Under the pieces are notes generated by a model. It did not search any database. It was not told the DNA's origin and saw nothing but the letters and a program-made list of their open reading frames with translations. Both the position numbers and the translations under genes were made by a program. Below, piece by piece: positions 1 through 52,263 of a stretch of DNA of 52,263 bases (positions are counted from its first letter, which is position 1; each line of letters opens with the position of its first letter). The DNA is from Candidatus Margulisiibacteriota bacterium (GTDB lineage: Bacteria > Margulisbacteria > Marinamargulisbacteria > SXXA01 > SICP01): NCBI GenBank assembly GCA_009691415.1, contig SICP01000009.1:1-52263 (forward strand). Reading direction: 5' to 3'.

Positions 1-2
1 TA

Positions 3-734
3 GATGCATTAAATGCTGTTTTCCAAAAATTACCTCAAGTCAAGTTAGACATTATGGACGGCATGCTTTATTTTTCTGAGAATCTGGATGGGCTAGAGAC
101 TGCTTTGGCGGGAATAAAGACTGGTTCAGATAGAGTTTTTTCGGTTAAAGAGGGTGAGGGACTGTTTTTTTTGGTTTACCATGTTCCGGTTAAGGAATGT
201 GTGTTCGATTCTGGTGGTAATGTTTTTAATATCCATCTCTTGAGGGCTATTTTTTTTGGGGATAAGTTGGACGTGATGGGTCAACGTATCCTGGATGTTG
301 GGTCTAGATTTGGTCACTTTTGTAATGAAGCAAAATCAAGAGGTGCAGAATTTGTTCTTGGTGTTGATCTTGATTTGGAAGCATTAGCAGAAGCAAAGAA
401 ATCATTCATGGAATCTGAAAAACTTCAATTTACAAGTGATCGATTGGAAGCGCTTTCTGCGCATGAGAAGCATAAGGGTGGCTATGATTTGGTGACAATT
501 TTTTTGTGTGATGGGCAGCTTTGTAATGATCAGGATGCGGCTAAAGCTATTGCCGATCTTGTGAAGCCAGGAGGAAGAGTTGTGATTACTTCTGAATTTA
601 TGTCTGATAAAGAGGAGGCTCCAATGGCAAAAAAATTTGCTGATCTTATTACAGATAATGGAAGGTTTCTGTTTATTCGAGAAACTGTAGATACAGGGCA
701 TGAGAAATTTGTTTTATATACTGGTTACAGGTAA
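3..734 (+). CDS. Class I SAM-dependent methyltransferase, 5' end outside window
   Basis: The reading frame is open from base 3, so the gene probably begins before the window; the first visible ATG is at 54 and gives 226 residues. Counting from that ATG, ILDVGSRFGHF (79-89) is a class I methyltransferase motif I (the usual G-x-G-x-G is relaxed to G-S-R-F-G), and an acidic residue ends strand 2 in GVDLD (103-107). KPGGRVVI later looks like the post-IV strand of the Rossmann fold. The region before motif I has no recognisable domain and resembles substrate-binding extensions of tRNA or small-molecule methyltransferases; the substrate cannot be told. The stop codon lies inside the second copy of a tandem duplication (649-782), so the present C-terminus may have been set by that event. 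Confidence 0.75.
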   Translation, partial: DALNAVFQKLPQVKLDIMDGMLYFSENLDGLETALAGIKTGSDRVFSVKEGEGLFFLVYHVPVKECVFDSGGNVFNIHLLRAIFFGDKLDVMGQRILDVGSRFGHFCNEAKSRGAEFVLGVDLDLEALAEAKKSFMESEKLQFTSDRLEALSAHEKHKGGYDLVTIFLCDGQLCNDQDAAKAIADLVKPGGRVVITSEFMSDKEEAPMAKKFADLITDNGRFLFIRETVDTGHEKFVLYTGYR

Positions 735-782
735 TGGAAGGTTTCTGTTTATTCGAGAAACTGTAGATACAGGGCATGAGAA
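649..782. repeat. Tandem duplication, 58-bp copies, period 76 bp
   Basis: Bases 649-706 recur at 725-782 with a single mismatch (A655 versus G731). The first copy is inside the methyltransferase gene and the second holds its TAA stop and the downstream spacer. The near identity indicates a recent event. The second copy ends exactly where an IS-end-like sequence starts (783). Confidence 0.9.
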
Positions 783-800
783 GGGACTGTTGCGCAATAG
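783..800 (+). mobile_element. Possible IS terminal-repeat remnant
   Basis: GGGACTGTTGCGCAATAG matches 15 of 18 positions of the terminal repeat GGGGCTGTTGCAAAATAG seen at the right end of the MITE-like element near 22.7 kb. No partner end or transposase is visible before the ATPase gene at 892. The rest of the 735-891 spacer holds only a short palindrome, CTTCTTAAGAAG, near 829-840, which could be part of a weak terminator. Confidence 0.4.
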
Positions 801-891
801 AAGTTTAAGCATAAAATTTACGCTTTCTTCTTAAGAAGATTTTCCTTGAGACAGTGTTGGTCAAGTTAGATCTGGTTTCCTCAGGTATTCA

Positions 892-2010
892 TTATATGGG
901 TAGAGACTCTAGCCAAATTGCAAAGAGGGGGTCGTCGAAGGTGATGGCGCCTTTTTTTAGGCCTTGTTCGATGAGCTGTTTTTCTATTAGGGAATTGATG
1001 GCTTGGGAGATATGGGCGGGGGATTTGATTTCATATTTTTCTAAATTGGCTTTAGAGAACAGTCCTTCCTTTTCTTTTGCGGCCATTCGAAGCACGCGTT
1101 TTTGTGTTGGGGATAGCATATTTAAGAGCATTTGGTAGGGGTAATTATTTTGTGATGTAATATTTTTGAGTATGGTGTCTATTGTTGTTTTTGTGATGTG
1201 TTTATGATTGCTTGCTACAAGGTGAAAGCAGGCCATTTGTACATAATGAGGGCTATCGTCGACTATCTTGCGAAGATAGTGGATGGTATCTAGATTGGAT
1301 GAGAATCCTGCTTTCTCGAGTTTTTTTAATATCCAGTCGCTAAACTCTATGTCCAATGGCGGGAAATCGATGAGCTGGCATGATCGATAGAACGGTTTGT
1401 TTTTGTTGTTAAACATGTCGTGGATGATGGCGTGACGGGATCCGCTAAAAATGAATGAGATATTTTTCGTGTGTTGCATTTTGGTTCGAAGCGTTGCTTC
1501 TAGCCAACCCTTGTCTTCGAGTTCGCCTATTGCTTGAAATTCGTCCAGTGCAATACATACGTTTTTCCCTAAAGTTTGAAGTGAGTCTAGGGTTTTGAGA
1601 ATAAGTGCTTTGACGTCTGTTTCTGTGATCGGATTTTCTGAAATGAGTAGGCTGAATTTTGGGAGCGGGTCTAAACTGATTTCTGGTTTGATATGTTTGA
1701 TGTGTGATTTGAGGGGATCGAGAAATTTTCTGGAGGTGCTCTTGTGGCTTTCGATTCCTATCAGGAGTTGTTGTAGGAAGTCTCTGTGTGATGTGACATT
1801 GAGGACATCGATGTAGATGGTCTGAAATTTTTCTGAGTTTAGAGTTTGCAGGAGGTCCAAAATAAAGGAGGTTTTTCCAAATCTTCTGGGACCTATTAGT
1901 ACCGTGTGTATACGATTTTTGAGGAATTCGATCAGGGTTTTTTTGAGTGCTTTTCGTTCTAATCGAAAAGATCCTTCTACTGGGTCTCCGTATTTAAATG
2001 GGTTTTCCAC
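892..2010 (-). CDS. AAA family ATPase with C-terminal winged helix (ATPase_2-like)
   Basis: This 372-residue P-loop ATPase has Walker A GPRRFGKTS (40-48) and a Walker B strand VCIALDEFQA (about 151-160). The C-terminal third (from about residue 290) looks like a winged helix, with a segment reading SPTQKRVLRMAAKEKEG. This order is that of the archaeal-type ATPase_2 / STAND-like proteins, often accessory or mobile genes of uncertain role. The start is GTG, chosen because a strong GGAGGAG Shine-Dalgarno sequence (reverse strand, about 2016-2022) lies 5 nt upstream. A promoter, TTGACT-17-TATAGT, is seen just upstream. The gene is divergent from dnaE. No nuclease or partner gene is adjacent. Family-level call only; the target is unknown. 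Confidence 0.8.
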   Translation of the reverse strand: MENPFKYGDPVEGSFRLERKALKKTLIEFLKNRIHTVLIGPRRFGKTSFILDLLQTLNSEKFQTIYIDVLNVTSHRDFLQQLLIGIESHKSTSRKFLDPLKSHIKHIKPEISLDPLPKFSLLISENPITETDVKALILKTLDSLQTLGKNVCIALDEFQAIGELEDKGWLEATLRTKMQHTKNISFIFSGSRHAIIHDMFNNKNKPFYRSCQLIDFPPLDIEFSDWILKKLEKAGFSSNLDTIHYLRKIVDDSPHYVQMACFHLVASNHKHITKTTIDTILKNITSQNNYPYQMLLNMLSPTQKRVLRMAAKEKEGLFSKANLEKYEIKSPAHISQAINSLIEKQLIEQGLKKGAITFDDPLFAIWLESLPI

Positions 2011-2037
2011 TTTCTCTCCTCCAAATTTTATATAAAA

Positions 2038-2066
2038 ACTATAATATTTTTGTCTGAAGAAGTCAA
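2038..2066 (-). promoter_or_regulatory. Sigma70-type promoter of the ATPase gene
   Basis: On the reverse strand, TTGACT (2061-2066) and TATAGT (2038-2043) are 17 bp apart, followed by a GGAGGAG ribosome site and the GTG start at 2010. It lies in the 83-bp divergent spacer with dnaE. Confidence 0.65.
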
Positions 2067-2093
2067 TCTGTATTTAAGGGGTCTTATGTTAAG

Positions 2094-5000
2094 ATGATGG
2101 CCATGTCTTCTTTTGTTCACCTTCACTGCCACTCTGATTACTCTCTTTTAGAAAGTCCGTTTCGTATTCCTAAGATTTTGGATGCGGCAGAGGCGAGTGG
2201 GATGTCGTCTGTCGCTTTGACAGATAATGGCGTGATGTATGGGGTGATTGATTTTTATTTGCAGGCGAAGGCTCGGGGGCTGAAGCCGATTATTGGGTGT
2301 GAGATGTATGTGACGCCTGATATTACGGTGAAAGAGCGTGGGTTGGATCGCCTTATTTTGTTGTGTAAAGATTATGTGGGGTATCAGAATTTAATTCACT
2401 TGGTGACGGTGTCGCATTTGCAGGGGTTTTATTATAAGCCTCGTATTGATTTGGCGCATTTGCGTGAGCGCTCGGAAGGGTTGATTGCGATTTCTCCTGG
2501 GGTGAATGGGAGCGTGGGGTATCAGATTCGGTCTAATCGTGGAGAAGAAGCGCGTAAATTGGCGGTGGATTTGAAAACGATTTATGGATCAGATTTTTAT
2601 TTGGGAATCCAGAAAATGGGATTGCCGATGGAAGATTTGGTGAATGGTGAATCGAGATTATTGGGTGCTGAGTTTGATATTTCTTTAGTTGTGACTAACG
2701 ATGTGTATTATGCGGCTGAGAGTGGGTCTAAGCTTCGGCATATTTTGAATTGTATTCAGATGGGCAAGCGGTTGGAAGATGATGCGCGGCTTCAGTTTCA
2801 GACGCAAGAGGCTTATTTTAAATCGCCTGATGAGATGGTCGCGTTGTTTCCTGATGATGCGGAAGCGATTGCAAATACAGCAAAAATTGCGGGGCTGTGT
2901 AATTTGGTTTTGGAAACGGATCAGGTACAGTTGCCACGATTTGACTGTCCAGATGGATTGTCCAATGAAGCGTACTTGGAGCGGTTGGTCGAAGAAGGTA
3001 TTACAAAGAAATATCCTGAGAGTACGGATGAAATTCGGAAACGTGTGGCGTATGAAATGGGCGTCATTATTAAGATGGGGTATGCACCTTATTTTTTAAT
3101 TATTTATGATTTTTTGAATTTTTGTGATCGGGAGTCGATTCCGGTTGGGCCGGGTCGGGGATCTGCTGCGGGCTCGATTATTGCCTATGCGTTAAATATT
3201 ACGCGTATTGATCCGTTGCGCTATAACTTGCTTTTTGAGCGGTTTTTGAATCCAGAGCGGGTGTCGATGCCGGATGTGGATTTGGACTTTTGTATTCGTC
3301 GTCGTGGCGAAGTCATTGCCTATATTGTCCAGAAATATGGGGCAGATTGCGTGTCTCAAATTATTACGTTTGGGACGATGGCGTCTCGGGGTGTCATTAG
3401 AGATGTAGGACGTGTATTGAGTGTTCCGCTTTCAGAAGTAGATCCTCTTGCCAAATTAATTCCTTCGGTTCCGGGGCAATATACGAGTATTCCAGAGGCG
3501 ATTGAGCAGGTTCCGGAGTTGCAGAAATTGCAGGATTCTAGGCCGGAGATTCGGGAGCTTTTGGAGATTGGTGCGGAGTTGGAGGGTGTGTCTCGACATG
3601 CGTCTACCCATGCTGCGGGCGTGGTGATTTCGCGCGATCCGCTTTCTACAGTCGTGCCGTTGACGCTCAATGACGGCCAGGTGACGACGCAATACGCTAT
3701 GGTGGAGCTTGAGAAAGTTGGGTTGTTGAAGATGGATATTTTGGGTCTTCGAAACTTGACGGTGATGGACGATGCGTTGCGTTTGATACGTCGTCATCAT
3801 GGTGTCGAGATTGACTTAATTGCTTTGGATTTAACAGATAAAAAAACGTATAACTTGTTGTGTTCTGGCGAAACTGCGGGGATTTTTCAGTTGGAAGGAC
3901 GCGGTATGCGTCAGCTGATTAAAGACATGAAGCCCAGTGTTTTTGAAGACATTATTGCGTTATTGGCACTGTATCGTCCGGGTCCTTTGGGATCGGGAAT
4001 GGTGAGCGAATTTGTTTCTAATAAATTGGGCGAGACGGTGGTGAAGTATGACTTGCCGGAGTTGGAACCAATTTTGAGTGATACCTACGGCATGATTGTG
4101 TATCAAGAGCAGGTAATGCAAATTGCAAGTACGGTGGCTGGATTCTCATTGGGAGAAGCCGATGTATTGCGTCGTGCGATGGGTAAAAAGAAAAAGTCTG
4201 AAATGGATAAAATGCGCGAACTCTTTATGGATGGGGCCGAGAAAAAACAGGTTCCGTTGGATAAAGCGAAGCGTATTTTTGATTTGTGTTACAAATTTGC
4301 AGAGTATGGATTTAATAAATCACATAGTGCGGCATATGCATTAATTTCCTACCAAACAGCCTATTTAAAAGCCAATTATCCTGTGGATTATATGGCGGCG
4401 TTGTTGTCGAGTGTGGTGGGTGTTAGCGATAAAACATCGCTTTATATTGATGAATGTAAGGCGATGAAAATCCCTATTTTGCCGCCATCTATTATGGAAT
4501 CTCGTCATGACTTTACAGTTGTTCCCGGCGGGATCAGATTTGGTTTGGGCGCGATTAAAAACGTGGGTGAAGGTGCGATCGAAAGTATTATTACGCATCG
4601 TGAATCTGACAAAGGCCCGTTTACGAATTTGTCTGATTTTTGTATGCGGGTGGATTTGCGTCAGGTGAATAAACGTGTGGTAGAAAGTTTGATCAAGACC
4701 GGTGCGATGGATGCGTTTGGTGAGCGATCAAAGCTATTGGCCTCCTATGAAAATGTGTTGGAACAAGCCCAGATTGCGGTGAAAGAACGGAGTAATGGCC
4801 AAGTGAGTTTATTTGGAGGCATGACGCAATCGACGCCCATGGTTTTTTCGAATGAATCGGACGATTATCGTGTGTTTAGTCCGCATGAAATGTTGTTGAT
4901 GGAAAAGGAATTGTTGGGTCTTTATATTTCGGGGCATCCGCTTGATGCGTATAAAGATCGGTTGTCTGGGATGTCAAAAACGATTGGAAAGTTGGGGCCG

Positions 5001-5492
5001 TCAGAAGATGGTAAGTGGGTTGAAGTGATGGGCATTTTGTCGGATTGTCGTCGTCTCATTAGCAAAAATAAACAAGAAATGTTGGTAGGGCGCCTATCAG
5101 ATTTTAATGCGGAGATGACGGTGTTGGTGTTTCAGAGCGATCAGTTTGACCAGTATGCGGCTTGGTTTAAAGATGACCAGGTTGTGAAAGTTCGGGGCCG
5201 ACTTCGTTTTGGCGAAGAAGAAAAATCGATGCGTTGTGACACGATGGAAGTGTTGGATCAATCTCAGATGCAGCGCCAGCTTTATATTGATGTGGACAGC
5301 GTGGATGATTTAAAGATATTGTCGGAATTGCAGGCGGTAATTCGAAAACATCGCGGGTCTGTGCCGGTGTATTTGCGTACAGACGAACAGACGATTTTGA
5401 CGCATCGGAAGTATTGGGTGTCGGATGATGCAGAGTGTTTTTCGAACATTGAAAATTTGGTTGGGCCTAATCAGGTTTGGTTTGTGAGTTAG
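2094..5492 (+). CDS. dnaE: DNA polymerase III subunit alpha
   Basis: This is the replicative polymerase catalytic subunit, 1132 residues, close to the usual 1100-1180 of DnaE1. Domains in order: N-terminal PHP domain (starts FVHLHCHSDYSLLES), the C-family palm with GRGSAAGSIIAYAL and the catalytic acidic motif PDVDLDF (393-399, aspartates 396 and 398), the fingers/thumb region with FNKSHSAAYALISY, then helix-hairpin-helix and OB-fold regions. PHP histidines are largely kept (HLHCHSD), but proofreading activity cannot be judged. Three in-frame ATGs (2094, 2097, 2103) compete; MSSFVHLH from 2103 looks most like other DnaE N-termini. AAGGGG at 2076-2081 is 12 nt from the first ATG. HisE follows after 27 bp. 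Confidence 0.97.
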   Translation: MMAMSSFVHLHCHSDYSLLESPFRIPKILDAAEASGMSSVALTDNGVMYGVIDFYLQAKARGLKPIIGCEMYVTPDITVKERGLDRLILLCKDYVGYQNLIHLVTVSHLQGFYYKPRIDLAHLRERSEGLIAISPGVNGSVGYQIRSNRGEEARKLAVDLKTIYGSDFYLGIQKMGLPMEDLVNGESRLLGAEFDISLVVTNDVYYAAESGSKLRHILNCIQMGKRLEDDARLQFQTQEAYFKSPDEMVALFPDDAEAIANTAKIAGLCNLVLETDQVQLPRFDCPDGLSNEAYLERLVEEGITKKYPESTDEIRKRVAYEMGVIIKMGYAPYFLIIYDFLNFCDRESIPVGPGRGSAAGSIIAYALNITRIDPLRYNLLFERFLNPERVSMPDVDLDFCIRRRGEVIAYIVQKYGADCVSQIITFGTMASRGVIRDVGRVLSVPLSEVDPLAKLIPSVPGQYTSIPEAIEQVPELQKLQDSRPEIRELLEIGAELEGVSRHASTHAAGVVISRDPLSTVVPLTLNDGQVTTQYAMVELEKVGLLKMDILGLRNLTVMDDALRLIRRHHGVEIDLIALDLTDKKTYNLLCSGETAGIFQLEGRGMRQLIKDMKPSVFEDIIALLALYRPGPLGSGMVSEFVSNKLGETVVKYDLPELEPILSDTYGMIVYQEQVMQIASTVAGFSLGEADVLRRAMGKKKKSEMDKMRELFMDGAEKKQVPLDKAKRIFDLCYKFAEYGFNKSHSAAYALISYQTAYLKANYPVDYMAALLSSVVGVSDKTSLYIDECKAMKIPILPPSIMESRHDFTVVPGGIRFGLGAIKNVGEGAIESIITHRESDKGPFTNLSDFCMRVDLRQVNKRVVESLIKTGAMDAFGERSKLLASYENVLEQAQIAVKERSNGQVSLFGGMTQSTPMVFSNESDDYRVFSPHEMLLMEKELLGLYISGHPLDAYKDRLSGMSKTIGKLGPSEDGKWVEVMGILSDCRRLISKNKQEMLVGRLSDFNAEMTVLVFQSDQFDQYAAWFKDDQVVKVRGRLRFGEEEKSMRCDTMEVLDQSQMQRQLYIDVDSVDDLKILSELQAVIRKHRGSVPVYLRTDEQTILTHRKYWVSDDAECFSNIENLVGPNQVWFVS

Positions 5493-5519
5493 GAATATAA
5501 AAACTGGAAGGAGACGTAT

Positions 5520-5795
5520 GTGTTTATTGAAGAGTTAGAGGCGAAGCTAAGAGATCGGAAGAAGAATTTGCCTGCGGGGTCGTATACGGCTCAGTTGTTT
5601 GAGAGTGGGCTAGATCGGATCTTGAAGAAGATTGGAGAAGAAGCGGGTGAGGTCATTATTGCGGCGAAGAATCGTGATGCAAATGAGTTGAAGAATGAGT
5701 CTGCGGATTTGTTGTTTCATTTGTTGATGGTTTTGTGTGAGCAAGGGTTGTGCTTTGAGGATGTTGTTGGGGTTTTGCGGGAGCGGGGGCATTAA
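5520..5795 (+). CDS. hisE: Phosphoribosyl-ATP pyrophosphatase
   Basis: The product (91 residues) is the stand-alone HisE type that hydrolyses phosphoribosyl-ATP to phosphoribosyl-AMP, the second step of histidine synthesis. It has the all-alpha MazG-like fold with the metal-binding [12 protein letters not shown] and [13 protein letters not shown] helices. The start is GTG: GAAGGAG at 5507-5513 sits 6 nt upstream, while the overlapping ATG at 5518 is in another frame and soon stops. No other his gene is in the window, so the pathway here is dispersed or hisE stands alone. It follows dnaE and is 6 bp before the pirin gene, so the three may be co-transcribed. Confidence 0.92.
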
Positions 5796-5801
5796 CACCC
5801 T

Positions 5802-6494
5802 ATGTTAAAACTAAGAAAAAGTGCGGATCGTGGGTTTGCTGATCAGGGGTGGTTACGGTCGTTTCATACGTTTTCGTTTGCGGATTACTATGATCCGGCG
5901 CAGATGCATTTTCGGGATTTGCGGGTGATCAATGAGGATGTGATTGCGCCTGGCATGGGGTTTGGGACGCATGGTCATGACAATATGGAAATTATGACGT
6001 TTGTGATTTCTGGGGAGTTGGGGCATAAGGATAGTATGGGGCATGAGTCTGTGATTCGACCTGGGGATGTTCAGGTGATGAGTGCGGGGACGGGGATTAC
6101 GCATAGTGAATATAATCACTCCAAGACAGAGCCGGTGCATTTGTTGCAGATTTGGATTATGCCGGACACGAAGAATGTAACGCCTCGCTATGATCAAAAG
6201 CGGCTTGAGCGGGCTGAAAATGCGCTGGGGTTGTTGGTGGGGTCGATTGAGGATGATGGTCCGTTGGGGATTCATCAGGATATTCGATTGTATCGGGGGC
6301 TTTTGGATTTTTCGAAATCCATTTCGTATCACATGGATGAGAAGCGGCACGTTTGGATGCAGGTGATTTCTGGCGTTTTATCTGTAAATGGTGAGGCGAT
6401 GATGGTGGGAGATGGGGTGGCGGTTTCACATGAAACATTGCTGGAAATTGTGGCGACGGAGAAGGCTGAGTTTTTGTTGTTTGATTTGAAGTAA
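5802..6494 (+). CDS. Pirin family bicupin protein (YhaK-like)
   Basis: A 230-residue pirin. The N-terminal cupin carries the four metal ligands expected for the family: His57 and His59 (THGHDNMEI), His101 and Glu103 (THSEYNH). The opening RGWLRSFHTFSFADYYDP-type segment is also typical; here it reads QGWLRSFHTFSFADYYDP. Bacterial homologues such as E. coli YhaK or YhhW bind metal and some show quercetin 2,3-dioxygenase activity, but the natural role is unclear. It begins 6 bp after hisE with no evident Shine-Dalgarno sequence, so translation is probably coupled. GatC follows after 21 bp. Confidence 0.92.
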   Translation: MLKLRKSADRGFADQGWLRSFHTFSFADYYDPAQMHFRDLRVINEDVIAPGMGFGTHGHDNMEIMTFVISGELGHKDSMGHESVIRPGDVQVMSAGTGITHSEYNHSKTEPVHLLQIWIMPDTKNVTPRYDQKRLERAENALGLLVGSIEDDGPLGIHQDIRLYRGLLDFSKSISYHMDEKRHVWMQVISGVLSVNGEAMMVGDGVAVSHETLLEIVATEKAEFLLFDLK

Positions 6495-6515
6495 TTCTTT
6501 ATACTACGGTTTCCT

Positions 6516-6803
6516 ATGACTTTAGAATTTTCAGAACTTGATCGGGCAATTCAGTTGGCGCATTTGGATGTGGATGCTGAAAAAAAAGCTCTTTATTTTT
6601 CTCAGATCCAGGTTATTTTGACCTATATGGATCAGTTGAATGCGTTGGATTTGTCTGATGTTTCTCCTAGTGCACATGCGCATGATGAGGGGACTGTTCT
6701 TCGTGAAGATGTGGTTGTGACGCATACGGATTTGCTCTTAGAAGAGAATGCTCCCGTGTGGGAAGAGGACGCGTTTATGGTGCCGAAGATTTTGGCGGGT
6801 TAA
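6516..6803 (+). CDS. gatC: Asp/Glu-tRNA amidotransferase subunit C
   Basis: This 95-residue GatC wraps around the GatA-GatB interface of the tRNA-dependent amidotransferase and is needed for its assembly. The N-terminal helix (LDRAIQLAHLDVDAEKK) and the region YMDQLNALDLSDVSPSAH, followed by LREDVV, are characteristic. It heads gatC-gatA-gatB. There is no Shine-Dalgarno sequence before the ATG; a TATACT hexamer lies at 6500-6505, so a short-leader transcript could start here even though the pirin gene ends only 21 bp upstream. Confidence 0.93.
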   Translation: MTLEFSELDRAIQLAHLDVDAEKKALYFSQIQVILTYMDQLNALDLSDVSPSAHAHDEGTVLREDVVVTHTDLLLEENAPVWEEDAFMVPKILAG

Positions 6804-6805
6804 CT

Positions 6806-8266
6806 ATGTCTATTTTCAAATCAGCTGTTGAATTACATGGATTGTTACAGTCGCGTTCTTTAACGTGTGTAGATCTTTTGGATGCGGTGTATGCCCAAGT
6901 AGACGCACAAGACTCTCAGGTGAAGGCCTATATTTCCTTGTTGAGAGAAACGGCGTATGAGCGTGCACGGTCTTTGGATTTGCGATTTGATGCGGGGGAA
7001 GAGCTGCCTGTTTTGGCGGGTATTCCGATTGCGATTAAAGACAATATTTGTTTGAAGGGATCTCGGACGACGTGTTCGTCTAAAATGTTAGAGAACTTTG
7101 TTTCTCCTTATGATGCGACAGTGATTAATCGATTGAATGCGCAGGGAATGATTCCTGTGGGCAAGACCAATTTGGACGAATTTGCGATGGGGTCTTCTAC
7201 GGAAAACTCTGCTTTTTTTACGACAGCTAATCCGTGGGATTTGGATCGGGTTCCTGGGGGCTCTTCTGGCGGATCGGCTGCTGCGGTTGCGGCGGGTGAA
7301 GCGATTGTGGCGCTGGGGTCAGATACGGGCGGATCGATTCGTCAGCCGGCTGCGTTTTGTGGGCTGGTAGGAATGAAGCCGAGTTATGGCCGTGTGTCTC
7401 GGTATGGATTGGTGGCGTTTGCATCTTCTTTGGATCAGATTGGCCCGTTCGCTCGTACGGTGGAAGATGTCGCGTATTTGTTAAATGCGTTGTGTGGGTT
7501 TGACCCGTTAGAATCGACGTCTTCTCGACAAGCAGTTCCTGATTTTACGAAGAGTTTAAGTCGTGATGTGAAGGGCTTGAAGATTGGCATTCCTAAAGAA
7601 ATGATGGGTGAATTTGTGCATTCGGATATTCGAGAAGCCACTATGAAGGCTTTGGATTTATTGAAAACTCAGGGTGCCGAGTGGGAAGAAATTAGTTTTG
7701 ATATGTTTGATTATGCGGTGTCGACGTATTATATTTTGGCGCCCGCTGAAGCCTCTGCCAATTTGTCTCGTTTTGATGGCGTGCGTTATACGCATCGGTG
7801 TGCTGATTCGCATTCTTTGAAAGAAATGTATACACGGTCTCGTGGTGAAGGGTTTGGCCCGGAAGTGCAGCGCCGTATTATTTTGGGGACGTATGTATTG
7901 AGCTCAGGATATTACGATGCCTATTATTTAAAAGCCCAGAAAGTACGAACTTTGATTAAAAATGGATTTGAAAAACTCTTTCAAACCTATGATGTTATTG
8001 TAACGCCCACCACACCTACGACGGCTTTCAAGCCGGGTGAACATAGTGAAAATCCATTGGCCATGTATCTGGCAGATATTGCGACCATTCCTGCAAATAT
8101 GGGTGGATTACCGGCCATGTCGATACCGGTTGGTTTTTCTAATGGCATGCCGATTGGGTTACAAATTATGGGTAAGGCATTTGATGAAGAAACAGTTTTG
8201 CGAGTAGGGCATGCGTACCAACAATTAACGGATTTTCATCGGCAGGTTCCGGGTGGGATGCAGTAA
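6806..8266 (+). CDS. gatA: Asp/Glu-tRNA amidotransferase subunit A
   Basis: This 486-residue amidase-signature subunit releases ammonia from glutamine for transamidation of misacylated Glu-tRNA-Gln or Asp-tRNA-Asn. The Ser-cisSer-Lys triad is visible: Lys78 (AIKDNI), Ser153 in GGSSGGSAA, and nucleophile Ser177 in SDTGGSIRQPA, nearly the numbering of S. aureus GatA. I chose the ATG at 6806, 2 nt after gatC, because MSIFKSAVELHG fits the family; the frame is open further back to 6758 but that would overlap gatC for no reason. GatB overlaps its stop by 1 nt. Confidence 0.96.
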   Translation: MSIFKSAVELHGLLQSRSLTCVDLLDAVYAQVDAQDSQVKAYISLLRETAYERARSLDLRFDAGEELPVLAGIPIAIKDNICLKGSRTTCSSKMLENFVSPYDATVINRLNAQGMIPVGKTNLDEFAMGSSTENSAFFTTANPWDLDRVPGGSSGGSAAAVAAGEAIVALGSDTGGSIRQPAAFCGLVGMKPSYGRVSRYGLVAFASSLDQIGPFARTVEDVAYLLNALCGFDPLESTSSRQAVPDFTKSLSRDVKGLKIGIPKEMMGEFVHSDIREATMKALDLLKTQGAEWEEISFDMFDYAVSTYYILAPAEASANLSRFDGVRYTHRCADSHSLKEMYTRSRGEGFGPEVQRRIILGTYVLSSGYYDAYYLKAQKVRTLIKNGFEKLFQTYDVIVTPTTPTTAFKPGEHSENPLAMYLADIATIPANMGGLPAMSIPVGFSNGMPIGLQIMGKAFDEETVLRVGHAYQQLTDFHRQVPGGMQ

Positions 8267-9723
8267 TGACTACGACGTACGAAATGGTAATTGGGCTTGA
8301 GGTCCATGCGCAATTAAAAACGAAGACGAAGTTGTTCTGTGGGTGTTCTACCCATTTTGGGGATGCGGTGAATACGCATGTGTGTCCTGTATGTTTGGGG
8401 ATGCCGGGATCGTTGCCTGTTTTAAATAAGCGAGCCGTTGAGATGGCGGTGATTGCAGGTAAAGCGTTGAATTGTGATATTCAGGAGACGTCTGTTTTTG
8501 CTCGCAAGAATTACTTTTATCCTGATTTGCCCAAAGGATATCAAATTAGCCAGTTTGAGTTACCTTTATGTTTGGGGGGCCATTTGGATATTGTTGTGGA
8601 TGACCAAATCAAACGGATTGGTATTACGCGTATTCATATGGAAGAAGATGCCGGTAAGCTGTTGCATCAAGGCTCGGGTGCTATAGCTGGATCTACCCAT
8701 AGTTTGGTGGATTTGAATCGGGCTTGTACGCCGTTGATTGAAATTGTTTCCGAGCCGGATATTCGGTCTGCTGCTGAGGCACGGGCGTATGTAGAATCGT
8801 TACGAATAATCTTACGGACTATTGGCGTGAATGATGGAAATTTAGAAGAAGGCAGTATGCGTGTAGATGTTAATTTGTCTTTGCGTCCTTCTGGAACTTC
8901 TAAATTTGGAACGCGGACTGAAGTAAAAAATGTGAATTCGTTTCGGAGTATTGAACGGGCGATTGCATCGGAGTTTGCGCGACAAAAAGAAATTTTGGAT
9001 GCGGGGGGTGTGGTGATTCAGCAGACCCGAAATTATCATGATGATACACAAACGACGACGGCACTTCGAGATAAAGAAGAGGCCCATGACTATCGGTATT
9101 TTCCAGATCCAGACTTGTTGCCCTTGGTACTTTCCAAACTTCAGCTACAGGATATTTTGGCGAATTTCCCAGAACTTCCAGAGCAGATTAGGCATCGTTA
9201 TTTGGGTTTGGTTTTAACTGACTCAGATGTAGTCGTTTTGCTCGAAGATATGACCATGAGGGCTTATTTTGAGGCCTGTTTAAAAGTCTCGGGGGTTGTG
9301 CCTGCGAAAGAGATTTGTAAATGGGTGGTCGGAGATTTAAACGCCTTTTTGAAAGATAGACCGGAAGGTTTTGCATCGACCATGGCGACCCCTGAAAAAT
9401 TTGTAGGCCTGCTGGCTCTTTTGGTAGCGGGAACCATATCCGGAAAAATGATGAAAGACTTGTTACAAAAAATGATTGAGACAGGTCAAAATGCCGATGT
9501 GTTATTAACACAATCAGGTGGCGCTCAGGTTTCTGATGCGTCGGAACTGATACCGGTTATTGAGAAAGTGCTGGCCGCTAATCCTGATGTTGTGGAAAAA
9601 ATTAAATCGGGAAAATCGCAATCGGCAGAGTTTTTAATGGGGCAAGTCATGAAGGAGACGCGCGGAAAAGCCAAGCCAGACTTGGTGCGCCAAATTATCG
9701 CTGAAGTTATTTCAAAATATTAA
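8266..9723 (+). CDS. gatB: Asp/Glu-tRNA amidotransferase subunit B
   Basis: This 485-residue subunit binds and activates the misacylated tRNA as the gamma-phosphate ester and receives ammonia from GatA. The opening VIGLEVHAQLKTKTKLFC and the CPVCLGMPGSLPVLN cradle motif are diagnostic; the tail contains the GatB/YqeY tRNA-binding domain ending in RGKAKPDLVRQIIAEVI. Its ATG shares one base with the gatA stop (TAATG), which indicates translational coupling. The presence of the complete C-A-B set means the organism makes Gln-tRNA and/or Asn-tRNA by the indirect route. Confidence 0.97.
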   Translation: MTTTYEMVIGLEVHAQLKTKTKLFCGCSTHFGDAVNTHVCPVCLGMPGSLPVLNKRAVEMAVIAGKALNCDIQETSVFARKNYFYPDLPKGYQISQFELPLCLGGHLDIVVDDQIKRIGITRIHMEEDAGKLLHQGSGAIAGSTHSLVDLNRACTPLIEIVSEPDIRSAAEARAYVESLRIILRTIGVNDGNLEEGSMRVDVNLSLRPSGTSKFGTRTEVKNVNSFRSIERAIASEFARQKEILDAGGVVIQQTRNYHDDTQTTTALRDKEEAHDYRYFPDPDLLPLVLSKLQLQDILANFPELPEQIRHRYLGLVLTDSDVVVLLEDMTMRAYFEACLKVSGVVPAKEICKWVVGDLNAFLKDRPEGFASTMATPEKFVGLLALLVAGTISGKMMKDLLQKMIETGQNADVLLTQSGGAQVSDASELIPVIEKVLAANPDVVEKIKSGKSQSAEFLMGQVMKETRGKAKPDLVRQIIAEVISKY

Positions 9724-9771
9724 AACACAATGCCCACGTAGGTAGTCATCACAGGTAGAGGAGTCGTCATT

Positions 9772-12471
9772 ATGAAGTATCATCTTTTTTTTAAAGTTCT
9801 TTCACTTTCAAAAACCCAACGATCTACACAGGATCTTTCTGATATTTTAATAAAATCTGTCGAAGTAAAAATTGGACATTTATTAACGTTGTTTAAAGAA
9901 GATCTTTCGTTTTCAGATACCGTTTTAGAACGGATCAGGATAATTTTGTATGCTGCTTCTCAAGTTGTATCGGAAGATGCTCGTCAAACGGCGGCGCTCT
10001 CTACTGCACTGACGTATCATTTGTCTGAGTTCTATCCTCCCCAGCCTGTTTCTTTTTTTAATGCTACTGAGCCATTGGCTATTCGGTATACGGCGCATCT
10101 TGGATCTGTGATGGCTTTGGCCTTTGAGAATCCTGTCGTGCCTACTTCAAATGGAAGCCATTTGAGAGCGCTGTTGGCCGAGGAAGTCAATGAAAAACAT
10201 CCCTTGCTTTCAATTGTGACGACTGAGCATCCTTGTCGGGGTATTCCTGTAGACGTATACAAAAAAGCTGCAGAGATTTTGAGTGCAGATGCGTCTCAGG
10301 TTGTAGGCCGTGTGAAGGAATTATTTGCGATTGATTTGGTGCCTACAATTCCGTCGATTCAAAAATCTGTGGATGATGTATTTCCGTTTTTGGCAATGTT
10401 ATCTGAGGCTGCTGCCAAGTTGGTTCAGGCAGAGCATTTGGAATTAAAAGATTTGCGAAAGTTTTTTCAACCTATCACTTGGATCAGAGTAGATTATGAT
10501 CGCGCACCTAATCATGACCGTATTTTTACAGACGGAATGCTCCGCTTAGAAAAAAAAGTTTTGGAGCGATACGTGACTTTGTTAGATGCGATTAATCTCA
10601 ATGGAGATCGCGCCCAAATCTTACAGGACCTTCAAACTCTGCACAGACATGTTGATCAAAGTATTCAGTTAAATTTGGCATTGGCGTCATTGGAGATTAG
10701 GCCGTATTTAGATGCTTCTGGGAAGTTGGATAAGCAAATGCCAAAAGATATTCAGGATAAATTTAAACAACTGTTTTCAAATGATTTTAGTCAGCTTTCC
10801 GAACCTGGAGGCACACCAAAAATACTGTTGTTTGCTTTGGGAAACTCATTGAAAGAGCATAATGATTTGAGTGCAATTATTGCTAGGCTTGATACAATAA
10901 AAACGGACGAGACTTCAGGTGTTATTTTAGCGCTTCAGTCTGAAATGACTGTGTTGGGATTGCATGGTATGGCTGCACAGGGGCGTGTGGATACGCATGT
11001 TGTTCGTGCAGCGTTTGCAACTTTATTTCCTAGTGCACCTAGAGATGAAGTGGGGCTACGGGGGTTTTTATTGAAAAAACTTAGCTTGGAAGGCCGCTTG
11101 GATCCTGAAAAGCCTGAGACGGAATTCACTAGACCCTTGATGGATTATCTTCGTAATTTGGCTATGCTTAATGGAAGTAATCCTGATCGTATCGATAGCT
11201 TGGTTTTAGCAAATTGCGAGCTTGCAAGTGATGTTTTGTCTGCGCAAGTGTTATTGAAAATAGCATCAGATTCTTTACCTGAAGAAGTTGGCGCTTCTTC
11301 AGGGGTATCTTTTTTCCCTTTGTTTGAGAGTGCGTCTGCCTTGGAAGGGGCAAAAGAAGTTTTGCACTTTTTAGAAAGCGTAGAAAAGATTACGAGATTT
11401 ATGAAAGCGTTTAGTGATATTCCTAGAGGGTCTGGTTTGGGTAATGGTGTTTACGCACTTTTGGGAGCGACAAAAGCAACTTGGGGAAGCAAAGAAATGT
11501 CTGCGATGCGGGCTCACCAAGGGACGGGGTCTGGGCCGATGCGATTTGGGGGGCATTTATTTGAAAAACTGTTGTCTCTATTGGGTGCTCAAGAATTAAG
11601 AAGTCTAATGTTAACAGTTCAGCCTGGTACGTTGCATCATTTTGCGTGGAATGTTCCTGCGGCTGAGAAATTTTTGGATACAATGATTGGACTGATTCAG
11701 AATGGCATTGAAAATCCTGTTACGCTTAATGAAGACCAAATTAAATTTTTAAAAGAGTTTAATGCCCCGGGGGGGGAAGCGTATCAATCGTTTTGTGGTA
11801 CTGCAGAAGGAGCTAAATCGATCTTATCAGAATTGGGAATGTTATATCATGCATGGCTTAGAGAAAATCCTATGGTAGCGGCGGCTATGAAATTTCCATG
11901 GTCTTCTCGTGTGAAAGAATTTGGGAAGATTGCAGAATTTCCAGTCCAGACAGAGCGTGCGATTACGGTTGCTAATTTTACGATGTTAACGGGGGGGCCA
12001 ATCGGAAGTGTTGTGGATTTTCATGCGTCAATGACGGCTTATTTATCTTCGGGTAAGACTTTAGAAGATTTAAAGATAATGGTTAAAGAAAATTCTGTTT
12101 TTGAGTTTGAAATTTATAAGATGATCGAACACTTTAACTTAATTTCTTTAGAAACGTTACATCAATCTATGGTGGGGCATGATAAGCTTTTTTCGGCAAT
12201 TTCTAGCCAGTGCCAAGAAGGGTTGTCGTGGCTCAGTGAGATCGTGGGCAGCCCAGATTTGCAGGGTTCTTATGCGGCGTATGCGAAAGTGGATTCTGAT
12301 TTGGTTAAGTTTGAACAACACCAATTGACTTTATCTCGTCGGATGATGGGTTCTGCATTGGTTGGTTGGGATTCTCAAAATGTGGGAGAAAAAACATTTC
12401 CTGCTGACAATGTTTCTGCGCAAATGGCAGCAATTGTTTCTGCTATGGCTATGGGTTGGCGTGGACATTGA
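9772..12471 (+). CDS. Highly divergent phosphoenolpyruvate carboxylase-like protein
   Basis: No obvious motif announces this 899-residue protein, but read against E. coli PEPC (883 residues) from memory it aligns end to end. TTEHPCR (150-156) sits where TAHPTE is expected, keeping the catalytic His (153). TWIRVDYDRAPN (236-247) matches the SWMGGDRDGNPN region. GLHGMAAQGRVDTHVV parallels GVPLVRIDIRQESTRH. SDVLSAQVLLKIA (486-498) parallels SDVLAVHLLLKEA. PLFES (516-520) keeps metal ligand Glu519. FSDIPRGSG (547-555) replaces YSDSAKDAG, keeping Asp549 but with Lys to Arg. AHQGTGSGPMRFGG (581-594) replaces FHGRGGSIGRGG, keeping the His and one Arg. It ends GWRGH where PEPC ends GMRNTG. A GAGGAG ribosome site lies about 10 nt before the ATG. 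It may be active, altered or a pseudoenzyme. Confidence 0.72.
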   Translation: MKYHLFFKVLSLSKTQRSTQDLSDILIKSVEVKIGHLLTLFKEDLSFSDTVLERIRIILYAASQVVSEDARQTAALSTALTYHLSEFYPPQPVSFFNATEPLAIRYTAHLGSVMALAFENPVVPTSNGSHLRALLAEEVNEKHPLLSIVTTEHPCRGIPVDVYKKAAEILSADASQVVGRVKELFAIDLVPTIPSIQKSVDDVFPFLAMLSEAAAKLVQAEHLELKDLRKFFQPITWIRVDYDRAPNHDRIFTDGMLRLEKKVLERYVTLLDAINLNGDRAQILQDLQTLHRHVDQSIQLNLALASLEIRPYLDASGKLDKQMPKDIQDKFKQLFSNDFSQLSEPGGTPKILLFALGNSLKEHNDLSAIIARLDTIKTDETSGVILALQSEMTVLGLHGMAAQGRVDTHVVRAAFATLFPSAPRDEVGLRGFLLKKLSLEGRLDPEKPETEFTRPLMDYLRNLAMLNGSNPDRIDSLVLANCELASDVLSAQVLLKIASDSLPEEVGASSGVSFFPLFESASALEGAKEVLHFLESVEKITRFMKAFSDIPRGSGLGNGVYALLGATKATWGSKEMSAMRAHQGTGSGPMRFGGHLFEKLLSLLGAQELRSLMLTVQPGTLHHFAWNVPAAEKFLDTMIGLIQNGIENPVTLNEDQIKFLKEFNAPGGEAYQSFCGTAEGAKSILSELGMLYHAWLRENPMVAAAMKFPWSSRVKEFGKIAEFPVQTERAITVANFTMLTGGPIGSVVDFHASMTAYLSSGKTLEDLKIMVKENSVFEFEIYKMIEHFNLISLETLHQSMVGHDKLFSAISSQCQEGLSWLSEIVGSPDLQGSYAAYAKVDSDLVKFEQHQLTLSRRMMGSALVGWDSQNVGEKTFPADNVSAQMAAIVSAMAMGWRGH

Positions 12472-12490
12472 TCTTTAAATTTCTTTGGCG

Positions 12491-12518
12491 TTGTAAATTT
12501 TGCGTAGATTTGTATAAT
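12491..12518 (+). promoter_or_regulatory. Promoter for a probably leaderless transcript
   Basis: TTGTAA (12491-12496) and a consensus TATAAT (12513-12518) are 16 bp apart. The ATG at 12527 begins 8 nt after the -10 box, where transcription would start, and no Shine-Dalgarno sequence precedes it. Confidence 0.6.
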
Positions 12519-12526
12519 GTAGACTT

Positions 12527-12847
12527 ATGAGAAGTAAAGAATTTTTGAGCCAACCTAAAAATAAAGCTAAGATTGTTCAGTTTGCAGATGAAAGTAAAAC
12601 CCTTCCTGATGGTAGCAAGATTATCTATGCCGAGAGTGACGATAAAATTGTGTTGTATCAAAAGATCCCCTTTGAAGCGGGCGTGACATTTGTGTATGAT
12701 CGTCATACTGGTAAAATTTTTGTGAACGGAAAAGAAGGTACTAACCAAGATAAGCGTAAGATGATTTCATTGGGTAGTTATTTATTGACCCATACCGACG
12801 AGAATGAATTGGTGACCCTTAACGTACAAACAAAGGGGGATCGTTAG
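12527..12847 (+). CDS. Hypothetical protein, 106 aa
   Basis: I do not recognise this family. The 106-residue product is soluble, charged, without signal peptide or membrane segment. Its centre (SKIIYAESDDKIVLYQ, then VTFVYDRHTGKIFVNGKE) looks like alternating beta strands with turns, as in a small beta-rich domain. It follows the PEPC-like gene by 55 bp with its own promoter and is followed after 2 nt by another unknown gene, so these two probably form an operon. Confidence 0.7.
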   Translation: MRSKEFLSQPKNKAKIVQFADESKTLPDGSKIIYAESDDKIVLYQKIPFEAGVTFVYDRHTGKIFVNGKEGTNQDKRKMISLGSYLLTHTDENELVTLNVQTKGDR

Positions 12848-12849
12848 GC

Positions 12850-13323
12850 GTGGGGATTGGTGCGGTTGGGCCTTCATTTATTCCAAAATCCCCTGGAAAT
12901 TCAATAGATTCTGTGATGGCTAAGCACTTTAGATCCGAAGGCTTTCAGCGTGTTTTTGAGGGGTTAGGTCTTGATCCAAAAGTAGTGACGCGCGTGACTA
13001 CTGAAGTAGGCAGTTCTGCACTAGGGACATTAAAAGAGTTGAATTTAGTTCCTGTGACGCAAGACAGAGCTTTGGTTTTATCAAAGCTAGGATTTGGTGC
13101 GGTTGATTTAATTATTTCTATGAAATCTCAAGAAGAATTGAGCAAAATTAGAAAGCGGTTGTCAGATATTCAAGGGTCGATGTTAGATCCAGAAGCGATG
13201 GCTGTTTTACTTTCTTCTCTAGGGTTGGAAGTTGACGAAGAGACGTTGGTTTATTCTGATGAAGAAGGTGGGCTTTTTGTTGTGCAATCTTCTCTTAAAG
13301 AAATTGAGGGTTCTTTAGATTAA
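12850..13323 (+). CDS. Hypothetical protein, 157 aa
   Basis: Family not recognised. The start is GTG, 2 nt after the preceding stop, with AAAGGGGG (about 12831-12838) as ribosome site. The 157-residue product has a glycine/proline-rich beginning and is otherwise predicted mostly helical, with an acidic tail (EVDEETLVYSDEEGG). No cofactor motif, signal or membrane segment is seen. It is co-directional and tightly spaced with the 106-residue gene, so the two products may act together. It converges on the TPR gene with a 4-bp overlap of the stop codons. Confidence 0.7.
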   Translation: MGIGAVGPSFIPKSPGNSIDSVMAKHFRSEGFQRVFEGLGLDPKVVTRVTTEVGSSALGTLKELNLVPVTQDRALVLSKLGFGAVDLIISMKSQEELSKIRKRLSDIQGSMLDPEAMAVLLSSLGLEVDEETLVYSDEEGGLFVVQSSLKEIEGSLD

Positions 13324-13835
13324 TTTGGAGCGCCTGTTCTTAAATTTTTTGCAGCCGCAGCCTGTTTTTTGAGGTGTATTAAGTTGGGATCGTTTGGTTG
13401 AAGGATGACTGCTGATATGGCTACAGCGTGTTCATAGTGATGGATTGCAGGATCAAGTCGCCATACACTTTCATATAACCCAGCAAGATAGAAGTGCGCA
13501 AGTGCAATTTGAATATGGGGTTTTTCGAGGTGTTTTTTTTCGTGTAGTTTTAAGTGATTTTTATAATGGGCGAATGACCTTTTGTATTTTCCTAGGGTTC
13601 TCCAGTGTGAGCCTAGTGCGCATTCAATGTGTATTGCGATGTCTTCTGTTTCTGCTTCTGATAGCGTACTGTTTATTTCTTTGGCTTTTTGTAGGGCTTC
13701 AATGGATTTTAAAATGCGATCTTGTTCTTCCCATTGTGTCGCGATATGGACGTATGTTTGTACGGTTTCTAGGCTAGGCGTTCTTGTGCTTAGAGCATCC
13801 TGATCACTTTGTAGGGAGTGGTGTTGGTGTGACAT
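13320..13835 (-). CDS. TPR-repeat protein, 171 aa
   Basis: The 171-residue product shows tetratricopeptide-type helical pairs: VQTYVHIATQWEEQDRILKS, IHIECALGSHWRTLGKYKRS and IALAHFYLAGLYESVWRLD, with the A/G-L-Y spacing of TPRs. There is no signal peptide, so it is probably a cytoplasmic scaffold. Its start lies 32 bp inside the end of the upstream WD40-Sel1 gene, so the two are likely translated in sequence. The function is unknown beyond protein binding. Confidence 0.7.
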   Translation of the reverse strand: MSHQHHSLQSDQDALSTRTPSLETVQTYVHIATQWEEQDRILKSIEALQKAKEINSTLSEAETEDIAIHIECALGSHWRTLGKYKRSFAHYKNHLKLHEKKHLEKPHIQIALAHFYLAGLYESVWRLDPAIHHYEHAVAISAVILQPNDPNLIHLKKQAAAAKNLRTGAPN

Positions 13836-16800
13836 TGGGTGTGCTTGTCGTCGTCGACGGTGTAGGGATTGTCGGAGGGGCTACTTCAACAGGTTTGATT
13901 GCGGGTTCCATTGTGTTTTGAAATAGGTTGTAGAGTTCTTGAGAAACGATGGGCTTGTATGTCCCTGTCCAGGCTTTTTCTGGGATTGAAGTAGCAAAAC
14001 TTAGGCGCTGTTTATTTTTCAAGAGTGGCGTGCACCAGTTGTTGATATAGTGAATCAGTGCGGCATTGTCTTTGTCGAATTTTCCGTAAGCATATAGATG
14101 TTCTAGCGCTTCTAGTTCATTGCCGGCTTCCATATAAGCGGTTGCTTTGAGGACTTCGCTTAGGGTTTGGATGAGTAGTTGGAGATCTCCAGAAAGGTGT
14201 ATGGTTAATGGGGGGATATTTTTAAGTGCTTGCAATGCCAATTGGGGTTGTCCTGCAAGATTTGCAAGATGTGCATAGTCAATCCAAAAATCGGGACTGT
14301 CTTTTTTACTTGGGTAAAGCGCTTTCATGTATTGACTAGCAAGTTGTAGTGGAATGGTGGCTTCTGAAAAAAGGAACCAACAATCGTCCATGTAGAATAA
14401 TTTTGGATCTTTGGCGATGGCTTCTTCTATTTGTTTTTGCCCAATTCGGGTGAGCCCATTTTTAAATCCTTCGATCCCTCTATTGGCTAATGTTTCGGCC
14501 TCTGGATTTTCGTTTGTTTTTGGGTTGAAGTAGGTTTTAATGGTTTGGAGGATATCTGTTCCGATATCTGAGTTTAGTATAAGGCGATTTTCTGTTGCTT
14601 GGTTTTGTAGGAATCTCATGGCTTTTGCTTTATTTTGTACAACCCCTGTTCCATTGAGGTAGCGATTTGCAAGAAGAAGTTTTGCTTCTGGTAGATTTTG
14701 TTCGGCGGCTTTTCTGATCCACTGAAGTCCATCGATTTCATTTTGGGTATCTTTTCGTTGTAGAAGGAGAGTTCCGTAGCTAAACTCAGCCTTGGGATGA
14801 CTTTGTAGCGCTGCTGATTTGAGCCAATACTCCGCGAGGGTTTTATTCGTGTTCATTTTTATATTTCCACTATAGAGTTCTCCCAGACGTGCTTGGGCAT
14901 CTATGTTTTTGTTCTCGGCTGCTTTGGTATACCAATAGAGAGCGAGACCTAAATTAGGTGGAATATCTGTGGCCCCTTCATAGAGTCTTGCAAGCTCATA
15001 TTGGTGTGTAGCTGTACCTGTTCCCGCAGATTGTGTTAGCCAATAGAGTGCTTTTTCAGGGTTGTAATAGGAGGTGCCTTTTTGGATATACCCATTTCCA
15101 AGTTCATATTGTGCTTCTGTGTGGGAGTTGCTAGCTGCACGTAAGAAAAGTGACATGGCTTTTTCTGAGTCTGAATGCTGGAGCAATTTCCCAAGCCTAT
15201 GTTGTGCATCGGGGTGTCCTTTTTCTGCTGAGGACTCATACCCTACTTTTGCAGTTTCGATTTGACCTTCGCCTTCTTGTTTTTTTGCCAGTTGGTACTG
15301 TGCGAAGATATTCCCTTGGTTTGCGGCTTCTGTCAGACTGACAAGATCTGCTGTTTCGAAAGAATTGTTTTCCCAATGGGGTGCGGTAGATAACGGCGGT
15401 GCGTTGGGATTTTCTGAATAGGACAGTGTTACTTTTTGTTCAGGAAGTATTAGCGTTGCTGCTTTAACGTGCCAGAGTGTATTTTCGTCAAATCGTTCAT
15501 TGCGTTCGATCGAAAGGTTTTCAAATTGTAGGCTTGAGATGGTGGTTTCTTTGGAGAGGGTGTTTTTAGGAATTTTAACGGTAAATGGTTGTAATCCTGG
15601 CGCTTTGATTGAAAGTTCGGTGTCATTATTTTGAACCCGTATTTCACGGTCTATTCCAAGAATAGGGTCCAGTAGATTGAGTGCTTTTTTCAACGCGTCA
15701 GAGACGTAGTCTGAGCTCATGTTGATACGGGAAAGGTACGTTGTTTTTGTTTCAAACGGTTCGGCTTTGTTCCATAGATCCATTTCTTGTCTAAGCTGAG
15801 TATAGAGTGCTTTTTTGGGATTGAGACTATCTAGGTTCCAACTTTTTATGCCTTTAAACGTGGCGGTTGCGCTACCCGCAATGAGAATGGGTTTGTACGG
15901 GTTGCTGTATAGTGTATTGGGGCCGTAGGGATCTGCGAGTGTTGCAAGATTTTTATCTGTTTGGTTAGACCAAACAAAAATCCTGCTATTTGCGCCAAAA
16001 ATGAGCTGATTGTTGGGACTAAAGACGATGCTTCGTATAGCATTTTCGTCGTCTTGTATGGGGAGGGGGGATCCTTTTAGACGACTTTTTAACCGATTGT
16101 TTTCTCGCAAATTATAAATCCATGCGGTGGCGTTATTTGCTCCGACGGCCAAAAGTTGTCCATCCCTGCTATACGCTAGGGCTGTTGGATAGATGGGATC
16201 TTTATCTGTGGTTAGTGACCACTCTTTTCGTTTTTTTCCGTTGTTAATTTCTGATAATTTGATGTTTGTTTCATCGTCTCCACAAGATGCGATTTCTTGG
16301 CTATTGGGGTTGAATGCTACCGCTTTAATGGCTTTAGTATGGGGGTTGAAAGCGCTTATTTTGCCACCTCTTTCAACATCCCAGAATTTGATAAGTGGTT
16401 TATCAAGTGTGTCTCCATTGGGTTTTACTTCACTGTCTTTTCCGATAGCACACAGGAGTCGGTTATCGGGGCTAAAGAGCATGTCTTTTAGTTCTTTATC
16501 AAACGCTTGAAACTGAACCTGTATTTTTTGACGTTCTAGATTCCATATTGTGATGGCTTGTCCGTTTTTATAGCTAATGTATCTGCCATTGGGACTGAAG
16601 CGCATGGTTGTGTAATTTTTTGGAGTATCTACTATAAATAGAATGGTGTCGCGTTCTAATTCTTTGATAACAATTTTGTCTGATGTTCCGTACGCGATGC
16701 GTCTACCATCTTCGGAAAAAGCTACGTCAAGAACGGTTGCATCGGTTTGATACAGAGGGGTCATAGGAATAGGTGGGCTTGCGTAAGTGAAGGTGGAAAT

Positions 16801-16845
16801 GAAGGTGTAGAGTAAAAAAAGAGGAAGGGGTTTTTTGAGTGGCAT
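13804..16845 (-). CDS. Exported WD40-propeller plus Sel1-repeat protein
   Basis: This 1013-residue protein begins with a signal peptide (hydrophobic run LFLLYTFISTFT, likely cleavage after TYA at 22). Residues about 34-335 form WD40-type blades (VAFSEDGRRIAYG, MRFSPNGRYISY, VAFNPNSQEIASCGDD, IVFSPNNQLIFGA). A middle section (about 375-480) is of unknown fold. Residues about 505-750 carry Sel1-type repeats of the form A-x-Y-x-L-G-x2-Y with A-x2-W-x3-A-A (AQYELGNGYIQKG, AQARLGELYSG, ALYWYTKAAENKN). A further helical region and a Pro/Thr-rich tail follow. Both repeat types bind proteins, so I infer a periplasmic or surface scaffold, possibly host-interacting. No enzyme domain is visible. Confidence 0.85.
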   Translation of the reverse strand: MPLKKPLPLFLLYTFISTFTYASPPIPMTPLYQTDATVLDVAFSEDGRRIAYGTSDKIVIKELERDTILFIVDTPKNYTTMRFSPNGRYISYKNGQAITIWNLERQKIQVQFQAFDKELKDMLFSPDNRLLCAIGKDSEVKPNGDTLDKPLIKFWDVERGGKISAFNPHTKAIKAVAFNPNSQEIASCGDDETNIKLSEINNGKKRKEWSLTTDKDPIYPTALAYSRDGQLLAVGANNATAWIYNLRENNRLKSRLKGSPLPIQDDENAIRSIVFSPNNQLIFGANSRIFVWSNQTDKNLATLADPYGPNTLYSNPYKPILIAGSATATFKGIKSWNLDSLNPKKALYTQLRQEMDLWNKAEPFETKTTYLSRINMSSDYVSDALKKALNLLDPILGIDREIRVQNNDTELSIKAPGLQPFTVKIPKNTLSKETTISSLQFENLSIERNERFDENTLWHVKAATLILPEQKVTLSYSENPNAPPLSTAPHWENNSFETADLVSLTEAANQGNIFAQYQLAKKQEGEGQIETAKVGYESSAEKGHPDAQHRLGKLLQHSDSEKAMSLFLRAASNSHTEAQYELGNGYIQKGTSYYNPEKALYWLTQSAGTGTATHQYELARLYEGATDIPPNLGLALYWYTKAAENKNIDAQARLGELYSGNIKMNTNKTLAEYWLKSAALQSHPKAEFSYGTLLLQRKDTQNEIDGLQWIRKAAEQNLPEAKLLLANRYLNGTGVVQNKAKAMRFLQNQATENRLILNSDIGTDILQTIKTYFNPKTNENPEAETLANRGIEGFKNGLTRIGQKQIEEAIAKDPKLFYMDDCWFLFSEATIPLQLASQYMKALYPSKKDSPDFWIDYAHLANLAGQPQLALQALKNIPPLTIHLSGDLQLLIQTLSEVLKATAYMEAGNELEALEHLYAYGKFDKDNAALIHYINNWCTPLLKNKQRLSFATSIPEKAWTGTYKPIVSQELYNLFQNTMEPAIKPVEVAPPTIPTPSTTTSTPNVTPTPLPTK

Positions 16846-16871
16846 CTTGCAGATTAGTTTATCATAAGTTG

Positions 16872-18050
16872 TTAGGGATTTAGATATGCATTTTTGACAG
16901 CGGAGGCTACGTTTTTAACTACGTTTGTATCAAAGACGTCGGGAATAATTTTATCGATGGTTGGATTTTCTAATGTATTCGCAAGTGCAAAGGCTGCGGC
17001 GAGTTTCATTTTGTTCGTGATATGCGGGGCGTGCGCATCCATTGCGCCTCTGAAAATACCAGGAAATACGAGGACATTATTGATTTGATTTGAAAAATCG
17101 CTTCGACCTGTACCTACAATAAATGCGCCGGCTTTTTTAGCTTCGTCTGGCATGATTTCTGGTATGGGATTGGCCATTGCAAAAATAAGGGGTTTGTCTG
17201 CCATTGTTTTGATCATCTCACTTGTTACTACATTTGCAACGCTCACGCCGACAAAGACATCTGCATTTTTTAGTGCATCCGCGAGTGTTCCGCACTGATG
17301 TTGTTTATTGGTGATCGCTGCTAGCTTCAGCTTTGTCGGATTTGATAGAATATCTTCGCGTTTTGCCGAAATAATACCTTTGGTGTCACACACGATAATA
17401 TCTTTTACGGGGGTGCATGTGTTGGGGTCGTGCCCAATACAGAGTAGGAGTTCGGTGATGGCTGTTCCAGCTGCACCTGCTCCGTTGATGACGACCCGTA
17501 GGTCATGTAGATTTTTATTAGCTAGTTTTGCGGCATTGATGAGTGCAGCTAATAAAGTGATAGACGTGCCATGCTGATCGTCATGAAAAACAGGTATGCC
17601 TAAGTCTTGTAGTGCGAGTTCGATTTCAAAGCATTTGGGTGCAGCGATGTCTTCTAGGTTAATGCCACCGAATGAAGGCGCTATATTTCTGACGAGGTCT
17701 ATAATTTCTTGTGTGTCTTGTGTTTCGATACAGATAGGAAAGGCATCGATATCGGCATAACTTTTAAATAAAACAGCTTTGCCTTCCATGACCGGTAGGG
17801 CGGCAAGTGGGCCGATGTTGCCGAGACCTAATACGGCGGAACCATCTGAAACGATTGCCACGGTATTTTTCTTGATTGTGAGGTCGTAGGCACGTTTGGG
17901 GGTTTTGGCAATTTCTTGACACACTGCTGCTACGCCGGGTGTGTAGGCAAGGGATAGATCATGTTTGTTTTCTAGGGGGACTTTGGATTGAACGGATAGT
18001 TTTCCACCGTGTTTTTCATGATACAAAATTGATTCTTCGAAAATATTCAT
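16872..18050 (-). CDS. Malic enzyme (NAD(P)-dependent, short bacterial type)
   Basis: A 392-residue malic enzyme, which oxidatively decarboxylates malate to pyruvate. It has the catalytic Tyr in SLAYTPGVAAVC (Tyr36), the Lys-bearing stretch SDGSAVLGLGNIGP, metal-binding acidic residues in GGINLEDIAAPKCFEIE and FHDDQHGT, and the dinucleotide motif VVINGAGAAGTAI. It lacks the C-terminal phosphotransacetylase-like domain of the long MaeB type. Cofactor choice cannot be read safely. A promoter with TATAGT ends 10 nt before the ATG with no Shine-Dalgarno sequence. It follows the cysteine desulfurase gene by 30 bp, with its -35 box overlapping the end of that gene. Confidence 0.93.
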   Translation of the reverse strand: MNIFEESILYHEKHGGKLSVQSKVPLENKHDLSLAYTPGVAAVCQEIAKTPKRAYDLTIKKNTVAIVSDGSAVLGLGNIGPLAALPVMEGKAVLFKSYADIDAFPICIETQDTQEIIDLVRNIAPSFGGINLEDIAAPKCFEIELALQDLGIPVFHDDQHGTSITLLAALINAAKLANKNLHDLRVVINGAGAAGTAITELLLCIGHDPNTCTPVKDIIVCDTKGIISAKREDILSNPTKLKLAAITNKQHQCGTLADALKNADVFVGVSVANVVTSEMIKTMADKPLIFAMANPIPEIMPDEAKKAGAFIVGTGRSDFSNQINNVLVFPGIFRGAMDAHAPHITNKMKLAAAFALANTLENPTIDKIIPDVFDTNVVKNVASAVKNAYLNP

Positions 18051-18060
18051 AAGGAACGTG

Positions 18061-18089
18061 ACTATAGCGTATTTTTTTTGTTAAGACAA
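18061..18089 (-). promoter_or_regulatory. Promoter of malic enzyme gene
   Basis: On the reverse strand TTGTCT (18084-18089) and TATAGT (18061-18066) are exactly 17 bp apart. The ATG at 18050 begins 10 nt after the -10 box, so the expected leader is about 3-4 nt. The -35 box overlaps the last codons of the upstream desulfurase gene. Confidence 0.65.
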
Positions 18090-19232
18090 ACTTCGGAGTT
18101 TTGGGATGATTGTTTCGAGAGTTGTAAGGGTCTGGTGAATTTCCTCGATGGTGTTTGGGGCGCCTAAGCTAAATCGTAAGGCGCTATTTACGACTTCTGG
18201 GGGTAGTCCCATTTGGAAGAGGACGCTAGAGCTGTATGGGGTTCCAGTAGAGCAGGCTGAACCTGTTGAAACGGCGATGCCTTCAAGATCTAGGCGAATC
18301 GCGAGGGATTCGGCCTTAATGCCCAAAAATGAGACGTTGAGCGTGTTGGGAAGTGCGTGCTCGGTGTCGGTGTTAAGATGAATGTCTGCAAAATGAGTTA
18401 TAAGTCCGTCTTTAAGGGTGTTTCTCAAGGTTTGAGTGTGGCTTATGTCATGCGCTAGGGTTTCTTGGCGTGCTTGGGCTGCGATGCCGATGCCAATAAT
18501 GCCTGGGATATTTTCGGTGCCTGCGTTTTTTTGTTGTTCTTGAGGGCCTCCGTGTACAAGTGGTGTTAAGGCGGAGAGATTTTTTGCGTAGAGTGCGGCG
18601 ATGCCTTTGGGTCCGTTAAATTTGTGTCCAGATAGAGTGAGAAAATCGACGCCAAGATCGGGTAGTGAGACGGAGATTTTACCAACAGCTTGTATGGCGT
18701 CGGTGTGACAGGGGATCTGATGGTCTCGCGCGATTTTTGCGATTTCTGATAGAGGCTGAATCATGCCAGTTTCGTTGTTAGCCAGCATGATGGAAATGAG
18801 TTGCGTGTTTGGTGTGATGGCGTTTTTGACGTCGTTTGGAGAAACACGTCCGTCTTTTTGTGCGGGTAGATAGGTAATGCTGATGCCAAAAGACGCGGCC
18901 CATTTACAGGCTTCTAAAACGCAGGGGTGTTCGATAGAAGACGTAATAATGTGTGCGGGAGTTTTGGTTTTGAGATGATTCCACAATACGTTTTTAATAA
19001 TCATATTGTTGGCTTGTGATCCGCTAGGTATCCATAGAAGTTGTTTGGGTGAGGCGTTGATGAGTGAGGCTACTTGATATCTGGCATTTTCGCTGGCTTC
19101 TTTTGCAATGCGGCCTATTTGGTGATGGCTGGAGGGGTTGCCACTTATGCTATGAATTTTTTGGAGTGCATCCAGAAATTTGGGGTGTGGAGGGGTGGTG
19201 GCATTGTGATCTAGGTAGATCTTCTTTTTCAT
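18081..19232 (-). CDS. Cysteine desulfurase (NifS/IscS family)
   Basis: This 383-residue class V PLP enzyme takes sulfur from cysteine for Fe-S clusters or tRNA thiolation. It begins IYLDHNATTPPHP; the PLP Lys is Lys204 in LSGHKFNGPKG; AGTENIPGI is typical; and the persulfide Cys is Cys327 in STGSACSTGTPYSS. The short S-A-C-S-T-G loop puts it in the NifS/IscS group, not SufS. No iscU, iscR or mnmA partner lies next to it. The ATG overlaps the stop of the upstream unknown gene by 4 nt (ATGA), which indicates coupling. Confidence 0.94.
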   Translation of the reverse strand: MKKKIYLDHNATTPPHPKFLDALQKIHSISGNPSSHHQIGRIAKEASENARYQVASLINASPKQLLWIPSGSQANNMIIKNVLWNHLKTKTPAHIITSSIEHPCVLEACKWAASFGISITYLPAQKDGRVSPNDVKNAITPNTQLISIMLANNETGMIQPLSEIAKIARDHQIPCHTDAIQAVGKISVSLPDLGVDFLTLSGHKFNGPKGIAALYAKNLSALTPLVHGGPQEQQKNAGTENIPGIIGIGIAAQARQETLAHDISHTQTLRNTLKDGLITHFADIHLNTDTEHALPNTLNVSFLGIKAESLAIRLDLEGIAVSTGSACSTGTPYSSSVLFQMGLPPEVVNSALRFSLGAPNTIEEIHQTLTTLETIIPKLRSLS

Positions 19233-20167
19233 TGGGTGAGTAGTAAAGTGAGGTGGGTATCAAATAGCGTGTAGAGTGTTTTTCTGGGCTTGAGTTGTAC
19301 TTCTTGGATATTGTTTAAATTGCGTTGCACTTCTGCGTAGACCTGTTTGTTTTGAGTTAATTTAATGAGAAATTCTTTGGTTTTGCTTTGCGTGATGTGC
19401 TTGATAATGGGTAGGTCGGGTGAATAGTAAAGTTCTAAGTAGATGCGAACTTTTCCGAGGAGGTATTGAATATCTGTGGAGGGAGATTGTAGTAATAAAT
19501 TGATATTAATGGTGTTGCCGTCAGAACTTTTTATTTCCAAGTTATCAGGAAAAAAAGATTGGATGTGTAAAAAGAGTGCGTTGATCTGTGTATCTGGCAT
19601 GCAAGCAATAAGTACAAATAGGAGATCTTGTTGAAGCTCTTCTTGGAATAATTGTTTTAATTCTAGTTTGTTTTCATAGAGAAGGTTGACGCGTTTTTCT
19701 GTGGTGTTGAGTAGGTCAATATGGCTTTTGACGAGTCGATGAAGAGTGTGAAGTGTCAGTGTGCTTAGGGGGGTGTGTTGGTGGCGTTTTCCGAAGATAC
19801 GACTTTGGTAGTAGCTGAGAAAAAGATCATACGCAGCATCGTGTTTTCCAAGAGTTAAGTTTTCTCTTATTTGATTTCCCCAATCAACGGTGACGAGCTT
19901 GTTTTTAATGGTTATATTTTGGATACTGGACATCAAAATGCCAGAGTAAAGTGATAGTCCCGTTAGAAAGAGAATTTGGATGTAGGTAATTATTTCTGGG
20001 TGCGCATTATACGTGTGATTTTCTTTAAAAGGTCCCGTTTGTATGAGGGTGTTTTTTAGGGTTTCAAATGAGGGTGACTTTGGGTCAAAAACAGTTGCGA
20101 TATCAGCGAGTGATTCTGTGATGATTTGAAGTAAGATAATGGCGTTGGGGGTACTGGTAAAAGACAT
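19229..20167 (-). CDS. Hypothetical protein, about 312 aa
   Basis: I do not recognise this protein. I place the start at the ATG at 20167, 20 bp after the stop of the preceding gene; the frame is open back to a TTG at 20248, which would overlap that gene by 62 bp and is less likely. The product is rich in Leu, Thr, Asn and Gln, has one moderately hydrophobic stretch (IQILFLTGLSLYSGILM) and long predicted helices (NLLYENKLELKQLFQEELQQ). It sits between a HEAT-like small gene and the cysteine desulfurase and overlaps the latter by 4 bp, so it is in that operon. No functional inference is made. Confidence 0.65.
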   Translation of the reverse strand: MSFTSTPNAIILLQIITESLADIATVFDPKSPSFETLKNTLIQTGPFKENHTYNAHPEIITYIQILFLTGLSLYSGILMSSIQNITIKNKLVTVDWGNQIRENLTLGKHDAAYDLFLSYYQSRIFGKRHQHTPLSTLTLHTLHRLVKSHIDLLNTTEKRVNLLYENKLELKQLFQEELQQDLLFVLIACMPDTQINALFLHIQSFFPDNLEIKSSDGNTININLLLQSPSTDIQYLLGKVRIYLELYYSPDLPIIKHITQSKTKEFLIKLTQNKQVYAEVQRNLNNIQEVQLKPRKTLYTLFDTHLTLLLTQ

Positions 20168-20186
20168 GCTTGCGAGTATAGCATCG

Positions 20187-20495
20187 TCATGTTTTTCCTG
20201 ATAGTCTCGCCATTTCTTCCTCGAGTAATTTGATGCGGCGTATTTCAAAGACGCATAGTCTTACGACAGGATGAATGTCTTCGGAGAGTGTCCAAAGATA
20301 TTTCATGGCTTTTTCTTGTAGTTTTCTGGGTCCGTCGACGATAAATTTTTTGAGAACTTTTGTGATTTCTAGACGCACTTTCCAATCATGATAATTGAGA
20401 CTCTCTGTAATTCTCTCAAGGTTTTCTTCGGTTAAATTATTGCCGTAGCCACGCATTTCTAAAATTTTTTCTCTGTCTCCCATGGCCTGACTCAT
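20187..20495 (-). CDS. Small HEAT-repeat-like protein, 102 aa
   Basis: A 102-residue helical protein. Two helix pairs (ESLNYHDWKVRLEITKVLKK and EDIHPVVRLCVFEIRRIKLL) resemble HEAT repeats, with the typical D-x-x-V-R pattern. The ATG is preceded by AGGGGAG at 8 nt. It is the first gene of a run that continues with the 312-residue unknown, the cysteine desulfurase and perhaps malic enzyme. Probably a protein-binding adaptor; the partner is unknown. Confidence 0.65.
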   Translation of the reverse strand: MSQAMGDREKILEMRGYGNNLTEENLERITESLNYHDWKVRLEITKVLKKFIVDGPRKLQEKAMKYLWTLSEDIHPVVRLCVFEIRRIKLLEEEMARLSGKT

Positions 20496-20570
20496 AAGAC
20501 CTACTCCCCTAGTTAATGGTAATTAGTAATCTAGTGCCCATTTGAGACAGGTCTTAAACGTGTTTTATTT

Positions 20571-21791
20571 TTATGCAAGAGAACTGACAAATCGGGCGAT
20601 TTTTTTAATGCCTTCTTTAATGTCGTTTAGGCTTGTGGCGTAGGAGAGTCGAATGTGATTGTCGGCACCAAATCCGGAACCTGGAACACAGGCAACGTGC
20701 TCTTCTTTGAGTAGGTTTGCGCAAAATGTTACGGAGTCTGTGATGAGTCCAGAGGCTGATTTTTTACCATAGCACGAAGAGATATTGGGGAAGGTATAGA
20801 AGGCCCCTTTTGGTAAAAGACAGGTGATGCCAGGAATAGCATTGAGGCTTTCGACCATAATTTTGCGACGTGTATCAAATTCTTTTTTCATCGTTTGTAC
20901 AGTAGCTTGAGGGCCTTCAAGAGCTTCGAGGGCGGCCCATTGCGCTGGGGTGGTTGGGTTGGATGTTGTGTGGCTTTGAATTTGGCCCATGGCTTTTGCG
21001 ATGGGTGCTTCTGCTGCGATATAGCCGATGCGCCACCCCGTCATGGAGTGTGATTTTGCAACACCGTCTACTAGTAAAGTCAGTGCTTTTAGACGTGGGG
21101 AAAGGGTGGCTATGGAAATGTGTTTTTCGCCATCGTAGATAAGTTTTTCGTAGATTTCATCGGAGAGAACCATGATTTGATACTTCAAGATAATTTCGGC
21201 AAGATCTTCTAGTTCGGCTTGTGTATAGATAGATCCTGTTGGATTTGAGGGAGAATTTAGGATGAGCAGGCGGGTCTTTGGGGTGATTGCTTTTTCTAAT
21301 TGGTCAGGGGTGATTTTGAATTCCGCTTTGTCAGTGGTTTCTATAAGAACGGGAATGGCGCCTACCAATTTGGCTTGGTCTGGATAGCTGACCCAGTAGG
21401 GTGTTGGGATGAGGACTTCGTCGCCTGGATTTAAGACAGCCATGAAGGCGTTGTAGATGGCGTGTTTAGCACCACAGGTAATAACGATGTTTTCTGGGCC
21501 GTAGGTGAGGCCAGTGTCTTGCTTGAGTTTTTTGCAGACGGCTTTTTTGAGTTCGATTATGCCAGAGGCGGCGGTGTATTTTGTTTTGCCAGCTTTGATG
21601 GCGTTGATGCCAGCTTGTTTGATGTTTTGTGGTGTGTCGAAGTCAGGTTCTCCTGCGCTGAAGCTTAGTACTTTTGTGCCTTCGGCGGTCATTTGAGCTG
21701 CTAGAGCGGTGATAGCCATGGTGATACTGTCTTTGACAGTACTGGCTTTTTCGGACAGGCGTATGGTTTTCTGGGGGGTTGCGGTTGACAT
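20571..21791 (-). CDS. aspC: Aspartate aminotransferase (class I, subgroup Ib type)
   Basis: A 406-residue fold-type I PLP aminotransferase that interconverts aspartate/2-oxoglutarate and oxaloacetate/glutamate. It has SFSAGEPDFDTP near the N-terminus, LILNSPSNPTG (177-187), DEIYEKLIY, PLP Lys246 in DGVAKSHSMTGWRIGY, and a C-terminal RLSYATS that holds the carboxylate-binding Arg. The Ib subgroup sometimes also handles prephenate, so specificity is not certain. It has AAGGAA 9 nt before the ATG and lies 2 nt after the DMT pair, so the three are probably one transcript. Confidence 0.92.
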   Translation of the reverse strand: MSTATPQKTIRLSEKASTVKDSITMAITALAAQMTAEGTKVLSFSAGEPDFDTPQNIKQAGINAIKAGKTKYTAASGIIELKKAVCKKLKQDTGLTYGPENIVITCGAKHAIYNAFMAVLNPGDEVLIPTPYWVSYPDQAKLVGAIPVLIETTDKAEFKITPDQLEKAITPKTRLLILNSPSNPTGSIYTQAELEDLAEIILKYQIMVLSDEIYEKLIYDGEKHISIATLSPRLKALTLLVDGVAKSHSMTGWRIGYIAAEAPIAKAMGQIQSHTTSNPTTPAQWAALEALEGPQATVQTMKKEFDTRRKIMVESLNAIPGITCLLPKGAFYTFPNISSCYGKKSASGLITDSVTFCANLLKEEHVACVPGSGFGADNHIRLSYATSLNDIKEGIKKIARFVSSLA

Positions 21792-21793
21792 TA

Positions 21794-22138
21794 TTATGGT
21801 TCCTTTTGGGCGTTGGGGCTTTTTGAGATGATGATGAGTCCGATGATGATTAGCATAACGGCGAGATATCTGTAAAGGCTGACGTTTTCGTGGAGAAGAA
21901 TTTGGGAACCCACGGTGATGATCAGGAAGTTGATGCTCATGAAGGGATATATAAAGGAGAGTTGGTATTTGGACATGGCGATGAGCCAGAGAATGCTGCC
22001 GATTAGGATGAGGGCGATAGAGATAAAGGTGGCTAGAGAGAGAGGCGCGTTAGTGGTGTTGATGTGGTGCTTGAGTATAAATTCACCCATGCTGGTGCAG
22101 AGTATCGGGCCTAGTATATAGAGGAGTTTATTTTTCAT
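21794..22138 (-). CDS. Four-helix DMT/SMR-like membrane subunit B
   Basis: A 114-residue membrane protein with four predicted transmembrane helices (LLYILGPILCTSMG, LATFISIALILIGSILWLIA, YPFMSINFLIITVGSQILL, YLAVMLIIIGLIII). It is of the EamA/small-multidrug-resistance type and has the LSFIYPFMSINF motif also present in its neighbour. It starts 5 bp after that neighbour, with AGGAT as ribosome site. Such paired half-size DMT proteins form heterodimers, for example ArnE/ArnF, which flip undecaprenyl-linked aminoarabinose. The substrate here is not determined. Confidence 0.82.
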   Translation of the reverse strand: MKNKLLYILGPILCTSMGEFILKHHINTTNAPLSLATFISIALILIGSILWLIAMSKYQLSFIYPFMSINFLIITVGSQILLHENVSLYRYLAVMLIIIGLIIISKSPNAQKEP

Positions 22139-22143
22139 TTTGA

Positions 22144-22491
22144 TTATCCTAGAAAGAGGCCGAGGGCGCCGAGTGTGATGCAGCTGATGCCGGCTAGTTT
22201 GTAGTTGTCGAGGTGTTCTTTAAATAAGAATTTCCCCGACAAAATAATGCAGATGTACGTGATACTGAGGAAGGGGTAGGCAAAGCTGAGTGGGAAGTAT
22301 TGTAGGGTGATGTACCAGCTGATGAAGTTTGAAAATCCGAACAAAAGTCCGAGCCAAAAAAAGGGGTTTTTGAGAAGGGCTTTTATGTTGGTTGTTAGGC
22401 GGGGAGCGTTGAGATTATTGACTGCTTTTTTAAAGCAGATATCTGTGAAGGTTCTGATGACGATGGTGAAGATGAGGGTGCTATAGTGCAT
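22144..22491 (-). CDS. Four-helix DMT/SMR-like membrane subunit A
   Basis: A 115-residue protein with four predicted transmembrane helices (LIFTIVIRTFTDICF, FFWLGLLFGFSNFISWYI, FAYPFLSITYICIILSG, LAGISCITLGALGLFL) and the family pattern PLSFAYPFLSITY. It is homologous in layout to the next gene. The adjacent pair is the arrangement expected for a heterodimeric small exporter or lipid-sugar flippase (ArnE/ArnF-like). Given the lipid A genes elsewhere in the window, an envelope-lipid substrate is conceivable, but that is inference. No clear ribosome site precedes the ATG. Confidence 0.82.
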   Translation of the reverse strand: MHYSTLIFTIVIRTFTDICFKKAVNNLNAPRLTTNIKALLKNPFFWLGLLFGFSNFISWYITLQYFPLSFAYPFLSITYICIILSGKFLFKEHLDNYKLAGISCITLGALGLFLG

Positions 22492-22570
22492 GGGAGTATT
22501 TTTGCATGCTCGAATTTCTTTGTCGACATTTAGACTTTGTGGCTTGAGTAATTATTATTGTTTCTAGGTA

Positions 22571-22713
22571 GCTGTTGCAAAATAGACTAAAAAAGTAAGT
22601 GCCTTGTGAGAATTTAATCAAGTCTGTAGATAACTTGCCCTATCCTGGGCTCTTTTTTTTGAATTTACAAAATTCCGCAAGTCACTTGCTTTTTTGGACT
22701 ATTTTGCAACAGC
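22571..22713. mobile_element. MITE-like element with 31-bp inverted repeats
   Basis: Bases 22571-22601 and 22683-22713 are inverted repeats that match at 28 of 31 positions, beginning GCTGTTGCAAAATAG. The 143-bp element has no coding capacity. Its inner segment 22606-22636 matches 25322-25352, next to a broken IS5-type transposase, at 29 of 31 positions. I read it as a non-autonomous derivative of that IS. It accounts for most of the gene-free stretch 22492-22829. Confidence 0.85.
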
Positions 22714-22773
22714 CCCATATATATCAAAGCCGTTTCGTCCAGCCTCTTTTTCGAATCCCTCAAACCGATTCAT
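22699..22773 (-). pseudogene. Possible N-terminal stub of a BRO/antirepressor-like gene
   Basis: From the ATG at 22773 the frame reads MNRFEGFEKEAGRNGFDI and then runs into the inverted repeat of the MITE-like element and stops (TAG at 22699). This beginning resembles BRO-N or DinD-like damage-inducible and antirepressor proteins, which often start with F-x-G-F-E and N-G. No continuation is found on the other side of the element. A weak call from 18 residues. Confidence 0.25.
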
Positions 22774-22829
22774 AAACTTCTATTTCGTAACAGTGGGTAC
22801 TTTGGTTGCGGAGGGTGATTTGATTTTTG

Positions 22830-23405
22830 TTAAAGCGGTAGAAGTAGAGGCTTAATTTTCTCTAGTGTTTTAGGTCCTAACCCCTTGATGTGTGAAAGTC
22901 CATCGAGGGTTTGGAAGGGTCCATTTTCTTGTCTGTAGGCAACGATTGTTTCGGCGGTTTTTTGGCCTATGCCTGGAAGAGTTTGTAGGTCTTTGGCTGT
23001 TGCTGTGTTGATGTGTACTTTTGTGGTGGGTTTGGTGCCGACCTGAATTTTTTCTAGTTTTTTTGATGGGATGTTGATTCGTTTTCCGTCTTTGATTTTG
23101 GCGACGAGATTGACTTTGTCGAGGTCTGCTTCTGGGAGTACGCCACCGGCTATTTCGATGAGGTCTTTGGTGCGGAGATTTTCTGAGATTTTATAGATGC
23201 CAGGTTTGTATACGGCGCCGGATACTTGTGCGTAGATGCGTATGGGTTCGACAGGAGGTGCTTCTGTAGTAGATATTGTCGGTATGTCGATGGGTAGGGT
23301 GGGGTCGTTGGCCTGGTGGTTGCGATAGTATGTCATTCCTGCGCCTAATATTAGAATGGCTGATAGGATATATAATATTTTTATATATTTTATATTAGAC
23401 GTCAT
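22830..23405 (-). CDS. ComEA-like DNA-binding protein (SLBB + helix-hairpin-helix)
   Basis: 191 residues from the ATG at 23405; a TTG 18 nt upstream is less likely. An N-terminal membrane anchor (KILYILSAILILGAGMTYY) is followed by a SLBB-type domain (IYAQVSGAVYKPGIYKI to about INIPSKK) and a tandem helix-hairpin-helix C-terminus (INTATAKDLQTLPGIG and LSHIKGLGPKTLEKIK). This is the Gram-positive-like ComEA layout, which binds incoming double-stranded DNA during transformation; many bacteria carry it without known competence. No comEC is in the window. An extended -10, TGaTAGACT, lies 8 nt before the ATG. Confidence 0.85.
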   Translation of the reverse strand: MTSNIKYIKILYILSAILILGAGMTYYRNHQANDPTLPIDIPTISTTEAPPVEPIRIYAQVSGAVYKPGIYKISENLRTKDLIEIAGGVLPEADLDKVNLVAKIKDGKRINIPSKKLEKIQVGTKPTTKVHINTATAKDLQTLPGIGQKTAETIVAYRQENGPFQTLDGLSHIKGLGPKTLEKIKPLLLPL

Positions 23406-23413
23406 GATATGCA

Positions 23414-23446
23414 AGTCTATCAAAGTTAGGGCGATCTGTGTATATT
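23414..23446. promoter_or_regulatory. Divergent promoter elements of comEA-like and holA genes
   Basis: The 51-bp spacer holds an extended -10 TGaTAGACT on the reverse strand (23414-23422), 8 nt before the comEA-like ATG, and TATATT on the forward strand (23441-23446), 10 nt before the holA ATG. Neither ATG has a Shine-Dalgarno sequence, so short or absent leaders are likely. Confidence 0.45.
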
Positions 23447-23456
23447 ATTTGTAGTC

Positions 23457-24422
23457 ATGTCTAATAGATTTTTGCATTTTGTTTATGGGGAAGAAACGTT
23501 TTTGATAGAGGGATATGTGGCGCAGATTCGTGCCAAATATTCTGGATATCAAGAAGATTTTTTTAAAGATAAGGTAGATTTTTCTGCATTGCAGATGGCC
23601 GTGGCTTCTCAAGATTTGTTTTGTCCTGCCAAATTGATCGTTATAAAAGAGCTATCTGCTTTAGGTGAGACGTTGGATGCTCCGGAAGTGGCGCGTTGGG
23701 GAGAGTTGTTTCGTCAGGCGGCGTTGGGGCCCAATGTTGTGATTGTTTGGATGGGGGCTAAGAAGCCGGATATGCGCAAAAAATTATGCGGGACGTTGAA
23801 GCAGTTGGCGGTGACGAAAGAATTTTTGTCGTTTAAAGATTGGGAGCAAGATAAAGTTCTTCAGTGGTTGCGTGGCAAAGTGGTTTCGAGGGGCAAGCAG
23901 ATTTCTATGGATGCACTTGTGGCTATGGAACAAATTGGCGGAGTGGATTTGCGTCAGCTGTCTGGAATTTTGGAATTGTTAGCGGTGTATTTAGGGGAAC
24001 GCACAAAAATTGAGGTGGCGGATGTGATAGCGGTGTCAGGTGCTGGCAATGCAAGTGCGTTTTTGTTAACAGAAGCGTTGCGGGACAGAAAAGTTTCGAC
24101 GGTGATGATGTCTCTTTCTAGGTTGTTGGATCAGGGTGAAGAGCCGTTGCGATTGATGGGGCTTTTGGTGGCGACGTTGCGACTTTATTATCAATTATTG
24201 GTTCTAGATGAGATGAAGCTGACGGCTCAGCAGATGGGGCAGAAATTGGGGAAAAGCCCGTTTTTTTTGCAGAAGCTTTTGGGGCCTATCAAAAAGCATT
24301 ATACGGTACAGCATTTGCGCAAAGTATTTGGATTTTTTGCAGAATTGGACGTGGCGATTAAGACGGGGAAAATTAAGCCTCGGATTGGACTTGAGCAGAC
24401 TGTTTTAAAGTTTGTAGCTTAG
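23457..24422 (+). CDS. holA: DNA polymerase III subunit delta
   Basis: A 321-residue clamp-loader delta subunit. The N-terminal segment FLHFVYGEETFLIEGYVAQI is the classic HolA opening, VIVWMGAKKPDMRKKL fits the middle of the AAA+-like domain, and VDLRQLSGILELLAVYLG with the later helical collar (GEEPLRLMGLLVATLRLYYQL) completes the family pattern. It opens the sliding clamp within the clamp loader and works with the DnaE encoded 18 kb away. There is no ribosome site; TATATT lies 10 nt upstream. An IS scar region follows. Confidence 0.93.
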   Translation: MSNRFLHFVYGEETFLIEGYVAQIRAKYSGYQEDFFKDKVDFSALQMAVASQDLFCPAKLIVIKELSALGETLDAPEVARWGELFRQAALGPNVVIVWMGAKKPDMRKKLCGTLKQLAVTKEFLSFKDWEQDKVLQWLRGKVVSRGKQISMDALVAMEQIGGVDLRQLSGILELLAVYLGERTKIEVADVIAVSGAGNASAFLLTEALRDRKVSTVMMSLSRLLDQGEEPLRLMGLLVATLRLYYQLLVLDEMKLTAQQMGQKLGKSPFFLQKLLGPIKKHYTVQHLRKVFGFFAELDVAIKTGKIKPRIGLEQTVLKFVA

Positions 24423-24485
24423 CCTGAATTTTTTTGGGCATTTTTTCCGATAACTTTTTGAGTAAAGTTTATTTCGGGAGAGTCT

Positions 24486-24626
24486 ATGTTTCAAAGAAAA
24501 ATTATTGCAGGGGTAATTCCTCAACCAGTCTTGGGGAGATTTGAATTTGTTCGCGATGCTAATGGTGAGTTAACCGTGATTGGTAAAGGTGGGACTACTG
24601 TTGGATATGAAACTAACAGGGAGTAA
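24486..24626 (+). CDS. Small ORF, 46 aa, possibly IS-associated
   Basis: An ATG with GGGAGAG about 4 nt upstream opens a 46-codon frame (MFQRKIIAGVIPQPVLG to GYETNRE) that stops just before the transposase remnant. The composition is protein-like, but I recognise no family. It may be a passenger or upstream fragment of the decayed IS, or a real small gene after holA. Confidence 0.35.
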   Translation: MFQRKIIAGVIPQPVLGRFEFVRDANGELTVIGKGGTTVGYETNRE

Positions 24627-24640
24627 TACGATGCGTACAT

Positions 24641-25271
24641 CTGCAATTTTATTATGACCTATCAGATCGCGAATTAGAAAAACGGCTTCGATTTGATATT
24701 GTGTTCAGATGGGTTTGCGGATTCAGCGCGTTCGAAGAAACACCCGACCACACTTTTTTCTGTAGATTTCGAAAATTAATTGGGACAAAAAGTATCGAAT
24801 TATTATTTAAAATCATCGTCAATCGATCTAAGGAAAAGGAGTTATGCGTTCCGTCTTTCGGTTTGCCGACGCAACCGCCATTATTACCCAACAGACTACC
24901 TGGGAAGAACGTGATCAAGCGATTAAGCATGGCGAAGAAAAGCTCAATAACAGTAATTTTGTCCTAGAAACAGCGAAATGGTTTTTGCAGACAAAGCCTA
25001 TTGCTTAGCTAAGGCTCAGGATGCCATGAAAAAACGAGGTGTCTATAGTGCCGCTATTCTAAAACAAAATATGAAGGCTAAAAACAAAGATCTAGACCGC
25101 TTGAGAAGTGCCATGAGGTCTCCTCACGAAGGTGTTTTTTCTAAGTTTAAAAAGCGCGCAAGATATCGTGGTCTCATCAAAGTTTAGATGCAATTATTCC
25201 TAGACGCCATTGTTTGGAATGTTAAGCGTCTTGTTACCATAAATGCCTCACCTCTTTTTCATGAGGCATAG
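24641..25271 (+). pseudogene. Broken IS5-type transposase
   Basis: Three frames together give a decayed DDE transposase. Segment 1 (from 24641): FYYDLSDRELEKRLRFD, then ETPDHTFFCRFRKLIG, the N-terminal helical region of IS5-group enzymes. Segment 2 (about 24844-25006): RFADATAIITQQ and WEERDQAIKHGEEKLNN, with the first catalytic Asp (FADA). Segment 3 (from 24978): MVFADKAYCLAKAQDAMKKRG, with the second Asp region, then SPHEGVFSKFKKRARYRGL. A TAG at 25185 interrupts the last part, which continues as MQLFLDAIVWNVKRLVTIN up to 25271. The section between the first and second Asp is mostly deleted. At least two frameshifts, one internal deletion and one nonsense codon make it inactive. Confidence 0.88.
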
Positions 25272-25302
25272 CGCTCCACAGGGTTAGCTACGCCTTCTTC
25301 TC

Positions 25303-25352
25303 TAAATTCTCACAAAAAATAGTGAGAATTTAATCAAATCTGTGGATAACTT
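25303..25352. repeat. IS-associated hairpin and segment shared with the MITE
   Basis: An 11-bp perfect stem (25303-25313 with 25322-25332) has an 8-nt loop. From 25322 the next 31 nt match the inner part of the MITE-like element (22606-22636) at 29 of 31 positions. This marks the far side of the decayed IS; no clear right terminal repeat remains before the peptidase gene. Confidence 0.7.
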
Positions 25353-25426
25353 TAATGATTTTTACGTATTGTTTGGAAATTTGGCGTAAACTAAACCACA
25401 TGTAGACCAGAAAACAGTGGCCGCTT

Positions 25427-26794
25427 TCACAGGGCTGAAGACGCTAGTATAGCTTGCCCTTTCAGAAGAGATTCTATTTCTGAGATGGTTTTTGGGCAGT
25501 TTTTGCTTAGGTTTTTGCAGCCGGTTTTTGTGATGAGTAGATTGTCTTCGATGCGGATGCCGATGTCGTCTGAGTAGGTTATGCCATTAATGCTTAGGGT
25601 GAAATGGCCGTAAATTCCAGGTTCGTTGGTGATGCAATTTCCTGTGACTAGGGGTGTGTTTCTGTATTCGCGGAAGGGGTCTCCGTCGTGGACTTGCGTG
25701 CCTAGAAGATGGCTGACATTATGGGGTGCTTTTTTGTAGGCGAGTGAGATTTTTCCGCCTTTTTTTGTGATTTGTTTTTTGAGTTCTTGGTTGATAAATG
25801 TCCAGCAGGCTTCGTTGAGCGACTTGATGGTGATGCCGGGTTTGGCTAGTTTTTCGACGAGATCTTGGGCGTCTAGTACGATTTGATAGAGTATTTTTTG
25901 GAGAGGATTGAATGTGCCGGATAGGGGGAGGGTGCGGCTGATGTCGGCATGCATTTGTTGCCAGCGCGCACCAAAATCAAGTAGAAGGAGTTGGGCTTTG
26001 TCGAGAGGATCTGTGTTGCGGGTGTAATGTAAGATGGTGGCGTTTTTGCCTGATGCGACGATGCTTGGGAAACTGAGTCCGAAGTGGCTGTGTGTGAGAA
26101 GTTGGTAGTGTAGGTGTGCTGCAACGTCGGATTCTGTTTTGAAAGCGGACATATTTTGCAGAATGTTTAGGAAGCTTTCGGTTGTTTTTTGGTTGGCGAT
26201 CGAGAGGTTATTTTCGTCTTGCGCGTCTAGTAAGATGCGATCGGGTTGATAGATGGGAGCTATGTTGTAGGGGTGGAATGGTCGTAGCTTTTTTTTGAAA
26301 TCCCAATGAGGGTCTTTGAGTATTTCGCCGTCGGAAGATTCATTCCAAAAGGTGAAGAGTGGTGTTTGATAATAACGTTTTAGGAATGTAGAAAGTTGTC
26401 GTTTGGGGAGGCTATTTTTAAAGCCGGTTTGGGTTTCTATTTCGTGCGCATTTTCTTCGGAGCCCACACCAAATCGTAGGCCTTCCCAAAATTCTTTTTT
26501 GGGATCTTTCTTGTCGATAAATAAAAATTCTTCGTTGGTATGTGGATCAAGGACGAGTGTAATGCCAGTTTGATTGATGCCGGTGAGATAGAGCATGAGT
26601 GGTTCTTGAAAGATGAAGCTGGAGAGCATAGCCCAGTGATGGGGGTGTCCAGGACCGTTTTCGATTCCGGCGAGTACAATGGGATGTCCAATAAGTTTTG
26701 CAAGATGGTCGCGTCTGGCTTTGTAACGGGCTTTTACTTTGGGGCCGAGTCCGTCATCGATAAATATCTGTGCGTAGGGATTGGTTGGTTTCAT
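25427..26794 (-). CDS. pepP: Xaa-Pro aminopeptidase (M24B, PepP type)
   Basis: 455 residues from the ATG at 26794 (MKPTNPYAQI); the frame is open back to 26830 but that extension does not look like family sequence. An N-terminal AMP_N domain (RYKARRDHLAKLIG onward) is followed by the pita-bread metallopeptidase with its dinuclear metal ligands: Asp in LLLDFGARW, Asp in HADISRTLP, His in HNVSHLLGTQVHD, Glu in NEPGIYG, and Glu in GIRIEDNLLIT. It removes N-terminal residues preceding proline. It is divergent from thyA with a 59-bp spacer and ends next to the IS scar. Confidence 0.93.
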   Translation of the reverse strand: MKPTNPYAQIFIDDGLGPKVKARYKARRDHLAKLIGHPIVLAGIENGPGHPHHWAMLSSFIFQEPLMLYLTGINQTGITLVLDPHTNEEFLFIDKKDPKKEFWEGLRFGVGSEENAHEIETQTGFKNSLPKRQLSTFLKRYYQTPLFTFWNESSDGEILKDPHWDFKKKLRPFHPYNIAPIYQPDRILLDAQDENNLSIANQKTTESFLNILQNMSAFKTESDVAAHLHYQLLTHSHFGLSFPSIVASGKNATILHYTRNTDPLDKAQLLLLDFGARWQQMHADISRTLPLSGTFNPLQKILYQIVLDAQDLVEKLAKPGITIKSLNEACWTFINQELKKQITKKGGKISLAYKKAPHNVSHLLGTQVHDGDPFREYRNTPLVTGNCITNEPGIYGHFTLSINGITYSDDIGIRIEDNLLITKTGCKNLSKNCPKTISEIESLLKGQAILASSAL

Positions 26795-26853
26795 TGATTC
26801 CAGGATAAAGAAGCTATGGTATGAGGTCAAGCGGTATGTTAGAGTTTTTCTCT

Positions 26854-27666
26854 ATGAAATCGTATATGGATTTGGTTCGACATATTTTGGTGAATGGCGA
26901 AAATAAAGTGGATCGGACGGGAACGGGAACGCGGTCTGTTTTTGGGTATCAGTTGCGGCATGATTTGCGGACGGGATTTCCTCTTTTAACCACAAAAAAA
27001 GTTTATTTCAAGAGTATGTTGTATGAGTTGCTTTGGTTTATTAAGGGGGCTACGAATACGCAAGACGGTCTTAATTCGGGGATTTGGGATGCGTGGGCTG
27101 GGCCGAGTGGTGAGTTGGGGCCGGTGTATGGATATCAGTGGCGGAAATGGGATAAATTTACTTGGGATGAGTCGGCTCAGGCCTATCAAAAAACGCATAT
27201 TGATCAGTTGGCGCAGGCCATTGAAACGATTAAAGCCAATCCGTATTCTCGTCGAATTATTGTGAGTGCGTGGAATGTAGCGGATATTGAGCGGATGGTG
27301 TTGCCGCCGTGTCATGCGTTTTTTCAATTTTATGTGACGATAGATGGACATTTGGATTTGCAGTTGTATCAGCGTTCAGCTGATGTTGCTGTGGGCGTTC
27401 CGTTTAATATTGCGAGTTATTCGTTATTGCTTATGATGGTGGCGCAAGAGTGTGGATTGGTGCCTCGGTTTTTTGTGCATACGTTGGGAGATGCTCATAT
27501 TTATCAGACGCATTTGGGTGGGTTGGAAGAGCAATTGACGCGTGAAGAGAAGGGTTTACCAAGTGTGAAGATTGAGAATAAGCCTTTTTTCGAGTTGGAA
27601 TTTGAAGATTTTACTTTGGAAGGGTATGATCCGCATCCGTTTATTCGTTTTCCGATTGCGATTTGA
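26854..27666 (+). CDS. thyA: Thymidylate synthase
   Basis: A 270-residue ThyA that methylates dUMP using methylene-tetrahydrofolate. The catalytic Cys is Cys153 in [12 protein letters not shown]; the phosphate-binding Arg pair is in [13 protein letters not shown]; the opening [12 protein letters not shown] and the C-terminal FPIAI are typical. I start at [10 protein letters not shown] (26854), as in other ThyA proteins; ATGs at 26821 and 26836 are in frame but add non-family residues. No dihydrofolate reductase gene is adjacent, but folC lies 4 kb away in the same folate area. Confidence 0.95.
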
Positions 27667-27689
27667 GGATGTGAAGTATTTTATTTAAT

Positions 27690-27810
27690 GCCCCGTCACT
27701 TCGTGCCACCCCTCTACTAGAGGGGAATTTTTGGAGACTCATTGTTGTTACATTCCTCTTCTGTGAAGGGGTGGATCACCGTAGCTTTAGCGTAGGTGAG
27801 ACAGGGTAGT
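27690..27810. repeat. Palindromic repeat element between convergent genes
   Basis: The spacer between thyA and the Pif1-like gene holds a 17-bp perfect palindrome, CCCCTCTACTAGAGGGG (27709-27725), and a weaker one around 27755-27771. The flanks (GCCCCGTCAC on the left, GTGAGACAGGG on the right) are also roughly complementary, so the whole 120 bp could fold into a cruciform. It looks like a dispersed REP/MITE-type unit and may serve as a two-way terminator. No coding sequence is seen here. Confidence 0.6.
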
Positions 27811-27851
27811 TAAGTAGGGAATCGTATCTTTTGTGAGAGAGATGGGGTGAT

Positions 27852-29144
27852 TTATTTGTTGTCTATAAACTCTTTAACTCGTTCATCCACAAAAATATGA
27901 GACCCTTTTAATGGGTAAGTAAGTACGAGGCCTTCTAAGCTTCTGCATCGGCTGAGTGCAACGTAGGTTTGGCCGGAGGCGAAGGCGCCAGCGGAGAGGT
28001 CGATCATGACTTTGTCGAATGTTTTTCCTTGGCTTTTATGTATGGTCATTGCCCAGGCGAGTTTGAGGGGGTATTGGGTGAATTCGCCGATTTTTTCTTG
28101 GGCGACGGTTTTTTTCTCGGTATCAAATTTGTATTTGTAGAGTTCCCAGGTGTGTGTGGTGACGTAGACGTGTGTGCCGGTTTTGAGTTCTACTTCGATG
28201 ACGGCTACTTCAGAGTCCTGATCAATTGCGCAAATAGTTCCGATGCTGCCGTTGACCCAGCGGAAGCTGCTGTCGTTGTTTAAAAACATGACTTGGGCGC
28301 CTATTTTGAACTGAACTTCTAGTTCTGCGGGGGCGTATTTTGATTCAAATTCTTTGGATAGCTTGGCTTGTTTTGAGAAGGTTTCTCCGTCTAAAGTTTC
28401 TAGTTTTTTTCGATTAAACACTTCGGCTTTTTGGTTGGTGGTGGTGAGTAAGACGAATCCTTCTTTCCATTTGAATGTGGGGTTATAACATTTTTGATTG
28501 AAGACTTTTAGATTGTGTTGGGTGAGGGTGTTGTTGCGAATGTGGGTTAGACATTCGATAAAGAGAGGATCTTGTTGTCGAAAGACGCGCTCCATTTCTA
28601 TTTTTTTGCAGTCAAAAAGGGGGTTGTTCATGACGTGAGAAGAGAAGAAATAGGGCGTGTCATATAAGTCATCGAAATACTGTTTTTCGTCTCGGGTGAT
28701 GATGGGGGGTAGTTGCATGAGATCGCCAATGAGGATGACTTGTTTGCCGCCAAAGGGTTCTGTGGTTTTGCAGACGGTTCTTAGAAAGATGTCTACGCAG
28801 TCAAATAGGTCGGCTCTAACCATGGAGATCTCATCGATGATGAGGGTTTCTATGGCTTCATACAGGTCCGTTTTTTTGATTTTTGAGGCGGCTCTTAGAG
28901 CGCTTTCGGGTGTGACGGTGGTGCCAAATCGAAAAAAGGAATGGATGGTTTCGCCTTTGACATTTAAAGCCGCGACGCCGGTTGGGGCGAGTATAACCGT
29001 TTTTTTTTGGGTTCGTGATCTAAAGTGTGTGAGTAGGGTGGATTTTCCGGTACCTGCTCGACCAGTTAGAAAGAGAGACTCTTTCGTTTTTTCCATAATT
29101 TCTAAAATCCGGAGTAGTTCGGGTGTCCATTCTAGGGTTGTCAT
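27852..29144 (-). CDS. Pif1/RecD-like helicase
   Basis: A 430-residue superfamily 1B helicase. Walker A is GRAGTGKST (28-36); motif II is LIIDEISMV; the GDLMQLPPI motif III and the C-terminal AMTIHKSQGKTF, with YVALSRCRSLEGL as motif VI, are those of the Pif1 group. Bacterial Pif1 proteins unwind DNA and G-quadruplexes and help replication. The protein is compact, with no extra N-terminal domain. It begins 4 nt after ftsI, so it probably ends the folC-ftsL-ftsI transcript. Confidence 0.9.
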   Translation of the reverse strand: MTTLEWTPELLRILEIMEKTKESLFLTGRAGTGKSTLLTHFRSRTQKKTVILAPTGVAALNVKGETIHSFFRFGTTVTPESALRAASKIKKTDLYEAIETLIIDEISMVRADLFDCVDIFLRTVCKTTEPFGGKQVILIGDLMQLPPIITRDEKQYFDDLYDTPYFFSSHVMNNPLFDCKKIEMERVFRQQDPLFIECLTHIRNNTLTQHNLKVFNQKCYNPTFKWKEGFVLLTTTNQKAEVFNRKKLETLDGETFSKQAKLSKEFESKYAPAELEVQFKIGAQVMFLNNDSSFRWVNGSIGTICAIDQDSEVAVIEVELKTGTHVYVTTHTWELYKYKFDTEKKTVAQEKIGEFTQYPLKLAWAMTIHKSQGKTFDKVMIDLSAGAFASGQTYVALSRCRSLEGLVLTYPLKGSHIFVDERVKEFIDNK

Positions 29145-29148
29145 TTGA

Positions 29149-30870
29149 TTAGGGTTTTTTAGTAGTTAAGTTTTGTGATGGGGTATAACTCGGAGGAATG
29201 TTGTAGTGGTCGATGAGGGATTTGGTGATGTCTCGAAAGGCTGGTCCCGCAACGCTGGCGCCGTAGATGCTTGTTCTTGGGGAATCGATAGAGACGAGAA
29301 CAAGAAAACGTGGTTTTTCTGCGGGGAAGAAGCCGATGAATGAGGCGACGTATCGTCCCATTTCATAGCCGTGTTCGCCTGATTTTTGAGCGGTTCCGGT
29401 TTTTCCGGCAATTTTGTATCCGTCTATTTTTGTGACCATTCCTGTGCCGCGATCTACAGTTTCGGTCATGATTTTTGTGACCATTTTGGACGTTTTACTA
29501 CTGATGAGACGTTGGGGGCTGGCCTTGATGGGGCTTCGGAGTGTTTTTTCCTCATTGTCAGTGATGTATTTGACGATGTGGGGCTCGACTAGGACACCGT
29601 CGTTTGCAATGCTTGCGACAGCACGTGCGATTTGTATGGGGGTAACGGCGACGCCTTGTCCAAAGGCCATGATGGAAAGATCTAGTCCGCTCCAATTTTT
29701 GAGATGTCTAAACATGCCTTGAGATTCTCCGGGAAGTTCTATGCCGGTTTTGTTGCCAATGCCGAATGCTTTGATGTAGGCATATAATTTTTCTTTGCCC
29801 AGTTTTTGTGCGAGTAATGCCGTGCCGACGTTGAGGGATTCTTCGATAATTTGTGTGACGGTTTTCTGATTGCTTTCTCCCAGGGGTCGATGGTGGGCTT
29901 CTTTGATGGTGTGGTTATAGAGGGTGAGCGTTTCGGGAACGGTGAGGACGGTGTCGGGTTTGACGAGGCCTTCGTTTAAGACGGCGGAGACGGTGATGAG
30001 CTTGAATATGGAGCCTGGTTCATAAACATCGCTGACGCTGCTATTTTTTCTTGTGCCGATGGCATTTTCTTTCCAGCTGTTGGCGTTGAAATCTGGATAG
30101 TCGGACATGGCAAGGATGTCTCCTGTTTTAATGTCGATGACGATGGCCGAACCTTTATCTGCTCTGTTTTTGACGACGTTTTCTTTGAGGTATTTTTGTG
30201 TGACATATTGGACATAGTAATCGAGTGTAGTGATGATGTGATTGCCGTCGTAGGGGTGTTGTAGAGTTTCTAGTTTTCCTGTGACGAGCCTGTTTCGTCT
30301 AGCGTCGCCCTCAAACGCAATTTTTCCTGGAGTGCCCTTTAGGAGTTTGTCGTAGTAGTGTTCGAGTCCACCGAGGCCTTGGTTGTCGCTGCCAACATAT
30401 CCGAGGATGTCACTGGCTATGTTCTGGAAAGGATAGATACGCTCTTCGTCTTTGACAAAATAGATGCCCTCTAATTTTTCTTTTCTGAGGGCTTGATAGG
30501 TTCCTTTAGTTATTTTCCGTTTGATCCAGACGAAATTCCCTCTGCTTTTTATTTTGGCGTAGAGTTCGTTGTAGGGAATTTCGAGATAGGTGCTGAGGGT
30601 CTGTGCTGTTTTTTCGGGGCCATCTATTTCTTTGCGGTTCATATAGACAGAATAGGCGGTGCGTGTGATGGCAAGCGGTATTTTATTTTGGTCGTAAATG
30701 TTGCCACGATTGGGGTAGATCTGAACAATTTTATTGAGTTCGTTTTCTGATTTTTTTTTGTAAAAAGTGTGGTTTAAAATTTGTAGAAAAGCGAGGCGTG
30801 TGATGAGGATGCAGATAATGAGCGCGAAGCCGAGCTTGTATACGAGTACGCGATTTTTATCGGGCGTCAT
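29149..30870 (-). CDS. ftsI: Division-specific peptidoglycan transpeptidase (PBP3)
   Basis: A 573-residue class B penicillin-binding protein. An N-terminal membrane anchor (LGFALIICILITRLAFLQIL) is followed by the pedestal domain (RGNIYDQNKIPLA) and the transpeptidase domain with Ser287 in the SIFK tetrad (287-290), SLN (345-347) and KTG (490-492). It cross-links septal peptidoglycan. It has no C-terminal PASTA domains. The gene overlaps ftsL by 14 bp, the standard order, but mraZ, mraW and murE are absent; instead folC is upstream and the Pif1-like gene downstream. Confidence 0.95.
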   Translation of the reverse strand: MTPDKNRVLVYKLGFALIICILITRLAFLQILNHTFYKKKSENELNKIVQIYPNRGNIYDQNKIPLAITRTAYSVYMNRKEIDGPEKTAQTLSTYLEIPYNELYAKIKSRGNFVWIKRKITKGTYQALRKEKLEGIYFVKDEERIYPFQNIASDILGYVGSDNQGLGGLEHYYDKLLKGTPGKIAFEGDARRNRLVTGKLETLQHPYDGNHIITTLDYYVQYVTQKYLKENVVKNRADKGSAIVIDIKTGDILAMSDYPDFNANSWKENAIGTRKNSSVSDVYEPGSIFKLITVSAVLNEGLVKPDTVLTVPETLTLYNHTIKEAHHRPLGESNQKTVTQIIEESLNVGTALLAQKLGKEKLYAYIKAFGIGNKTGIELPGESQGMFRHLKNWSGLDLSIMAFGQGVAVTPIQIARAVASIANDGVLVEPHIVKYITDNEEKTLRSPIKASPQRLISSKTSKMVTKIMTETVDRGTGMVTKIDGYKIAGKTGTAQKSGEHGYEMGRYVASFIGFFPAEKPRFLVLVSIDSPRTSIYGASVAGPAFRDITKSLIDHYNIPPSYTPSQNLTTKKP

Positions 30871-31153
30871 TTTTTTTAGGTTGTATGTAGAGGTAGTTTA
30901 TTTCTTTAGGAAGTTCCATATGGAGTTTTTCGGTGGCTATACTTTCAATTTTATCTAATGATGTTTCTGCAAGAATGTGCAAAAGGGCCGTTTTATTTTC
31001 GTCTCTGATAAGTGTGATTTGTTTTTGAGTGTCGAGTATTTTTTTGTTGATGGCTAGTGTTTTTATCGTGACGTTTAAACCCAAAATTGCTAGTAGAGCA
31101 ATGACAACATAGGTCAGAATAAAGCGTCGTATATGTTTGGATTTTTTGTTCAT
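30857..31153 (-). CDS. ftsL: Cell division protein FtsL-like
   Basis: A 98-residue bitopic protein: a basic cytoplasmic start (MNKKSKHIRR), one transmembrane helix (FILTYVVIALLAILGLNVTI), then a periplasmic coiled coil (LAINKKILDTQKQITLIRDE) and a short tail with KIESIATEKLHM, the usual FtsL pattern. FtsL sequences diverge fast, so the call rests on topology, size and the position overlapping ftsI by 14 bp. It also overlaps folC by 4 bp (ATGA). Confidence 0.85.
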   Translation of the reverse strand: MNKKSKHIRRFILTYVVIALLAILGLNVTIKTLAINKKILDTQKQITLIRDENKTALLHILAETSLDKIESIATEKLHMELPKEINYLYIQPKKNDAR

Positions 31154-32298
31154 GAGATTAGATATAGAGTAACATGGCTAATGAAGTAGATCGAGCCTGT
31201 GAGCACTGGATTTTTGGTTGGGATTTTTTGAATTTCTTGGACATCGATTTCTTGGATTTTGAGATGGGGAACGCGTGTTTGAATTTCTTGGTAAGAATGG
31301 GCTATCTGGGGGTCGAAGCAGCAGTAGTAAATAGCGAGGGCGTGGGGAGCGAGTCGAGAGAGAATTTCGCCTGCATTTTTTGTTTGTAAGATGCTGGTGA
31401 CGAAGGTGAATTTTTGGTTGGGGTAGTGGTGGGTTAGGGTTTGGATGAGGGCGTCGATGCCGTCTGGGTTGTGTGCGGCGTCGATGATCCAGGTTTGACC
31501 GTTAATTTCTTTGCGTTCGAAGCGTCCCCAGATGTGGGCTTTTTGGAAGTTTGGCTTGGTATTTGGGAGTAAGTGATTTAGGGCGGCTTGGGCTAGAGCT
31601 AGGTTTTCTTTTTGGTAGAGGCCTTGCATGTGGAGATTTTTTGGGAGGGTTGATAGCGCGGGAATAATTTGGAGGTTAGGGTGGGCTTTTTTTAGTACGG
31701 CTAGGACGTTTGGGTTTTGTTGGATGGTGAGTGCTGGAATTGGGGGCTTGAGAATACCTGCTTTTTCGGCGGCGATTTCTTCGATCGTGTTGCCGAGTAT
31801 GGCTTCATGATCTAGGCCTATTTTGGTGATGATGGAGAGGATGGGTGAGACGACGTTGGTGGCGTCAAGTCTGCCGCCGAGGCCGGTTTCGATGATGCAG
31901 TAGTCTGGATTTTTTTCTTGGAAATAGAGAAATGCCATGAGGGTTAATACTTCGAATTCTGTAGAGAGACTGGAGACGCAAGATATTGCGTCTGTACAGA
32001 GGCGTTTGAAATTGGGGGTGGATATAGGAGAATTGTTAATTTGGATGCGTTCGCAGTAGGAATGGATGTGGGGGGAGGTGTATGTGCCGACGGTGTAGCC
32101 TAGGTCTTGTAGCGCAGCGGCGATAAAGGTGAGGGTGGAGCCTTTGCCGTTGGTGCCGGCGATGTGGATGATGTTGTTGAGTGAGTGGTGTGGGTTGCCG
32201 AAAGAGGCGAGGGTTTTTTGGAAGTTGGATAGGTCGTAGTTAATGCCTTTTTGGTAGGCGAGGGTTTGGAGGAGATGGGTAGGAAGTTGTGAAGGCAT
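31150..32298 (-). CDS. folC: Folylpolyglutamate synthase / dihydrofolate synthase
   Basis: A 382-residue Mur-ligase-like enzyme that adds glutamate to folates and may also make dihydrofolate. The P-loop is HIAGTNGKGSTLTF; the omega-loop region is GTYTSPHIHSYCERIQIN; CIIETGLGGRLDATN and IDAAHNPDGIDAL are typical FolC motifs. A TATAAT hexamer lies 14 nt upstream of the ATG with no Shine-Dalgarno sequence. It heads an overlapping run with ftsL and ftsI and is divergent from valS. Confidence 0.93.
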   Translation of the reverse strand: MPSQLPTHLLQTLAYQKGINYDLSNFQKTLASFGNPHHSLNNIIHIAGTNGKGSTLTFIAAALQDLGYTVGTYTSPHIHSYCERIQINNSPISTPNFKRLCTDAISCVSSLSTEFEVLTLMAFLYFQEKNPDYCIIETGLGGRLDATNVVSPILSIITKIGLDHEAILGNTIEEIAAEKAGILKPPIPALTIQQNPNVLAVLKKAHPNLQIIPALSTLPKNLHMQGLYQKENLALAQAALNHLLPNTKPNFQKAHIWGRFERKEINGQTWIIDAAHNPDGIDALIQTLTHHYPNQKFTFVTSILQTKNAGEILSRLAPHALAIYYCCFDPQIAHSYQEIQTRVPHLKIQEIDVQEIQKIPTKNPVLTGSIYFISHVTLYLIS

Positions 32299-32402
32299 GG
32301 TTATGTCTTTGCATTATATTCTGAAATCGCTTTTTATTTGAAGAAATTACTTAGTCGCAATAAGATGACGTATCAATTTTTGAGTTGAAGAGGATTATTG
32401 TT

Positions 32403-34961
32403 ATGATTGAATTACCAGCACGGTATGAACATGGTTCGATTGAAAAAAAATGGCAACAGGTTTGGGATGAGTCTGAAGTATATAAATGGGACTCGAGTGC
32501 CGATCGTGAGAATACGTTTTCGGTAGATACGCCGCCCCCGACTGTATCTGGATCGTTGCATGTGGGACACGTATTTAGTTATACGCAGACGGATGTGTTG
32601 GCGCGTTATCAACGCATGTGTGGAAAGTCTGTTTTTTATCCGATGGGTTGGGATGACAATGGGTTGCCGACAGAGCGTCGGGTGCAGAATGTGTTTGGTA
32701 TTACGTGCGATCCGACGTTGGCTTATGACGCGGCTTGGGCGCCTGAGAAGCGCGTGAAAGATGGCCCGCTGTTGCCGGTGTCTCGCCGTAATTTTATTGA
32801 TGCATGTCGGTTGTTGACGGCGGAAGATGAGCAGGCGTTTGAATCGATGTGGCGTCAGTTGGGATTGTCGGTGGATTGGTCGTTGCAGTATGCGACGATT
32901 GATCGGCATTGTCAGCGTGTAAGTCAGTATTCGTTTTTGGAAATGGCGAAGAAGGGTTATGTCTATCAAGTGGAATCTCCGACGATGTGGGATGTGGATT
33001 TTCGGACTGCTGTTGCACAGGCTGAAGTAGAAGATCGGCCACGTCCTGGCGCGTATCATCATGTGCAGTTTCTCGTGGAACACGGTGGTTCTTTTACGAT
33101 TGTGACGACGCGTCCAGAATTGTTGCCGGCGTGTATTGCGGTGGTGGCGCATCCGGATGATGCGAGATATAAAGACTTGTTTGGAAAATTTGCGATTACG
33201 CCGTTGTTTGGTGCACGTGTTCCGATTATGGCATCGACGCATGCAGATCCTGAGAAGGGTAGCGGGATTTTGATGGTATGTACGTTTGGAGATGCATCAG
33301 ACGTGGCGTGGTGGAAACAGCAGTCGTTGCCTATTAAGCAAGTGATTGGGGCCAATGGTCGACTAGTGCCCGTTGATTTTACGAAAGCACCGTTTGAGAG
33401 TGTAGACGCAGAAACGGCTGCCAAATGGTATGCGCCATTGGAAGGGCTTCGTGTAAAGCAAGCGCAGACAAAAATTGCAGAATTGTTGGTGGAATCTGGC
33501 GCGATGAGCCAGCCTTTGGAGATTATTGAGCATCCTGTTAAGTTTTATGAAAAGGGTGATTCTCCGCTGGAGTTTATGAAGACGCGTCAGTGGTTTGTAC
33601 GGATTTTGGAGCACAAAGAAGCGCTTGTGAAACAGGGCGATAAGATTGAATGGCATCCTAGTTTTATGAAGGCTCGATATCAGAATTGGGTAGAGGGATT
33701 AAACCAAGATTGGTGTATTAGTCGTCAGCGGTTTTTTGGGGTGTCGTTTCCTGTTTGGTACCCGATGGATGCGTTGGGAAATCCGGATTATGCGAAGCCA
33801 ATTTTTGCGCGTGAAGACCAGCTTCCCGTGGATCCGATGTCCGATGTTCCCGATGGATTTACGGAAGCGCAACGTGGGAAACCCAATGGATTTATGGGTG
33901 ACCCTGATGTGATGGACACGTGGGCGACGTCGTCGTTGACGCCTCAGATAGCGAGTCAGTGGCCGAATAATGATCGTCATGCCAAAATTTTCCCGATGGA
34001 TATTCGTCCGCAATCGCATGAAATTATTCGGACGTGGGCATTTTATACGATAACAAAAGCGTGGATGCATCATCAGGAAATTCCTTGGAAACATGTGGTG
34101 ATTAGTGGTTGGGTTTTGGATCCGGACCGCAAGAAAATGAGTAAGTCGAAAGGCAATGTAGTGACGCCAAATGCACTTTTAGATCAATATTCGTCGGATG
34201 CCGTGAGATATTGGGCGACTCGGGCGCGACTTGGTGTGGATACGGCGTTTGAAGAAACGATTTTTCAGATGGGCCAAAAGCTTGCGACGAAGTTGTTTAA
34301 TGCGAGTAAGTTTGTGATGTTGCAGTTGGGAGATGAAAAGCCTACTGCAGATCAGATTACGCAGCCGGTGGATGTGTCGTATTTGCAGAAAATAAAAGGG
34401 TTAGCTGATCGTGCAACAACATTGTTTAATGCGCTGGATTATGCTGGTGCCTTAGAGGCTGCGGAAGCCGCTTTTTGGACTTTTTGCGATCACTATATTG
34501 AGCTTGTAAAGATACGCGCGTATAGAGAAGAGGACGACGTAAAGCGTATGTCTGCACTAGCTACGTTGCAGGAAGCTTTGAAGACGTTTTTGTGTTTATT
34601 CGCACCGTTTTTGCCGTATGTAACGGAAGAGATTTGGTCGTGGCGATTTAGTAATGGAAAATCACTACATAAAACATCTTGGCCTACCTATTCTGACTAT
34701 GATGGAGGTTTTCATCCTACTTATTCTCTGGTTTTTGATTCTGCAATGATTGCCATGGCTAAGATTCGAGGCACTAAATCTGACCATAAGCAAAGTTTGA
34801 AATGTCCTGTAAAACGTCTGGTTATTCATAATAATGATCAAAAAATGTTGGATTATTATAAGTTTGCTAAATCTGATATTTGTTTTGCTGGAGTGGTGGC
34901 TCCGGAAGATTGTTTTTTTGAGCTCCGAGATGGAGAGCCGGGGATAGAAGTCGTTTTATGA
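32403..34961 (+). CDS. valS: Valyl-tRNA synthetase (archaeal/Rickettsia-like type)
   Basis: 852 residues from the ATG at 32403, which has GAGG 8 nt upstream; a TTG at 32385 is in frame but not needed. The class Ia motifs are HVGH (53-56) in SGSLHVGHVFSYTQTD and KMSKS (578-582). GWDDNGLPTERR and RRNFIDAC match the type found in archaea, Rickettsiales and some other lineages, rather than the usual bacterial GWDHAGIAT type, which also has a longer C-terminal coiled coil. The CP1 editing domain (TTRPELLPACIAVVAHP) is present. It overlaps the next gene by 4 nt. Confidence 0.95.
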   Translation: MIELPARYEHGSIEKKWQQVWDESEVYKWDSSADRENTFSVDTPPPTVSGSLHVGHVFSYTQTDVLARYQRMCGKSVFYPMGWDDNGLPTERRVQNVFGITCDPTLAYDAAWAPEKRVKDGPLLPVSRRNFIDACRLLTAEDEQAFESMWRQLGLSVDWSLQYATIDRHCQRVSQYSFLEMAKKGYVYQVESPTMWDVDFRTAVAQAEVEDRPRPGAYHHVQFLVEHGGSFTIVTTRPELLPACIAVVAHPDDARYKDLFGKFAITPLFGARVPIMASTHADPEKGSGILMVCTFGDASDVAWWKQQSLPIKQVIGANGRLVPVDFTKAPFESVDAETAAKWYAPLEGLRVKQAQTKIAELLVESGAMSQPLEIIEHPVKFYEKGDSPLEFMKTRQWFVRILEHKEALVKQGDKIEWHPSFMKARYQNWVEGLNQDWCISRQRFFGVSFPVWYPMDALGNPDYAKPIFAREDQLPVDPMSDVPDGFTEAQRGKPNGFMGDPDVMDTWATSSLTPQIASQWPNNDRHAKIFPMDIRPQSHEIIRTWAFYTITKAWMHHQEIPWKHVVISGWVLDPDRKKMSKSKGNVVTPNALLDQYSSDAVRYWATRARLGVDTAFEETIFQMGQKLATKLFNASKFVMLQLGDEKPTADQITQPVDVSYLQKIKGLADRATTLFNALDYAGALEAAEAAFWTFCDHYIELVKIRAYREEDDVKRMSALATLQEALKTFLCLFAPFLPYVTEEIWSWRFSNGKSLHKTSWPTYSDYDGGFHPTYSLVFDSAMIAMAKIRGTKSDHKQSLKCPVKRLVIHNNDQKMLDYYKFAKSDICFAGVVAPEDCFFELRDGEPGIEVVL

Positions 34962-35494
34962 GCAAAGAAATTTTCCTTTCTCAAGATGTGATAGAGGCGA
35001 AGATTTATGTTTTTCGTGGCATGAAGGTGATGCTGGATAGAGATCTGGCGGTTATGTATGGTGTTGAAACGCGCTCTCTTAATCAGGCTGTGAAACGGGC
35101 GATTGATCGATTTCCTTTAGATTTTATGTTTCAACTTACCTTACAAGAATTTGAAGATTGGAAATCACAAATTGTGATATCCAATTCTGAGAAAATGGGA
35201 TTGAGGAAATTGCCGTATGTGTTTACCGAGCAGGGTGTCGCGATGCTATCAAGTGTTTTACGGAGCCCTCGTGCTATTGCTGTAAATGTACAGATCATGC
35301 GGATTTTCGTGCAAATGAGACGTGCTTCTTTAACTAATCATGAGATTTTGTTGAAGTTACAGTTTATTGAGAAACAGCTTTTGGTGCATGATGTTAAACA
35401 TCGTCAAAATGATCAACAGTTTCAGGTTGTTTTCGAAGCTATTAAGCATATGTTTCAATCGGAAATAAAAGAAAAAAAGATAGGGTTTTTGTAA
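34958..35494 (+). CDS. ORF6N-domain protein
   Basis: 178 residues with an N-terminal ORF6N domain (about 8-100): VFRGMKVMLDRDLAVMYGVETR, here split as IYVFRGMKVMLDRDLAVMYG followed by VETRSLNQAVKR, and later LPYVFTEQGVAMLSSVLRS. A helical C-terminus (LKLQFIEKQLLVHDVKHRQ) may be a coiled coil. ORF6N domains are DNA-binding modules of phage antirepressors and chromosomal accessory genes. Its ATG overlaps the valS stop (ATGA), so it is translated with valS, an odd partnership. Confidence 0.88.
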   Translation: MSKEIFLSQDVIEAKIYVFRGMKVMLDRDLAVMYGVETRSLNQAVKRAIDRFPLDFMFQLTLQEFEDWKSQIVISNSEKMGLRKLPYVFTEQGVAMLSSVLRSPRAIAVNVQIMRIFVQMRRASLTNHEILLKLQFIEKQLLVHDVKHRQNDQQFQVVFEAIKHMFQSEIKEKKIGFL

Positions 35495-36178
35495 ATGAGA
35501 AGTAGTAGTGTAGTTAGATTTTTTTTTCATCTTTTCCATCCTGAAAATCCGTTAATCTGGTTAATCCTGATTCTGACTTTTTTTTCGGTTAGCCTATACG
35601 GACAAGTTGTTTTGCCGACGTCTAATAGTTTTGTTGTGCAGCCTATTTCGAGGCCGCCGTCGGTTGTTTTTTCGGTGGATGAAATGTTAGTGAATTCTCT
35701 TTTATCTGCGATGGGGCCGATCTCTGGATCCACGACAGTTAATGTGCCGATGTTGTCAGGCAAGGCGCATTGGACTGTTAAAAATCCTAAGATTCAATTC
35801 TTGAATAACGATGCTTTTTTTACGGCGAATGTTGCGGTAAATATGGGCGTGTTGGGTACCAATAGTGAAGCGAAAGGGTCTTTGGCTGTGACGTATAATG
35901 TGGCACAGAATTTGATTCAGCTTTCGCCTAAGAATGCGTTTGTAGATTTATATTTTGATGTCTTGGGACAACGCATTAATTTTGCACGTTTAGATATGGC
36001 CACGTTCTATAAAAAACCTTTGATTTTTGCGGGACCTCAGTTGATGAAATCTGCCGTTTTGGTGCCGATGCCCGATGGTAAAACGAAACAGGTTTTCTTG
36101 GCACCAGAGAAAGCCACTGTTTCGTTTTTGCCGCGGATGTTGTCGGTTAGCTTGTGGTTGCGGCCTGAAGTGAAGTAG
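35495..36178 (+). CDS. Exported protein of unknown function, 227 aa
   Basis: The ATG directly follows the ORF6N stop, with AGGG about 9 nt upstream. The N-terminus has a long hydrophobic stretch (NPLIWLILILTFFSVSLYG), a signal peptide or anchor. The rest is beta-rich with amphipathic strands (AHWTVKNPKIQFLNND, SLAVTYNVAQNLIQLS, FVDLYFDVLGQRINFA), which recalls lipid-binding tubular (TULIP or DUF1439-like) periplasmic proteins, but that is only an impression. Co-transcription with valS and ORF6N is likely from spacing. Confidence 0.7.
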   Translation: MRSSSVVRFFFHLFHPENPLIWLILILTFFSVSLYGQVVLPTSNSFVVQPISRPPSVVFSVDEMLVNSLLSAMGPISGSTTVNVPMLSGKAHWTVKNPKIQFLNNDAFFTANVAVNMGVLGTNSEAKGSLAVTYNVAQNLIQLSPKNAFVDLYFDVLGQRINFARLDMATFYKKPLIFAGPQLMKSAVLVPMPDGKTKQVFLAPEKATVSFLPRMLSVSLWLRPEVK

Positions 36179-36186
36179 TCGTCTAT

Positions 36187-36255
36187 TGTAAAGAAAATGC
36201 GAAAAACTTTACATGTGAAGCTTTTATTGTAAAGAAAAGTATGGTTTCCTTTACA
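36187..36255. promoter_or_regulatory. Doubled operator upstream of fic
   Basis: Two inverted repeats of TGTAAAG and CTTTACA lie in tandem: 36187-36193 with 36207-36213 (13-nt spacer), and 36228-36234 with 36249-36255 (14-nt spacer). The second ends 1 nt before the fic ATG. There is no Shine-Dalgarno sequence, so a transcript would be nearly leaderless. Occupancy of the second site would cover the start of transcription. Autoregulation by the winged helix of the Fic protein is an inference. Confidence 0.75.
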
Positions 36256-36256
36256 T

Positions 36257-37330
36257 ATGGCTGAATTCATTTTATTAAATTTGCCTCCACAGGTTAATTT
36301 TGAAAGTCCTTTAATTTTGAAATCTTTGGCTTCTGCACATCGATATTTGGCGGAATTAAAGGGCTTGTCTCATGTTATGCCCAATCAGGGTATTTTGATA
36401 AATTCTCTAATTTTGCAAGAGGCGAAGGATAGTTCTGCAATTGAAAATATTGTGACGACTTACGACATGCTTTATCAGGCAGAAATTTTTCCAGAGGGTT
36501 CCTTAAATGCATCTGCTAAGGAGGTGCGGGATTATGCGTCAGCTTTGCGGGTTGGTTATGATCTGGTTAATGGGCATAATATTTTGTCTAATAATCATAT
36601 TCTAACGATTCAGCAAGAATTGGAAAAAAACAATGCTGGATTTCGTAGGTTGCCAGGTACAGAAATTAAAAATAGGCAAACGGATGAAGTTGTTTATACG
36701 CCTCCCCAAGAATTTGATCGGATTCAGAATTTTATGTCGAATTTAGAAGCTTATATTAATGATGATGCTATTCATGATGTTGATCCTTTAATTAAAATGG
36801 CGATTATACATTTTCAATTTGAGAGTATTCATCCTTTTTATGATGGCAATGGTCGAACTGGTCGTATCATTAATGTTCTTTATCTTGTACTTAAAAATCT
36901 TTTGGATATTCCAATTCTGTATTTGAGTCATTTTATTATTCATAATAGAGCAGATTATTATCGATTATTACAAGCTGTTCGAGATGATAATGATTGGGAG
37001 GCATGGGTTTTATTTATGGTGCGTGCTGTTGAGGAAACTTCGAAGCGTACTATTCAAACAGTTAAACAAATTAGAGCTTGTTTTCTGGATTATAAGTCTC
37101 GGATTCGAGGTAATTATCGGTTTTATAGTCAAGATTTGATTAATGTTCTTTTTACACATCCATATACAATGGTTTCTTATCTAGAAAAGAGCTTAAATAT
37201 TAGTCGGCCAACTGCCACAAAATATTTAGAAACCTTGGTTTCTGGCGGTTTTTTGGAAAAAAAGACGGTAGGGAGGGCTAACTATTATATTAACCATGCC
37301 TTATTTAGTATTTTGGTTATTAACGATTAA
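36257..37330 (+). CDS. Fic family AMP-transferase with C-terminal winged helix
   Basis: 357 residues. An N-terminal Fic_N region carries the inhibitory-helix motif S-x-x-x-E-N (Ser59 to Asn64, in SSAIENIVTTYDM). The Fic core has the complete catalytic motif HPFYDGNGRTGR (192-203), with His192 as base, so it should be able to transfer AMP from ATP to a protein hydroxyl. The C-terminal about 70 residues (TMVSYLEKSLNISRPTATKYL, here only the part LNISRPTATKYLETL is the recognition helix) form a winged helix. An internally inhibited, DNA-binding Fic is the class II architecture, so no separate antitoxin is needed. It converges on the aldolase gene with 3 bp between stops. Confidence 0.93.
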   Translation: MAEFILLNLPPQVNFESPLILKSLASAHRYLAELKGLSHVMPNQGILINSLILQEAKDSSAIENIVTTYDMLYQAEIFPEGSLNASAKEVRDYASALRVGYDLVNGHNILSNNHILTIQQELEKNNAGFRRLPGTEIKNRQTDEVVYTPPQEFDRIQNFMSNLEAYINDDAIHDVDPLIKMAIIHFQFESIHPFYDGNGRTGRIINVLYLVLKNLLDIPILYLSHFIIHNRADYYRLLQAVRDDNDWEAWVLFMVRAVEETSKRTIQTVKQIRACFLDYKSRIRGNYRFYSQDLINVLFTHPYTMVSYLEKSLNISRPTATKYLETLVSGGFLEKKTVGRANYYINHALFSILVIND

Positions 37331-37333
37331 TAT

Positions 37334-37978
37334 CTATTTCTGCCACGCCTTGGCGTCTTCCAAAAATGCTTTGATGCCACTTTCTGTGAGGGGATGATTG
37401 AAGATTTGCATGAGGGTTGCGGGTGGAACGGTTGCGACGTCTGCTCCAATTGTTGCGGCGTCTAGGAGGTGAATAGGGCTTCTGACGCTGGCGACTAGGA
37501 TTTGGGTGTCGAATTCGTAGTTGTCGTAGATGTCTCGGATTTGTGAGATGAGTTCCATGCCGTAGTGGCTGATGTCGTCGAGTCTGCCAACGAAGGGGGA
37601 GATGTAGGTAGCGCCGGCTTTGGCTGCGATGAGGGCTTGGAGTGGAGAGAAGCAGAGGGTGACGTTGGTTTTGTGGCCTTGGCTTGAGAGTTCGCGGACG
37701 GCTTTCATGCCTTCTGGTGACATGATGACTTTAATGACGATATTTTTGCCCCATTTGAGGTAGGTTTTGGCTTCTTTTAGCATGCCTTCTGCGTCTTCAC
37801 TGAGCGTTTCTACGGAGACTGGGCCTGAGATGAGTTCGCTTATTTCTCTGATGGTAGCTTCGTGATCGCGGCCTGCTTTTTTGATGAGGGTGGGGTTGGT
37901 GGTGACACCGTTTACGAGGCCCATATCGTTGGCTTTTTTGATGGCGCTGATGTCGGCTGTATCGATGAAAAATTGCAT
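37334..37978 (-). CDS. fsa: Transaldolase / fructose-6-phosphate aldolase-like
   Basis: 214 residues, the short TalC/FSA subfamily. MQFFIDTADISAIKKAND, GVTTNPTLIKKAG and the Schiff-base Lys83 in NIVIKVIMSPEG are clear; later SPFVGRLDDISHYG closes the barrel. This subfamily includes both transaldolases and fructose-6-phosphate aldolases, which sequence alone does not separate here. AAGGAG lies 8 nt before the ATG. It is the last gene of a run fabZ-lpxA, lpxB, pseudopilin, aldolase on the minus strand. Confidence 0.92.
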   Translation of the reverse strand: MQFFIDTADISAIKKANDMGLVNGVTTNPTLIKKAGRDHEATIREISELISGPVSVETLSEDAEGMLKEAKTYLKWGKNIVIKVIMSPEGMKAVRELSSQGHKTNVTLCFSPLQALIAAKAGATYISPFVGRLDDISHYGMELISQIRDIYDNYEFDTQILVASVRSPIHLLDAATIGADVATVPPATLMQIFNHPLTESGIKAFLEDAKAWQK

Positions 37979-38006
37979 AGTAGTCTCCTTGGTTTTGCCT
38001 GGTGAT

Positions 38007-38354
38007 TTATTCGAGTTTGCCGTGTTTGGCTTCCATGGCTTCTAGGTTTACTTGGCCATGGGCGTTGATTTCCCAATCATATCCGTAGACATCTTTTGTG
38101 GGAACCCCTTGTGGAAAATAATCTTCAAAATGGGTGGACCAGGTAGATAAATTTCCGCTTGGAATGGGATAGGTGTTGTTTTGGAAATGATAGAGTTCGA
38201 GTTGGGCATTAATGAATTGCCGTTGGGATTTATGGTTTTTTTGCTTGCTTTCGGTGGCGGCAGAGGCCATTTTTGGGACGATGATCAGGGCCAATATTCC
38301 GATGACGCTGAGTACGATACAGAGTTCAACGAGTGTAAAGTTTTTTTTAGTCAT
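38007..38354 (-). CDS. Type IV pilin-like / pseudopilin with Asn at position -1
   Basis: 115 residues with a class III signal: MTKKN then FTLVELCIVLSVIGILALIIV, giving the conserved Phe1 and Glu5 and the hydrophobic alpha1 helix. The residue before Phe1 is Asn (codon AAC) where prepilin peptidase normally requires Gly or, rarely, Ala. The C-terminal part (YGYDWEINAHGQ) resembles GspG-like pseudopilins. Its ATG overlaps the lpxB stop by 4 nt and has AAAGGAG as ribosome site. No other pilus or secretion gene is nearby. Confidence 0.85.
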   Translation of the reverse strand: MTKKNFTLVELCIVLSVIGILALIIVPKMASAATESKQKNHKSQRQFINAQLELYHFQNNTYPIPSGNLSTWSTHFEDYFPQGVPTKDVYGYDWEINAHGQVNLEAMEAKHGKLE

Positions 38355-39454
38355 GAGGGCTCCTTTAAAAGTGCCGTGGCAATGCTTTGAAAGGGGTTGG
38401 GATCTTTGGTGAATTTTTTGAGGATTTCTGGGTAGTGATCCAGCATTTTATGGTCTAGTTTTGTTATGGTTTCGGCAATTTTTGTTGGATCAAAATTTTG
38501 TATAAATTCTGGGATGATGGTTTGGTTCATGACGATGTTAGGTAGTGCGATTCGGGGGAGTTTTACTTTCAGAATGTGTGTTCCAAGCCAGAAAGTGATA
38601 GGAGAGACGGCACCTAAAACGATCATGGGCGTGTAGGTAAGTAGTGCTTCGAGCGTGACTGTTCCCGCGACGCAGAGGAGGAGCCTGGTGTTTGCAAGAA
38701 GATCGGGAGAGGTGGCGTCTTTAAATTGTATATTTTGGATGGGATATTTTTTGAGGTAGTGATCAATTAATTTTTTTATGGTGGGATTCATGACGGCTAT
38801 TTGAATGGGAGACGTAGTAGGGTTCTTTTGTAGAATTTGTATGGCTTTAAGCATGGCTGGAAAATGATAGTGAATTTCTTGGTCTCGGGAGCCTGGGAAT
38901 AGTGTGAGTATATGTCTATGTTTCGTTTGTTCTGGATTGGTCATGGGTGGGCGAATGGATAGTAGCGGATGTCCGAAATAATAGACTCTGGGATGAAGTG
39001 GGCGATAGAGCTCGTATTCTTGCTCAAAAATAGTGAAAATGGTGTGGCTGTATTTGGCGATTTTTTGGGCGCTTCGGGTGTCTTTCCAAATCCAAAAATT
39101 GGGACTGATAAACGTGTAGATTGGGATGTTGTATTTTTGGAGAATAGTAGCGATTTGGAAATTGGCGTGTTGAAAATCAATTAAGATGGCTTTGTTGATC
39201 GGGGTGGTTTCGAGATAGGCTTCGAGTGCTTGTAAGAAAATTTTGGTTTGGCGTCTTTTTTTCCAGTGTTCCCAATTTCCCATAGCGTGTGAGTAGGCAC
39301 TTTCGTAGACGAAGTAATCTGTTTGGGCTTTGAGTTGGGTGCCTCCTATTCCGTGAAGACTTATTTTGGGGTCTTTGTTTTTTAGGGTTTCGGCAAGTTT
39401 GCTGGCGTATTGGTCGCCCGATACTTCTCCGGCGATAATCAGTATGTTTTGCAT
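38351..39454 (-). CDS. lpxB: Lipid-A-disaccharide synthase
   Basis: A 367-residue GT19 glycosyltransferase that joins UDP-2,3-diacylglucosamine and lipid X to make the lipid A disaccharide. The N-terminal IIAGEVSGDQYASKL motif is diagnostic, HGIGGTQLKAQ and FISPNFWIWKDTR replace the common SPSVWAW-type stretch, and TLFPGSRDQEIHYHFPAML is the second-domain glycine motif. It follows fabZ-lpxA with 1 nt between stop and start. lpxC, lpxD and lpxH or lpxI are not in the window. Confidence 0.94.
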   Translation of the reverse strand: MQNILIIAGEVSGDQYASKLAETLKNKDPKISLHGIGGTQLKAQTDYFVYESAYSHAMGNWEHWKKRRQTKIFLQALEAYLETTPINKAILIDFQHANFQIATILQKYNIPIYTFISPNFWIWKDTRSAQKIAKYSHTIFTIFEQEYELYRPLHPRVYYFGHPLLSIRPPMTNPEQTKHRHILTLFPGSRDQEIHYHFPAMLKAIQILQKNPTTSPIQIAVMNPTIKKLIDHYLKKYPIQNIQFKDATSPDLLANTRLLLCVAGTVTLEALLTYTPMIVLGAVSPITFWLGTHILKVKLPRIALPNIVMNQTIIPEFIQNFDPTKIAETITKLDHKMLDHYPEILKKFTKDPNPFQSIATALLKEPS

Positions 39455-39455
39455 C

Positions 39456-40697
39456 TTAATCGGTGAGCGTTTCTGTATCGGCGGCTTCTTTTTTGAGGGT
39501 TAGGCCACGGGGAGAATCGGCTAAGCAAAAATCAATTAAATGTTTGGCATTTTCAGAGATGGGGGTGAGTGCCTGAATGTCTTTTTTGGCTTCTGAAAAT
39601 ACTTTGCTGGATCGAAAAATAGTTCGGAAAATGTGTTTAATTTCGGTGATTTCGCTAGCAGAAGATCCACTGCGTTTGAGGCCGATGGCGTTGATATTTC
39701 GGGTCACGGCGGGATTGCCTTCGCATAATGTAAACGGGGCAATGTCTTGTGTAATGCGGGAGTATCCACCGACCATGGCGCCTTTGCCAATCCGTGTGAA
39801 TTGATGGACGCCTGTCATGCCTCCGATAATTGCTCGGTCTTCAATCGTACAATGACCTGCGAAATTACAGGTGTTGGCAATAATAATATTATTTCCCAAA
39901 ATACAATTATGCCCGACATGTACACTGGTCATCAAAATGTTGTCGGATCCAATAATAGTGGCTGTGTCTTTGCCTGTGGATCGGTTAATAGTGACGTATT
40001 CGCGAATGTCATTGCGATCGCCAATAATGACGGAGGTGCGTTCGCCTTTGTATTTTAAATCTTGTGCGTTGGAGCCAATGACCGTGCCAAAATGAATATG
40101 GCAGTCTTCTCCGATTTGGGTATCTCGCTCGATCAAAATATTGGCTTCTAAAACGGTTCGATCTCCGATGATCACGTTTTCTCCAATCATGGTGTATGGG
40201 CCGACGACCACGTCTTTTCCGAGACTCGCAGATGCGTGAACAGAGGCCGTGGGGTGTATGTGTGGGCGGGACGCTTTACTGGTCATCGCGTAGATGAAGG
40301 TGCATTCTGCGATGACTTTTCCGTCTACCAATGCCTTGGCTTCTACGGTGATTTCATTGAGCTTGAGTTTGGTGACATCGGTTTCGACTCTCAGCTGATC
40401 ACCGGCATAGGCTGATTTTTTGAAGTGTACATTTTTGAGTTCGTCGTAGAGAGGGAGCTGGGTAGAAAATTCGGGGTCTTTTGAAAAAATCGCGGCTGCT
40501 GTTTGTGCCATGGCTTCGATGATCATACTTGCTGGCATGATGGGATGTTGGGGGAAATGGCCTTGCATCCAAGGGTCCATGAGGGAAATATTTTTGATGC
40601 CTACGGCGCGTTTACGATTTTCCCATTCGATGAGTGCGTCGAGAAGTAAAAAGGGATATCGGTGTGGGATAAAATCGGTAATTAATAAATTCTGCAT
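39456..40697 (-). CDS. FabZ-LpxA fusion: hydroxyacyl-ACP dehydratase and UDP-GlcNAc acyltransferase
   Basis: 413 residues in one open frame. Residues 1-140 are a FabZ hot-dog domain: PHRYPFLLLD, catalytic His47 in GHFPQHP, and Glu61 in IIEAMAQ, with PA in place of the usual PG. Residues about 144-413 are LpxA: left-handed beta-helix hexapeptides (VVVGPYTMIGENVIIG, ASVHASASLGKDV), catalytic His263 in HVGHNCILGN, and the C-terminal NAIGLKRSGSSASEI helix region. FabZ dehydrates 3-hydroxyacyl-ACP, the same substrate LpxA transfers to UDP-GlcNAc, so the fusion joins the branch point of fatty acid and lipid A synthesis. The ATG at 40697 follows an extended -10. Confidence 0.94.
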   Translation of the reverse strand: MQNLLITDFIPHRYPFLLLDALIEWENRKRAVGIKNISLMDPWMQGHFPQHPIMPASMIIEAMAQTAAAIFSKDPEFSTQLPLYDELKNVHFKKSAYAGDQLRVETDVTKLKLNEITVEAKALVDGKVIAECTFIYAMTSKASRPHIHPTASVHASASLGKDVVVGPYTMIGENVIIGDRTVLEANILIERDTQIGEDCHIHFGTVIGSNAQDLKYKGERTSVIIGDRNDIREYVTINRSTGKDTATIIGSDNILMTSVHVGHNCILGNNIIIANTCNFAGHCTIEDRAIIGGMTGVHQFTRIGKGAMVGGYSRITQDIAPFTLCEGNPAVTRNINAIGLKRSGSSASEITEIKHIFRTIFRSSKVFSEAKKDIQALTPISENAKHLIDFCLADSPRGLTLKKEAADTETLTD

Positions 40698-40704
40698 AAA
40701 GTTG

Positions 40705-40755
40705 ATTCTATCATTTAGGGCATTTCTTGTGTATTGGGCACTTTGCACTTATCAT
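40705..40755. promoter_or_regulatory. Divergent promoters of fabZ-lpxA and the epimerase gene
   Basis: In the 64-bp spacer, the reverse strand has an extended -10 TGaTAGAAT (40705-40713), 7 nt before the fabZ-lpxA ATG. The forward strand has TTGTGT (40727-40732), a 17-bp spacer and TATCAT (40750-40755), 6 nt before the epimerase ATG. Neither start codon has a Shine-Dalgarno sequence. Confidence 0.6.
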
Positions 40756-40761
40756 AACGCG

Positions 40762-41700
40762 ATGGCAGAAAAACTCTTTATTACAGGATCAGCGGGATGT
40801 ATTGGTCACTATCTTTTGGATCGATTTGTAGACAATCCGGCTTACGAATTGCATTTGCTTTTACGTGAGAAAAGTCGACTTAAGTTTGATGCTAAGTTGT
40901 TTTCCAATATTATTATTCATCGGTGTGATATGTCGGATATTGAGACGTTGGCTGATGTATTGTCAGAGATGGATTATGTGGTGCATATCGCGACATCTTG
41001 GGGTGATTCTGAGCAGGTTTGGATTTCAAACGTTGATAAGACACTCGCGCTTTTTGCATTGTGTACACGTGCAAAACGCATTGTCTATTTTTCGACAGCC
41101 AGTATTTTAGGGCCAGGGAATTTACCTATTGCGGCTGCGGGTGAATTTGGTTCGGGGTATGTACGTTCTAAGTACAAAGCCTATTCGTTGCTTCCAGAAT
41201 CACCTGCTTATGAACGTATTGTGACGGTATTTCCGACGATGGTTTTTGGGGGCGATAAAACGCATCCGTATTCGCATATTAGCGAAGGGGTTGTGCCTAA
41301 TATACGGTACTTAAAATGGCTTCGTTTTTTTGATGTGGATGTGTCGTTTCATTTTATGCACGCGGTGGATTTGGCGACGATGGTGGAGGCAATGTTATTT
41401 AAGCCGTTGGATAAAAAAGCATATGTTTTAGGACATCCTGTTGTGACAGCACGTGAAGTGTTTCGGACGTTGGGGCAGGTCTTTGGTGTGTCTATTCCGT
41501 TTCATATTCGGATTACATCTCAGTTTGTATTTATGTTGTGTAAATTTTTTAGAATTAAGCTCGGAACGTGGGAAAAATATTTGATTGAAAATCCCCATTT
41601 TGAATATGATGTAGTGCGTCCAGAAGATTTTGGTTATGTTTCAGCGTTGCCTACTTTGAAGACTTTATTGGTAGATATTAAGGAGCAAGCAGGCGCATGA
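40762..41700 (+). CDS. NAD-dependent epimerase/dehydratase (extended SDR)
   Basis: 312 residues from the ATG at 40762; the frame is open farther back but that part lies inside fabZ-lpxA on the other strand. The Rossmann motif is GSAGCIG (9-15), the Asp-containing MDYVVHIA strand follows, and the catalytic Tyr-x3-Lys is YVRSK, with STASILG as the Ser-bearing strand. It belongs to the extended SDR group acting on nucleotide-sugars or steroid-like substrates; the true substrate is not evident. The stop overlaps the next gene by 4 nt. Confidence 0.85.
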   Translation: MAEKLFITGSAGCIGHYLLDRFVDNPAYELHLLLREKSRLKFDAKLFSNIIIHRCDMSDIETLADVLSEMDYVVHIATSWGDSEQVWISNVDKTLALFALCTRAKRIVYFSTASILGPGNLPIAAAGEFGSGYVRSKYKAYSLLPESPAYERIVTVFPTMVFGGDKTHPYSHISEGVVPNIRYLKWLRFFDVDVSFHFMHAVDLATMVEAMLFKPLDKKAYVLGHPVVTAREVFRTLGQVFGVSIPFHIRITSQFVFMLCKFFRIKLGTWEKYLIENPHFEYDVVRPEDFGYVSALPTLKTLLVDIKEQAGA

Positions 41701-42422
41701 AATTACGTATTCAGAAACATTTATCGCAAGAAGGGATTTTGTCGCGCCGTAAAGCAGAAGAGTATTTATTAAAAGGTTGGATCAAAGTGAATGGCGAAGT
41801 GGTAACGACGCCGGGTACGATGGTTGATCCGTTTCGAGATAAAATCGAGTTGTCCCCGCACGTTAGGGCGATTCAAAAACAACACAAGTATTTGGCCTAT
41901 TATAAACCGCGTGGCATTGTGACCAATTTGCCGCAACGGGGTGAAAGAGAGATTAAAGATTTGTTGCCCCCCAAATATAAAAATTTACATGCCATTGGGC
42001 GTTTGGATAAAGAGTCCGAAGGGCTTATTTTGCTTACAAATGACGGGGTGTTTGCGAATAGTTTATTGAATGCAGGCAAGGCTCATGAGCGGATTTATCA
42101 CGTCACGATTGACCGTATTTTGACGCCGATTATGCAAGAAAAACTAGAGACGGGCATGTTGCTATTTGGCGAAATGACCAAGCCCATAAAAGTGAAAATG
42201 ATAACGCCAAAACAGTATGGATTGACCATGATTGAGGGAAAAAATCGTCAGATTCGTCGTATGATGGAAATGCTGGGTGCAAAAGTTTTGGAGCTGAAGC
42301 GCGTACGATTTGGGAAAGTATCTATTGATACGTTAACGCCCGATAAATTTCGCGAATTGCATCCAGATGAGTTGGTCTTGCTTAGGGAATTTGGTAAGGA
42401 AAAATATCAATCAGAGCTCTAG
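41697..42422 (+). CDS. RsuA/RluB-family pseudouridine synthase
   Basis: 241 residues. An N-terminal S4 RNA-binding domain (LRIQKHLSQEGILSRRKAEE, about 1-50) is followed by the catalytic domain with Asp104 in GRLDKESEGLILLTNDG and the later motif GKNRQIRRMMEMLG. It isomerises uridine in ribosomal RNA; members include RsuA (16S) and RluB/RluE/RluF (23S), which I do not separate. AAGGAG lies about 11 nt before the ATG, within the preceding gene, and the two overlap by 4 nt (ATGA). It converges on the DUF4143 gene with a 12-bp overlap of coding ends. Confidence 0.92.
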   Translation: MKLRIQKHLSQEGILSRRKAEEYLLKGWIKVNGEVVTTPGTMVDPFRDKIELSPHVRAIQKQHKYLAYYKPRGIVTNLPQRGEREIKDLLPPKYKNLHAIGRLDKESEGLILLTNDGVFANSLLNAGKAHERIYHVTIDRILTPIMQEKLETGMLLFGEMTKPIKVKMITPKQYGLTMIEGKNRQIRRMMEMLGAKVLELKRVRFGKVSIDTLTPDKFRELHPDELVLLREFGKEKYQSEL

Positions 42423-43538
42423 CGTAGCAAGCCACGGCGCGAGGGGCTTTATGATAGCTCCGTTTGGGTAGGTTTTTGTTTTTTTGCAATTTTTTACAAC
42501 CTGAATAAGTTTGGGTTCTTTAAAATATTTTTTGAAAAATTCTAAAGGCGTTGAAAAATTGCTGTCGGATGTTTTTACTTCTATTAGGTAATCATCATGA
42601 TCTTTTTTAGCTAAAAAATCTACTTCCTGGCCATCTTTGGTTCGTAGATAGAACAGGCCTACGTCTGCCCCGGTTGAGTCTTCGATAAAATGCAATTCTT
42701 TTAGGAGTGCTAAGGCAACGACATTCTCTAATTTTGCGCCCTCTCCTTCTGGATAAGCGGTGTCGTAAAAATAATATTTTGCACTTTTTAATAAAGATCT
42801 GTTGATGTTGCGATGGTAGGGAGTGACTTTAAAGATGACGTATAAATTTTCGAGGACGGTTAGCCAATTTTTGATGGTTTGATGATGATATTGTAGTTCT
42901 TGTGCAAGCGCAGAAATCGATATGGGGGTCCCTACACGATGTTTGAGTAATTCTACGAGTGTTTCTATGTCTGAGATGTGTCTTATGTCTGTTAAGTCGA
43001 TGAGATCTTGTTTTAAAATGGTGTCTAGATATGTTTTTCTCCATCGTTTGTAATAGCTTTCTTTTCCAGATAAATAGGGTTCTGGAAATCCACTTGTTTT
43101 GAGTAGTAAATCGAGAATATTTTCTGGGGTTTCATGTGGGTATAGAGTGTGAATTTCTTTACAGTCTAGGGGATACAGTCTGTGAGAAAAAAATCGACCT
43201 GCCATAGAGTCGCCCGCTTTTCGAAATACATCCAATTTTGCGCTACCTGTTACTAAGAGTCGCGGAGTTGTTCCTTCTGTGTCGTAGATGCCTTTTAGCC
43301 ATCGTTTCCATTCTTTCATTTTATGCAGTTCATCGAATATAACGAGTTCTTTCGTACGATCCCAACTTTTTTGAAGAATGGTTTGTCGATGTTCTGATAG
43401 ATCGTAGTTAATGTAGTCAAAAGAATTGCAAAGTGACTTGGAGAAGGTTGTTTTTCCACTTTGTCTTGGGCCGCTAATAAAAACGATTTTTTTCTCTAAA
43501 TCTTCTAAAACACGTTGTCTGATATGTCGATTTATCAT
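42411..43538 (-). CDS. AAA_14 / DUF4143 ATPase
   Basis: 375 residues. The AAA_14 domain has Walker A GPRQSGKTT (23-31), Walker B ELVIFDELHKM and the sensor-type LLVTGSAKLD. The C-terminal DUF4143 region holds the winged-helix segment ISALAQELQYHHQTIKNWL and the PD-(D/E)xK-like DGQEVDFLAKKDHDDYLIEVKTSD, with Asp, Glu and Lys in the expected order. Such proteins are common accessory genes in archaea and bacteria and their role is still debated. A promoter overlaps a doubled palindromic operator just upstream, and the ATG starts about 8 nt after the -10 box without a ribosome site. Confidence 0.92.
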   Translation of the reverse strand: MINRHIRQRVLEDLEKKIVFISGPRQSGKTTFSKSLCNSFDYINYDLSEHRQTILQKSWDRTKELVIFDELHKMKEWKRWLKGIYDTEGTTPRLLVTGSAKLDVFRKAGDSMAGRFFSHRLYPLDCKEIHTLYPHETPENILDLLLKTSGFPEPYLSGKESYYKRWRKTYLDTILKQDLIDLTDIRHISDIETLVELLKHRVGTPISISALAQELQYHHQTIKNWLTVLENLYVIFKVTPYHRNINRSLLKSAKYYFYDTAYPEGEGAKLENVVALALLKELHFIEDSTGADVGLFYLRTKDGQEVDFLAKKDHDDYLIEVKTSDSNFSTPLEFFKKYFKEPKLIQVVKNCKKTKTYPNGAIIKPLAPWLATLEL

Positions 43539-43544
43539 ATGTCT

Positions 43545-43603
43545 ATATTATATCTGACTATCAAATAGTCAAGTCTTTTTGATGATTGACTATCAAATAG
43601 CCA
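43545..43603 (-). promoter_or_regulatory. Promoter and doubled palindromic operator of the DUF4143 gene
   Basis: The palindrome TGACTAT-CAA-ATAGTCA (43555-43571) recurs with one change at 43587-43603, 32 bp apart centre to centre. On the reverse strand the first copy contains the -35 box TTGACT (43567-43572), followed by TAATAT or TATAAT (43545-43552). A bound dimer would block RNA polymerase. The ATG at 43538 lies where the transcript would begin. The winged helix of the ATPase itself is the obvious candidate repressor. Confidence 0.75.
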
Positions 43604-43613
43604 GGCTGTATTT

Positions 43614-44213
43614 CTAGAATTTATACGGAAGCGATGCGTCTAGTGCTCTGATCTTGTCTGTATTGGCTTTTAGTATAGAGAGTGCGTTCCAGGAGCCATT
43701 TAAGAATGCTTGTCTCCAAGCTTCGACGATGGAGATGGGGAAAGAGTGATTTTCTAGAACCGCGGTTTTATCGACGAGGTCGATGGTGACTGACGTGCTT
43801 GGGTTTTCTTCTAGAGTTTTTTTGAGGGATGCGAGGGTCTCTGGTGTAGCGGTGAGAACGGGAATGCCGACAGACTTGCAATTGCCAGCAAAGATTTCGC
43901 CGAATGATTCTCCAATAATAGTTTGTATGCCGAATCGCAAAATCGCTTGTGCTGCGTGTTCTCTGGATGATCCGCAACCGAAGTTTTTTCCGACGATCAT
44001 GATGGTTGCTTTTTGATTTTTTGGATCGTTTAGCGGATGTGATTTTTGCGTGTGATCTTCATTAAATCGAACATCGTAGAAGAGATAGTTGCCCATATTT
44101 TCAAACGTAATTTCTTTTAAGAAACGCGCGGGAACGATGCGGTCTGTGTCGATGTCGTTGCCTTCAATGACGACGGAGGTGCCTTTGAGGGTAACTCTGT
44201 TTGCGGAGGTCAT
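43614..44213 (-). CDS. leuD: 3-isopropylmalate dehydratase small subunit
   Basis: 199 residues, the swivelling domain that completes the isopropylmalate isomerase active site in leucine synthesis. Motifs are [17 protein letters not shown] and [14 protein letters not shown], both hallmarks of LeuD. It overlaps leuC by 4 nt, with AAGGA 9 nt before its ATG. The C-terminal extension ([16 protein letters not shown], ending LDASLPYKF) is like the bacterial rather than the archaeal short form. Confidence 0.95.
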
Positions 44214-45613
44214 AAGTAAGTCCTTACGTCGGTGACGTGTCCGGCAATTGCTGCCGCTGCGGCCATGGCTGGGCTCATGAGTAGTGTTCGTCCGGTGGGG
44301 CTGCCTTGGCGTCCCATAAAGTTACGGTTACTGGAGGAGGCGCAAATTTCGTCGCCGATGAGTTTGTCTGGGTTCATGGCAAGGCACATAGAGCACCCTG
44401 CGTCGCGCCACTCGGCTCCGGCGGCTTTGAAAATCTGATCGAGGCCTTCTGCTTCGGCTTGTTTTTTGATGGGTTGTGATCCTGGGACGATGAGCATTTT
44501 GACATTGGGATGTACTTTGTGGTTCTTTAAAATTTTAGCGGCTTCTCTTAAGTCTGAGATTCTGGAGTTGGTGCAAGAGCCGACGAATGCAACGTTGATT
44601 GGGATGTCTTGCATGGACATGCCGGGCTTGAGTTTCATGTAGGCATAAGCTTCTTCGGCGTTTTTGCGGGCATCTTCGGGAAGGCTTTCTGGAGAAGGAA
44701 TAAGGTCGGTGACGCTGGCGGATTGGCCGGGTGTAACGCCCCAAGTGACCATGGGCTGAATGGTGTTTCCATCGATTGTAACGACGTCATCGTAGACAGC
44801 ATCGTTGTCTGATGCGATGGATTTCCAGTAGATTTTGGCATCCTCGAAGGCGTGCCCTTTGGGTGTAAATTCTCTATCTTTTAAATAGGTGAACGTAGTT
44901 TCGTCTGGATTGACGTAGCCGATTCGCGCGCCACCTTCAATGCTCATATTGCAGACGGTCATGCGTTCTTCCATGGTCATGTTTTCAAATACAGAGCCGG
45001 CGAATTCGTAGGCGTATCCAATGCCGCCTTTGACGCCTAGGACTTGGATGATTTTAAGAATGACGTCTTTGGCATAAACACCTTTTTGGAGGGTGCCATT
45101 GACGGTGATGCGACGTACTTTTAAACGAGATAAGGGAAGTGTTTGTGTTTCTAAAATAAGGCCTACTTCGGTAGTGCCAATGCCAAACGCCAGTGATCCA
45201 AATGCGCCGTGTGTACTGGTGTGGCTGTCTCCGCAGGCAATGGTCATGCCGGGGCGCGTGATGCCGAGTTCGGGGCCGATAACGTGGACGATGCCTTGTC
45301 TTTGTGTGGTGGTGTCAAAGAATTGAATGCCAAATTTTTTGACATTGTCTTCTAATGTGGTGGCCATTAATTCGGCCTGGGGGTCTTGGTAGGGGCGTTG
45401 TTGGTTTTGTGTGGGAATGATGTGGTCTATGGTTGCAAACGTGCGTTTGGGGAGTAAGACGGGTACGCCGGCTTCTTTAAGCGAGGCGAATGCTTGTGGT
45501 GTGGTGACTTCGTGAATTAAATGTAAGCCGATAAAAAGTTGGTCTTGTCCGGTGGGCAATGTGGCTACTTTGTGGAGGTCCCAGACTTTATCATAGAGTG
45601 TATTTTTGGACAT
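44210..45613 (-). CDS. leuC: 3-isopropylmalate dehydratase large subunit
   Basis: 467 residues, an aconitase-family [4Fe-4S] subunit that with LeuD converts 2- to 3-isopropylmalate. Cluster ligands are Cys347 (GSCTNSR), Cys407 and Cys410 ([13 protein letters not shown]), the same numbers as in E. coli Leu[10 protein letters not shown] and [14 protein letters not shown] are also family motifs. leuA and leuB are not in the window. The ATG at 45613 is only 18 bp from the divergent cca-type gene, has no Shine-Dalgarno sequence, and lies 6 nt after a TATTGT hexamer shared with that gene's -10 box. Confidence 0.96.
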
Positions 45614-45615
45614 AT

Positions 45616-45625
45616 TGGTACAATA
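45616..45625. promoter_or_regulatory. Overlapping bidirectional -10 element between leuC and cca-type genes
   Basis: The 18-bp divergent spacer reads TGg-TACAAT on + (45616-45624), an extended -10 located 7 nt before the ATG at 45632. The same bases read TATTGT on - (45620-45625), 6 nt before the leuC ATG. Both transcripts would begin at or near the start codon. The sharing is seen directly; promoter activity is inferred. Confidence 0.55.
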
Positions 45626-45631
45626 ATCTTT

Positions 45632-46573
45632 ATGAGTTTGAGTGTCAATCTTCCTGAGATCCTAAAAAAAGTTGCCCGTGCATTGGCCAGCGTAGGTGGG
45701 CGTGCGGTTTTGGTGGGCGGGAGTGTTCGTGATTCTGTATTGGGAATACCCGTTACCGATTTTGACGTGGAAGTATTTGGAATGGCTTCTTATGACGATC
45801 TGGTTCGGACTTTGGCTGCTTTTGGAAAGGTGAATTTGGTGGGTGCTTTTTTTTCTGTTGTAAAAATGAAAATGGACGGGGTGGAGATCGATTTTTCATT
45901 GCCTCGGCGAGAGCGTAAAACGGGTAAGAAGCATGTGGATTTTGAAGTAGAGGCTGATGGGGATATGTTTTTTGAAGAGGCGGCGTCGCGTCGGGATTTT
46001 ACGATCAATGCGATGGGATTTGTTATTGAGACCGGCGAGTTTTTGGATCCGTTTGGGGGTTGGGCTGATTTGGAAAAACGGGTCTTGCGACATGTCGGGC
46101 CTCGATTTTCAGAAGATCCGCTTCGAGTGTTTCGGGCTATGCAATTTGCAGCTCGGTTTGAACTGGATATTGTGCCAGAAACGGTGGCGTTGTGCCGCTC
46201 TCTTTCATTAGAGGAGATTTCAAACGATCGTAAATGGGCGGAGACTCGAAAGATGATTTTGTTTTCAAAGAAGCCTGCTTTAGGTCTTTTTGCGGCAGAG
46301 AAATTGGGCATCGTGCGATTGGCTAATTATCCAGATAATGTCTTGGATATGTTGGTTGCTCATTTTGGTATGCCGCCGTCGATTGCCAGAAAAGTAACAC
46401 TTTCTAAAAAGCCTAAGCCGATTATTTTGGGTAGAGAGTTACAGATATTGGGTGTGAAGGCTGGGCCAGAAATGGGGGCGCTTTTGAAGCAGATTTATGC
46501 GGCTCAGATGGCGGGTGAATTCTATACTATTGAGGAAGGGCGCGCTTGGATTAAGCAGCATCTTTCGTTATGA
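45632..46573 (+). CDS. cca: CCA-adding-type tRNA nucleotidyltransferase / poly(A) polymerase family
   Basis: 313 residues from the ATG at 45632. The class II nucleotidyltransferase head has [13 protein letters not shown] (22-34), the metal-binding DFDVEVFG (Asp43, Asp45), the third carboxylate in [11 protein letters not shown] and [11 protein letters not shown], followed by the neck ([16 protein letters not shown]). The protein stops early, without an HD domain. It may add CCA, only part of it, or A tails; CCA and A-adding enzymes are hard to tell apart by eye. The frame is open to 45539 inside leuC, which I reject. queE follows after 9 nt. Confidence 0.87.
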
Positions 46574-46582
46574 TGCCAGCCT

Positions 46583-47239
46583 ATGTACGTTAAAGAGCTT
46601 TTCTATTCGTTTCAGGGCGAAGGTCCTTGGATCGGATACCCTCAAATTTTTATTCGGTTTTATGGCTGCAATATTCATTGTTCGTATTGTGATGAGCCAG
46701 ACTATGCCAAAGATCGCAAAAACGTGTCCCTTGATTGGGTTCAGGAGCAGATCCGCCCCTTTTTAGATAAGCCCATCCATTCGATTTCAATTACAGGGGG
46801 CGAGCCGCTTTTGCACACCGCTGCGATTAAAGAATTAGCCCCAATTTTACCGTTTCCACTTTATTTAGAAACCAACGGACTTTTGCCTGATAAATTGTTG
46901 GAAGTGATTGATTTGTTCACCTATTTTTCGGTAGATTATAAGCCTGGGTTTGAAACAGAGTTTTCCGCTTTTATGGAAATCTTACGGGGTCGTCCGAATG
47001 TGTATGTGAAGTATATTTTAATGAAAGATTTTCCTAAGAAAGATTTAGAATTTGTAGCCCAGTTTTTGAGTTCGTTTGATAATAAAGTCCCGTTGGTTTT
47101 GCAGCCGGTCACGCCGTTTGCGAACGTCTATGAAAAGGCGACGGTAGATGATGTGTATCGCGCGTTTGATTTGTGTTCGAAATATTTAAAAGACGTACGG
47201 GTCATTGCACAGACGCATAAGTTTATTGGGGTTAGGTAG
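46583..47239 (+). CDS. queE: 7-carboxy-7-deazaguanine synthase
   Basis: A 218-residue radical-SAM enzyme for queuosine synthesis. It converts 6-carboxytetrahydropterin to CDG. The substrate-binding start is LFYSFQGEGPWIGYPQIFIR; the [4Fe-4S] Cys triad is C29-x3-C33-x2-C36 in GCNIHCSYCDEPD; SITGGEPLLH is the SAM-binding GGE motif. queC, queD and tgt are not in this window. The ATG has no ribosome site; TATGAT lies 8 nt upstream over the end of the preceding gene. Confidence 0.95.
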   Translation: MYVKELFYSFQGEGPWIGYPQIFIRFYGCNIHCSYCDEPDYAKDRKNVSLDWVQEQIRPFLDKPIHSISITGGEPLLHTAAIKELAPILPFPLYLETNGLLPDKLLEVIDLFTYFSVDYKPGFETEFSAFMEILRGRPNVYVKYILMKDFPKKDLEFVAQFLSSFDNKVPLVLQPVTPFANVYEKATVDDVYRAFDLCSKYLKDVRVIAQTHKFIGVR

Positions 47240-47257
47240 CTTTAATTATAACTTTTT

Positions 47258-48136
47258 ATGGGGGATCTATATATTAAGCAAATGCTTATCAGATTTTTTT
47301 GTATTCTATTTTTTAGTAGTGTTGCTGTGGCCTCTCAAATTACCCATTACAAATCTATCTTCATGGCATTTAATGATGGGCAGGGGCAGCTTCATATTGC
47401 GCTTAGATCGTTTGAGAAAGATGGACATGCTGAGTATTTAATTGTTTCGGCAGATACGCTTGAGACGGACGTGAAGTTGGCGGCAGATATTGACCCATTT
47501 TTTCCTAAAAAATTACCTGCGGACTGCGTGGCGCAGTCCCGTTTTATGCGATTAATTTCTTCTGGTGAGCTACGTCATTCTGTTTCTAATAAGGGTCTGT
47601 TTTTGACGGTGGATTTATGTCCTAGTCAGAAGCCTTTTGTTCGTGAGGTGATTACGCAGTTGCCGCGTTCTAAAGAGCCGATTCCGATCGCTATTGCTGT
47701 GACTGGCACGTGGTTATCTCAGCATGCGGAAGATTTGGAGTGGCTCAAGCGTCAGGTGTCGGAGGGAAGGGTGTTGGTGACCTGGGTGAACCATTCTTTG
47801 ACGCATCCGGTTAAGCCGGATTTTATGAGAAGTCCAGGTATTGTGTTGGAAGACGAAGTTTTGAAAAATGAGCAGAAGATGTTGGAGGTCGGAGTTGTGC
47901 CGTCTGTTTTTTTTCGATTTCCAGGACTAATTTCTTCTGATACTTTGATGAATAAGTTGCGTGATTTGCATCTCATTGCACTGGGTAGTGATGCCTGGCT
48001 TGCGAAGGGTGAAATCCCTAAAAAAGGTAGTATCGTTTTGGTTCATGGAAATGGGAATGAACCCAAGGGCATTTTGTTTTTGATGACACGATATATGCGC
48101 CAAGCTGATCACTGGCGGGCACTTAATGAAATTTAA
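47258..48136 (+). CDS. Exported polysaccharide deacetylase-like protein with altered motif 1
   Basis: 292 residues with an N-terminal signal peptide (MLIRFFCILFFSSVAVAS, which also offers an internal ATG at 47282). The NodB-type fold is recognised from FLTVDLCPS (115-123), VNHSLTHP (177-184), FFRFPG (218-223) and IVLVHGNGN (259-267). In active enzymes motif 1 is T-F-D-D-G-P; here Asp119 remains but the second Asp, a metal ligand, is Leu120. The two motif-2 histidines (179, 183) and the motif-3 Arg are kept. It may act on a different ester or be inactive. TATAAC lies 5 nt before the first ATG. The end overlaps the next gene only if that gene used an upstream start. Confidence 0.82.
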   Translation: MGDLYIKQMLIRFFCILFFSSVAVASQITHYKSIFMAFNDGQGQLHIALRSFEKDGHAEYLIVSADTLETDVKLAADIDPFFPKKLPADCVAQSRFMRLISSGELRHSVSNKGLFLTVDLCPSQKPFVREVITQLPRSKEPIPIAIAVTGTWLSQHAEDLEWLKRQVSEGRVLVTWVNHSLTHPVKPDFMRSPGIVLEDEVLKNEQKMLEVGVVPSVFFRFPGLISSDTLMNKLRDLHLIALGSDAWLAKGEIPKKGSIVLVHGNGNEPKGILFLMTRYMRQADHWRALNEI

Positions 48137-48155
48137 TCATGGTAGGAGAAAGAGT

Positions 48156-48938
48156 ATGAAGTTGTATTTCCGAGGGGTTGTAGTGGCGTTGTTTTTCTTG
48201 TTTTCTGGAAGCATTTTTTCTGAGAACCAAGATGGTTGGCACTTGTCTACATTTATGGGCGGATCGATGAGTCTTCCCAATCGTTTGAAAATTGATTTTG
48301 CTGATTTACCTGATCAGTCCATTAATACTCATATTGATAATAAGTCGTTTTCAGATTCGCATTGGTGGATTTGTCGCTTGGAAGATTGGCATGGAGAAGA
48401 TGGTCAGGGATTTGAGCTCATTCACCATAAAGTTTATTTGGCGAATACGACGGATCTTGTGCAGCATTTTGGTGTTTGCGATGGGTATAATTTGCTGTAT
48501 TACAATTTTGGGAAACGGTTTGGAGAGGATCGGTTTCGGTTTGGATTAGGTCTGGCTTTCCCGCATCCCAATATCAAGATTGCTGGTCGTGAAACTTTCT
48601 TTAAGGAAGGGTTGGCTGGCAAATATTTGGGAGGACCCACTTTTCAGCTAGATTACGAACATGTGATGTGGGATAACGATCTTTATTTTGTTTCGATGGA
48701 TACAAAATTGACGTTGTCTTATATTCGTATTCCCGTGTCAAATAATCGTAAAGAATATGCAGACGTTCCGGATATTGCGATTCATTTTGGATTTGGATTT
48801 GGGAGTAAACCTAAAGCATTTAATCAAGAAGGTCTAGGAAAAGCACTCTATTTTGCCCCGTTGGTGTATCCCTATTTAACTGGAACTTATGTTTTGGGGA
48901 CGGGGCTTGTTCCTGCTGGGTCTCATGAGGAAGAATAG
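48156..48938 (+). CDS. Exported protein, likely outer-membrane beta-barrel
   Basis: 260 residues from the ATG at 48156, which has AGGAG about 9 nt upstream; an ATG at 48126 is in frame but lies within the previous gene. A signal peptide (VVVALFFLFSGSIFS) precedes a chain of alternating hydrophobic and polar stretches with many aromatics (YNLLYYNFGKRFG, FRFGLGLAFPHPN, LYFVSMDTKLTLSYIRI, IAIHFGFGFGSK), as in small outer-membrane barrels. I do not recognise a family. It follows the deacetylase-like gene by 19 bp, so an envelope role for both is reasonable. Confidence 0.72.
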   Translation: MKLYFRGVVVALFFLFSGSIFSENQDGWHLSTFMGGSMSLPNRLKIDFADLPDQSINTHIDNKSFSDSHWWICRLEDWHGEDGQGFELIHHKVYLANTTDLVQHFGVCDGYNLLYYNFGKRFGEDRFRFGLGLAFPHPNIKIAGRETFFKEGLAGKYLGGPTFQLDYEHVMWDNDLYFVSMDTKLTLSYIRIPVSNNRKEYADVPDIAIHFGFGFGSKPKAFNQEGLGKALYFAPLVYPYLTGTYVLGTGLVPAGSHEEE

Positions 48939-48995
48939 GGTTTGTATTTATAACAAGTATTTTGAGAATGAAGCGCTTATTTTTATATTTTTCTT

Positions 48996-49601
48996 TTAGG
49001 TTACTTCGTTTGTGTATTTTAACAAAAACGTAAACCCAGGAATGTCTTGGGGGACCTTTTTAAATAGGGCTTCAACAAGGAGCATTGTCTCGGAAATCTT
49101 AGGTGTAAAATGTCCCGATTTAAATCCTATCTCTAAGGTGTACTCTTTTTTATCTGCATCTAAAGTAATAGTCACTTCTCCCGCGGCCCAAACACGAAGT
49201 GCGATGTGGTGGTGGTGGTGCTTCACGCCGTCTAGATCTTTGTAGGGGCGCAGTAATAAGCTCACATTGTCCACATCGGCAGGGACCGCATAAATAGCTA
49301 CATAGGGATAGGAGATAGTAGGATTCTTAGCAAGCGTTTCCAGTAAGGTGAGTATTGTCATATTTTGAGCGCCATACAGAAATTCAGTCTTGTTTCTGTG
49401 TTCTTTCTCTGTATCGTTTCCAATTTTTTCCTGTTCGCGATGATACCCTTCCTTAGAGCCCGTGTAGCCAAGTATTTTTGCGAGTGTGTAAGACAATTCC
49501 GAAACCATTGTGGCGGCGTCTATTTTCCGGGCATGGTTTATTTTGCCAATCAATTCACTGTCTAGGCTCACGATTTTTCGAAAAGAGTGGTTAAAAATCA
49601 T
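48996..49601 (-). CDS. Hypothetical protein with natural His5 run, 201 aa
   Basis: 201 residues, no signal peptide or membrane helix, family not recognised. It carries an internal run of five histidines (GVKHHHHHIALRVWAAG) just before a beta-rich segment (EVTITLDADKKEYTLEIG). The N-terminal half is helical and charged (EGYHREQEKIGNDTEKEHR). Base composition is more even between strands than in earlier genes. A weak ribosome site and no clear partner gene. The run of His could bind metal, but it may be neutral. Confidence 0.6.
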   Translation of the reverse strand: MIFNHSFRKIVSLDSELIGKINHARKIDAATMVSELSYTLAKILGYTGSKEGYHREQEKIGNDTEKEHRNKTEFLYGAQNMTILTLLETLAKNPTISYPYVAIYAVPADVDNVSLLLRPYKDLDGVKHHHHHIALRVWAAGEVTITLDADKKEYTLEIGFKSGHFTPKISETMLLVEALFKKVPQDIPGFTFLLKYTNEVT

Positions 49602-49680
49602 TCTGAGTAATTATCGATTTGAACATCAATAAAATTTCATTGATTTTTTTGGGTATTTGGGAAGACCCGATAGATAGTGC

Positions 49681-49711
49681 CCTTTTGTAAAAGGTATCCC
49701 CAAAAGTGGGG
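49681..49711. terminator. Two short hairpins between minus-strand genes
   Basis: CCTTTTGTAAAAGG (49681-49694) and CCCC-AAAAGT-GGGG (49698-49711) are adjacent inverted repeats in the 158-bp spacer downstream of the lipoprotein gene. Neither has a long T run after it on either strand, so termination is only a possibility. Confidence 0.3.
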
Positions 49712-49759
49712 CGGGCGACATCTTATGGTGGAGCTACTTGGACAGCATTAGAACTTTTT

Positions 49760-50314
49760 TTATTGGGCTAGACTACTGTGGACATACTCTTTAGGCCAGG
49801 AGAAATTTATTGACTCAAGATTGTTTAGTAGTTCACCATATTTTTTGATTGTCATTGGAAGCCGTTCGATATTTGGAGTTGGAGAGTAAGTTTGCGTATC
49901 TGTATTCAAGGTCCCAAAAAAATAAATTCCAGGTTTTGGCACATTAAGAGGGGGTATCCCCTTGATAGGGATATATCCAAATGACCTAGCCGTATACCCA
50001 ATCGGAATATATCCAGAAGGCTTGCCCTCATAAGTGAAACAACTAAATTCAATGCCACTTGTCCCAACGGGAACGACAATAGCGACTAACTCATTATGTT
50101 TAGCCGGAAACCGAATATTAATTGCTGGAAAAACACCTACAAACTGTATGTAGTTAATGGCAGAATTCCCTTGAATATCCACAAGAAGGACGGCTTGATC
50201 CTTTCCAATACTATTTTTATCCTCAAGGAGGTATACATCTTTGCAACCAGATAATGTAAGTAGACATAGCCCAAGCAATACAAAGTGGAGCGCTTTCATT
50301 TTTCTTCGAAACAT
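49760..50314 (-). CDS. Lipoprotein of unknown function, 184 aa
   Basis: A lipoprotein signal (MKALHFVLLGLCLLTLSGC) has a clear lipobox LSGC, so the mature protein starts at Cys and is membrane-anchored. The start may be the ATG at 50314, with AAGGAG 12 nt upstream, or the ATG at 50299. The rest contains beta-type segments and a repeated YIPI motif (SGYIPIGYTARSFGYIPIK). No family recognised. It is encoded opposite to the bulk G+T skew and has even base use. Confidence 0.72.
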   Translation of the reverse strand: MFRRKMKALHFVLLGLCLLTLSGCKDVYLLEDKNSIGKDQAVLLVDIQGNSAINYIQFVGVFPAINIRFPAKHNELVAIVVPVGTSGIEFSCFTYEGKPSGYIPIGYTARSFGYIPIKGIPPLNVPKPGIYFFGTLNTDTQTYSPTPNIERLPMTIKKYGELLNNLESINFSWPKEYVHSSLAQ

Positions 50315-50399
50315 TCTGACTTAGTTCTCCTTTTTTTGCCAAATATGAAGAGACTCAAATGCATACCTGTAATCAAAGAAGTGTCAGCTAATTTACTGA

Positions 50400-50624
50400 G
50401 CCTTTCAACAGAAATGCCTTTTTTCTTCCGGCGCTCTTCGACATTTTTCGCAATCTTTTACTCATGCGGAAAATTGGACGTATGAACAGTGTGTATTAAC
50501 TCACTTTCTTCTCAGTGAGTACGCTATCCTTCTAGAATATTTGATCAGTACATATGAAAAGCCAGAGCATCCCATCTTTGACGAGCGCCATTTAACACTA
50601 TTTCAAAAGTTGGTTGAGACATAG
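50400..50624 (+). pseudogene. Possible gene remnant without a start codon
   Basis: In the 417-bp gap 50315-50731 a frame is open from 50400 to TAG at 50622-50624 (74 codons) without an early start codon. It reads like real protein (THAENWTYEQCVLTHFLLSE, then YLISTYEKPEHPIFDERH). A frame just upstream (from 50345, MKRLKCIPVIKEVSANL) could be its detached beginning, joined by a frameshift. No family recognised. The rest of the gap holds only the small inverted repeat CCCTC-CC-GAGGG at about 50634-50645 and a T-rich run. Confidence 0.3.
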
Positions 50625-50731
50625 AAAATACACCCTCCCGAGGGATGCTTATGGGGGCATTTGTTTTTTGGAGTTAAATTTTAGAGGCGTTCGATCCCTA
50701 GTTGGGCTTGTTATTGTACGGATCGCCAGCT

Positions 50732-52263
50732 TTAATTGAAGATAGAAGAGATGGAGAACTTCACTCCTTCAAAATCTTTGCTTTGGACGTAAGCCAACTG
50801 GTGAAAAAAATTAAGCGCTTTTAAGGTGAATTTGACGGTTAAGTAAGGGTGATTAAATCGATACTCATAAGCTATGTTTGTCGTTAAGGTGTCAGGGATC
50901 AAAATTTGGTCGAGGCCGAGACTCACGGACGGAGTAAGTTTGAGTGTCGCCATTGCACGTTCCGTCAGGTAATCATAGTTAGCAAAATTTAGTCCAAGAA
51001 ATCCAACCGCGATACCTTGATCAGAGTAGGGGTAGGTCCGTCCTAATTCAATCGATTGATTCGTCAAAAATGATTTTTGATAGGCAAGCGAGCTATTCAG
51101 TTTCCAGGAATAGGTATTTATTACGATATTGGATTGCGAAATGTTGGAAATATCTCCTAGGGTTAACTCAAATAAAGGTGGCTGGTTTGGATTTATAATG
51201 AATCGAGATGCCAAACAATTGAGTTTTTTTACTTCCAAGTCGCCAAAAGAGTCATATTCTCCATAATAGATGGGGTTATAAGTTAAGAATGTTTGGTTGG
51301 AAAACCCATAACCAACGGTGAACCCTCTGGAGTTAATAGGAGAAACCGTATTTTGTTTGAGAGCAATAGCACGAACGGAGGTATCCTTTTGTTGACTCAA
51401 TATCGTATAGGCGAGTATTCGGTTATGTCGAATAATTTGTGCCAGATCCGTTCTGGTATTAATTAAATGTTCAGAAGTATAGAGAAAGGTTCTGAGAACT
51501 TTGGGATTTGAAGTGGGCACGTCTACATCATAAATAATAAGATTAACTACTTCAGATTGTTCAGTTTGACTTAAATGATTAAAGCTCTCATTAAATAATT
51601 TAGTGCTTGCTTTTCTTTGATATTCACTTGTTAAGAGAGATCTTTCGTAAAGGCTGTTGATGATCTGTGAGGGGAATATGAGGGCGTTTTTTGGGAGGAT
51701 ATCTTCATCTAAGATAACATTAAGCAATTTTCCCATAAAAAATGCACAATTTTTATCCAAAAAATAATAATAAAAGCAGCTTTTCTTCAGTTCTACAGCA
51801 TGAAGCTGAAGATTTTCGATTTGCTCAGCCGACAAATTTAAGTCGTAATATGTAGTAGATCTGTCTTCGACATAGTTATAGTCTTTGATTTTTTTGTAAT
51901 AGGGGTCACGCAAAAACCATCCTTTAAATTTTCCCGTTAGTCCATTAAAAATATAGCTAGACTGACTGGTTCCTGCCGTGTCTGCAAGATAATGGAGAAT
52001 ATCACTATCCATCAGTCCGTGTTTTGATTTTAAAATAATAAAAAGATGTCCAAACATAGAGGCGGGGTTGGCCATATACCGATTTGGGAAGACTACCATC
52101 ACGGAAGTCACGTCTTGGTTGGGAGTCACAAGTGGCTCGTATAGAAGGCTATTCCGCTGTGCAATCGTTTTATAGCGAAGTGGAAATGTGCGCCTGAAGG
52201 TGGGATCTTGTTTTTGAGTTAATTTTAAAGACGTTTCATATTCTAATTGCGGATCTGTTTTTC
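50732..52263 (-). CDS. DUF4105 (Lnb-type) exported protein, 5' end outside window
   Basis: The frame stays open to the window edge. A GTG at 52129 gives 465 residues, but the codons before it read DPTFRRTFPLRYKTI, the typical run-in of DUF4105 proteins, so the true start lies beyond 52263. The DUF4105 domain has ASMFGHLFIILKSK and the later DKNCAFF that hold its conserved His and Cys. Residues after about 280 are a beta-rich tail (GFTVGYGFSNQTF to VKFSISSIF) like the DUF7840 barrel region. Such proteins are periplasmic or outer-membrane; lacto-N-biosidase-related annotations are not functionally secure. Confidence 0.88.
   Translation of the reverse strand, partial: KTDPQLEYETSLKLTQKQDPTFRRTFPLRYKTIAQRNSLLYEPLVTPNQDVTSVMVVFPNRYMANPASMFGHLFIILKSKHGLMDSDILHYLADTAGTSQSSYIFNGLTGKFKGWFLRDPYYKKIKDYNYVEDRSTTYYDLNLSAEQIENLQLHAVELKKSCFYYYFLDKNCAFFMGKLLNVILDEDILPKNALIFPSQIINSLYERSLLTSEYQRKASTKLFNESFNHLSQTEQSEVVNLIIYDVDVPTSNPKVLRTFLYTSEHLINTRTDLAQIIRHNRILAYTILSQQKDTSVRAIALKQNTVSPINSRGFTVGYGFSNQTFLTYNPIYYGEYDSFGDLEVKKLNCLASRFIINPNQPPLFELTLGDISNISQSNIVINTYSWKLNSSLAYQKSFLTNQSIELGRTYPYSDQGIAVGFLGLNFANYDYLTERAMATLKLTPSVSLGLDQILIPDTLTTNIAYEYRFNHPYLTVKFTLKALNFFHQLAYVQSKDFEGVKFSISSIFN

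What the first reader, a model, noticed from the sequence alone, without database searches (positions are those of the whole stretch)
39456..40697. Natural fusion of FabZ to LpxA
The two enzymes compete for 3-hydroxyacyl-ACP. Joining them could set the split between fatty acid elongation and lipid A. LpxC-FabZ fusions are known in Bacteroidetes; a FabZ-LpxA fusion is, as far as I know, unusual. Both catalytic centres look intact (His47/Glu61 and His263). LpxA is a trimer and FabZ a hexamer of dimers, so the combined assembly is geometrically interesting.
Basis: partly seen in the sequence, partly recalled or inferred. Interest (0 to 1): 0.6.

Follow-up and report, generated by a model that had tools for sequence, protein, structure and literature searches.

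The report
FabZ–LpxA fusion shared across a phylum
In one little-studied bacterial phylum, two enzymes that compete for the same fatty-acid building block are permanently joined in one protein, and in some relatives the first half seems to have lost its catalytic ability yet is still preserved, so the link may serve more than joint catalysis.

Summary
One minus-strand ORF (40697→39456, 413 aa) joins a complete FabZ domain to a complete LpxA domain, with about 8–13 residues between them and all quoted catalytic residues present. It is not a missed stop. An independent lake MAG (95% protein, 87.5% DNA identity) has the same unbroken ORF, and of 66 phylum genomes with lpxA, 58 are fused, 7 (one family) are separate and 1 is broken by contig ends. 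None of about 404 genomes sampled outside the phylum is fused; the fusion needs a single change on the LpxA tree.

The unexpected part concerns the FabZ half. In five families of the window's class it has lost the catalytic His and the near-invariant Gly (at least four losses), while LpxA's catalytic His is kept in all 57 aligned fusions. In the one lost pair that could be measured, the FabZ half is still under purifying selection (dN/dS 0.045). All these genomes, and the window's, carry a tandem FabZ–FabZ protein with one predicted composite active site. The window's FabZ half keeps His and Glu, with the Gly changed to Ala. I judge it a probably active bifunctional enzyme whose FabZ half also has an architectural role.

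The parts
39456..40697 (-). fused fabZ-lpxA gene, 413 aa, stop codon included
   Evidence: unbroken in L004/G017 and 58 phylum genomes
40287..40685 (-). FabZ (hotdog dehydratase) domain, residues 5-137
   Evidence: NF000582 134.8 bits over cut-off 113; PF07977
40557..40559 (-). FabZ catalytic His47 (E. coli H54)
   Evidence: alignment
40530..40532 (-). Ala56 in place of the near-invariant Gly (E. coli G63)
   Evidence: PMC9842644 finds only Ala or Gly tolerated at G63
40515..40517 (-). FabZ catalytic Glu61 (E. coli E68)
   Evidence: alignment
40263..40286 (-). short junction between the domains, residues 138-145
   Evidence: stretch between residue 137 and P148 is 9-13 residues in all 57 aligned fusions
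39492..40268 (-). LpxA (UDP-GlcNAc 3-O-acyltransferase) domain, residues 144-402, with C-terminal helical domain
   Evidence: TIGR01852 305.7 bits, PF13720; PDB LpxA matches down to 6.7e-64
39909..39911 (-). LpxA catalytic His263 (E. coli H125)
   Evidence: conserved in 57 of 57 fusions
38351..39454 (-). lpxB, start codon one base after the fusion's stop (TAA-G-ATG), probably one operon
   Evidence: PF02684 9e-61; sequence
38007..38354 (-). pseudopilin-like gene overlapping the end of lpxB; order kept in L004 and L005

Best explanation
A bifunctional enzyme fusing FabZ (3-hydroxyacyl-ACP dehydratase) to LpxA (first acyltransferase of lipid A). It arose once within this phylum by loss of the stop between the neighbouring genes fabZ and lpxA. 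In the window's organism both halves are predicted active, so the two competitors for 3-hydroxyacyl-ACP are made in a fixed 1:1 ratio and held together, with lpxB translated right behind. The FabZ half also has an architectural role for LpxA (holding the oligomer, or docking ACP), which is why relatives that lost its chemistry keep the domain. Shown: the fusion, its distribution, the residues, the selection on one dead FabZ half. Inferred: both activities, the effect on flux, the architectural role.
For: Both domains are complete and pass curated cut-offs (NF000582, TIGR01852). His47/Glu61 and His263 are present; Ala56 is the one substitution E. coli FabZ tolerates at G63 (PMC9842644). Fusion in 58 of 66 phylum genomes with lpxA, one change on the LpxA tree, junction length nearly constant. 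Both halves under purifying selection in the window's genus: dN/dS 0.039 and 0.034. FabF and LpxC are present in the genome, so both pathways exist. The catalytically lost FabZ half in G012/G013 is still constrained, dN/dS 0.045 (95% CI 0.019-0.087).
Against: The FabZ half scores lower (137 bits) than in sister families (up to about 208 bits) and has lost Gly63; G016 of the same family has Asn there, which E. coli does not tolerate (PMC9842644). The genome has another dehydratase candidate, the tandem protein, so the fused FabZ may be dispensable. No activity, flux or oligomer data; the structure model is poor (pLDDT 52.7, three sequences).
Confidence: 0.55

Rival explanations
1. The FabZ half is already catalytically idle or nearly so in the window's lineage, and is kept purely as a structural or ACP-docking part of LpxA. 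Fatty-acid dehydration is done by the tandem FabZ-FabZ protein, whose N-half supplies Glu and whose C-half supplies His and Gly.
For: Seven fusions in five families have lost His54 together with Gly63, at least four separate losses, with LpxA H125 kept in 57 of 57. All these genomes have the tandem protein; families without it keep the motif. All 23 tandem proteins examined keep Glu in the N-half and GHFP in the C-half. The window's genome has the tandem protein, and the FabA/FabZ family models find only the fusion besides. Ala56/Asn56 in family f1.
Against: His47, Glu61, P55 and Q65 are all kept in the window, and Ala at G63 is tolerated in E. coli (PMC9842644). The tandem-loss association rests on few independent events and is not significant once the tree is taken into account (sign test median p 0.5).
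Confidence: 0.33
2. Substrate channelling: the fusion passes 3-hydroxyacyl-ACP between the two active sites.
For: Both halves use the same ACP-bound substrate and are joined by a short stretch of about 10 residues.
Against: The enzymes compete for the substrate rather than act in series: FabZ removes the hydroxyl that LpxA needs (general knowledge of the two reactions). Channelling cannot explain retention of dead FabZ halves.
Confidence: 0.06
3. The fusion has no function of its own: a neutral loss of a stop between adjacent genes, then fixed.
For: fabZ and lpxA are adjacent in many bacteria and can be in the same frame with one stop between, as in G038 (TAG) and G333 (TAA).
Against: The fusion is kept across nearly a whole phylum, and dead FabZ halves are neither deleted nor, where measured, free of constraint.
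Confidence: 0.05
4. Sequencing or assembly error removed a stop.
For: None found.
Against: Independent MAG L004 with 12.5% DNA divergence has the same open frame, as do 58 genomes.
Confidence: 0.01

Closest known systems
LpxC/FabZ bifunctional protein (NF009667/PRK13188) of Bacteroidetes, Chlorobi and Verrucomicrobia
   Same: FabZ fused to a neighbouring early lipid A enzyme from the same gene cluster (PMC516016, PMC3087551).
   Different: Here FabZ is N-terminal and the partner is LpxA, not LpxC; LpxC is a separate gene in this genome.
Separate, adjacent fabZ and lpxA genes (common in Gram-negative bacteria; cyanobacterial order lpxD-lpxC-fabZ-lpxA-lpxB)
   Same: Same genes, same order, often followed by lpxB (PMC3087551).
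   Different: Two proteins with a stop between them; here one polypeptide.
E. coli FabZ and LpxA
   Same: Catalytic residues H54/E68 and H125 conserved; LpxA C-terminal domain present.
   Different: Fused; Gly63 replaced by Ala in the window's FabZ half.

Membership tests
FabZ | Passes a curated FabZ model | tested here: inconclusive
   NF000582 134.8 bits over cut-off 113; TIGR01750 125.6 bits, under cut-off 155.15
FabZ | Catalytic His and Glu (E. coli H54, E68) | tested here: met
   H47, E61
FabZ | Gly at E. coli position 63 (backbone NH to substrate carbonyl) | tested here: not met
   Ala56; E. coli tolerates Ala there (PMC9842644)
FabZ | Dehydratase activity; hexamer as trimer of dimers | not testable with these tools
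   needs purified protein
LpxA | Passes curated LpxA models | tested here: met
   TIGR01852 305.7 over 231.05; NF003657 334.8 over 226
LpxA | Left-handed beta-helix repeats plus C-terminal helical domain | tested here: met
   PF00132 six stretches, PF13720 residues 318-399
LpxA | Catalytic His (E. coli H125) | tested here: met
   H263; conserved in 57 of 57 fusions
LpxA | Acyltransferase activity; trimer | not testable with these tools
   needs purified protein
LpxC/FabZ bifunctional protein | LpxC domain fused N-terminal to FabZ | tested here: not met
   NF009667 113.9 bits, cut-off 465, FabZ part only; LpxC is at G000:C24

The most novel reading that the evidence does not exclude
In part of this phylum the FabZ half of the fusion has become a conserved pseudoenzyme: it no longer dehydrates, but is retained as an oligomerising or ACP-docking subunit of LpxA, after dehydration was handed to a tandem FabZ-FabZ protein with a single composite active site.
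Probability: 0.45. Interest if true: 0.68.

Novelty: new variant of a known kind. Interest (0 to 1): 0.5.

Why it matters
FabZ and LpxA sit at the branch between phospholipid and lipid A synthesis, and E. coli fabZ mutations rebalance lipid A defects (cited in PMC12152623). A phylum that fixes their ratio in one protein, and relatives that keep the FabZ half after losing its chemistry, give a natural test of whether the dehydratase matters to LpxA as an enzyme or as a physical partner. I found no description of a FabZ–LpxA fusion in the searches made; those covered open-licence papers only, and not every hit was read in full.

Tried and rejected
Sequencing error or missed stop: rejected. FabZ half as the only dehydratase candidate: rejected, since a tandem FabZ-FabZ protein exists in the same genome, although the FabZ and FabA family models find only the fusion. 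The tandem-protein/FabZ-loss association looks strong by family (5 of 11 against 0 of 14; 0.0087), but not within the window's class alone (0.196) or by independent pairs on the tree. The FabZ tree alone does not show a single origin but does not reject one (p-AU 0.605). The GTDB phylum name could not be recovered; the nearest named record is bacterium UBP8_UBA817.

Full report
Observation. The finding's coordinates are exact; the gene is on the minus strand. It reads as one frame of 413 codons from ATG 40697 to TAA 39456-39458. Residues 5-137 are FabZ and 144-402 are LpxA by NCBIfam; Pfam agrees and adds the LpxA C-terminal domain. PDB sequence matches split the same way: LpxA structures from residue about 146, FabZ structures over 6-139. 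His47, Glu61 and His263 align with E. coli FabZ H54 and E68 and LpxA H125. lpxB starts one base after the stop.

Not an error. A separate MAG (L004, bacterium UBP8_UBA817; a lake origin is inferred from its isolate name) carries the same open frame at 95% protein and 87.5% DNA identity. L005, labelled Rickettsiales bacterium MED721, also has it, with the same neighbours: divergent epimerase, lpxB, pseudopilin. Its sequence is the one held as G008 of the window's own class, so the Rickettsiales label is probably wrong.

Distribution. In the window's phylum (74 genomes held) 66 have lpxA: 58 fused (57 across both domains, G024 cut by a contig end), 7 separate, all in family f21, and G020 split over contig ends. 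Outside, 309 genomes from over 200 families and about 95 more from one other phylum gave no unbroken fusion; where both domains matched in a row there was at least one stop. These are samples, and very divergent fusions could fall below the listed matches. On the LpxA tree f21 is sister to all fused proteins (90/78) and fusion needs one change. In G038 (f21) fabZ ends in TAG and lpxA starts in the same frame a few codons on, which is how the state before fusion could have looked. Whether f21 is ancestral or a later split is not settled.

Junction. The stretch from the end of FabZ to LpxA's first repeat is 9-13 residues in all 57 aligned fusions, so the two folds are held close.

Decay of the FabZ half. 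His54 (E. coli numbering) is kept in 50 of 57 fusions and lost in seven: G015 (f2), G009 (f9), G012 and G013 (f12), G022 (f15), G024 and G025 (f17). Gly63 is lost in the same seven. P62 and Q72 are kept in all 57 and E68 in 55 (Asp in f17). LpxA H122 and H125 are kept in all 57. The tree needs at least four changes for the losses. In E. coli, G63 is the FabZ residue least tolerant of change (only Ala or Gly), whereas H54 tolerates Gln, Val and Tyr in that screen (PMC9842644), so the Gly loss is the stronger sign of inactivity. G009, G015 and G022 are single genomes; f12 and f17 each have two. Between G012 and G013 the dead FabZ half has dN/dS 0.045 (95% CI 0.019-0.087), close to LpxA's 0.030. 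In f17 the FabZ half diverges faster (40% against 77% identity), so constraint is not equal everywhere.

The window's own FabZ half. His47 and Glu61 are kept and Gly63 is Ala, the tolerated change; G016 of the same family has Asn. dN/dS with its sister species is 0.039, LpxA 0.034. It scores 137 bits against up to about 208 in sister families. I read it as probably active but on the edge.

Tandem FabZ-FabZ protein. The window's genome carries at G000:C30:29050-30006 a protein of about 320 residues with two FabZ-like halves. In all 23 family members examined the N-half keeps the Glu but not the His, and the C-half keeps GHFP and the Gly but not the Glu, so together they could form one complete active site; fused double-hotdog proteins are a known type (PMC2698920). 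It occurs in most of the window's class and in f20, and nowhere else in 152 genomes at E 1e-10. Every genome with a lost FabZ active site has it, but the association is not significant once the tree is considered.

Mechanism. FabZ and LpxA compete for 3-hydroxyacyl-ACP (PMC3087551), so channelling in series makes little sense. A fixed ratio and shared location do, and an architectural role would explain why dead halves stay. FabZ hexamers use active-site loops at the dimer-dimer contacts (PMC2698920), so lineages without that loop may have lost the hexamer as well; this is inference. A six-chain assembly, with an LpxA trimer on each face of a FabZ trimer of dimers, fits the symmetry but was not modelled.

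Noticed in passing
G000:C30:29050-30006 (L099); relatives L096-L118: Tandem FabZ-FabZ protein of about 320 aa with one predicted composite active site (Glu in N-half, His and Gly in C-half). In the two relatives whose flanks were read on both sides (L056, L057) it lies between a sigma-factor-like gene and a ruvC-like gene.
   Followed up: partly
L005 (NZFK01000024.1): Record labelled Rickettsiales bacterium MED721 is the same sequence as G008 of the window's class; the label is probably wrong.
   Followed up: partly
L036 (G038): fabZ and lpxA separate but in one frame, a TAG and a few codons apart; looks like the state before fusion.
   Followed up: partly
L058, L059, L060, L061 (G009, G028, G032, G024): Extra standalone FabZ genes of about 160 aa beside the fusion in some families (f9, f17, f18, f19).
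   Followed up: no
LpxA half, E. coli G173 column: Gly in 15 fusions including the window's, Ala in 40, Ser in G016. If this column acts as the acyl-chain ruler (from own knowledge), chain length may differ across the phylum.
   Followed up: no
G011 (90% complete) and seven other genomes, mostly less complete: No fabZ-lpxA or lpxA match although G011 has LpxC and the tandem protein; possibly missing contigs.
   Followed up: no
window 34958-35494 (+): ORF6N-domain gene (PF10543) directly after a class I tRNA synthetase gene.
   Followed up: no
window 36257-37330 (+): Fic-family protein with SoFic-like C-terminal domain.
   Followed up: no
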